34,179 bases of DNA, from NCBI RefSeq assembly GCF_009696275.1, contig NZ_VUMI01000060.1:1-34179 (forward strand), written 5' to 3'. A program made the translations under genes and the position numbers. This document shows, piece after piece, positions 1 through 34,179 of the stretch (positions are counted from its first letter, which is position 1; the number at the start of each line of letters is the position of its first letter). Source of the DNA: Eisenbergiella porci (GTDB lineage Bacteria; Bacillota; Clostridia; Lachnospirales; Lachnospiraceae). Below the pieces are notes generated by a model. The model was given only the letters and a program-made list of their open reading frames with translations, had not been told where the DNA came from and made no database searches.

Positions 1-114
1 ATCAGTTGTTGCTCATCCCTGCCGAGATAAGCCCGACGCTTTTAGCATCACATGGCCATAAGTCTATGAAGTATTACCCTCATAGCGTGATGTTTGTGCG
101 TCAACGTGTCGCAC
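1..114 (-). mobile_element. 5' end of a second group II intron, inserted in virB4 (partial)
   Basis: The virB4 frame loses family similarity exactly after the residues ENIF, where relatives continue with Glu. The minus strand at that point reads TTTG|GTGCGACACG. GTGCG fits the group II intron 5' consensus GUGYG, and the exon-final G would be the first base of the lost Glu codon. The following RNA can fold: CTATGA pairs with TCATAG, enclosed by a CATCAC/GTGATG stem, as expected in domain I. The sequence is not similar to the intron in virD4. The rest, including any reverse transcriptase, lies left of the window. The intron identity is inferred; the interruption of virB4 is seen. Confidence 0.6.
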
Positions 115-2266
115 CAAAGATGTTCTCGATCTCCGGGCTGGCAAGGAAGTCCTTCACATTCTGCGTTAAGGCGCTGGGTACGCAGCCCTTCTTACGGAGC
201 ATTTTCCAGATCGCCACACAGTAGCTTGCCGTCAGCCGGTCACGGAGCAGCACATGGAACTCGTCGAAGTAGCACCATGTAGCGATACCCCGCAGGAAAT
301 TCATGGACACCTGCGAATTGACAAGGTCCTGCATAATGAGCATGGCAATCGTCCGAAGCCCGGCCCCCAGCTTTTTCAGGTCAAGACACACAAGGCGGCG
401 GTTCAGGTCCACATTGGTTTCATGGTTGAACACGTTGAGAGAGCCCGAAACATAGATTTCAAGGGCCGTTGCCAGCCGCACCGCCTCGCCCTCGGGCTGG
501 GAACAGAGCAGGTCATACAGGGTTTGGAGGGTCGGCATTTTCGCCGTCTCCGGGTTCTGCAAATGCTCCCGGTACATCTGGCGCACACAGCGGTCAATGA
601 CGGTCCGCTCCACCGGCTGCAAGCCGTCCTTGCCGCCGACGATCAGCTCCATCAGCGACAGGATAAAGTCGGCTTTCAGCGCCATCGGGTTTTCCTCGTC
701 GAAGCTCAAATCAATGTCCATCGGGTTAATGTGGTGCGGGCTGTCCGGGGCGATCTCGATGACCTGCCCGCCCAGCCGCTTGATAAGGGGCGAGTATTCG
801 CCCATCGGGTCCACCACGATAATCCGGTCACGGGTGGCAAGGAACACGTTCACAAGCTCCCGCTTTGCGGCAAAGGATTTGCCGGAGCCCGGCACACCGA
901 GAAACAGGCCGTTGGGATTTTTGAGCTTCTTCCGGTTCGCCATGATGACGTTATGAGAAAGAGCGTTGAGCCCGTAATAGACGGCCTCGCCGTCCATGCG
1001 GAGCTCCTGCGTCATAAAGGGAACGAAAATAGCCGTGGAGCTGGTGGTCATGCCGCGCTTGATTTCAATGCCGTTATGGCCCAGCGGCAGGCTGGAAAGA
1101 AAACCGTCCTCCTGCTGGAAGTCCAGCCGCTTCAAGGTGCAGTTGTATTTCTGAACGATACCCGACACCGTGAACAGGTCATTGTCCAGCTCCCGACGGG
1201 TCGGGGCCATGTTCACCACAAGGAAGGTCAGCAGGAACATTCGCTCGTTCCGGTTCTGCAAATCTTCCAAGAGGGTCTTTGCGTCGTTGCTGTACGTCAC
1301 AAGGTCGGGCGGGAGTATGTCCATGTCATACCCGGCCCGGGCAGCTTTCTTCTGTTCCTCCACCTTCATCTTGTCAATGTCGGAGACTTTGGCCTTGATG
1401 GATTTCACGGCGGCGGCCTGATCGACGGTCTGGATATGGAGCGTAATCGTCATTTCCGCATCCATTTCCAAAAGCTCCGCCAGCAGCTTGTCCGAGAGCT
1501 CCGAGGCTAAAATCTGCAAATAGGAGGCCGCACCCCAGGTTGTCCCTACCCGGAACAGGCGGCTGAAACGGAAGTCGAAGCTGTCCGGGGCGATAAAGTC
1601 CTTTGTGGAAAGACCGGTCTGGGGTATCATGTCCCACGAAAACCGGAAAGGGTCGGTGCCGCCGGGGTGAAGCTGCCCGTGAAGGAGCTCCAGCCGTTCC
1701 AGCCCCGAGAGGGAGCGGCACTTGACGCCCAGCTTTTTGAAGTTGCCGCAAATGTCCGCCTCCACACGCTCCAGCCTCGCCCTTGCGGTGGAGAGGTCGT
1801 CCACATTCACACCGAAGGTCAGGAGCTTTGTGCGGACAATGCCGTTGTTGCTTTTGGCGATCTGGTTTTCCAGCATTTCCACATACTCACGCCGGACGCT
1901 GTTGTAGTCGTCCTCCTGCATGGGGATGTTGACGCTGTACCGGCTGCCCGGGCGGCTCCGATGGTTGAGGAAAGAAAGCTGAAACGGCAAGGAGCTGTCA
2001 AAGTAGTTCAGACAGGCGCTCCACCCGTCAAAGATGGCCGCCTGATCTTCGGTCTGGGCGAGCTGGTAGTTGATGTCCTCGTATTCAATGGTTTTGGTGT
2101 AATAGCGGTCCTCCACCCGGCACACCCCATCCCGGTACATTTCCCGGTAAGGGAGGGTTTGCTGGGCGGTGGTGGGAATGTCCTTTCCCTTTGTGAACAG
2201 GCCGAGAAGGCCCGTCTTGTCAGGCTTTTTGCCTGCGGGCTTTCCGGCCCTTCTGTTGTTTTGCAA
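101..2266 (-). CDS. virB4: VirB4/TraE-type conjugation ATPase, 5' exon (interrupted)
   Basis: This is the type IV secretion ATPase that powers assembly of and transfer through the conjugation channel at the inner membrane. Walker A GVPGSGKS lies near residue 460 and the Walker B region CYFDEFH near 670. Upstream are the N-terminal VirB4 domain and a conserved NPMD motif after the P-loop. An ATG at 2302 also opens the frame, but a TTG at 2266 has AAAGGAGG 8 nt before it and is preferred; both overlap prgI. The protein stops early after ENIF-GATR, where relatives continue for roughly 60 or more residues. The cut coincides with a group II intron 5' consensus at position 114, so the gene is probably split by an intron rather than simply truncated. 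Family assignment is certain, start moderately so. Confidence 0.9.
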   Translation of the reverse strand: MQNNRRAGKPAGKKPDKTGLLGLFTKGKDIPTTAQQTLPYREMYRDGVCRVEDRYYTKTIEYEDINYQLAQTEDQAAIFDGWSACLNYFDSSLPFQLSFLNHRSRPGSRYSVNIPMQEDDYNSVRREYVEMLENQIAKSNNGIVRTKLLTFGVNVDDLSTARARLERVEADICGNFKKLGVKCRSLSGLERLELLHGQLHPGGTDPFRFSWDMIPQTGLSTKDFIAPDSFDFRFSRLFRVGTTWGAASYLQILASELSDKLLAELLEMDAEMTITLHIQTVDQAAAVKSIKAKVSDIDKMKVEEQKKAARAGYDMDILPPDLVTYSNDAKTLLEDLQNRNERMFLLTFLVVNMAPTRRELDNDLFTVSGIVQKYNCTLKRLDFQQEDGFLSSLPLGHNGIEIKRGMTTSSTAIFVPFMTQELRMDGEAVYYGLNALSHNVIMANRKKLKNPNGLFLGVPGSGKSFAAKRELVNVFLATRDRIIVVDPMGEYSPLIKRLGGQVIEIAPDSPHHINPMDIDLSFDEENPMALKADFILSLMELIVGGKDGLQPVERTVIDRCVRQMYREHLQNPETAKMPTLQTLYDLLCSQPEGEAVRLATALEIYVSGSLNVFNHETNVDLNRRLVCLDLKKLGAGLRTIAMLIMQDLVNSQVSMNFLRGIATWCYFDEFHVLLRDRLTASYCVAIWKMLRKKGCVPSALTQNVKDFLASPEIENIFGATR

Positions 2267-2606
2267 TCGGCTGCGCCTCCTTTCTGGTGCCAAGCAGCGC
2301 ATAGAAGTTTTCGGTTTTGTAAGGCCGCACCCGGGGATAGAGGAACCGGGTGCGGATGATGTTTTTCAGCACCTTTTCCAGCGGCAGGCCGTCCCGCTCA
2401 TACATGGCGAAAAAGAAGAACGGGAGCATAAGGCCAATCATCAGGAACATGGCGGCGCTGTTCCCGATACTGCCACGGGAAAACAGGTAGGCCGGAAAGC
2501 CCACCGCCGCCGCGCCGGAAAAACAAATAAGCTGGCGCTTCGTGAGATTGAAGGCCAGCTTTGTCTTGATTTTGGACAGGTCTTTGGGTACTGGCACATA
2601 GGCCAT
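2220..2606 (-). CDS. prgI: PrgI family conjugal transfer protein
   Basis: A 128-residue membrane protein of the PrgI family, a VirB3-like partner of VirB4 in Gram-positive conjugation machines. The start MAYVPVPKDLSKIKTKLAFN is typical of the family. Two hydrophobic helices lie at about residues 27-45 and 49-68, followed by a basic C-terminal tail. It begins at ATG 2606 with GGAGGTG upstream. Its end overlaps the start of virB4, which suggests translational coupling. Clostridial CTn and Tn1549-type elements have the same prgI-virB4 order. Confidence 0.9.
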   Translation of the reverse strand: MAYVPVPKDLSKIKTKLAFNLTKRQLICFSGAAAVGFPAYLFSRGSIGNSAAMFLMIGLMLPFFFFAMYERDGLPLEKVLKNIIRTRFLYPRVRPYKTENFYALLGTRKEAQPIAKQQKGRKARRQKA

Positions 2607-2626
2607 TTCGTTACACCTCCTTTACC

Positions 2627-2651
2627 GCTTCGGGCCAACATGGCCCGAAGC
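2627..2651 (-). repeat. Intergenic stem-loop, copy 1 (perfect)
   Basis: Perfect 11-bp inverted repeat, GCTTCGGGCCA and TGGCCCGAAGC, with a 3-nt loop. It begins in the TAG stop codon of the upstream gene and ends just before the AAAGGAGG site of prgI. One of seven such copies in the element. Confidence 0.9.
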
Positions 2652-3271
2652 TACCTTGCGGCCTCTTTGGCCGGGGCTGTGCTGCGGGCGGCTTCGGCGG
2701 CCTCCCGTCCGCTCTGCCTTGCTCGCCAGTATTCGGGATTGTATTGCCGGATGGACTGATTGAGGTTTTCTTCAAACCGCTCTTTGTCCTTGATACGGTC
2801 GGGGATCTTCCAGAGCTTTTTGTCCAGCAGCTCCCGGAGCACCACACTTTCCTGTGCGTCCTCCTCATAGCAGATATAGCCCTTGTCCTTGAAACCGCAT
2901 TTTTTTGCCGCCGGAGAGAGGACGGCGGCCACCTCGTTTGCTACCATCGTCCCGCCGTGGCTGGCGGTGGATACCAAAAACACGCCCGGACAGAGAACTT
3001 CACAGCTCTGCACCTCTCCCCACGGGGAGCTCTGGGGCGCATGGAACATCCCGCCCGTCCGGTTCCGGTCCGCCTGCATGAGCGCCGCCTTTTCCAAGAT
3101 GGCCTTCAGCTCCGGGGAAAAGTAGGCGTATTCCCGCAGGACACGGGCGGCGTCCCCGCCGCAGGCGTTCATCAACAGGGTATAGGCGTCGCTGTCTGCT
3201 TTGGTACAGCGGCCCAGCAGCTTGCCGTCATAGTAGCAGGCCGCATCATAGCCCGTCCGTTTGCGTGGCAT
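2651..3271 (-). CDS. Conserved conjugative-element protein (DUF7007-like)
   Basis: A soluble protein of about 206 residues that I recognise only as a conserved component of this class of element. The central part (ASHGGTMVANEVAAVL, then GYICYEEDAQESVV) resembles DUF7007-type proteins seen in phages and plasmids; this link is weak. The C-terminus is Ala/Arg rich. Start: ATG at 3271 (MPRKRTGYD) has AAAGGAGG 9 nt upstream. An earlier in-frame ATG at 3304 lies inside the intergenic stem-loop and is unlikely. It sits between the SpoVG-domain gene and prgI, with a stem-loop on each side. No function can be assigned. Confidence 0.75.
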   Translation of the reverse strand: MPRKRTGYDAACYYDGKLLGRCTKADSDAYTLLMNACGGDAARVLREYAYFSPELKAILEKAALMQADRNRTGGMFHAPQSSPWGEVQSCEVLCPGVFLVSTASHGGTMVANEVAAVLSPAAKKCGFKDKGYICYEEDAQESVVLRELLDKKLWKIPDRIKDKERFEENLNQSIRQYNPEYWRARQSGREAAEAARSTAPAKEAAR

Positions 3272-3289
3272 TGGTTTCGCCTCCTTTCC

Positions 3290-3314
3290 GCTTCGGACCA
3301 GCATGGCCCGAGGT
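3290..3314 (-). repeat. Intergenic stem-loop, copy 2 (imperfect)
   Basis: GCTTCGGACCA and TGGCCCGAGGT around a 3-nt loop. It follows directly on the TGA stop of the SpoVG-domain gene and precedes the next AAAGGAGG site. Two mismatches against the consensus arms. Confidence 0.8.
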
Positions 3315-3955
3315 CAACGCTCCGCACCACGGCTGGGCTTTTCCTTCGGGGACCGTTCCGCTTTTGCCTGTTCGGCAGCCGCTTTCCCGGCCTTGAGCTG
3401 TTCGCTGATGGACGCACGCCCGGCAGAGCCGCGCTCCGCCATCTGTTCCAGCTTTACTTCATAGGCTTGCAGAACAGCGGTGTTGAGCTGTTCCCGGAAC
3501 TCCTTCGTGACGGGATAGGCCATATCCCGATAGCCCCCCTTGCCGTCCGGCTGGCTGGGCATCCCCACGAAAAGTCCCTTGCTGCCCTGCGCGATTTTCA
3601 GATTTTCCACCACAAAGCAGTCGTTGAATTTCACGCTGGCAAAGCCCATCAGGTTTTTCACAGGTTCGATGACCCGCACGCTTACATCCAGCTTCAACGG
3701 TGCGGCGGGGGTGGCGTCCGCAACCTTTTCCTGCATGGTTTCCTCCTTTCCGACGGGAACAAGGTTCCCGTCCTTGTATTCATAGCCTTCCGCCCGGAGT
3801 GCCGCCAGCGTGTCCGCCGATACGCGCCCGGACAGTTTCAGATCGGTTTCCACCATGAAGCGCATGGTGTCTGTTTTAGAAAATTCCTCGGGGAGCTTTC
3901 CGTAGAAAGCCGGGTGCGGCTGTCCGTCCGCGCCCTGTTTGTAACGCCGGGGCAT
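3314..3955 (-). CDS. SpoVG-domain protein of the conjugative element
   Basis: 213 residues. The middle section (about 88-168) has the SpoVG fold signature: LDVSVRVIEPVKNLMGFASV, then VKFNDCFVVENLKI, GLFVGMPS and GYRDMAYPV. SpoVG proteins bind nucleic acid and act as regulators in Firmicutes; here the domain is embedded in an element-specific protein. The N-terminus begins MPRRYKQGADGQPHPAFYG and the C-terminus is a Lys/Ala/Glu-rich, probably disordered tail. ATG 3955 has GGAAAGGAGG 6-7 nt upstream. It lies directly downstream of the trbL-like gene in the transfer operon. A regulatory or nucleic-acid-binding role is inference. Confidence 0.8.
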   Translation of the reverse strand: MPRRYKQGADGQPHPAFYGKLPEEFSKTDTMRFMVETDLKLSGRVSADTLAALRAEGYEYKDGNLVPVGKEETMQEKVADATPAAPLKLDVSVRVIEPVKNLMGFASVKFNDCFVVENLKIAQGSKGLFVGMPSQPDGKGGYRDMAYPVTKEFREQLNTAVLQAYEVKLEQMAERGSAGRASISEQLKAGKAAAEQAKAERSPKEKPSRGAER

Positions 3956-3969
3956 ACCGCCTCCTTTCC

Positions 3970-3994
3970 GCTTCGGGTCAGCATGGCCCGAAGT
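3970..3994 (-). repeat. Intergenic stem-loop, copy 3
   Basis: GCTTCGGGTCA and TGGCCCGAAGT around GCA. It lies 4 nt after the TAA stop of the TrbL-like gene and directly before GGAAAGGAGG of the SpoVG-domain gene. Confidence 0.85.
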
Positions 3995-3997
3995 CTC

Positions 3998-4864
3998 TTA
4001 ATGGCAGCCGAAGATGGATTTTGCAAGGCTGCCCGTTTTGAACAGGGTAAAACACAGCAGCACCGTATAGCCCACACAGCCCCAGATCGCCCCGATGGGG
4101 TCGCCGTCGGTGGCGATACTCTGGATAAGCACCGCATAGATGGCGACACAGACCAAAATGAGCAAGCCTTGAAAGCCCACCGCAAAGAGGGAGCGGAAAT
4201 AGTTCTGCCCCATGTGTCCGGTTTCCCGGTTGGGGACGGTGGCAAACGGGATGGGTGCCAAACTTGTGAGTAAGTAAATTTCAATCATACGGCCATATAC
4301 GATAACGAAGATCACGATGTTTAAGGCAATCATGGTAAGCTGAATCAGGAATGACTGGAGCCAGAGGCCAAACAGGGGTCCTAACTCCATTGCCTCCAGC
4401 TCGGTCCGCAGACTGTCCATTACATCCGTTGTGATCTCTGTCCCGTTCTGGATAATGCCCGCCGATTGCTGGATGACGTGCTGGCTCACGTCAAAGACGG
4501 CCAGTACGATATTGAAGGTATTAGTCAGGATCATTACCGCCACAAAGGTTTTGAACACCCACTTGAAAAACATCCATGTGTCAACGTCATGGAGGTTGTT
4601 GCGGTCAATGAGCATTTGTATCAGCTCATAGGTCATTACAAAAGTGAGGATGACCCCGGCGATTGGCAGGATGGCGGTTTCAGAGATTTGCCGTATCATG
4701 GAAAAGACCCCGGCGTTCCAGTCCGCCGGGGTCGTGCCTACCTGTGTGGCGATCTCGCCAACGCTCTGATTGACGTTATTGAAAAGGCCATCCAGATTTC
4801 CCATGATACCATCGACAAGCAAACCTTTGAGCCATTCAACGATTGCGTCGATGATAAAGTCCAT
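3998..4864 (-). CDS. TrbL/VirB6-like conjugal transfer membrane protein
   Basis: A 288-residue polytopic membrane protein of the clostridial TrbL/VirB6 type, which forms the inner-membrane channel of the mating apparatus. After an amphipathic start (MDFIIDAIVEWLKGLLVDGI) there are about six hydrophobic helices, near residues 65-85, 105-130, 170-195, 200-215, 225-250 and 255-275. The stretch LAPIPFATVPNRETGHMGQN between helices is characteristic. The gene sits between the Maff2 peptide and the SpoVG-domain gene, as in related elements. Confidence 0.88.
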   Translation of the reverse strand: MDFIIDAIVEWLKGLLVDGIMGNLDGLFNNVNQSVGEIATQVGTTPADWNAGVFSMIRQISETAILPIAGVILTFVMTYELIQMLIDRNNLHDVDTWMFFKWVFKTFVAVMILTNTFNIVLAVFDVSQHVIQQSAGIIQNGTEITTDVMDSLRTELEAMELGPLFGLWLQSFLIQLTMIALNIVIFVIVYGRMIEIYLLTSLAPIPFATVPNRETGHMGQNYFRSLFAVGFQGLLILVCVAIYAVLIQSIATDGDPIGAIWGCVGYTVLLCFTLFKTGSLAKSIFGCH

Positions 4865-4905
4865 ACATCAGCTCCTTTTCTGGAAAAAGGGACAACGGGT
4901 AAGGG

Positions 4906-5121
4906 TTAGCTGAACAGGCCGGACAGCAGAGGGATAAGCTGCATACCGATCAGGACGACACCACCGCCCGCCATGAGCTGCTTAATGCCCTGGCTTTTTG
5001 CCGCGGGGTTGTCGGACCCGTAACCTTCCAGCAGGTTGATGACGCCCCACACCGCCAGACCAGCGCCCAGCGCCATGACCAGAATCTTGAGAATGTCGAT
5101 AGCAGAGTTGAAAAATTCCAT
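4906..5121 (-). CDS. Maff2 family small membrane protein
   Basis: A 71-residue protein with two hydrophobic segments (about 8-28 and 47-68), a Gly-rich turn and the family-like stretch GLAVWGVINLLEGYG. The Maff2 family is found almost only in conjugative elements between virD4 and the trbL-like gene, as here; a VirB2/pilin-like role has been suggested by its size and place but is unproven. The start at 5121 (MEFFNSAIDILK) has GGAGG 7-8 nt upstream. Longer in-frame extensions run into the stem-loop and are unlikely. Confidence 0.85.
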   Translation of the reverse strand: MEFFNSAIDILKILVMALGAGLAVWGVINLLEGYGSDNPAAKSQGIKQLMAGGGVVLIGMQLIPLLSGLFS

Positions 5122-5182
5122 ATACGTTCCTCCATTTTGTTTGTTGGTTTTGGGTACAAAAAAAGCCGCCCACATTGGCGGC

Positions 5183-5207
5183 GCTTCGGGCCATCATGGC
5201 CCGAAGT
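5183..5207 (-). repeat. Intergenic stem-loop, copy 4
   Basis: GCTTCGGGCCA and TGGCCCGAAGT around TCA. It starts immediately after the TAA stop of virD4 and precedes the Maff2 gene. Confidence 0.9.
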
Positions 5208-6337
5208 TACACAAACTCGTCGCTGTCCAGATCGTCGAAATTCAAAAGGTCAGCTTCTTCGTCTGTGTCGGAGCCGTCCACCTCGTACACCGTGTATTCG
5301 TCCTCCGGCTTTAGTCTCAATGGCCGGTGGCGGAACAGGCGTTCCAAGTGGAAGGCGTTTTTCTTTTTGTCAAACTCGGCTGTGTACTTATAGTTGGGGT
5401 GCTTTTTCAAATCGTATTTGGGAGAAAAGAAGGGCGGAAGCCCCCGAAGCTGCAAGATACACTTGTCTCCCGGCATGGTGGTGATCTCGCTGGTCGTCAT
5501 CAGTTCCCGGCCAAGCCGCTGCATATTCTGGCTGTAACTCTCGGACTGGCCCCGGCTGCGGCCCTCGGTCTGCATGGAGATGGTGGCCTTGCCCAGCCAG
5601 TTTTCCGAAATATCCTTTAGGGTGGAAGCCTCCCGGCCTCCGAGGAACACGATACTGTCCATGTTACCCATGATGGTTTCGGAATGGTCTTTGTACAGCG
5701 CCTTGCATTGGCTCATGGCCTGATAAAAGAGCGTCAGGCTGATCTCCCGGGAACGGATAACGGCAACGATTTTTTCCAGCCCCGGCACCTGTCCCGTGTT
5801 GGCCGCCTCGTCCCACAGCACCCGTACATGATGGGGCAGGCGTCCGCCGTAGGTGTTGTCGGCCCGTTCACACAGAAGGTTGAACATCTGTGAGAAAGCG
5901 AGGGCCACAAGAAAGTTATAGGTGGTGTCCGTATCGCTGATAAGGAAAAACAGCGCCGATTTTTCATCCCCCAGCCGGTCAAGCTCCAGCTCGTCATAGG
6001 ACATGATCTCCCGAAGCTGGGGAATGTCAAAGGGAGCGAGGCGGGCCCCACAGCTAATAAGTATGCTCTTAGCTGTCTTGCCGCTTGCCAGCTTGTACTT
6101 CTTGTACTGCCTCACAGCGAAGTGCTGGGGACTCCGGCGCTCCAGCCCGTCAAACATATAGTCCACCGCGTTTTTGAAGGTTTCGTCATCCTCCCGGACT
6201 TCCATGCTGTTTATCATTTCCACCAGCGTATTCATGTTGCGTTCTTCCTCCGGCCCCTCAAATACGATGTAGGCCACAAGGGCGCAGTACAAAAGGGTTT
6301 CGGCTTTGGTCCAGAACTCGTCGCCCTCCTTGCCGTC
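5207..6337 (-). CDS. virD4: VirD4 coupling protein, 3' exon
   Basis: C-terminal 376 residues of the coupling protein, beginning DGKEGDEFWTKAETLLYCAL once the intron is removed. It contains the Walker B region VRVLWDEAANTGQVPG and the ATPase-core motif of the TraG/VirD4 family, then an acidic C-terminus (DTDEEADLLNFDDLDSDEFV). Joining exon 1 (ending NTKG) gives an uninterrupted frame of about 607 residues, the normal family size. The frame also runs upstream into the intron as an artificial MGKPTAGMPQ start. Confidence 0.92.
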   Translation of the reverse strand, partial: DGKEGDEFWTKAETLLYCALVAYIVFEGPEEERNMNTLVEMINSMEVREDDETFKNAVDYMFDGLERRSPQHFAVRQYKKYKLASGKTAKSILISCGARLAPFDIPQLREIMSYDELELDRLGDEKSALFFLISDTDTTYNFLVALAFSQMFNLLCERADNTYGGRLPHHVRVLWDEAANTGQVPGLEKIVAVIRSREISLTLFYQAMSQCKALYKDHSETIMGNMDSIVFLGGREASTLKDISENWLGKATISMQTEGRSRGQSESYSQNMQRLGRELMTTSEITTMPGDKCILQLRGLPPFFSPKYDLKKHPNYKYTAEFDKKKNAFHLERLFRHRPLRLKPEDEYTVYEVDGSDTDEEADLLNFDDLDSDEFV

Positions 6338-6398
6338 GTAGAGTAGGAATGAGCCGCCTTGCGGCATTCCTGCCGTAGGTTTGCCCAAACCCCTCCCA

Positions 6399-6432
6399 GA
6401 ACCGGACGTACACCTCTCGATGTATCCGGCTC
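6399..6432 (-). ncRNA. Group II intron domain V
   Basis: A 34-nt catalytic hairpin beginning GAGCCGGATAC, with an internal GAGA-type loop and closing GTCCGGTTC. It holds the catalytic triad and metal-binding bulge of the ribozyme. Domain VI follows at about 6398-6338, with an AGGAATG/CATTCCT stem. Confidence 0.9.
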
Positions 6433-6459
6433 GCCATCATTGCTTCAAATCAGCGTCGT

Positions 6460-8250
6460 TCAAGGGTGATGAATCTTGTGATGACAGTCCTTGCACACTG
6501 CAAGAGTTTTACGCTTTTTCGCTATCATCGCAAGTTCCCACAGTTGTTTTCCTTTGAGGTTCTTCACTTTATTTACATGGTGTATTTCCAGCGGTACATT
6601 GGTCTTTCCGCACAGCTCACACATGCGGGCGGACAGTCTGTCGTCAAATGATGTTCGGGAACCGACGTGCGCGATTGCAAAGTCTATGATTTTATCTGTC
6701 CAGAGGTCTGTATTTTTGCAATCCATAAACCTTGCGAAGCTGCGGCGCTTTATGCCTGCTTTTGTTTGGTAGGGCACACCCCAGCTGCCGTTTCCATCAC
6801 GGTATTTGCGCATCATTTTTCTGCTGGTGCTCTCATGCTTTCCAGCGAGAGTTTTCAGGCAGCTGTATTCCATCAGATATTCAAAATACTGAAGCTTGTT
6901 GAAATTGCTGGCTATGCTGTAATAGTTGCAAATACCACGCAGCTCAGAGTTGTACGTTGATACAATCTCCAAATCCGTACACCGAAAGATATATTTTCTT
7001 GCGGTAGGCTCTATTGTCCCGTCGCGTAGTTGCCGAATAACCGACTTCCCAAACAGGAAAGGCATGATTTTGTCCGCAAACGGAACGCACAGCTCCACAG
7101 ACCCGTTGAGCGTGCGGGAAACGTGGTTTCCGTGCGGCTTTAGCTTCTGGTCTCTCCGCACACGGATGTCATAACCCAAAAATCTTGCATACTGGTTACT
7201 GTGCGTAATGAGTGTCTTTTGCTCTGAAAGCTCCATTTTCAGGGTTTGGCTGATGAAGTCGGACAGCTGTCTCTTGATACGCTCACAGTCCGCTTTATCG
7301 CCCTTCACGCCAAGAATGAAGTCGTCAGCATAACGGATGTATTTGATGACTTTATCCGTTTTGGACATACAGGGCGTTTTATGCATGACTGCTTTTAGTT
7401 GAGCGATTTTCTGCAACAAAGCTGTTTTTTCCTGACCCGTTGCGGTTTTCAGCTGTTTTTGAGCCTTCTTTATCTGCCATGTGACCTTATCGTATTCCGG
7501 GGTATGGTGCCTGTCCCTGCTTTTATAGAACTCTTTGGCAGTCTTTTCCACGAACTTGTCCAGCTCATTCAGGTAGATATTTGCGAGTATGGGCGAAACG
7601 ATGCCGCCCTGCGGGCAGCCGGAGTAGGTAGCATGGTATTGCCAGTCCTCCATATAACCGGCTTTTAGGAATTTCCAAATGAGCTGAATCAGCCGTGCGT
7701 CTTTAATCTTGGCGTTTATGACGTTTGCCAAAACTCGGTGGTTGATGTTATCAAAACAGCCCTTAATATCGCCCTCAATAAACCACGACACACCTGAAAA
7801 TTCTCTTTTCAAGGATTTTAGCGCAGTGTGGCAACTCCTGTTGGGACGAAAGCCGTGAGAGTTGTTTGAAAAAATTGGCTCGTAGACCGATTCCAATATC
7901 ATTCTCAATACTTCCTGCACCAGCTTGTCCGTAAAGGTAGGAATCCCCAGGGGACGCTTTTTCGTGCTGTTCTGCTTTTTCTGGATGTACTCGCGGCGAA
8001 CGGGATTCGGCGTATAGGTTCCGTCAGCCAGAGATTGGATGATCCGGTCAACTTTTTCCTTGCTGAATCCGTCAGCTGTGTCGTCATTCACGCCTTTTGT
8101 TCCTGCGCCCTTGTTGGCGTAGAGGTTTTTGTACGCAAGATAATACAGGTCGGGTCTTAATAGATAGCGGTAGAGCCTTGTGAAGATTTCCTCTTTGTTG
8201 TCCCTTGAATTTTTTCTGATTCTATCCAAAATCTCGATTGTTGGTTGCAT
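6460..8250 (-). CDS. ltrA: LtrA-type intron-encoded protein (reverse transcriptase/maturase/endonuclease)
   Basis: 596 residues, about the same length as LtrA. It binds its intron RNA, aids splicing, and retrohomes by target-primed reverse transcription. The reverse transcriptase blocks are intact: KKRPLGIPTFTDK (about 97-109), GFRPNRSCH (133-141), EGDIKGCFDNINH (159-171), CPQGGIVSPILAN (212-224) and the catalytic YADD at 307-310. A maturase (X) domain follows. The C-terminal HNH nuclease has its zinc ligands from residue 544 (CELCG, EIHHVNKV, CKDCHHKIH). ATG 8250 has GGGAGGAAAG upstream. No frameshift is visible, so the intron is probably mobile. Confidence 0.95.
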   Translation of the reverse strand: MQPTIEILDRIRKNSRDNKEEIFTRLYRYLLRPDLYYLAYKNLYANKGAGTKGVNDDTADGFSKEKVDRIIQSLADGTYTPNPVRREYIQKKQNSTKKRPLGIPTFTDKLVQEVLRMILESVYEPIFSNNSHGFRPNRSCHTALKSLKREFSGVSWFIEGDIKGCFDNINHRVLANVINAKIKDARLIQLIWKFLKAGYMEDWQYHATYSGCPQGGIVSPILANIYLNELDKFVEKTAKEFYKSRDRHHTPEYDKVTWQIKKAQKQLKTATGQEKTALLQKIAQLKAVMHKTPCMSKTDKVIKYIRYADDFILGVKGDKADCERIKRQLSDFISQTLKMELSEQKTLITHSNQYARFLGYDIRVRRDQKLKPHGNHVSRTLNGSVELCVPFADKIMPFLFGKSVIRQLRDGTIEPTARKYIFRCTDLEIVSTYNSELRGICNYYSIASNFNKLQYFEYLMEYSCLKTLAGKHESTSRKMMRKYRDGNGSWGVPYQTKAGIKRRSFARFMDCKNTDLWTDKIIDFAIAHVGSRTSFDDRLSARMCELCGKTNVPLEIHHVNKVKNLKGKQLWELAMIAKKRKTLAVCKDCHHKIHHP

Positions 8251-8898
8251 TTGAGGCTTTCCTCCCTAATCAAATTTCAATTTTGGAATGCAATAACTGT
8301 TCTCCTTCGTCTGGAATACACGATATATTCCGTGAGAGTCGTTACGTCCCACAGGACTACTATGAGAACTCCGTTGCCATATCGGATATTCAGCGTCATC
8401 TCCCTTGCCTTTCGAGGGCTTGGGATTTATCGCCCGCAGGGGGCATTTCGCATAGCTCGTTTGAGCATTCCGACTTAGGCAATCCCCAGTTAGCGTAATA
8501 AGTAGGCAAATGCGGATTGTCGGATACGCTTTCGTTTCGTTATTTCCAGTTCTCTGGCTTGTCACATGAATGGATTGATAACCCATCGCGCAAAGGCGAA
8601 ACGCAATGTTATTCATATCAGAGGTTGATGCCGCCGTATCTACGGTGGTTACATACACATTCCTCCGCCCGAACACAACGGGGACTTGAAACTCGCATTC
8701 AACATTCAGTAGTTCTATCCTCATATCCGCTTAACGTAGCAATTCAGTCGTGCTCTTGTGTATAGAGCAACTTATCGCTTTCCCGCCATGCTATGGTCCC
8801 GCATCAGCTTTCGCCTATCGGTTAGGCGGGTCGTTTCCACTGTTATCTGAGTGGGTAGTGCCTGATTCTACTTCTTACTACGCCCTATCTGGGCGCGC

Positions 8899-9591
8899 GC
8901 CTTTGGTGTTGGCGATCAGAGCGGTGACGAATTTCAGCACGTCGCTTTCCGTTTTGATGTAGGCCAGCGGATTGTAGTGCATGGATTTGGAGAAGTCGAT
9001 ACTATTGAACACCCGTACCTTATATTTCTCCCGTTGCAGGAACCGCCCGCATTGGTCGAGGGTGCCGCCCTTCGGGTCCACCACCACATAGGAGGAATGG
9101 GCTTGAAGGAGCTGCGGGGTCAGCCAGAACCTTGTCTTGCCCGAACCGGACGAGCCGATGACGCAGGCGTTCAGGTTGCGAGCGTTGGCGGGTATCTTGG
9201 GGCGGGTGTTCATGGTAAGGAACTCCGTCCCGGTCAGAATGACATTGTTCTGAAATTTGGGGTCTACAAACGGCTTTATATCCTCCTTTGTCCCCCAGCG
9301 GGCGGTGCCGTACTCCGCATCCCGCCGGAATTTCTTTGCCTGCTTGATTTTGGACTGTATCAGCAGATACACCCCAGCCGCACCAGCGAGGCCCACCAGC
9401 AGGTCAATGCCGCCCAGTCCCGGCCAGTAAGTTTCAAAGGCTTTAGGGAAAGTGTCGAGCATCCCCATGAGCTTTGTCCCGAAGTCTGCGCCGGGCGCGA
9501 TACGGTAGGCCGTCCCGATTTTGGAGAAAAACCAGAACACAAAGAGGTACGGCAGGTTGGGGAGCACATATTTTCTGATCTTGTCACTCAA
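8899..9591 (-). CDS. virD4: VirD4 coupling protein, 5' exon
   Basis: N-terminal 231 residues of the type IV coupling protein (TraG/PcfC family), the ATPase that brings the relaxosome to the mating channel. Hydrophobic helices lie near residues 9-27 and 62-79, then the NTPase domain with Walker A GSSGSGKT at 146-153 and the typical VVDPKGGT strand. The exon ends ...ALIANTKG at 8899, directly before the intron. Its ATG overlaps the stop of pcfB (ATGA), implying translational coupling of PcfB and VirD4. Unspliced message would add only GARPDRA before a stop. Confidence 0.92.
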
Positions 9592-10058
9592 CGTCCGTCC
9601 TTCACCGCCTCTCTGGTCCGCTGCTTCTCCTTCGGCTTTGTCCTGATCTGCTCCGCGAGCTTGCGGAGCTGGCCGAGGATAGAAGTTTTGTCCTGGTCTT
9701 TGTTCAGCACCTTTGTACTGTATTTCTGGAAGGCCGCCGTGATGGCGTCCGCCTGATTGGCTTTGAAGAACAGCAGGTAATGGCCTGGGCTCACTTTATG
9801 GAAAGCGTAGTCCACATGGAACTCCTTCGCTATCCGGTCAAAATCCTTCGGCGCACCCACATACTGCATGGCGTTTTTGCCGCCGTAGTGGTTCATCAGC
9901 TTCTTCACGCTCTGGCGGCCCTGCGGGGTCAGCGCCTTTCGGTGGTGCTTTTGCAGCGCCCGAACCACCTTGCCAAGAGCGGCGGCCAGCACTTTTCCCG
10001 TCAGCTTTGCCGTCTTGATCGAAAGGGCAACTGTTTTTTGGTTTACTTCTTCCTGCAT
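9588..10058 (-). CDS. pcfB: PcfB family protein (DUF3801)
   Basis: 156 residues of the PcfB/DUF3801 family, an accessory factor that works with the coupling protein and relaxase at the start of conjugative transfer. Features are a basic Lys-rich N-terminal half, the conserved GGKNAMQYVGAPKDF and DYAFHKVSPGHYLLFFKAN segments, and a charged C-terminal tail. ATG 10058 has GGAAAGGAGG 4-5 nt upstream. It overlaps virD4 by 4 bp, the standard pcfB-virD4 pair. Confidence 0.9.
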   Translation of the reverse strand: MQEEVNQKTVALSIKTAKLTGKVLAAALGKVVRALQKHHRKALTPQGRQSVKKLMNHYGGKNAMQYVGAPKDFDRIAKEFHVDYAFHKVSPGHYLLFFKANQADAITAAFQKYSTKVLNKDQDKTSILGQLRKLAEQIRTKPKEKQRTREAVKDGR

Positions 10059-10125
10059 AAAACCTCCTTTCCGTCAGGGCTCCCGGTAGACGGGAGGCCC
10101 CCGTACACTCCGGGGAGGCAGAAAA

Positions 10126-10148
10126 CCTCGGGCCAATGTGGCCCGAGG
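10126..10148 (-). repeat. Intergenic stem-loop, copy 5 (perfect)
   Basis: Perfect 10-bp arms CCTCGGGCCA and TGGCCCGAGG with loop ATG. It lies 1 nt after the TAA stop of the next upstream gene. The distal arm bases co-vary with copies 1-4 (CC/GG in place of CT/AG), which argues that the stem itself is selected. Confidence 0.9.
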
Positions 10149-10149
10149 C

Positions 10150-11187
10150 TTACCGCTCGGCATCCCTACCGGACGGAGCTTTCTTTTCCGGCTCCGTCTG
10201 GACTTTTTCGCCCTGTTCCCGCATGGTCTGCAAGATAGAGGGCTTCTTTTGAAGCTGGGAGGGCTTTTCGCCGGACACCGGCTTGATACATTCCAGACGG
10301 TCAGCCGCCCGGATGGCGTTGTCCGTGAGCTGCCGCTGCCATGCGCCCACGCTGGGAGCCCAGCGAAAGCCGTTGCTTTTCAGCTCGGCCCGGGTGTCCG
10401 CGTCAGGCTTTCCGTCAAAGAACACCTGCAAGCGGTTGTCCTCCCGGTTCATTTCCACACGGCCCCCGTCAAACTCCCAGCCGGAAAACTCCCGCTGCGC
10501 CTGTTTGGAAAGCTGTTCGATACGGGCTTTTACCCGGCGGATCTCCGCGTTGTTGTTGGTAAGCTGGTAGCTTTCAAAGGGCCTCGGGTCGCTCCGCCAG
10601 CTTGACGCCATGCTGGCTTTCAGTTTTTCAATCTGGTCAGGCGACAGCAGCGCACAGCCGTCCAGCTTGCCATGCTTGCGGTAGTAAGCGTTGACCTCCT
10701 TCATAATGAGCTGGGAGCGTTCCAGCCCGTCCAGCTTTTTCTGGAGCTTTTCAACGGCCGCCGGGTCATCGGCGCTGATACCGCCCATGCCGGTGCTGCG
10801 TATCTTATCCAGCAGCCCTTGAATATGCCGCCATTCCTCCATGTTGCTGTCCCGCGCCCGGTTCTGTTTTTCCTTTTTTCCAACCGGGAAATTGGAAGGC
10901 CCGGCGATCAACACAGAGGGAACCCTCGCGTCAATGGCAAAGCCCTGGTTCATGTTTTCGGCCAGCTTGCGGGCGTAGGTATCTAACAGATGGTCGATCT
11001 TCTCATGGTACATGGGGTCCACCCGGGATTTTTGCTGTTCGGCTATGGCTGCGGCCTTGTCTACCATTGCCCGGTATTCCGCCGTTGCGCTCCCTTCCTT
11101 ATAGTCGGAAAAGCTGTTCATTTCCTTTGCCCGGCGGGCGGCCCCTTCATTGATGGGGTAATAGTTGATGGTATGCACCTCCTTCAT
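10150..11187 (-). CDS. Conserved conjugative-element protein of unknown function
   Basis: About 345 residues, soluble and highly charged. The N-terminus reads INYYPINEGAARRAKEMNSF. A long helical middle carries several Glu/Lys-rich stretches. A C-terminal module, about residues 255-305, contains GWEFDGGRVEMNREDNRLQV and FFDGKPDADTRAELKSNGFR, a pattern common in large element-borne proteins, often beside primase or antirestriction genes. The start is unclear: ATG 11187 has no Shine-Dalgarno of its own, and AAGGAGG lies just downstream of it, well spaced only from an ATC (Ile) codon. An ATG at 11199 lies inside the stem-loop. I do not recognise a function. Confidence 0.75.
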   Translation of the reverse strand: MKEVHTINYYPINEGAARRAKEMNSFSDYKEGSATAEYRAMVDKAAAIAEQQKSRVDPMYHEKIDHLLDTYARKLAENMNQGFAIDARVPSVLIAGPSNFPVGKKEKQNRARDSNMEEWRHIQGLLDKIRSTGMGGISADDPAAVEKLQKKLDGLERSQLIMKEVNAYYRKHGKLDGCALLSPDQIEKLKASMASSWRSDPRPFESYQLTNNNAEIRRVKARIEQLSKQAQREFSGWEFDGGRVEMNREDNRLQVFFDGKPDADTRAELKSNGFRWAPSVGAWQRQLTDNAIRAADRLECIKPVSGEKPSQLQKKPSILQTMREQGEKVQTEPEKKAPSGRDAER

Positions 11188-11212
11188 GCTTCGGGCCATG
11201 TTGGCCCGAAGT
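11188..11212 (-). repeat. Intergenic stem-loop, copy 6
   Basis: GCTTCGGGCCA and TGGCCCGAAGT around TGT. It lies 1 nt after the TAA of ardA and overlaps the possible upstream start codons of the next gene. Confidence 0.9.
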
Positions 11213-11213
11213 C

Positions 11214-11927
11214 TTACCGTTCCTCATGGGAAGGCCCCGCCTTGTCCTTTTGCGGAGCGGGCGGGGCCTCTTGAAACCGTTTGAGCGCGCCGAGAATGGA
11301 ATGGGCGGGCTCGGCCTTTTCGGGATAGGCAAATACCCGGTGTTCCGGCGGTATGTCCTGCGTTCCGTGGTAATGCTCTTTGAAGCCAACCGGGTCCGCA
11401 GCCACATATCCACCGGGAGCGAATACGCCGCCCTCGTTGATACGCATATCCCGCCCGTATGCCTCATAATCGAAGTAGCCTTGAATGCGCTCCGGTATGT
11501 CGATGGTCCCCAGCTCGTCGGCGTACAGATGGCCCAGCCCTTCATCATCGGAAATATCCGGGTAAAAGCGGTAGAGGTCAAGGTTCTGCGTCAGGTTGAT
11601 TAGGTCCTTCACGCTGCCCGTGTGTTTTCCCAAGACAAGAGCAGCCTCAAAGGTTTCCAATCCGCCCTTGTCCCGTACTTCCAGCAGGGCATGGCCCAGC
11701 TCGTTCAGCTCGTCGATGTTCTCGTACTCGTCCAGATAGTCGTACAGTCCCAGCACATCGCTGTCAAAGCTGGTAATAAACACTTCGCTGTACCGCTTTC
11801 CGTCTATCCCGATTTTGGCAAGGGCGGCCTGTACCTCCTGTGTGGTCGTGGGAAAATGCACCGTCGTTCCCACTTCAATCCCCATCATGGGGTACAGGGC
11901 CGTGTTGGTTATATAGGCTTCAAACAT
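11214..11927 (-). CDS. ardA: Antirestriction protein ArdA
   Basis: About 237 residues. It begins MFEAYITNTALYPMM and is very acidic with DNA-mimic character (YDYLDEYENIDELNELGHAL; FYPDISDDEGLGHLYADELG; GYFDYEAYGRDMRI). ArdA proteins imitate DNA and block type I restriction enzymes, protecting the incoming element after transfer. The ATG at 11927 has AAAGGAGG 9 nt upstream, placed in the last codons of the methyltransferase gene; a longer frame from 12014 overlaps that gene and has no ribosome site. The last 30 residues (PPAPQKDKAGPSHEER) look disordered. Confidence 0.9.
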   Translation of the reverse strand: MFEAYITNTALYPMMGIEVGTTVHFPTTTQEVQAALAKIGIDGKRYSEVFITSFDSDVLGLYDYLDEYENIDELNELGHALLEVRDKGGLETFEAALVLGKHTGSVKDLINLTQNLDLYRFYPDISDDEGLGHLYADELGTIDIPERIQGYFDYEAYGRDMRINEGGVFAPGGYVAADPVGFKEHYHGTQDIPPEHRVFAYPEKAEPAHSILGALKRFQEAPPAPQKDKAGPSHEER

Positions 11928-11931
11928 GGGC

Positions 11932-13017
11932 TCAATCCTCCTTTCCGGCCCTGTCTGCCAGCACTTCATAAATCCCGGCCATGATGTAATCGGCGCAAGG
12001 GAGAGCAATCGCATTTCCCAGCGCCTTGTAGCGTTGCAGAGGCCGGATTTCCTCGCCGTCCACCCCGTACTTTGTCCAGCCCTCCGGCAGCCCCATCAGC
12101 CGCTCACTTTCCGTTTCCGTCAAGAAGCGGATACAGCCGCCGTCCGGGTCGCCCTCGTACCAAAAGGCGAAGGGCGTCACATCGCTGGCTAAAAGAGTGG
12201 GAAAAGGGTCAGTTGGTAATCCGAAGCTGTTTCGGAAGGCGGTTTCTTCCTGCCTTTTTGCCGCTCCCCGCATACGGAAGCATTGAAAGGGGTGGATGAC
12301 TGGTATTTGCCGCCCTGTTTCGAAAGAAGATGTTCGATCTCCTTCGGCGGCGGTCCGCCCGCCCTCTCGGCAAGGCGGAGGAAGTGGGAGCATTGGACGG
12401 GGCTTAAATAGTATGTCGGCGGCACGTCTGCCTCTAAAATCCGCCACGATGAAAATTCGCTGCCTTCGCGCCAGCCTTCGGGAGCCTGCCCAATACTGGG
12501 CGTCCATGAGACGCCAGCACACATCAGGCGTTCCCCCTCGCACCATTCCGGCGTTTCCCCATCTTCCAGAAGGAGGCATTGGAACTTCGGTGTCCGAGAA
12601 GGCGGATAGGACGGCTCTAAAATCCATCCGGTCATTTGTAGAAAACGCTCCCATGACGTTTTCCCAAACAGCGATAGCTGGATATAGGTTATCAGTGGCA
12701 TCCCTCATTTCCTGTATGATACGAAACGCCTGATAAAACAGGCTGGATTTTGCCCCGGCAAGGCCGGAGCGGTTGCCGATCAGAGAAAGGTTCTGACAGG
12801 GAGAGCCGAAGGTTATCACATGGACAGGCGGGATTTTCCCGCCGTCCACCTTCGTAATGTCCCCCAGGTGCGCCATATCGGGAAAGTGCCTTTTGGTTAT
12901 GGAGATCGGCGCTTTTTCAATCTCGCTGGCCCACACCGGACGGATACCGCAGCGGGAGGCCGCCAGAGGGAAAACGCCTATCCCGTCAAAAAGGCTCCCC
13001 AGCTTAATGTCCGGCAT
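11932..13017 (-). CDS. dcm: DNA (cytosine-5) methyltransferase
   Basis: 361 residues with the C5-methyltransferase motifs in order: motif I LFDGIGVFPLA (9-19), motif IV GSPCQNLS with catalytic Cys74, motif VI VWENVMGAF (about 117-125), motif VIII RQRIFIVAD, and motif X KALGNAIALP near the C-terminus. It transfers a methyl group from S-adenosylmethionine to cytosine. No restriction enzyme is adjacent. Its stop lies 4 nt before ardA, whose ribosome site it contains, so self-protection by methylation and by antirestriction are produced together. The region between motifs VIII and IX (target recognition) is short. Confidence 0.93.
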   Translation of the reverse strand: MPDIKLGSLFDGIGVFPLAASRCGIRPVWASEIEKAPISITKRHFPDMAHLGDITKVDGGKIPPVHVITFGSPCQNLSLIGNRSGLAGAKSSLFYQAFRIIQEMRDATDNLYPAIAVWENVMGAFSTNDRMDFRAVLSAFSDTEVPMPPSGRWGNAGMVRGGTPDVCWRLMDAQYWAGSRRLARRQRIFIVADFRGRRAADILFKPRPMLPLPPPCREGGRTAAEGDRTSSFETGRQIPVIHPFQCFRMRGAAKRQEETAFRNSFGLPTDPFPTLLASDVTPFAFWYEGDPDGGCIRFLTETESERLMGLPEGWTKYGVDGEEIRPLQRYKALGNAIALPCADYIMAGIYEVLADRAGKED

Positions 13018-13360
13018 GGCCCGGGCCGCCGTGTCCCTTCACGGCAAGAACCCCGTCCAGCGTAGTAGCTGCGATACCCAGCCGCCCGGCAACCGCAATA
13101 TCGTTTTTTACATCCTCGTCCACCGCGCCGCCGCAGACGATCAGGGTATGGGAGCGCCGCAGCATATCCCGGCGCATATCAATCCCGGCCTTATGTTCCT
13201 CGGGAACGCTGTCATTCAAGAACAGCGGAAGATACAAAAGCGGGCAGATGGGGGAAAAGCCCGCCTCATAGGCAAGACGGCAGTAGTGGGCCGCCAGTTC
13301 CATATCAATATCCGGTTCACCGCTCCATGCGGCGGTCAGATAGGCCAAAGGTCGTTTCAT
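13004..13360 (-). CDS. DUF4406/DUF7768-like small protein
   Basis: 118 residues beginning MKRPLAYLTAAWSGEPDIDM. The pattern (N-terminal strand YLTAAWSG, helix with HYCRLAYEAGFSPICPLLYL, then RRDMLRRSHTLIVCGG) resembles the nucleoside 2-deoxyribosyltransferase-like fold of DUF4406/DUF7768 proteins, common on phages and conjugative elements. Substrate and activity are unknown. ATG 13360 has GGAGG 8 nt upstream; an in-frame ATG at 13411 lacks a site. The end overlaps the methyltransferase start by 14 bp, so the two are probably co-translated. Confidence 0.75.
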   Translation of the reverse strand: MKRPLAYLTAAWSGEPDIDMELAAHYCRLAYEAGFSPICPLLYLPLFLNDSVPEEHKAGIDMRRDMLRRSHTLIVCGGAVDEDVKNDIAVAGRLGIAATTLDGVLAVKGHGGPGHAGH

Positions 13361-13419
13361 TGGTTCAACCTCCATTTCTTTCTGATTTGTGGAAAGCAAG
13401 GTTTCGCCCAACCCCTCCG

Positions 13420-13439
13420 CCCCTTCCCCCGGGAAGGGG
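13420..13439. repeat. GC-rich hairpin
   Basis: Arms CCCCTTCCC and GGGAAGGGG, separated by two bases. It stands just outside the long palindrome on the side of the DUF4406-like gene. Confidence 0.7.
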
Positions 13440-13443
13440 AACG

Positions 13444-13609
13444 GCTCTGGAGAATTTATATCCCCGTCGCTTGTCCGGGAAAAAGCATAACCGGGAGAAA
13501 TCCGTCAAGGGTGCCTCTGGCACCGCCTGCGGCGGCGTTGCCCTTGACTGATTTTCCCGGCTATGCTACGGAATAACTGGCGACGGGGAATAATTTATAT
13601 CTCCAGAGC
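13444..13609. repeat. Long imperfect palindrome downstream of parB
   Basis: Outer arms GCTCTGGAG...CCCCGTCGC and GCGACGGGG...CTCCAGAGC pair over about 27 bp with small bulges. Middle arms AGCATAACCGGGAGAAATC and GATTTTCCCGGCTATGCT pair next, extended by GTCAAGGG/CCCTTGAC. The tip holds a GGTGCC/GGCACC hairpin. No convincing gene lies in this 256-bp stretch between parB and the DUF4406-like gene. It could be a structured RNA, a transfer or single-strand origin, or a small inserted inverted-repeat element; the sequence does not decide. Confidence 0.8.
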
Positions 13610-13617
13610 TTCGGGGC

Positions 13618-13634
13618 GCGGGGCAGCGCCCCGC
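13618..13634. repeat. GC-rich hairpin next to parB
   Basis: Arms GCGGGGC and GCCCCGC around AGC, between the long palindrome and stem-loop copy 7. With no T-tract it is not a normal terminator. Confidence 0.65.
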
Positions 13635-13638
13635 AATC

Positions 13639-13661
13639 CTCGGGCCATCTTGACCCGAAGT
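13639..13661 (-). repeat. Intergenic stem-loop, copy 7 (imperfect)
   Basis: CTCGGGCCA and TGACCCGAAG around TCT, 6 nt after the parB stop. One mismatch against the consensus. Confidence 0.75.
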
Positions 13662-13667
13662 TTCGGC

Positions 13668-15041
13668 TTACTTTTCCGGCTCGGTTTTCTTCTCCGGCTT
13701 TTCGTGTTCTTTCTGCTGGCCCTTCCAGTCGTCCAGCAGCTTGATGATCTGGTCTTTCATTTCCCTCGGCGTGGTTTCCTTGCCGAAGTATTTGCTCAGT
13801 TCCGCACCCGTCAGAATCACTTTGTCTACCTCCTTTTTGTCCTCCATCATAATGCCGTCGATCACATCCCCGTTGAGCAGCTTCTTTTCGTCCAGCTCCC
13901 GCATACGCTTCGCCTGCGCCTGCGAAGGCGAGGACTGCTGGCTGTCGATGGCGACGGCGATATAGTTCTGGTTCTTCTTGCCGATGTAGGAAAGTTCCAC
14001 CGCCGTAGTGAAGCCCAGCTTTTTCTCGTCCATCAGCTTCATCAGGTCGGGGACCAGCTCATTCAGCCGGATATACCGCTGCACCTGCTTGACGGCCATC
14101 TTGTTCCGCTCGGCCACGATCTCGTTGGAGCGTTTGCCTGCGTCCTTCGGGTCAATCTGGCCCGAAGTTCGGGAGCCCTGGTGCTTGATGGCCTCAAGCT
14201 GCATTTTCAGAGCTTTGGCCCGCTCGCTGGGGAGGATTTCTTCACGCTGGTTCAGATTGTCCTCCACCATCTGCGTGATGGCTTCATCGTCCGTCAGGTT
14301 GCGGACGATACAGGGCATATCCGCATATCCGGCAAGCTCGCTGGCCTTCTGGCGGCGGTGGCCGGACACGATCTCATAGCCGCCATCCTCACGGGGACGG
14401 ACGATAGCGGGCTGGGTAACGCCCTTGTCCTTGACGCTGGACACCATAGCCCGCATTTCTTCATCGTCCCGGACCTCAAAGGGATGGTTTTTGAAGGCGT
14501 GGAGCTCGTTCAGCTTGATATATACGATCTGTTCCTCGCCACGGCGGGGAGCCTCCTTCGGCCTCTCGGGTTCCTTCGGAGCGGGAGCGGCCTGCACCGT
14601 GGGAGCCGCTTTTTTCTCCGGTTTCTCTTTGGGGGCCTTTTCCTGCTTTTTCTGTGCGGGGGCTTTGGGCTTCGGAGCGGCGGCCTTGTCCTTATCCTCT
14701 TTCGGAGGACGGCCCCGGCGCTTCGGCTGCTCGGGCTCTTTGGGCTTTTCCTGTTTTCCTTCGGCCTTTTTCGGAGCCTCCGGCTGCTTTTCCGGTTTCT
14801 CCGTTTTTGCCGGGGCAGGCTTTTCCCCGCCGGAAGCTGCCGCCCGTTCCTCGGCTTTCTTTCCTTTCATAATTTCAGCGAAGTCATAGACGGACACCTG
14901 CGGGCTCTTTGCCTGCTGTTCCGTCTTTTTTTCGGCCTCCGGGGAAGTAGGCGTTTTCTCCGGCTCGGGCGGAGTTTCCTTGCCCGGCCCGGTATCCGTT
15001 ACCGGCTGCTCCGGCATTTTCGTGGTTTTATCATCTGCCAT
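13668..15041 (-). CDS. parB: ParB/RepB/Spo0J-like DNA-binding protein
   Basis: About 457 residues. The first ~165 are a Pro/Lys/Glu-rich disordered arm with an AT-hook-like KRRGRPPK. The ParB nuclease/CTPase-type domain then follows: IVYIKLNELHAFKNHPFEVR, GVTQPAIVRP, the GHRR box EIVSGHRRQKASELAG, and MVEDNLNQREEILPSERAKA. The C-terminal KorB/HTH-like part contains NKMAVKQVQRYIRLNELVPD. Such proteins bind centromere-like sites and aid maintenance or regulate the element. Two ATGs lie at 15047 and 15041; AGGAGG is 3 and 9 nt away respectively, so 15041 is preferred. No parA is adjacent within the window. Confidence 0.9.
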   Translation of the reverse strand: MADDKTTKMPEQPVTDTGPGKETPPEPEKTPTSPEAEKKTEQQAKSPQVSVYDFAEIMKGKKAEERAAASGGEKPAPAKTEKPEKQPEAPKKAEGKQEKPKEPEQPKRRGRPPKEDKDKAAAPKPKAPAQKKQEKAPKEKPEKKAAPTVQAAPAPKEPERPKEAPRRGEEQIVYIKLNELHAFKNHPFEVRDDEEMRAMVSSVKDKGVTQPAIVRPREDGGYEIVSGHRRQKASELAGYADMPCIVRNLTDDEAITQMVEDNLNQREEILPSERAKALKMQLEAIKHQGSRTSGQIDPKDAGKRSNEIVAERNKMAVKQVQRYIRLNELVPDLMKLMDEKKLGFTTAVELSYIGKKNQNYIAVAIDSQQSSPSQAQAKRMRELDEKKLLNGDVIDGIMMEDKKEVDKVILTGAELSKYFGKETTPREMKDQIIKLLDDWKGQQKEHEKPEKKTEPEK

Positions 15042-15068
15042 AAGCATTTACCTCCTGTTTTTGGGCGT

Positions 15069-15101
15069 AAAAAAAGGGGCTCAACTTTTCAGTCAAGCCC
15101 C
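15069..15101 (-). terminator. Terminator/attenuator in the parB leader, proximal
   Basis: On the minus strand GGGGCTTGACT, GAAA loop, AGTTGAGCCCC, then seven T: an 11-bp stem (two G-T pairs) with U-tract. It ends about 28 nt before the parB start, with no promoter in between, so it must be read through for expression. Confidence 0.8.
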
Positions 15102-15132
15102 GCGGGAAGTTCCTCCTTTCTCCGCCAAGATA

Positions 15133-15166
15133 CAAAAATACCGCCCGTAGTCTCGTTTGGGCGGTA
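15133..15166 (-). terminator. Terminator/attenuator in the parB leader, distal
   Basis: On the minus strand TACCGCCC, a 12-nt loop, GGGCGGTA, then TTTTTG. A perfect 8-bp stem with a short U-tract, upstream of the proximal terminator. Confidence 0.7.
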
Positions 15167-16101
15167 CTTTGTGTAAGATTGGTAGTCCATTATTAAGTTT
15201 TTTATTATGTTCCCTTTGTACACCGTTGCAACCTTTCACGAAGACTCCTGCAGCTTTATATTTTAAGCCGGAGGAGGTATATTACTTTGAGGCGGTGGAC
15301 AGGAAGTGCTTTGCCTGCCTGGAGGAAGAGGTATTTCAGGTGGAGCAGGGAATCCAGGCCGTGGCAGAGAAATATTCCGAACTCGGTTTTATCCGTATCA
15401 GTAAATCTATTGTGGTAAATATTTACAGAGTACGGAAAATCAAAGCAGATGTGAACATGAAAATGCAGCTTGTGCTGGATAACGGTGAAAAAGTGATTCT
15501 GAACCGTTCCTATAAAAATGATTTTCTGCAGCTGGAACCCCTGCTGTACGGGGCGTCCATGGAGGGGTGGAATACCTGGCAGACGATTGTATACTGGATT
15601 ATCACCTGTATTTCCTGGGGACTGGTGGCGGCTTGGGTACTGCGGACGGGGGAAAAGAAGTATGGCCTGAAGCTGTTTGAGGGCAGCCTGAAAACGGTTA
15701 AGCTCTGGCAGTGGGCGCTGGTGGCGGCGGGAGCGGCACTTAAAATCTACGCCTCTGTGATGGACTGGGGAGGTTTTAAGGTATATCTTGAATGGAAGTC
15801 CTATGGTACGCTTCTTTTTATCTTCCAGTACATATATTATGTGTTTGAAACGCTTCTTTTTACACTGATTCTGGTATTTGCCCAGTTGGCCTTTGAGACC
15901 TGGTTTAAAAACCGGGAAATCCCCTATGGCGGGATTGTCATGGGGCTGACTTGGGGGCTTGCCCACATTTTTACCAAAGGAAGTCTTTTGATAGGATCGG
16001 AAGGAGTTGCGATTGGGCTTTTGTTCGGTTCGATTTACCTGCCGCTGAACCGGAACCTTAAGGGAACCATGGTACTGCTTTTCTTATTGTTTGTTCTATA
16101 A
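15157..16101 (+). pseudogene. LytTR regulator with membrane domain, 5' end lost at element boundary
   Basis: From about 15250 the frame encodes a LytTR DNA-binding domain (LYFKPEEVYYFEAVDRKCFA; FIRISKSIVVNIYRVRKIKA; VILNRSYKNDFLQL). It continues into a hydrophobic C-terminal part of about 190 residues with five or six membrane helices (TIVYWIITCISWGLVAAWVL; TLLFTLILVFAQLAF; GIVMGLTWGLAHIFTKGSLL), reminiscent of CPBP-type membrane proteins. The start is missing: the frame can only be opened from a TTG at 15157 inside the terminator hairpin of the conjugative element, and the first ~30 codons are element DNA. Insertion of the element into this gene is the simplest reading. The 3' part is intact to TAA 16101. 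Confidence 0.7.
15204..15231 (-). promoter_or_regulatory. Possible promoter for the parB operon
   Basis: On the minus strand TTGCAA (15231-15226), a 16-bp spacer and CATAAT (15209-15204). It would place both terminator-like hairpins in the leader. Weak, based on motif match only. Confidence 0.35.
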
Positions 16102-16285
16102 AATGCGGTTTACAGTCCGTACCCTGTTCAGGCTCCGCCGTCCGGTGTCTGTTCCTCTGTGTCCGCCGCACGGGACAGGAAAATGTAAAATTACCACTGG
16201 CATTCAGGAAGAAAATCTGGTAAAGTTCCTTTAGAAGTGCTGTGTCCGTTCGGTCCCCGCTTATGATAATTAACAGAAAGGAACC

Positions 16286-17797
16286 ATGATAATGCTTCCA
16301 GAGAGCTTTGTAAACAGAATGAAAGAAATGCTGGGGGAGGAATATGAGGCGTTTTCCGAGGCGCTGAAGGAGGAAAGGCATCAGGCCCTGCGGATAAATC
16401 CGCTGAAGGCGGAGCCGGAGGATTTTGCGCGGACAGGGCCTTTTTCCCTGACGCCGGTTCCCTGGGCGAAAACAGGTTTTTATTATGACAAGGCGCAGCA
16501 GCCCGGGAAGCATCCGCTTCATGAGGCGGGCGTTTATTATATCCAGGAGCCCAGCGCCATGGCTCCCGCTCAGTTCCTGCAGGCGCGTCCCGGGGAAAGG
16601 GTTCTTGATTTGTGTGCGGCGCCGGGAGGGAAGAGCACCCAGATCGCGGCACAGATGAAGGGCGGGGGACTGCTGGTATGTAATGAAATCCATCCTGCCC
16701 GGGCAAAAATACTGTCTGAAAACATAGAACGGATGGGCATCCGCAATGCGGTGGTCACCAATGAGACGCCGGAGCGGCTGGCAGAACGTTTTTCCGGGTT
16801 TTTTGACCGGATTCTGGTGGATGCGCCCTGCTCCGGGGAAGGGATGTTCCGCAAAAATGAAGAAGCCTGCGGGGAATGGAGCCTGGAAAATGTGGAGATG
16901 TGCGCTGAAAGACAGGATACGATTCTTGACAGCGCGCAGCAGATGCTGCGAAGCGGCGGGCTTCTTGTGTATTCCACCTGCACCTTTGCCCCGCAGGAAA
17001 ATGAAGGGAGCATCAACCGTTTTCTGGATCGCTTCCCCGATTTTACGCTGGTGAATGTGGATATGTCGGAGGGTTTTGCGGCAGGACGGCAGGACTGGGT
17101 GCCTGGCGGAAGAGAAGAGCTTGCCAGGACAATGCGGCTGTGGCCTCATAAAATCAGGGGCGAGGGGCATTTCCTGGCGGTTCTTAAAAAGGAAGGCAGC
17201 GTATCGGAGACGGAGCGGATGCCTGTGCGCCGGGACGGCATAAAGGGCCTGTCGGTGAAGGAATATGCAGATTATCTGGAATTTGAAAATCAATATCTGA
17301 AGATACGGCAGGAAGGGATTTTTATTGCCTTCGGTGATCAGCTTTATCTGGCGCCTCAGGGAATGCCGCCTCTTAAGGGGCTGAAGGTACTGCGGCCGGG
17401 ACTGCATCTGGGCACGAGAAAAAAGAACCGGTTTGAGCCTTCCCATGCGCTTGCTCTGGCGCTGAAGCCGGAGGAGGTGTGTTTTTCCTGTGACCTTCCC
17501 TCAGACAGCCGGGAAATTTATGGCTATCTGAACGGAGAGACGTTCCGGGAGGATGTGGGTGTTTACCGCGGGGAAGGCGGAAAGGGCTGGCATCTGATAA
17601 CAGCGGACGGCTACAGCGTCGGCTGGGGCAAGCTGGCCGGCGGAATCATGAAAAATCATTATCCCAAGGGGCTGAGAAAGAACGGAGCTGCTGAGGCGGT
17701 TTGCAGTATCCGCCAAATGTACGAAATCAGGCATGGGACAGATCGGGAAATCTCAGCCTGTGCCCGTCGAAGGGATTTTCTTTCGGAATACGTGTAA
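16286..17797 (+). CDS. RsmB/RsmF-type 16S rRNA (cytosine-5) methyltransferase
   Basis: 503 residues of the NOL1/NOP2/sun family. The SAM site LDLCAAPGGKS is at 107-117. The two catalytic cysteines are in place: DAPCSGEGMF (Cys182) and YSTCTFAPQENE (Cys232). The C-terminal region carries the extra RNA-binding domain of RsmF/YebU-like enzymes, ending GWGKLAGGIMKNHYPKGLRK. Relatives usually stop close to that point; here about 37 residues follow and run 71 bp into the convergent GNAT gene, which suggests a lost stop codon or late frameshift. ATG 16286 has AGAAAGGA 6 nt before it; a second ATG is at 16292. Confidence 0.9.
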   Translation: MIMLPESFVNRMKEMLGEEYEAFSEALKEERHQALRINPLKAEPEDFARTGPFSLTPVPWAKTGFYYDKAQQPGKHPLHEAGVYYIQEPSAMAPAQFLQARPGERVLDLCAAPGGKSTQIAAQMKGGGLLVCNEIHPARAKILSENIERMGIRNAVVTNETPERLAERFSGFFDRILVDAPCSGEGMFRKNEEACGEWSLENVEMCAERQDTILDSAQQMLRSGGLLVYSTCTFAPQENEGSINRFLDRFPDFTLVNVDMSEGFAAGRQDWVPGGREELARTMRLWPHKIRGEGHFLAVLKKEGSVSETERMPVRRDGIKGLSVKEYADYLEFENQYLKIRQEGIFIAFGDQLYLAPQGMPPLKGLKVLRPGLHLGTRKKNRFEPSHALALALKPEEVCFSCDLPSDSREIYGYLNGETFREDVGVYRGEGGKGWHLITADGYSVGWGKLAGGIMKNHYPKGLRKNGAAEAVCSIRQMYEIRHGTDREISACARRRDFLSEYV

Positions 17798-18614
17798 AAA
17801 GAGTGTCATCCTCATTGGAAAGCGGTGTGAGAAGGCTGTCTGGGATTCCATCCGGCAGAAATCCCAGAACCGCTTTTTGCGTGCCTGCAGGAGCAAGGCA
17901 GGACAAAATTTCCTGCAGGGAGTGACCCGGGGGACAGAAAATGTCATGGCAGAGTAACGTCCCGGATGTTACATCCTGCTCTGCGACTGCTGCCGCGTCG
18001 TATTCCGGAAGATAATATACACAGTCCTTCAGAAACGAACCGCAGTAAAACATCAGCAGGTTAAAATTATCCAGCGAAGGCAGCAGGGAAAAAGGATTGG
18101 ACATCCGGTAATGGGCTTCCAGCAGGCTGCGGCCGGAAGGAGAGTCCATATCCAGCCTGCGCGCCTTTCCCCGTTTTCCGTCCGCAGAAGGGGTAAGCGG
18201 AAGGCTGCACTGGTATTCCGTTTCCCTGCGAAAACCGAAACGGGGATAGAAATCCAGTACGGTTTCGTTGGCAAACAGATAGAAGCCGTCGCAGCGCTCC
18301 TCCCAGTCCCTGAAGATTTCTTCAATCAGATAGCGGGAAATCCCCTGGTTGCGGTAAGCCGGATGAGTCATGACTGTGCCCAGCTGGATATAGTTTTTTA
18401 TCTGCCCGTTCCAGCGGGTTTTCATCAGATTGACGGATACATTTGCGGCAGCAGTACCGCCGTCCATCAGGGTATAGGGCTGATAGCGCTGTGACCAGCA
18501 GCCGTTTTCATACCAGCCCTCAAAGGACAGCTGAAAGGTCTGCATGGCCAGAGCGTTAAAGGCATTTCTTACAGGCGCGGTATCACGCACATTTTTTTCC
18601 AGCTTGTATTTCAT
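17727..18614 (-). CDS. GNAT family N-acetyltransferase
   Basis: 295 residues. The acetyl-CoA binding core is visible as IQLGTVMTHPAYRNQGISRY with helix LIEEIF, then GFYLFANETVLDFYPRFGFR, the usual final strand-turn of the GNAT fold. The ~140-residue C-terminal extension contains LLPSLDNFNLLMFYCGSFLK and is not recognised. Substrate unknown. Its ATG overlaps the stop of the DUF3021 gene (ATGA), so it is the last gene of a LytTR-DUF3021-GNAT operon. It converges on and overlaps the rRNA methyltransferase gene. Confidence 0.85.
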   Translation of the reverse strand: MKYKLEKNVRDTAPVRNAFNALAMQTFQLSFEGWYENGCWSQRYQPYTLMDGGTAAANVSVNLMKTRWNGQIKNYIQLGTVMTHPAYRNQGISRYLIEEIFRDWEERCDGFYLFANETVLDFYPRFGFRRETEYQCSLPLTPSADGKRGKARRLDMDSPSGRSLLEAHYRMSNPFSLLPSLDNFNLLMFYCGSFLKDCVYYLPEYDAAAVAEQDVTSGTLLCHDIFCPPGHSLQEILSCLAPAGTQKAVLGFLPDGIPDSLLTPLSNEDDTLFTRIPKENPFDGHRLRFPDLSHA

Positions 18615-19060
18615 TTGTTTTCCTGTTCCTCCCTGTTCAGTTCCTTCAGCCGTTCATTCATTTTTCTTGCTTCCCTTCTGTTGTAAAAGAAAAAAATACT
18701 CCAGATTGCCGTAAAAATCAGAACGCCCAGGATGATAAAGGTCATCATGTACCATTTATTTTCCAGCGGGATCCATCCCAGATAAAAAGCGGCCAGAAAA
18801 TATCCGCTCATGCCAAGCGTGAAATGAATCAGAATCTGTATACCGAGGGAAAGCCTGTCAATTCGGTAAACGATGCTGGTGGAGCCGCAGGCGATACCAA
18901 CAAATACGGCGCCCAAGACCTGCCTTGGAAAATTATTCACAATAGGCGCAAGGAAAGCCGGGCCGCTGATGAGATAACCGATAAGGCAGGTAAATACGAA
19001 AAAGGTGCAGCCCCACGAAATTCCCAGGAAAAGATAGTTGATAACTTTTTTTATGCTCAT
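18611..19060 (-). CDS. DUF3021 family membrane protein
   Basis: 149 residues with four hydrophobic helices, at about 9-32, 47-63, 72-92 and 102-126, and a charged C-terminal tail (NRREARKMNERLKELN). DUF3021 proteins are typically encoded directly after a LytTR regulator and are thought to modulate it at the membrane. Here the stop of the LytTR gene lies 2 bp upstream of the ATG, and the end overlaps the GNAT start by 4 bp. An input-sensing or inhibitory role is inference from this pairing. Confidence 0.88.
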   Translation of the reverse strand: MSIKKVINYLFLGISWGCTFFVFTCLIGYLISGPAFLAPIVNNFPRQVLGAVFVGIACGSTSIVYRIDRLSLGIQILIHFTLGMSGYFLAAFYLGWIPLENKWYMMTFIILGVLIFTAIWSIFFFYNRREARKMNERLKELNREEQENK

Positions 19061-19062
19061 AT

Positions 19063-19506
19063 CTATACCCCCAGTCGTTGTTTGAATTGCTGACGGTAGC
19101 TTCGGGTAATCACTTCCTCCACTCCGTTTTTCATCACAAGCTCCATCGTGCCATTGAAAGAGGCTTCTACATGGCTGATCCGGCGGATGCTGACAAGCGC
19201 CGACTTGGAAATGCGTACGAAATTTTTTCCCAGCTGTTTTTCCAGCTCGTACAGAGGCCTGTTTAACAGAAAGCGCCTTTTCTGCCGGTCGTAGAGCGCG
19301 AGTTCGCGGCCCTCCGTGCGGATAATTTCTATGGCGTCCGGCTCAATAAGATAGGTTTTCCCATCACGCTGGGCGGGGAACACGTTTTCTTCCCCTTCTT
19401 TTTCCAGAAGCGATATGGCGGCCTGCAGGTTCGGGGTCAGCCTGGCGGCGTTTATGACCGCGCAGGGTTCCTGGCAGGCCGGATCGATTTTCAGCTCCAC
19501 ACGCAT
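19063..19506 (-). CDS. LytTR family DNA-binding regulator
   Basis: 147 residues without a receiver domain. A short N-terminal part (MRVELKIDPACQEPCAVINA) precedes the LytTR domain: YLIEPDAIEIIRTEGRELAL, KNFVRISKSALVSIRRISHV, ELVMKNGVEEVITRSYRQQF. It binds direct repeats through beta strands. ATG 19506 follows AAAGGAGGGAACCGCCC; a longer frame starting at 19662 covers the promoter region and is rejected. It is divergent from the ABC exporter at 19831, its likely target, and co-transcribed with DUF3021. Confidence 0.9.
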   Translation of the reverse strand: MRVELKIDPACQEPCAVINAARLTPNLQAAISLLEKEGEENVFPAQRDGKTYLIEPDAIEIIRTEGRELALYDRQKRRFLLNRPLYELEKQLGKNFVRISKSALVSIRRISHVEASFNGTMELVMKNGVEEVITRSYRQQFKQRLGV

Positions 19507-19578
19507 GGGCGGTTCCCTCCTTTGCAACGGTTTGAGTCTTTCAAAGCGGCTGTGAACTGACTGATTATAACATTTTTC

Positions 19579-19702
19579 CATTATATCATATCCGCTCTGC
19601 GGATATGAGCCTCCGGCGGAATTTAGCGCCCGGATTTCTGCGGCGGGCGCAGAAATCAGCATGCGCAGCTATATAATGTCCCTACGCCGACATTATATCA
19701 TA
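19579..19702. promoter_or_regulatory. Palindrome-rich divergent control region (LytTR / ABC exporter)
   Basis: Three perfect inverted repeats stand in a row. They are CATATCCGC/GCGGATATG (19587-19607), GATTTCTGC/GCAGAAATC (19633-19657) and ATATAATGTC/GACATTATAT (19671-19698). A 12-bp direct repeat CATTATATCATA occurs at 19579-19590 and 19691-19702, flanking the set. This is the only intergenic space between the divergent operons and is the likely regulator-binding region. Binding by the neighbouring LytTR protein is inference. Confidence 0.6.
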
Positions 19703-19830
19703 AAACGGGGGAAAGGAAATGCGCTTTATCTCCGTTATAAGCAGGTTGCCCTGCAAAACCTGCATTTCACACGCCGTCTGTTGCCGTGCAGGCCGCAGCT
19801 GCTTATGATGAAGAAAAAGGAGGAATGCAT

Positions 19831-20604
19831 ATGGATAAGACACTTGTGGAAATAGATAGGCTGCGGCTGGATTATGGGTCGGTATGCGCGGTGAAGGACG
19901 TATCCTTCCGCATGAAGGCAGGAGAAATACTTGCCGTCATCGGGCCTAACGGCTCCGGGAAAACCTCTACGGTAGAATGTGTGGAGGGACTGCGCAGGCC
20001 CACTTCAGGGAGCGTGCAGGTTTTCGGGGTGAACCCGCTTAAGAACCGCAGTCAGGTGTACCGGGAAATGGGGATACAGCTGCAGGAGGCGGAATATCCT
20101 GACAAAATTAAAGTAAAGGAGCTTTGCGGGCTGTTCTCTTCTTTTTATGAAAATCCTGCCGACTGGCATCTGCTCCTACAACAGCTGGGCCTGGGGGAAA
20201 AGGCGGGCCGTGCGGTAAAAAAACTGTCCGGCGGGGAAAAACAACGGCTGTCAGTGCTCCTTGCCCTGCTGCCCCGCCCGCGTCTGTTGCTCCTTGATGA
20301 GCTGACCACCGGGCTTGATCCGGAAATCCGTCACGGCCTGTGGGAAAGCCTGCGGCGGATAAAAGAGGCGGGAACCGGCATTTTGCTGGTGTCCCATTAT
20401 CTGGACGAGGTGGAGGCCCTTGCGGACCGGCTTCTGTATCTGGTGAACGGGCGGCAGGAATTCCTGGGGACGCAGGAGGAGTTCCGGGCGTATGTGAAAC
20501 GAAAGACACAGGGGGAAGGCTGGAGGGAGGATATGTCTCTGGAAAAGATGTATCTGTTGATTTCGCCCAAAACGAATGTGGTGACCATGGAGGGGATATT
20601 ATGA
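19831..20604 (+). CDS. ABC transporter ATP-binding protein
   Basis: 257 residues. Walker A GPNGSGKT at 38-45, Q-loop region MGIQLQEAEY, signature LSGGEKQRL, Walker B LLLLDELTTGLD (Leu replaces the usual Pro after Asp-Glu) and switch VSHYLDEVE. It energises the ABC-2 permease that follows with a 4-bp overlap. ATG 19831 has AAAGGAGG 9 nt upstream. The LytTR/DUF3021 neighbour is typical for exporters of antimicrobial compounds or lipids; the substrate here is unknown. Confidence 0.93.
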   Translation: MDKTLVEIDRLRLDYGSVCAVKDVSFRMKAGEILAVIGPNGSGKTSTVECVEGLRRPTSGSVQVFGVNPLKNRSQVYREMGIQLQEAEYPDKIKVKELCGLFSSFYENPADWHLLLQQLGLGEKAGRAVKKLSGGEKQRLSVLLALLPRPRLLLLDELTTGLDPEIRHGLWESLRRIKEAGTGILLVSHYLDEVEALADRLLYLVNGRQEFLGTQEEFRAYVKRKTQGEGWREDMSLEKMYLLISPKTNVVTMEGIL

Positions 20605-21353
20605 AAAAACTGCTGGCTGTTTTCCGTATTGAGGCATTGCTCTTTCTGAGAGATTTTTATGGCTTCTTTTTTACCTTTGTTTTTCCTCTCCTGATGCTGT
20701 TGCTTTATGGAAGCATTTATGGAAATGAGCCTTCGGCTTATTTCGGAGGCAGAGGGACGATGGATGTTTCCGTGCCGGCCTATTCGGCCATGATCATCGG
20801 CGTTACCGGGCTGATGGCGTTTCCGCTGACGCTGGCCGGCTATAAGGAAAGCCGGATTTACAAACGCTTTGACGCCACTCCGGCGGGGAAGGGCGTGGTC
20901 ATTGCGGCGCAGGTGCTTGTCAACCTGCTGATGACGCTGGCTGGCTTTGCGCTGCTGTTTGCGGCTGGAAAGCTGGTTTATGATATCAAAACCGAGGGCA
21001 GCTTTTGGGTTATTCTGGGTGCGCTGCTTTTGTCCATCGGCGCTGTTTTTTCCCTGGGTTTTTTCTTTACGGCAATTGCGCGGGATATGAAAATCAGCAA
21101 CCTTCTCTGTTATGTTTCCTATTTTGTCATGATTTTCCTCTCCGGGGCGACGATGCCGAAGGAAATGTTCCCTGAGGCGGTGAAAAAGTTTTCCGCGTGG
21201 CTTCCGCTGACCTATGTTGTGGAGCTTCTGCAGGGCGTATTTCTGGGGGCGGCATTTGAGGAATACAGGAAGAGCCTGGTGGTGCTGGGCACAATCCTGA
21301 TCGTCTGCACGGCGTCGGGGGCGGCGCTTTACCGGAGGAAGAGCTGGGTGTAG
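20601..21353 (+). CDS. ABC-2 type transporter permease
   Basis: 250 residues, six membrane helices: about 18-36, 60-80, 100-125, 132-155, 163-185 and 220-240. The pattern is that of ABC-2 permeases (FFFTFVFPLLMLLLYGSIYG; VSYFVMIFLSGATMPKEMFP; WLPLTYVVELLQGVFLG). ATG 20601 overlaps the stop of the ATPase gene, so the two subunits are made together. The C-terminus ends RRKSWV. Confidence 0.92.
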   Translation: MKKLLAVFRIEALLFLRDFYGFFFTFVFPLLMLLLYGSIYGNEPSAYFGGRGTMDVSVPAYSAMIIGVTGLMAFPLTLAGYKESRIYKRFDATPAGKGVVIAAQVLVNLLMTLAGFALLFAAGKLVYDIKTEGSFWVILGALLLSIGAVFSLGFFFTAIARDMKISNLLCYVSYFVMIFLSGATMPKEMFPEAVKKFSAWLPLTYVVELLQGVFLGAAFEEYRKSLVVLGTILIVCTASGAALYRRKSWV

Positions 21354-21567
21354 CGTTGGGAGGAAATAGGGAGAGCTGCAGGCTGTGGGAGGGGAATGGC
21401 AGGGAGTTTGTCAGAGCAAGTGCAATGCGGCCAGGAAAATTCCGCAGTAATATGGGATAAATGTGAGAAATTGCCGGAAGAAGCGGGGAAGAGAAAAAAA
21501 TTTTTAGGCGGGTATACAAAAGCGTGGAAAAAGACAATATTTTCTGGAAAAAACAGGAGTATACAGT

Positions 21568-21573
21568 TATAAT
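21568..21573 (+). promoter_or_regulatory. Possible guaA promoter -10 element
   Basis: A perfect TATAAT in an AT-rich stretch about 150 bp before guaA; no good -35 hexamer at 16-18 bp. The 369-bp gap between the permease and guaA otherwise holds only the hairpin listed next. Confidence 0.35.
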
Positions 21574-21597
21574 GGTTTTGTGTAGAAATTTTGTAGC

Positions 21598-21640
21598 AGT
21601 TCAGCTCGTTGTACTGTTACGAGATTTGAGAACTTTTTTT
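21598..21640 (+). terminator. Terminator-like leader hairpin before guaA
   Basis: Nested stem AGTTC-AG-CTCGT, loop, ACGAG-ATTTGA-GAACT, followed by seven T. It lies between the putative promoter and the gene, so it would act as an attenuator rather than an operon end. The stem is interrupted and only moderately stable. Confidence 0.4.
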
Positions 21641-21722
21641 GGCAGCAGGACGGCAGGGAGAAGATACGGATTTTCCGTTTTTTCTGCTCCGCTGTCACAT
21701 CAAAGAACAAGGAGACGTGAAG

Positions 21723-23015
21723 ATGAAACAGGACATGATCGTTATACTGGACCTGGGCAGTACGGAAAACACTGTTGTTGCGCGCGCAATCCGTGACATG
21801 GGTGTGTACAGTGAAATCCATCCCCATGACATCACTGTGGATGGGCTGAAGGCTCTGGACAATGTAAAGGGTATTATTTTAAACGGCGGAGAAAACCGCG
21901 TGGTTGACGGCAAGGCTGTGGATATCGATCCCGCGCTGTATGACTGCGGTTATCCGGTTATGGCAATTAACCATCCCACTGCCAAATGTGAACAGAAATT
22001 TGACTCGGTTCCCGCACAGGAGGTTCTGAAGGATTTTGTTTTAAATCAGTGCAAGGCGGAAACCAACTGGAATATGAAGAATTTCATTGAGGATCAGGTG
22101 GAGCTGATTCGCCGTCAGGTGGGAGACAAGAAGGTTCTTCTTGCACTGTCAGGCGGTGTGGATTCCTCAGTAGTGGCCGCTATGCTGATTAAGGCTATCG
22201 GTCAGCAGCTGGTATGTGTGCATGTAAACCACGGCCTGATGCGTAAAAATGAGTCCGAAAGCGTAGTCGAGGTATTCCAGAACCAGCTGCATGCAAACCT
22301 GATTTATGTGGATGCCACGGAGCGTTTCCTCGGCAAGCTGGAAGGCGTTGCGGATCCGGAGCAGAAGAGAAAGATTATCGGCGGAGAGTTTATCCGTGTA
22401 TTTGAGGAAGAGGCCAGAAAGCTGGACGGCATTCATTTCCTGGGACAGGGAACCATTTATCCCGACATCATCGAAAGCGGCACCAAGACTGCAAAAATGG
22501 TAAAATCCCATCACAATGTGGGCGGCCTGCCTGAGGATCTGCAGTTTGAACTGGTAGAGCCTTTGAAGCAGCTGTTCAAGGATGAGGTTCGTGCCTGCGG
22601 TATTGAGCTGGGCCTTCCTGCGAGCATGGTTTACCGTCAGCCCTTCCCCGGCCCCGGACTGGGTGTGCGTTGTCTGGGCGCAATTACCCGCGACAGGCTG
22701 GAGGCGGTAAGAGAGTCTGATGCGATTCTGAGAGAGGAATTCGAAAAAGCCGGCCTGGATAAGAAGGTTTGGCAGTATTTTACGGTAGTGCCGGACTTTA
22801 AGTCGGTTGGTATGAAAAATCATGCCAGATGCTTCGAGTATATGGTGATTATCAGGGCAATCAATACGATTGACGCCATGACCGCAAGCATTGAGAAGGT
22901 AGACTGGGATGTGCTGGAGAAGATTACAAACCGTATTCTGAATGAAGTGGAGAATGTGAACCGGGTTTGCTATGATATGTCGCCTAAGCCGCCGGCTACG
23001 ATTGAGTTTGAGTAA
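21723..23015 (+). CDS. guaA: GMP synthase with degenerate glutaminase domain
   Basis: 430 residues against about 510-540 for usual GuaA. The synthetase half is complete: the ATP-pyrophosphatase P-loop LSGGVDSSV (142-150), GQGTIYPDIIES, and the dimerisation domain ending CYDMSPKPPATIEFE. It converts XMP to GMP. The glutamine amidotransferase half is shortened to about 100 residues. It starts normally (VILDLGSTENTVVARAIRDM), but where GICYGMQ with the nucleophile Cys is expected it reads AINHPTA (81-87). The region with the catalytic His and Glu is absent. The enzyme should therefore use free ammonia or a separate glutaminase partner. ATG 21723 has AAGGAG 9 nt upstream. Confidence 0.93.
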   Translation: MKQDMIVILDLGSTENTVVARAIRDMGVYSEIHPHDITVDGLKALDNVKGIILNGGENRVVDGKAVDIDPALYDCGYPVMAINHPTAKCEQKFDSVPAQEVLKDFVLNQCKAETNWNMKNFIEDQVELIRRQVGDKKVLLALSGGVDSSVVAAMLIKAIGQQLVCVHVNHGLMRKNESESVVEVFQNQLHANLIYVDATERFLGKLEGVADPEQKRKIIGGEFIRVFEEEARKLDGIHFLGQGTIYPDIIESGTKTAKMVKSHHNVGGLPEDLQFELVEPLKQLFKDEVRACGIELGLPASMVYRQPFPGPGLGVRCLGAITRDRLEAVRESDAILREEFEKAGLDKKVWQYFTVVPDFKSVGMKNHARCFEYMVIIRAINTIDAMTASIEKVDWDVLEKITNRILNEVENVNRVCYDMSPKPPATIEFE

Positions 23016-23022
23016 CAGACAG

Positions 23023-23061
23023 AACCCCGGAGATGCTGATAAAATGGGCATTTCCGGGGTT
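23023..23061 (+). terminator. guaA terminator hairpin
   Basis: Arms AACCCCGGAGATGC and GGCATTTCCGGGGTT form a 14-bp stem with one G-T pair and an 11-nt loop, 8 nt after the stop codon. Only a short T-rich tail follows. Two copies of TGGCTCTAA, 11 bp apart, lie just beyond (23075-23094). Confidence 0.75.
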
Positions 23062-23113
23062 GATTTATGTCATTTGGCTCTAAAATGGCTCTAATTTTTT
23101 TAGAATATTGAAT

Positions 23114-24067
23114 TTACATTTCTTGAATTTCAATAGCGTCAATGATAACAGATTCTTCTTTCGTAGAATGATATTCAGGGTTGCTTAACAGTGTATCACG
23201 CAAGGATTCTTTTAACTTATCACAACAAGGCTTAAATGATAAATATGTAATACCGCCGCCTATTACGCCTCCGACAACGGGAATCGCTTTTTTGAAGAAG
23301 CCGGCAAATACCTGTTTTGTCATATTAACGCCAAACCATTTTGAAACACTTTTTACAATTGGATAGATTGTTCCTTTTGTAAGAGCGGCATTCATCAATT
23401 TCTTTTCCACACCTTTTCCTAAGGCGGTTGCCATTGCTTTAAGGGCGGTATTTGTTCCCTGAACACCATACATAACTCCGAGGCAGATAATTAGCAAATT
23501 CATAGTTTCGGAATCAAATTTGTGCTCCTTTTCGGTGGTGTCGATTTCTGGGAAACCATATAAGTACATAAGTTTCTGAGCAGCACGAAGCATATAGCCA
23601 TAGTATTGAACTAAATCAGCGGGGATAGTAGCAACCATTGCAACGCCGCCGGGTGCTCCCAATGCAGCGGAAATTCCAGAAACGCAGTTTCGCTCAAATT
23701 TTATTACTTCGTCTGCGATTTTGTCAATTTCACAAGCCGGTATCTGAGCGTAAGCTGGATTACGTGTAATAGCCGATTCAATTACTTCTGGAGGATAATT
23801 TTTCATTAGTTCTCGATTCAAAAAATCTGTCCGATTGACTTTGATTCCGGGAGTTTGTAAGCCGATAATAATAAAATCTTCAATATCAATTTCTCCATTG
23901 CCATTCGTATCAATTGTTTTCAGAATAGAATCTTTAGATTTTGTAAGGGCTGTTTTAGCTTTTTCTGTTGTAGAAGAAACTGCTGTTCCAGCATTTTTGA
24001 CTGCTTGATTTAAAGTCTCTTTAAAGTTTTTGGTATCTGTTGAATTATGCTCTATATTCTTTTTCAT
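23114..24067 (-). CDS. EcsC-like protein with EF-hand-type loop
   Basis: 317 residues, here assigned with moderate confidence to the EcsC family from the central and C-terminal part (SGISAALGAPGGVAMVATIP; ADLVQYYGYMLRAAQKLMYL; AIPVVGGVIGGGITYLSF). That part also has two hydrophobic Gly-rich segments that could insert in a membrane. Unusual is the N-terminal part. After a Lys/Thr-rich helix it has DTNGNGEIDIED at residues 53-64, a 12-residue loop with Asp/Asn/Asn/Glu/Asp/Asp at the calcium-ligand positions 1, 3, 5, 7, 9 and 12. No ATG-proximal signal peptide. It is convergent to guaA and lies downstream of the XRE gene, 51 bp apart, probably in the same transcript. Function unknown. Confidence 0.7.
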   Translation of the reverse strand: MKKNIEHNSTDTKNFKETLNQAVKNAGTAVSSTTEKAKTALTKSKDSILKTIDTNGNGEIDIEDFIIIGLQTPGIKVNRTDFLNRELMKNYPPEVIESAITRNPAYAQIPACEIDKIADEVIKFERNCVSGISAALGAPGGVAMVATIPADLVQYYGYMLRAAQKLMYLYGFPEIDTTEKEHKFDSETMNLLIICLGVMYGVQGTNTALKAMATALGKGVEKKLMNAALTKGTIYPIVKSVSKWFGVNMTKQVFAGFFKKAIPVVGGVIGGGITYLSFKPCCDKLKESLRDTLLSNPEYHSTKEESVIIDAIEIQEM

Positions 24068-24118
24068 CTCTCATTCCCCCTTTCCAGAACAGCACATGTA
24101 ATTTTAGCGAAAAGTGTC

Positions 24119-24661
24119 TTATTCGGAATATACTTTGACAGATATTCCAGAAGTTCCTTTTTTCACAACTCTGTTTGTATCAACTAAATGCTGTTTGATT
24201 TGTTCACACGTTTCGTTCATCTGCTCTAACTCATGCTGAAAAGCCTCTTCACTTGGAAAAGCGTCTTTGGAAGCAATCAGATTTTCCTGTAATTTTTTTG
24301 CTTTAGCAAATTTGGCAAGTCTGTTATTGATTTCCGGGTGTTTAAAGCGAATATAGATTGTATCAGGAAGCAGATTTCCGTCTTTATCCTTTTCTCCGTC
24401 AATTTCCATATCTACTTGCTCATCCATTTTGAAAAGTAAGGTAAGGACATCAGAAGCGGTTTCTATATCAAAATCCGTAAATACATTGATACTCACACCC
24501 AGAGCATTAGCAATCTTTAAAAGCTGATCGGGTTTGGGGTTCCGGCTTCCTAATTCGTATTTACGGATGGTCGTTCCATCTATGCCAGCCAGTTCTCCTA
24601 ACATATTCTGTGAAATTCCCCGGATAGTTCGGAATGTCTTTATTTTTTCACCTACAGTCAT
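24119..24661 (-). CDS. XRE family transcriptional regulator
   Basis: 180 residues. The N-terminal helix-turn-helix (about 5-60) reads IKTFRTIRGISQNMLGELAG and IDGTTIRKYELGSRNPKPDQ. The remaining ~115 residues are acidic and partly coiled-coil (FPSEEAFQHELEQMNETCEQ) and may serve dimerisation or signal sensing. It is divergent from the excisionase-like gene across a short region with repeated AGGGACA boxes, the likely operators, one of which lies near its own start. A lysogeny-type repressor of the small island is a reasonable inference. Confidence 0.9.
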   Translation of the reverse strand: MTVGEKIKTFRTIRGISQNMLGELAGIDGTTIRKYELGSRNPKPDQLLKIANALGVSINVFTDFDIETASDVLTLLFKMDEQVDMEIDGEKDKDGNLLPDTIYIRFKHPEINNRLAKFAKAKKLQENLIASKDAFPSEEAFQHELEQMNETCEQIKQHLVDTNRVVKKGTSGISVKVYSE

Positions 24662-24697
24662 AGGATAACTCCTTTACAATTGAAAATATAAAATAAT

Positions 24698-24815
24698 AGG
24701 GACATTTGTATTCTAACATATCACAAGTAAATAAACAAATAAATCTTGAATAATATGTTGACGAGGGACAAAAGAGCCTGTATAATAAAAACACGACATA
24801 GGGACAAAAGTACCT
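24698..24815 (+). promoter_or_regulatory. Promoter with repeated repressor boxes
   Basis: A near-ideal promoter, TTGACG (24758-24763), 17-bp spacer, TATAAT (24781-24786), reads toward the excisionase-like gene. The box AGGGACAAAAGAGCCT fills the spacer (24764-24779). AGGGACAAAAGTACCT recurs 36 bp on (24800-24815). A related AGGGACATTTGTATTCT is at 24698-24714, close to the XRE gene. Occupation of the first box would block RNA polymerase. Confidence 0.8.
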
Positions 24816-24839
24816 ATAAAAAATAAAGGAGGACAATGT

Positions 24840-25073
24840 ATGGAGAAATTAAAGAAAATGTATGTGACAGCAGAAGAAGCAGCAGAAATGCTGGGGGTAT
24901 CAACAGGATATGCCTACAAGATTATCCGAGGGATGAATGAAGAATTAAAATCGATAGGCTATCGAACAATCTGCGGCAAAGTTCCAACAAAATATTTTGA
25001 AGGGATGTTGGACGGTGCAAAATATTTATGGCAGGACGGAAATGAAAAAAGCCCCGACAGCGGCAACTGTTAG
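24840..25073 (+). CDS. Excisionase-like helix-turn-helix protein
   Basis: 77 residues: MYVTAEEAAEMLGVSTGYAY, KIIRGMNEELKSIGYRTICG, KVPTKYFEG. This is the winged/MerR-type HTH commonly found in clostridial integrative elements beside the XRE repressor, where it is thought to act in excision or early gene control. AAAGGAGG lies 7 nt before ATG 24840. No integrase gene is seen nearby, so the element is probably a remnant. Confidence 0.82.
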   Translation: MEKLKKMYVTAEEAAEMLGVSTGYAYKIIRGMNEELKSIGYRTICGKVPTKYFEGMLDGAKYLWQDGNEKSPDSGNC

Positions 25074-25077
25074 GGCT
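25050..25077 (+). terminator. Hairpin at the end of the excisionase-like gene
   Basis: Arms AGCCCCGACAG and CTGTTAGGGCT (one bulge pair) around CGGCAA; it spans the stop codon. No T-tract follows. A processing or attenuation role is possible. Confidence 0.5.
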
Positions 25078-25090
25078 GTGATAACTGGAA

Positions 25091-25133
25091 AACCTCTGTT
25101 ATCAATATTCGCAAGTTAAGTATAGCAGAGGTT
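25091..25133 (+). repeat. Inverted repeat in the RepA leader
   Basis: Arms AACCTCTGTTAT and ATAGCAGAGGTT (12 bp, one G-T pair) separated by 19 nt, 40 bp before the RepA-like reading frame. May be an operator or leader structure. Confidence 0.6.
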
Positions 25134-25175
25134 GCTTCCGCAGACAATGAGAATTTCAAAAAATGGAGGACATTC

Positions 25176-25955
25176 ATGGAAGAAACCAGAACAGAATTAC
25201 AGATGATTAAAATGTCGGAGATACAGGGAAGTAACATGGCTGTGGTATCCGTTTATCCCATATGGAAAACTGACGATTGTGCAGGGCGATCCGGGAGATG
25301 GCAAGACAACACTGGTATTGAATATAGCGGCAAAGCTATCAAAGGGCGAGGGCTTAGACAGTGATATGAAACTGGAAGATCCGTTGAATGTGATTTATCA
25401 GAGTGCAGAGGATGGATTGGCGGATACAGTGAAGCCTCGGCTGGAAGCAGCAGGGGCAGACTGTGAAAGAATTTCGGTAATTGATGAAAGCGTAAAATCT
25501 TTGTCCATGATTGATGAACGTTTGGAAGAAGCGGTCATTAGGACAAAAGCAAAGCTGCTGATTTTAGATCCGATACAGGCATATCTTGGCAGTGATATGG
25601 ATATGAACCGGGCAAACGAAGCAAGAGATATGACAAAAAACTGGCTGCTCTGGCAGAAAAATATCAGTGTGCCATTGTACTTGTAGGGCACATGAATAAA
25701 GCGGCTGGAAATAAAGCGGCGTACGGAGGTATGGGGTCTATTGATTTCTTTGCGGTAGCCAGAAGTGTCCTGCTGGTTGGCAGGGTAGAGGGGGAAGCAA
25801 ATATAAGAGCAGTAGTTCAGATAAAAAACAATTTGGCGGCGTTTGGACATCCGAAAGCTTTTGAATTGTCGGAGAACGGTTTTCAGTGGCTCGGAGATTA
25901 TGAGATTACCGCAGATGAAGTGTTAGGCGGCGGAATAAGGTATGGCGGAATTTGA
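25176..25955 (+). pseudogene. RepA-type AAA ATPase, broken by two frameshifts
   Basis: The pieces of one RecA-like/RepA ATPase lie in three frames. An N-terminal bit (MEETRTELQMIKMSEIQGSN) is followed from about 25238 in the next frame by LWYPFIPYGKLTIVQGDPGD and the P-loop GDPGDGKTT. That frame continues through LLILDPIQAYLGSDMD and fails in an A6 run at about 25633. The third frame supplies LAALAEKYQCAIVLVGHMNK and AAYGGMGSIDFFAVARSV. Adding one A to the run restores the second join. The C-terminus is also cut short at GGGIRYGGI, 14 bp into the next gene. Reads as a decayed replication gene; a sequencing error in the A-run cannot be excluded for one of the two shifts. Confidence 0.85.
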
Positions 25956-26142
25956 ATGCAGATTAAAGAAATATCGGCTTATGGAGGATTTGACGCAGGA
26001 ACAGCTGGCCGAAATGGTGGGTGTGCGCAGGGAAACGATAATGCGTCTGGAGAAAGCGCAGTATAATCCATCGTTGAAGCTGGCGATTGATATATCCAGG
26101 GCAGTAGGAGCGTCAATTGAAGAGATATTTATCTTTGATTAG
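25942..26142 (+). CDS. Small XRE/Cro-type regulator
   Basis: 66 residues, almost only a helix-turn-helix: [40 protein letters not shown]. It resembles short YozG-like Cro regulators. It starts within the tail of the RepA-like frame; the ribosome site is weak (AATAAGG directly before the ATG). Confidence 0.82.
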
Positions 26143-26197
26143 ACATATGTAATTGTGGTAATGGTAAAAATGCGTACAATAAAAGTGTAATTGTTTT

Positions 26198-26455
26198 CAG
26201 GCGGTTTTTCTGGGTATTGGGATTCGTCCGGATCTGTGTTCGAAGGGATATGGAAGCCGGGTTATCAGGCTGGCAGTTCAGGAGAGCCGGCATTTGTATG
26301 GGACAAAGGCTGTTTATCTGGATGTGCGGGAATGGAATCATCGGGCGGTAAAATGCTATGCTTCGGCAGGATTCTGAATCCGGGATAAGCTGGAGCAGGA
26401 AACGTATGCCGGAAGCGGCGGTTTTTTAAGGATGAGCTATGATTTTAATGAATAA
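26198..26455 (+). pseudogene. GNAT acetyltransferase remnant
   Basis: In the frame of 26213 the sequence reads GIGIRPDLCSKGYGSRVIRL, YLDVREWNHRAVKCYASAGF, then TGA, then IRDKLEQETYAGSGGFLRMS to a TAA at 26453. This is the C-terminal half of a GNAT protein. It has an internal stop where an Arg codon would fit (TGA for CGA), and the N-terminal half is missing. Explains the otherwise empty 460 bp before the kinase gene. Confidence 0.75.
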
Positions 26456-26466
26456 CTGTAAAAAAG

Positions 26467-26521
26467 GGGGCTGTGGAAAAACAGCCCCTGCGCAAGGGAC
26501 TGTTTTCAAGGTCCCTTTTTG
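26467..26521 (+). terminator. Tandem terminators
   Basis: GGGGCTGT/ACAGCCCC (26467-26488) is followed by AAGGGAC/GTCCCTT with a T-tract (26494-26521). They close the degraded island before the kinase gene; with the A-run before the first stem they may act in both directions. Confidence 0.8.
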
Positions 26522-26606
26522 TATGGATAAAAGTACTGTTTTGGTTTACAGGAAGTAAAAGTAAAGTTATGATATAAGAAATATATTTCGAAAAGGCGGG
26601 AACCGG

Positions 26607-27593
26607 ATGCCTGACCGGATATTTGAAAATATATGTTCACAACTGGATTTGGGAAGGCTCCTGCTGCCGCCTGTCCGGTTAAGCGGCGGGCTTATGCACA
26701 AAATGTTTTCACTGGAAACAACAAGGGGCAGATATGCGGTTAAGCTGCTGAATCCCCATGTTATGCTGCGGCCGGAGGCTAAGGCTAATTTTGATACGGC
26801 TGAGCGGCTGGAGGAGATTCTGGAAAAGAACGGGATTCCTATTCTGCCGGCGATAACCTATGAGCATAAAAAGATGCAGGAGATTAGTGGACAGTATTTT
26901 TACCTTTTTCCCTGGTATGATGGAAGGGCGCTAAAGAGCGGCGGGATTAAAGAATTTCATTGTGCCGAGGCTGGCAGAATATTGGCGCTCATTCACAATA
27001 TCGATAAAAGAGAGGCGCCTTTTGTTCGCAATGAAATCCGTATTGACTGGGATTTTTATATCAGGGGGCTGGAGGCTGAAAACAGCGGGCTTTGCCAGCT
27101 TTTAAAGGATAATCGTTCTCTGCTTTGTGACTGTCAGGCGCGGGGAAATGCGGCGGTAAAGAGGCTTCCGCAGGTGGCAGCCATCTGCCATAATGACATG
27201 GACTGTAAAAATATTTTATGGAACGGCAGGGATTACCGTATTATTGATTTGGAGTGCCTTTCATATTCCAATCCTTTTTTGGAGCTTATGGAGCTGGCTT
27301 TGTGCTGGTCGGGGTATGAAGAGCGGGCGGTTGATTTTGAACTGCTCCGGGTGTTTGTGAGGGCTTATCTTGCGGCGGGCGGAAGTGCGCCGGAGGATTG
27401 GGAGGCTGTTTATGACAGTAACTGCGGCAGGTTGGAGTGGCTGGAATATAATATCAAACGTGTTTTGGGCATAGACTGCGGTGCGGATGAAAAGGAACTG
27501 GGAATTTCGGAGGTCCGCAAAACGGTGGAGCAAATCGTTTATTATGCGGATAGGAAGACAGCAGTTTTGGACAGCCTGAGCCAGTCGGACTAA
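26607..27593 (+). CDS. APH-fold phosphotransferase
   Basis: 328 residues of the aminoglycoside phosphotransferase/choline kinase fold. The N-lobe includes GRYAVKLLNP with the likely ATP-binding Lys46. The catalytic loop is HNDMDCKN (His195, Asp197, Asn202) and the metal-binding Asp is in RIIDLEC (Asp214). Such enzymes phosphorylate sugars, homoserine, choline or aminoglycosides; the substrate is not predictable. The next gene starts 35 bp after its stop. Confidence 0.85.
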   Translation: MPDRIFENICSQLDLGRLLLPPVRLSGGLMHKMFSLETTRGRYAVKLLNPHVMLRPEAKANFDTAERLEEILEKNGIPILPAITYEHKKMQEISGQYFYLFPWYDGRALKSGGIKEFHCAEAGRILALIHNIDKREAPFVRNEIRIDWDFYIRGLEAENSGLCQLLKDNRSLLCDCQARGNAAVKRLPQVAAICHNDMDCKNILWNGRDYRIIDLECLSYSNPFLELMELALCWSGYEERAVDFELLRVFVRAYLAAGGSAPEDWEAVYDSNCGRLEWLEYNIKRVLGIDCGADEKELGISEVRKTVEQIVYYADRKTAVLDSLSQSD

Positions 27594-27628
27594 TGGTAAA
27601 AAGGCAATTATAATGAGGAGTCGGAAAC

Positions 27629-28933
27629 ATGGCCGAAAGAAAAGAAGGTCTTTCCGCAAATGAAGCGTGGAAGGCGATTATTGAAAAATATCATGTTTTG
27701 GAGGAAGTTGAAAAAAACGGCTGTTTTCCTATTAAGGCCAGCCAGATTAAGGGGTTCAGGGAACCGCGGCTGATGGCAAAATGGGACAGCACGGATTCTC
27801 TGCCTGAGGTGCTGCGGAAAAATAGGATCAATATTTTGCCGGACAGCCGCAGCTCCTATGTTTTGGGGGATTTTATCCTCTATCAGAAAATTCCGGAGCT
27901 TGATGAGCCGGTGACGCGGATGAAGCAGGTGGAGCTGCCGGATTATGAAACCATTGACATAAATAACATCAGCTCTGAGGCCAATGCAATCAATGTGCTG
28001 ATCATTTCAGGGATTTTGGATGATTTTCTGGAAACGAGCGGTAATGTTTCCACCTTTAACGGACGGATGGGAACGGGATGCTTTGACTTTGAAGTGGATA
28101 CTTACCGGAAAATCAAAAGGAAAATCAGTGTCAACAATGCGCAGTGTGAGATTGACGGCGGTTTTGAAAACGAGGCCTCGGTGGTGATCATGGAGGCTAA
28201 AAATGTGGTCCATGAGGATTTTCATGTAAGGCAGCTGTATTATCCTTACAGGCTTTGGCGAAGCAGGGTGAAGAAGCCGATAAGACTTGTTTTTTCCGTA
28301 TACTCAAATATGATTTACCGGCTGTTTGAGTATCGTTTTGCCGCACCGGAGGATTATTCCTCCATAGAGCTGGTGCAGGCAAAGAATTATTCTCTGCAGG
28401 ATACGAAAATCAGCAGGCAGAATCTTCTGGAGGTCCGTCGGAATACGGCTGTGAAAACCGATGACAACATGGAAGGGACTAAAATACCATTTATTCAGGC
28501 CAATTCCATGGATCGGGTGATTTCGCTGTTGGAAAATATGTATGAAAATCCCATGACAACGCAGCAGATTGCGGAGCTTATGGATTTTGACCTGCGGCAG
28601 TCGGATTATTATTTTAATGCGGGGAGATATCTTGGTTTATTTGAAAAAACCGCGGATGACGGGCAGAAGGTGGTGTCTTTGACCGCATTGGGCAACCGTA
28701 TCTTCAGGCTGAATTATAAGAAGCGTCAGCTGAAGCTGGTGGAACTGATTTTGGAGCATCGGATATTTGCGGATTTTTTTGACGTGATGATGGAAACGGG
28801 AGAGGTGCCGGATAAAAAGAAAATAGCCGATAAAATGAGGGCGCTGCATGTGTGCAATGAGGGGCAGGTGGCGCGGCGGGCGAGTTCGGTGGCCGGTTGG
28901 CTGAAGTGGATTGGGAATCTGATGAAGCTGTAA
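27629..28933 (+). CDS. PD-(D/E)XK restriction-endonuclease-like protein (DUF6997-like)
   Basis: 434 residues. The middle part looks like a PD-(D/E)XK nuclease: RMGTGCFDFEVDTY, then CEIDGGFE (Glu174, Asp176) and VVIMEAKN (Glu189-Ala-Lys191), followed by FHVRQLYYPYRLW. The C-terminal part is helix-turn-helix-like (MTTQQIAELMDFDLRQSDYY, FNAGRYLGLF), as in type II restriction-enzyme-like proteins with DUF6996/DUF6997 domains. No DNA methyltransferase lies next to it. It could be an orphan restriction enzyme or a nuclease in another defence role. GAGGAG lies before ATG 27629. The fold is inferred from motifs only. Confidence 0.65.
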   Translation: MAERKEGLSANEAWKAIIEKYHVLEEVEKNGCFPIKASQIKGFREPRLMAKWDSTDSLPEVLRKNRINILPDSRSSYVLGDFILYQKIPELDEPVTRMKQVELPDYETIDINNISSEANAINVLIISGILDDFLETSGNVSTFNGRMGTGCFDFEVDTYRKIKRKISVNNAQCEIDGGFENEASVVIMEAKNVVHEDFHVRQLYYPYRLWRSRVKKPIRLVFSVYSNMIYRLFEYRFAAPEDYSSIELVQAKNYSLQDTKISRQNLLEVRRNTAVKTDDNMEGTKIPFIQANSMDRVISLLENMYENPMTTQQIAELMDFDLRQSDYYFNAGRYLGLFEKTADDGQKVVSLTALGNRIFRLNYKKRQLKLVELILEHRIFADFFDVMMETGEVPDKKKIADKMRALHVCNEGQVARRASSVAGWLKWIGNLMKL

Positions 28934-28981
28934 GCTGTGAAGGGAAGGCGCTCAGGACTGGAACAGGAAGAGGAGCGGAAA

Positions 28982-29974
28982 ATGAGAAGAACATTGTTAT
29001 TGGGAATTGCAGCAGCAGTTATGTTTTTGGGGTTGGCCTGCGGGCAGAAGGCGACGGATACGGAAGGAAACGGTGCTGCTTTAGAATCAGCATCGGGGGA
29101 AAATGAGGCGGTTTTGGGGGATGAGGGCCTGACGGAAGCGCTGGAGGAGAGCCAGGGGGAAGAAGCTGTCCTGCAAAAAAATGACTGGTCAGCGCAGGCT
29201 CCTATTTCAATTGTGGCGGAGAATCCGGGACATGGTTATTATTTTAACGGAGAAGCCAGCGGGGAGTCGGCGCAGGCACTAAAGCTGGAGCAGGTTTTTG
29301 AAAAGCCCAATACTATTATTGATACGGAAGAATGGTTTGCTGAAAATGGGATAGAGAAGTCTTTTTACGATGTATTTGACATCAATCAGGATACTCCCGG
29401 TAACCTGCCGGAGGGGATTCCCCTGGTGGAGGAAAATGGCCTGTCCGTTGTCGGGGCTGATTTTGATGAGGATTGGGTGTATGTTGTATATGGCGAAGGG
29501 TACTGGGAAGGCTATGTGCTGAAAATATTTGACAGAGAAAGCCTTGCGCCGGCAGGGACGGTGGATTTTACTGCTTACAGATATGTGGATGATACCGCTT
29601 CTTTTGAGCAGAGGCTTTGGTGGGCAAGAATACAGGATGGCGTGATTTATGCGTCCTTTGGGCACGGCACTTATTCGGCCAATGCGCCGTTTCATGCCTA
29701 TATTGTGGCGGTTGAGCTTGACAGCGGCAGTGTGCTCTGGAAATCGGAGCCTTTGGTTCCCAACGCCTATAATTTTGAAATTATCGGGGATATCCTTATT
29801 TCAGGATATGGTTTTACGCAGGAGGATGATTATCTGTATCAGCTGGATATTGGTACGGGAAAAATCGTGGAGCAGTTACCGGTAAAATCAAAGCCGGATT
29901 ATATTATCCGGAAGGGTGATGTCCTGTATGTGAGAACCTATGATACGGATTATAGGTTTCATATAGAGGATTGA
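28982..29974 (+). CDS. Lipoprotein with beta-propeller-like repeats
   Basis: 330 residues. A lipoprotein signal MRRTLLLGIAAAVMFLGLAC ends in the lipobox Leu-Ala-Cys. A Glu/Gly-rich linker follows, and then a domain with repeated strand patterns (DEDWVYVVYGEGYWEGYVLK; DGVIYASFGHGTYS; YIVAVELDSGSVLWKSEPLV; DYLYQLDIGTGKIVEQLPVK) similar to PQQ/YncE-like beta propellers. It is exported and anchored to the outer face of the membrane. Ligand unknown. ATG 28982 has AGGAG 7 nt upstream; an earlier ATG at 28937 would add a charged leader that breaks the signal peptide. Confidence 0.8.
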   Translation: MRRTLLLGIAAAVMFLGLACGQKATDTEGNGAALESASGENEAVLGDEGLTEALEESQGEEAVLQKNDWSAQAPISIVAENPGHGYYFNGEASGESAQALKLEQVFEKPNTIIDTEEWFAENGIEKSFYDVFDINQDTPGNLPEGIPLVEENGLSVVGADFDEDWVYVVYGEGYWEGYVLKIFDRESLAPAGTVDFTAYRYVDDTASFEQRLWWARIQDGVIYASFGHGTYSANAPFHAYIVAVELDSGSVLWKSEPLVPNAYNFEIIGDILISGYGFTQEDDYLYQLDIGTGKIVEQLPVKSKPDYIIRKGDVLYVRTYDTDYRFHIED

Positions 29975-30020
29975 TGGCCGGAGGTTGTTCGGCAGATGGG
30001 GGATTTGCTTTGGCAAAGGT

Positions 30021-30063
30021 AGGAACTGACTGATTCCTTAGGGGAAAAGGCAGTTCCTTTTTT
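30021..30063 (+). terminator. Terminator after the lipoprotein gene
   Basis: Arms AGGAACTG and CAGTTCCT followed by TTTTT. It separates the plus-strand chromosomal genes from the minus-strand phage-type operon that ends at 30094. Confidence 0.8.
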
Positions 30064-30093
30064 GACAATGTATGTGGGAAGCGGGACTGGGTT

Positions 30094-30594
30094 TTACAGG
30101 ATATCTTCTTCATATTTGATGGGGAGCTTTAGGACTTCCGGTTCAAGCTTATCGTGATAAATATCATCACCGCCCGCTTCAACATAGACTTTTCCTATTT
30201 CCTTGAAGGTTCTCAGGCCTTCCGGAGTGACGTATTTCTGCTTCGTAAATTCCATGTGAAGCCTGTAAAGTGTGGATCGGAAAGAAGAGATGGTACGTTC
30301 GTTATCTCTTTGAATGTGTGATTCCAACAGAGTTTTTATTTCTTTTACGTCGTTGTGTGTCTCGGTTTCGTATTGTTTTAAGGTTTCTATATCGGATTGG
30401 TGTCTGGTAAGAGTGGTTTCGACAGAAATGTTTTTATCCTCAAGGCCCTTTCTTTTCCGGTAATATTTATTCAGCAGACTTCCGAGGGCGTTAAGCAGCC
30501 TGGATACGCATGTAATAATAGAAGACAGAAATAGAATGACGCCGAGGATTGTTACGTTGTCATATGTTTTTAAAGAATCTATTATGATATCCAT
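30094..30594 (-). CDS. Membrane-anchored phage protein in holin position
   Basis: 166 residues. One hydrophobic helix, about 14-38 (NVTILGVILFLSSIITCVSR), is followed by a long charged coiled-coil (TTLTRHQSDIETLKQYETET; ETHNDVKEIKTLLESHIQRD) and a C-terminal part rich in Tyr/Glu. It lies 18 bp downstream of the endolysin gene. Position and topology fit the holin or holin-like membrane proteins that end many Firmicutes phage late operons, but it has a single helix and a long cytosolic tail. A role in lysis is inference. Confidence 0.65.
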   Translation of the reverse strand: MDIIIDSLKTYDNVTILGVILFLSSIITCVSRLLNALGSLLNKYYRKRKGLEDKNISVETTLTRHQSDIETLKQYETETHNDVKEIKTLLESHIQRDNERTISSFRSTLYRLHMEFTKQKYVTPEGLRTFKEIGKVYVEAGGDDIYHDKLEPEVLKLPIKYEEDIL

Positions 30595-30612
30595 ATTTTG
30601 GGAAAAACCTTT

Positions 30613-32124
30613 CTACAGAGAGATATATTTGTTTGATACGTAGCCTGTATGACCATTGAATTCTATATAGTACCAGAGGGATACTGCATCCTGGCGGAGA
30701 ATGTTAACGGTATTGTATCGGGATAAAATAAAGCTTATGTCACCGGAAACGGGGGTATTTCTGCAGTTCAGCTTACTGCAGTTTACCACATGGCCTTTAT
30801 GTGAGCGGAGATAGCTGTAGCTGCACCATTTGTTTTCGGCGGGACTGATTTTGACCCAGTTGTTTTGCAGGGAATAGATGTTTACTTTATCGTAGCGGTG
30901 TTTCAGGCCGATGATATTTCCGGCGGTGGACGGCTTGTCCCTCACGTTGAGAACAGCAGCGGTGACCTCGTTCCAGGCTGTTTCTTCCGGTTGGGCGTTA
31001 GTGAGATATTCTTTATATAAATGGTTTACGTCAATTGGGACGGCTGAACCGGGGATAAGGGAGGATCCGTACTGCCATATATCATAATGGCCAATGGTGG
31101 GAGGCTTTGTGGAATATCTTGCACACCAGATTTGATAGTTTTTCAAACGGTCAAAAATCAGCATGGTTTTGAACCAGTTGTCGGAGGCGTAGACGCCGGG
31201 GAGGTAACCCAGTTCCATGATGCGTTCACAGAATGCGACGATATTTTTTGTACGCTGTTCTTTCGTGATATTGTCGGCGCGGCCGTTTTTGTTCGGATTG
31301 GAATATTCGGAATCAATGAATATGGGGTAGGAGACAGGGTAGGGGCGGATTTGTTCGCAAATCCAGTCCGCCTGCTGTCGGGCCTCGGTTTCATTGATGG
31401 ATTGGTCGTAGATGTAGAAGCCGAGATTCATGTGGTTTTTATGGGCTTCCTTTGCGTGGAAAAGGAATTTCTTATCCAGGGTAAGGGCTCCGGAGCTGTA
31501 GGCTCTGTAGCCGACGCGGATGATGATATCTTTATATTTTGAGGCGGCAAGAGTGAGATTGATGGTGTTGTGGTGTGAGATGTCGATTAATTCGCGGATG
31601 GTTGCGGGGGGTTGCGGCCGGGAGGCTGGTTCGTATTTCTTTGCGGCGGAATAATCTATGCCGGCAAGCTCTCCGTAGTAGGTGAAGGCATTGGAACGGG
31701 TGGTATATTTTGTTTTTACCAGATCTTCGGCGGTTCCTTTGGCTTCAAGTATCCATGCTTCGCCGGTATCGTCAATTTCCACGATGCCGATGTGGCCGCT
31801 TCGCCAGATGAGCATTCCGTTTTGCAGGTTTTGCGGATCTGAAACTTTGTATAGGTGTGTCATTCTGGCTTTTAGCTGGGCGCTGTTAATGTGAGGAATT
31901 CCGTAAGAATGGCATACGAAGCCGGAGCAGTCGATTCCTGTTCTGCCGATCTTGGCAAGGGCCAGTTTTTTGATGGCGGGGGTGTATATGTTGGGATACA
32001 TTGCTGCCAGGGTGTTTATTTTGGACTGGGTTACTGGCTCGTATTTCAGGCCGTATATGTAGACGACGCCGGAGGTGATGAGGTGGTTGGCGTTGGTGAC
32101 GGCGGTGGCGGGGGTGTTGGGCAT
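30613..32124 (-). CDS. Endolysin: NlpC/P60-like + GH25 lysozyme + SH3b
   Basis: 503 residues with two catalytic units. An NlpC/P60-like cysteine peptidase unit occupies about 20-160 (GIDCSGFVCHSYG, Cys66; WRSGHIGIVE, His111). A GH25 muramidase follows at about 178-385: ELIDISHHN with Asp181, GFYIYDQS, and YPIFIDSEY with the catalytic pair Asp271/Glu273, then GVYASDNWF and YDIWQYGS. Two SH3b cell-wall binding repeats end the protein (ITAAVLNVRDKP-like at about 398-455, then KLNCRNTPVSGDIS to 503). No signal peptide, so export would need a holin. AAAGGAG precedes ATG 32124. It lies directly beside the invertible fibre cassettes. Confidence 0.9.
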   Translation of the reverse strand: MPNTPATAVTNANHLITSGVVYIYGLKYEPVTQSKINTLAAMYPNIYTPAIKKLALAKIGRTGIDCSGFVCHSYGIPHINSAQLKARMTHLYKVSDPQNLQNGMLIWRSGHIGIVEIDDTGEAWILEAKGTAEDLVKTKYTTRSNAFTYYGELAGIDYSAAKKYEPASRPQPPATIRELIDISHHNTINLTLAASKYKDIIIRVGYRAYSSGALTLDKKFLFHAKEAHKNHMNLGFYIYDQSINETEARQQADWICEQIRPYPVSYPIFIDSEYSNPNKNGRADNITKEQRTKNIVAFCERIMELGYLPGVYASDNWFKTMLIFDRLKNYQIWCARYSTKPPTIGHYDIWQYGSSLIPGSAVPIDVNHLYKEYLTNAQPEETAWNEVTAAVLNVRDKPSTAGNIIGLKHRYDKVNIYSLQNNWVKISPAENKWCSYSYLRSHKGHVVNCSKLNCRNTPVSGDISFILSRYNTVNILRQDAVSLWYYIEFNGHTGYVSNKYISL

Positions 32125-32231
32125 GGGAGGGGCTCCTTTCGGTGGGGGGATGAGGGATAAGGCGGTGATTTGGGATGAGGGGAAATTTTTGATTTAGTTT
32201 AGTAGATGAGGAATGATGGTAGATTATGATA
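32125..32231. other. Spacer between endolysin gene and first crossover site
   Basis: 107 bp, G/T-rich on the plus strand, containing the endolysin ribosome site and no other recognisable feature. It marks the fixed boundary of the invertible array. Confidence 0.6.
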
Positions 32232-32634
32232 TTCTAATTTTGGTGGATGTGCCCTGGCACAGGAAGGAAATGATTTCTACATTGTAGGTGCTGATGCAGT
32301 ACGAAAAAAATTGGGTAGCGCCAGATTTTTAGGATCTGTGCAGAATACTTGTAAAACTCTCAATCCTATTATAACAATGCCTTACGAAGGTAACATCAGT
32401 TCATCAGATGTGGAAAATATACGTATTGTTTTGAAACCAGATGCCCTCTCTAAAGTTTTTATGGGAAGTGTTTATACGCCTAATTTAAGTTGGCTTGTGA
32501 TGGATGCTTACACAGTTGAAATTAATACAGTTACGAAGCAAATTACAATTAGAATAACTCTTAGAAGTAACACTGGAAATATTGGCAATTGCGAGTTTCG
32601 ATGTAATTTCGGTATTTATTTACTAAGTTTCTAA
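32230..32634 (+). CDS. Cassette A: tail-fibre tip fragment
   Basis: No start codon; the frame opens after TGA 32227 and reads YSNFGGCALAQEGNDFYIVG, ADAVRKKLG, then about 100 residues of beta-rich sequence ending CEFRCNFGIYLLSF. The motif YIVGADAVRKKLG is shared with cassettes B and E, so the first ~25 residues are homologous and the rest is unrelated. Silent in this orientation unless fused. The A/T-rich codon use differs from the neighbouring chromosomal genes. Confidence 0.75.
   Translation, partial: YSNFGGCALAQEGNDFYIVGADAVRKKLGSARFLGSVQNTCKTLNPIITMPYEGNISSSDVENIRIVLKPDALSKVFMGSVYTPNLSWLVMDAYTVEINTVTKQITIRITLRSNTGNIGNCEFRCNFGIYLLSF
32232..32246 (+). repeat. Crossover site 1
   Basis: TTCTAATTTTGGTGG, heading cassette A to the right; in-frame SNFGG. 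Left boundary of the array. Confidence 0.85.
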
Positions 32635-32643
32635 AATCCCGTT

Positions 32644-33048
32644 TTAGTCATTGATTACGTTGCCTGTTATTAGGTAAAGTTTCCCTTTTGGCTGCACGTA
32701 ATAGCTTGCCCCCTTTGCCCCTACTGTAAGTGTTATTATTCCATTGTCGATGGATAATTTGGATGGATGATGATGATTTCCCGGTACCCCTCCTGGAGCT
32801 ATACCTACAACAGTATCCGCCAGCCCTACATAGTTAGCGGCGTTATTATAGACGGATGCAGGGACGTGTGACTTAACATAGGCTGGTACGGGAAATGTAT
32901 AAGTCTTAGGAGATGTCCCATAAGCGCTAAGTTCCCCATAGTCTGCAATAAAATAGATACCACTACCCAACATGACCCACACTGAATCAGCACCTCTTAC
33001 ATATTTAATACCATTTTCTTCTTTAAAGCAAGTCCACCTAAATTAGAA
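32644..33048 (-). pseudogene. Cassette B: tail-fibre tip fragment with frameshift at its head
   Basis: After the site the SNLGG frame reads LALKKKMVLNM and stops. The conserved continuation lies in another frame: EENGIKYVRGADSVWVMLG, then GIYFIADYGELSAYGTSPKT and a His-rich GNHHHPSKLSIDNGIITL, ending KLYLITGNVIND. One extra T in the run at about 33025 would give LAFKEENGIKYVRGADSV, collinear with LSFYEDETGKYVIGADSV of cassette E. Either the cassette is disabled by a 1-base deletion or the run is misread. Confidence 0.7.
33034..33048 (-). repeat. Crossover site 2
   Basis: TTCTAATTTAGGTGG on the minus strand, inverted relative to site 1; together they bound an 817-bp segment. Confidence 0.85.
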
Positions 33049-33131
33049 CTTTAGTAAATAGATTAATGTCATATGTAATTAACTTATACAATTAAATATT
33101 TATGATAATATAGCTGAAGTAAAAAACAATA
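33049..33131. other. Spacer between divergent sites 2 and 3
   Basis: 83 bp of A/T-rich DNA without coding potential, separating the heads of cassettes B and C. Such spacers flank segments when each neighbour keeps its own site. Confidence 0.6.
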
Positions 33132-33546
33132 TTCTAATTTAGGTGGAAATAAATTCCGGCTCAATAATACCAAACTTGAATATTGGGATGGAACACAATG
33201 GGTGCAAGCTGTTCCTCAACCTGCAGGTTTTTTGCGTACAGTCAGCATAGGTGGTTGGGGGAGCACAGTCAGCATCACAGTTGGTAATAAGTATTACAAA
33301 ACCATAAAGTGGAAAACCCGCGACTATATACACATACTAAACATGCGTCTATATGATAATTCAGGAAATCTCCTTATAGATGAAAATCTTTTTTATAACT
33401 TTTCCGCAGGGGGTGGTGCAGTTAATAACGAATCTGGGACCGTAAATATGACACAATATGAAAACTATAATGTTGATTATATGGTCTTTACAGCCACCGG
33501 TGATAATAATAACGGAAAAGGATATCTTACAATATCTGCTGATTGA
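33130..33546 (+). CDS. Cassette C: tail-fibre tip fragment
   Basis: No start codon; reads YSNLGGNKFRLNNTKLEYWD, GTQWVQAVPQPAGFLRTVSI, then a beta-rich part to GKGYLTISAD. The LEYWDGTQWVQA stretch is typical of phage tail-fibre and collar proteins. The body is unrelated to A, B and E. The frame is open upstream to TGA 33115. Confidence 0.75.
   Translation, partial: YSNLGGNKFRLNNTKLEYWDGTQWVQAVPQPAGFLRTVSIGGWGSTVSITVGNKYYKTIKWKTRDYIHILNMRLYDNSGNLLIDENLFYNFSAGGGAVNNESGTVNMTQYENYNVDYMVFTATGDNNNGKGYLTISAD
33132..33146 (+). repeat. Crossover site 3
   Basis: TTCTAATTTAGGTGG, identical to site 2 but opposite in direction; heads cassette C. Confidence 0.85.
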
Positions 33547-33556
33547 TTGTGCTTAA

Positions 33557-33877
33557 CTATGTGAATTTTACAGCTCTGTACCTACATGGACTTACCCCAG
33601 CATTAAAGTTACAGGTAAAACCGTCAGAATTAACGGTTACTGAGTCAACGTTGTTACCCGAATAAATCGAATATAAGCGCTTGATTTCATATTTGCTGCC
33701 AAATTCTACATATAATAAATCTGGTTGAAATCCGAGAGTAATTGTAAACCTATTTCCATCAATTTCGTTAGTAATGTTAATTACTCTGTTAAAAGGGATT
33801 ACTGTATCGGCACCTCCCGGGGGAATGTATCCAGGTTTACCATCGGTTGTAGTCCCGAATTTGTACCCATTTAAATT
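33557..33877 (-). CDS. Cassette D: tail-fibre tip fragment
   Basis: About 106 residues with no start codon, directly after a TAG: NLNGYKFGTTTDGKPGYIPP, GGADTVIPFNRVINITNEID, ending NAGVSPCRYRAVKFT. The GYKFGTTTDGKPGY...GADTVIPF pattern is common in clostridial phage tail proteins. Its head overlaps the plus-strand site 4. On the minus strand it reads AATTTAAATGGG, a diverged form of AATTTAGGTGG, so joining at AATTT would give S-N-L-N-G in frame. Confidence 0.7.
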   Translation of the reverse strand, partial: NLNGYKFGTTTDGKPGYIPPGGADTVIPFNRVINITNEIDGNRFTITLGFQPDLLYVEFGSKYEIKRLYSIYSGNNVDSVTVNSDGFTCNFNAGVSPCRYRAVKFT

Positions 33878-33890
33878 CTAATTTTGGTGG
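33876..33890 (+). repeat. Crossover site 4
   Basis: TTCTAATTTTGGTGG, identical to site 1, heading cassette E; its left half is shared with the head of cassette D on the other strand. Confidence 0.85.
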
Positions 33891-34089
33891 CTTGTCTTTC
33901 TATGAAGATGAAACTGGAAAGTATGTAATAGGTGCTGATTCAGTCCCAAAAAAATTGGGTAAATCTACACCTATTAAATTATATTCTGGCGTGGGTAATG
34001 GAACATATGATTGTAGCTCTGTAAAAGATTATGCCCAGTTATCTAAAGATAAGATGTTGGGGTCAAAAGAGTTTGTAAAAACTCTCTGA
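33877..34089 (+). CDS. Cassette E: tail-fibre tip fragment
   Basis: No start codon; SNFGGLSFYEDETGKYVIGA, DSVPKKLGKSTPIKLYSGVG, ending LGSKEFVKTL before TGA. Shares the first ~25 residues with cassettes A and B. At about 70 residues it is the shortest cassette. Confidence 0.75.
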   Translation, partial: SNFGGLSFYEDETGKYVIGADSVPKKLGKSTPIKLYSGVGNGTYDCSSVKDYAQLSKDKMLGSKEFVKTL

Positions 34090-34147
34090 CCTACCATATA
34101 GTACCTTGAAAATTTTACACAATTGGATTTTTATCATTTTCCAGATG

Positions 34148-34179
34148 TTAGTAGTCAATACCAAAATGACTGTCAGTCC
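34148..34179 (-). CDS. Cassette F: extreme C-terminus (partial)
   Basis: On the minus strand the last residues TDSHFGIDY followed by TAA. Its position, convergent to cassette E, fits the alternating pattern. Too short for more than a tentative call. Confidence 0.3.
   Translation of the reverse strand, partial: TDSHFGIDY

What the first reader, a model, noticed from the sequence alone, without database searches (positions are those of the whole stretch)
32232..34179. Multi-cassette shufflon that would swap receptor-binding tips of a phage or phage-like tail fibre
Four copies of the 15-mer TTCTAATTTWGGTGG occur in both directions within 1.7 kb. Each encodes Ser-Asn-Phe/Leu-Gly-Gly in frame at the head of a startless, tail-fibre-like coding fragment that ends in its own stop codon. 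The fragments alternate in direction and are paired tail to tail. This is the logic of the R64 pilV shufflon, here next to an endolysin. Frame-keeping sites at the cassette heads, unrelated bodies and lack of ribosome sites are seen directly. Inversion and tip exchange are inferred. The site sequence is not one I recognise from Gin/Hin/Cin or R64 sfx sites.
Basis: partly seen in the sequence, partly recalled or inferred. Interest (0 to 1): 0.92.

Follow-up and report, generated by a model that had tools for sequence, protein, structure and literature searches.

The report
Broken shuffling locus for tail tips
A bacterium carries a worn-out DNA shuffling array for swapping the tips of a phage-tail-like particle; an intact copy with its own recombinase sits in a relative, and the DNA sites resemble those of other switches.

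Summary
Four exact 15-mers lie at the stated places, against 0.00 in 100 shuffles. Two of the four heads run into intact tip frames; one is out of frame with its body, one is cut by an insertion sequence (IS). The missing constant tail gene is on contig C147, joined to the window's end through one IS copy (7-bp target duplication). The orthologous locus in Eisenbergiella tayi looks like a full shufflon: constant gene, eight opposed tips, eight sites (seven exact), and a tyrosine recombinase inside the array. The window's copy has no recombinase and is probably frozen, unless one acts in trans. The surrounding genes look like a tail-only (tailocin-like) chromosomal element rather than a complete prophage; this is less certain. 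The site is not unique: tail switches of related elements, and hsdS switches beside this recombinase family, share arms AAA[T/C]...ATTTA around a 4-nt centre that is constant within a system and differs between systems. Inversion, tip exchange and killing are inferred, not seen.

The parts
30094..30594 (-). holin-position gene (166 aa); orthologues follow the endolysin in E. tayi and CE91-St56
   Evidence: ORF; same order in L073 and L074; only weak family matches
30613..32124 (-). endolysin, GH25 plus SH3 domains
   Evidence: PF01183 and PF08239 over cut-off; phrog_291 endolysin
32232..32246 (+). recombination-type site 1 (arms ATAT / ATTTT, centre TCTA)
32233..32634 (+). tip C1, startless, 133 aa
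32644..33047 (-). tip C2; the frame from its site stops after 16 aa, the 132-aa tip-like body is in another frame
   Evidence: body 45% identical over 53 aa to an E. tayi tip
33034..33048 (-). site 2 (arm AAGT, centre TCTA)
33049..33131 (.). 83-bp spacer between two segments
   Evidence: between sites 2 and 3; the corresponding E. tayi spacers are 62 and 83 bp by the site coordinates
33132..33146 (+). site 3 (arm ATAT, centre TCTA)
33133..33546 (+). tip C3, startless, 137 aa
33557..33877 (-). tip C5, 106 aa (NLNGYKFG...), head fused back to back with site 4
   Evidence: 57% identical over 47 aa to an E. tayi tip
33876..33890 (+). site 4 (arms AAAT / ATTTT, centre TCTA); no spacer to C5, at the position where E. 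tayi carries the recombinase
   Evidence: comparison
33877..34052 (+). head piece of tip C4, cut by the IS; its other piece is on C147 minus strand
34046..34052 (.). 7-bp IS target duplication AAGATAA, repeated at the C147 end
34053..34179 (.). terminus of a multi-copy IS (15 termini found in the genome); the contig ends inside it

Best explanation
The locus is the variable part of a tail-tip shufflon in a tail-only, tailocin-like chromosomal element of an Eisenbergiella-group bacterium. A 73-aa constant head (contig C147) ends at the site; behind it lie opposed, startless tips in tail-to-tail pairs between inverted sites, then endolysin and holin. In the intact form (E. tayi) a Xer-like tyrosine recombinase encoded within the array would recombine inverted AAAT-N4-ATTTA sites. 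That would flip the DNA between them and place another tip, in frame, behind the constant head, so the particle's receptor specificity changes. The copy in this window has no recombinase and is damaged (one tip out of frame, one IS-cut, one without its own site). It is most likely frozen with tip C6 expressed, unless a recombinase from elsewhere in the genome acts in trans. Shown: anatomy, orthology, recombinase homology, IS junction. Inferred: inversion, tip exchange, tailocin function, past presence and loss of the recombinase.
For: Exact sites beyond chance. Constant gene with the same site, reading towards the window. IS junction: 14 of 15 IS termini pair by 7-bp duplications into 7 left/right pairs, among them C107 with C147; one other pair is a run of seven T. 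E. tayi orthologue: the search with up to one mismatch found 7 sites, all exact, against 0.02 expected; with the variant one, 8 of 8 have TAGCGATTTA; 8 of 8 tips open for 123-189 aa; recombinase 11393-12397 with PF00589 over cut-off and the R, K, H, R, H, Y of the recalled Xer motif invariant in a three-member alignment. All 7 exact sites of that genome are in this locus; 11 of 13 genus genomes, the window's own among them, have none of that type. Constant heads agree at 65-71 of 73 positions between the three genomes while distal tips differ. The recombinase's best match in another genome of the genus (37%) lies beside hsdM and an hsdS half gene.
Against: No rearranged copy of the same array was seen, so inversion is unproven even in E. 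tayi. No recombinase in this genome's element. CE91-St56 has the constant gene and two tips but no recombinase in the array; an integrase-type protein about 6 kb beyond its holin is only 24% identical. The tail-only reading rests on family scans with few hits: the 244-aa protein taken as tail tube is filed in PHROGs under 'head and packaging', and the 659-aa fibre-type protein has weak matches to head-type families among others. Structure prediction was never available.
Confidence: 0.82

Rival explanations
1. The window's shufflon is still active: a recombinase of the same family, encoded by a prophage-like contig of the same genome (C108), acts in trans on the TCTA sites because it reads the arms and not the centre.
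For: C108 carries a family member (32% to E. tayi's) and its own two-tip switch with arms AAAT/ATTTA and centre CAGA. Its relative in viral contig 2840324701_000002 (recombinase 75%, constant gene 54% identical over 109 aa) has centre AGCG, so related enzymes go with different centres. Four of five TCTA sites are exact 15-mers. The genome has 36 serine-type and 36 tyrosine-type recombinase matches in all, so other candidates exist.
Against: Trans action was not seen. The E. tayi and C108 recombinases are only about 32% identical. Broken tips and the fused site suggest relaxed selection. Left arms of sites 1-3 are imperfect (ATAT, AAGT), though four E. tayi sites have imperfect left arms too.
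Confidence: 0.2
2. The element is part of a complete but unrecognised large prophage, not a tailocin; the tips then set phage host range.
For: Element proteins are related to those of phages, many of about 100-140 kb; the 244-aa protein is filed as head/packaging virion protein.
Against: No terminase, portal or capsid family was found among 18 element proteins scanned: 14 of CE91-St56 and 4 orthologues from the other genomes. The same upstream genes lie beside the element in three genomes. In phage contig L154 a 371-aa protein with a weak head-type match and genes of unknown function lie upstream of the same 159-272-244-aa block, where the Eisenbergiella element has an RNA-polymerase-like gene.
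Confidence: 0.2
3. The repeats are conserved adaptor-coding sequence in a degraded tandem of tail genes and were never recombination sites.
For: The repeat encodes part of a conserved head motif; tips have homologous adaptor segments.
Against: Opposed orientation, startless frames, an invariant 10-bp DNA block in 8 of 8 E. tayi sites while the next codons vary, and a tyrosine recombinase inside the array. The same DNA block is used in viral contigs L158 and L161, whose constant proteins show no match to the tail element's.
Confidence: 0.06
4. Assembly error: C107 and C147 are falsely related, and the tips belong to a different element.
For: Fragmented draft with 149 contigs and a multi-copy IS.
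Against: Left/right 7-bp IS pairing that for C107 fits C147 alone among the 15 termini, and the same gene order (constant gene, tips, endolysin, holin) in E. tayi and CE91-St56.
Confidence: 0.03

Closest known systems
Rin shufflon of Bifidobacterium prophages (PMC6109161; passages read)
   Same: Constant receptor-binding N-terminus, several variable C-termini, short asymmetric repeats, armless tyrosine recombinase
   Different: Rin repeat is TTCCCTAACCC and its invertase flanks the array; here the sites are AAAT-N4-ATTTA, the recombinase is inside the array in E. tayi and absent in the window, and the host element looks tail-only
R64 pilV shufflon with Rci (recalled; not read)
   Same: Multi-cassette, opposed startless C-termini between inverted sites, tyrosine recombinase
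   Different: Pilus adhesin, not a tail tip; no comparison with sfx sites or Rci was made here
Carotovoricin (Ein invertase), a Gram-negative tailocin (passages of PMC13195805; original paper recalled)
   Same: Inversion of tail-fibre ends in a phage-tail-like bacteriocin
   Different: Gram-negative host; that Ein is a serine invertase is recalled, not read
hsdS invertases such as PsrA of Streptococcus pneumoniae (PMC7096588, passages)
   Same: Tyrosine recombinase, short inverted repeat in coding sequence; the nearest genus homologue sits beside hsdM/hsdS
   Different: Target is a methyltransferase specificity gene; the PsrA repeat was not compared

Membership tests
Multi-cassette shufflon (R64/Rin logic) | Constant N-terminal coding part ending at a repeat | tested here: met
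   C147 7345-7563, site at 7560 with one mismatch
Multi-cassette shufflon (R64/Rin logic) | Several startless alternative C-termini behind inverted copies of the repeat | tested here: met
   Window array: six tips counting C6, of which C1, C3 and C6 are intact behind a site; E. tayi: 8 of 8
Multi-cassette shufflon (R64/Rin logic) | Site-specific recombinase in the locus | tested here: not met
   No tyrosine- or serine-recombinase match on C107 or C147; met in E. tayi. The window copy is therefore filed as a degenerate relative, not a working shufflon
Multi-cassette shufflon (R64/Rin logic) | Observed inversion between sites | not testable with these tools
   No reads, and one genome per species
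Tyrosine DNA invertase (armless Xer-like) | Catalytic R-K-H-R-H-Y and Xer-like domains without an arm-binding domain | tested here: met
   E. tayi protein, 334 aa: PF00589 over cut-off, no arm-binding family matched; Xer models matched below their cut-offs; residues (recalled motif) invariant in A3
Tyrosine DNA invertase (armless Xer-like) | Inverts DNA at its sites | not testable with these tools
   Needs experiment
Tailocin (phage-tail-like bacteriocin) | Tail and lysis genes without head and packaging genes | tested here: inconclusive
   No terminase, portal or capsid family among 18 element proteins scanned; the tube-like protein is filed under head/packaging
Tailocin (phage-tail-like bacteriocin) | Fixed chromosomal locus | tested here: inconclusive
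   The same upstream genes in G000, G401 and G407, not wholly in the same order; the downstream flanks differ
Tailocin (phage-tail-like bacteriocin) | Kills related bacteria | not testable with these tools
   Needs experiment

The most novel reading that the evidence does not exclude
One recombinase family serves both hsdS switches and tail-tip switches by binding common arms (AAA[T/C]...ATTTA), while the 4-nt centre acts as an exchangeable barcode. Sites recombine only with sites of the same centre, so several inversion systems with the same arms can share a cell (here a TCTA tail element and a CAGA prophage) without scrambling each other, and a recombinase can serve other elements in trans. 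A whole array can move to a new centre in concert, as between AGCG and TCTA in related species. Tips can pass between tailocin and prophages whose centres match.
Probability: 0.35. Interest if true: 0.75.

Novelty: new variant of a known kind. Interest (0 to 1): 0.55.

Why it matters
It would extend tyrosine-recombinase shufflons to a tail-like element of Lachnospiraceae and link two textbook inversion systems, type I restriction specificity and tail tips, through one recombinase family and one site pattern. The similar-arm, variable-centre pattern gives a direct prediction (same centre recombines, different centre does not) that one reporter-plasmid experiment can test. The window copy also shows what such a system looks like in decay: no recombinase, a fused site, a shifted frame, an IS.

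Tried and rejected
Rejected: a universal tip socket across the family. The E. tayi site is found in 2 of 397 family genomes, one hit each, against 10 hits of the reversed control pattern. Rejected: the TTCTAATTTWGGTGG 15-mer as a marker of further shufflons. Considered: C108 as a continuation of the window's element; it has its own constant gene and switch and a terminase-like gene read by eye, so I take it as separate. Single-protein recombinase search in viral contigs found none; the three-member alignment found 22 relatives. Phage records searched with the E. tayi constant protein gave no match. No inverted repeat of 18 or more bases around the G402 and C108 recombinases. Recombinase tree, 20 of the 22 viral loci plus three: E. 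tayi sits on a very long branch, so its place is unsure.

Results against the arm/centre rule: 10 of 22 recombinase loci have no qualifying in-frame site in the DNA held and 18 of 22 have no inward same-centre pair, some of them cut short; the G402 hsdS locus L152 has no pair. L308-L310 have near-identical recombinases and are not independent. The single-site count had no control. 80 of the 96 control loci were fetched by a site-like pattern, so they are not random. The pair test had 5 shuffles per locus, all without a pair; it also finds no pair in the window itself, because C2 and C4 are broken.

Literature. 'Shufflon' with 'tailocin' returned 0 papers, 'Eisenbergiella' with 'tailocin' 0, 'invertible' with 'tail fiber', 'tyrosine' and 'Lachnospiraceae' 0. 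Subscription papers are mostly not held.
Full report
Observation. TTCTAATTTWGGTGG occurs four times exactly in the last 2 kb of the window (32232+, 33034-, 33132+, 33876+) and not once in 100 dinucleotide shuffles. In the whole 6.10-Mb genome the search with up to one mismatch found five places: these four and one single-mismatch copy at C147:7560; the reversed control pattern found none. The window is contig C107 complete, so the array runs off its end.

The frames behind the sites. C1 (133 aa) and C3 (137 aa) are intact startless tips. From site 2 the head frame stops after 16 aa and a 132-aa tip-like body lies in another frame. From site 4 the tip runs 58 aa to an IS. A fifth tip, C5 (106 aa), reads leftward from the back of site 4. 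An open frame of at least 100 codons has a probability of about 0.0006 in random sequence of this make-up.

The missing side. Contig C147 (8.4 kb) holds tail-type genes and then a 210-aa gene whose first 73 aa end at the site: the constant part with tip C6 attached. Both contigs end in the same multi-copy IS (15 termini). 14 of the 15 termini pair into 7 left/right pairs by exact 7-bp duplications, and C107 pairs with C147 by AAGATAA. One other of the seven pairs is a run of seven T and is weak. The array is thus closed: constant head with C6, C4 (IS-cut), C5, C3, C2, C1, endolysin, holin. Of 36 tyrosine- and 36 serine-recombinase matches in the genome none lies on C107 or C147.

Orthologues. 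The constant protein has relatives in E. tayi (L073; 65 of 73 head positions identical) and in Lachnospiraceae bacterium CE91-St56 (L074; 67 of 73). In E. tayi the same gene order holds seven exact sites TAGCGATTTAGGNGG (expected 0.02) plus one variant, eight tips of 123-189 aa all open, and a 334-aa tyrosine recombinase inside the array. In that whole genome all seven exact sites lie here; CE91-St56 has one, and the other 11 of 13 genus genomes have none. CE91-St56 has two tips and no recombinase in the array. In the window's genome the place where E. tayi carries the recombinase is a direct fusion of site 4 with the head of C5; that the gene was lost there is inference. A relative of the constant head was found in 3 of 13 genus genomes and 9 of 397 family genomes, the window's own counted in both and the other eight of the family at 29-52% identity; I saw no opposed tips behind those in the gene lists, but did not test this formally.

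The element. In CE91-St56 and E. tayi the genes run from an RNA-polymerase-like protein (distant match, 24% over a third of its length, to an Enterocloster phage protein annotated as RNA-dependent RNA polymerase) through a 159-272-244-aa block, a long tape-measure-like gene, fibre- and baseplate-like genes (one with DUF5048) to the constant gene, tips, endolysin and holin. The 244-aa gene was read in CE91-St56 and the window's genome; in E. tayi it shows as a 91% match. No terminase, portal or capsid family was found among 18 element proteins scanned, 14 of CE91-St56 and 4 orthologues from the window's genome and E. tayi; a few small frames were not scanned. The same upstream genes (309-aa, 490-aa, NUDIX-like and sigma-type) lie beside the element in all three genomes, not wholly in the same order. 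In phage contigs L153 and L154 the 159-272-244 block is 33-67% identical; in L154 it is preceded by a 371-aa protein with a weak head-type match and by genes of unknown function. This points to a tail-only, chromosomally inherited element. Against it: the 244-aa protein is filed by PHROGs under head and packaging, and its structure could not be predicted. In this genome 16 of 16 element proteins checked are open frames; a second break between C73 and C147 also looks like an IS, read by eye.

The recombinase. E. tayi's enzyme matches PF00589 over its cut-off, Xer-type models below their cut-offs, and XerC-like, XerA and XerD chains of solved structures. The six catalytic residues of the recalled Xer motif are invariant in a three-member alignment. 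Its best other match in the genus (37%) sits beside hsdM, an hsdS half gene and an opposed reading frame without a Pfam hit. The best match in the window's genome (32%) lies by a terminase-like gene on C108.

The site code. In E. tayi (8 of 8), CE91-St56 (2 of 2) and two viral contigs of about 40 kb (L158 2 of 2; L161 2 of 2 and L165 1 of 1, one contig) the invariant DNA is TAGCGATTTA, mostly within the dyad TAAAT-AGCG-ATTTA; the window's five sites have similar, less perfect arms with TCTA in the centre. L158 and L314 are parts of one viral contig that carries an AGCG tail switch and a family recombinase. C108 has a recombinase 75% identical to that one, a related constant gene (54% over 109 aa) and its own two-tip switch with centre CAGA. 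For the L161/L165 contig and CE91-St56 no family recombinase was seen with the switch. Among 22 viral loci with the recombinase family, 12 have an in-frame AAA[T/C]-N4-ATTTA site with a frame of at least 80 aa, and 4 have inward same-centre pairs; none of 96 control loci (1.0 Mb) has a pair, but 80 of those controls had been fetched by a site-like pattern. The centres there are AAGA, GAGA, GATA, CATA and GCTA. Eight of ten such frames tested are hsdS specificity domains. Negative results: 10 of 22 loci lack such a site in the DNA held, and L152 lacks a pair.

Tips travel. A CE91-St56 tip is 78.7% identical in DNA over 94 bases to a tip of viral contig stretch L165 and 47% identical in protein over 121 aa to a C108 tip.

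Mechanism. Best supported: inversion between same-centre inverted sites exchanges the tip behind the constant head, as in R64 (recalled) and as proposed for the Rin shufflon of Bifidobacterium prophages (PMC6109161, passages read). In this genome the array is damaged and has no enzyme in cis, so it is probably frozen; trans action by the C108 enzyme is possible. None of this was observed in action.

Known or new. A tyrosine-recombinase tail shufflon is known (Rin), and inversion in tailocins is known (carotovoricin; passages of PMC13195805; passages of PMC13280938, report an inverted xenorhabdicin region with no invertase in the locus). Searches joining shufflon with tailocin or Eisenbergiella with tailocin returned no paper. 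A search joining hsdS, tail fibre, DNA inversion and tyrosine recombinase returned one survey (PMC5903667), which reports both kinds of inversion; the passages I saw do not link them by a common site. I rate it a new variant of a known kind; the barcode idea is the bold part and is untested.

Noticed in passing
window 5207-9591, minus strand: A group II intron (RF00029 at 6338-6434; reverse transcriptase/maturase 6463-8250) splits a VirD4/TraG-type coupling protein gene whose halves are at 5210-6388 and 8881-9591, near a TraG P-loop/VirB4-type gene (104-2302), in what looks like a conjugative element.
   Followed up: partly
L085 9727-10908 and C108:114-912 (L102): A prophage-like contig of the same genome has its own two-tip tail switch (centre CAGA) about 19 kb from a family recombinase.
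   Followed up: partly
L105 5176-7380 and 8285-11086: Divergent gene pair at the head of the tail element: a protein with an ECF-sigma domain (TIGR02937; its E. tayi orthologue also has a weak GmrSD_N match) and an RNA-polymerase-like protein; possibly the element's own transcription control.
   Followed up: no
L006 1-60 and the end of L105: Inverted near-identical stretches (AACCAA-TCGCACATGC, one difference) near the facing ends of C73 and C147 suggest a second IS between the 92-aa gene and the 935-aa fibre gene of the same element (read by eye).
   Followed up: no
window 27629-28933: A conserved 434-aa host gene lies after the holin here but upstream of the element in E. tayi and CE91-St56, a rearrangement of the flank.
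   Followed up: no
L296-L310: hsdS-type sites with five different centres recur beside this recombinase family in viral contigs; a wider arm/centre census looks worthwhile.
   Followed up: partly
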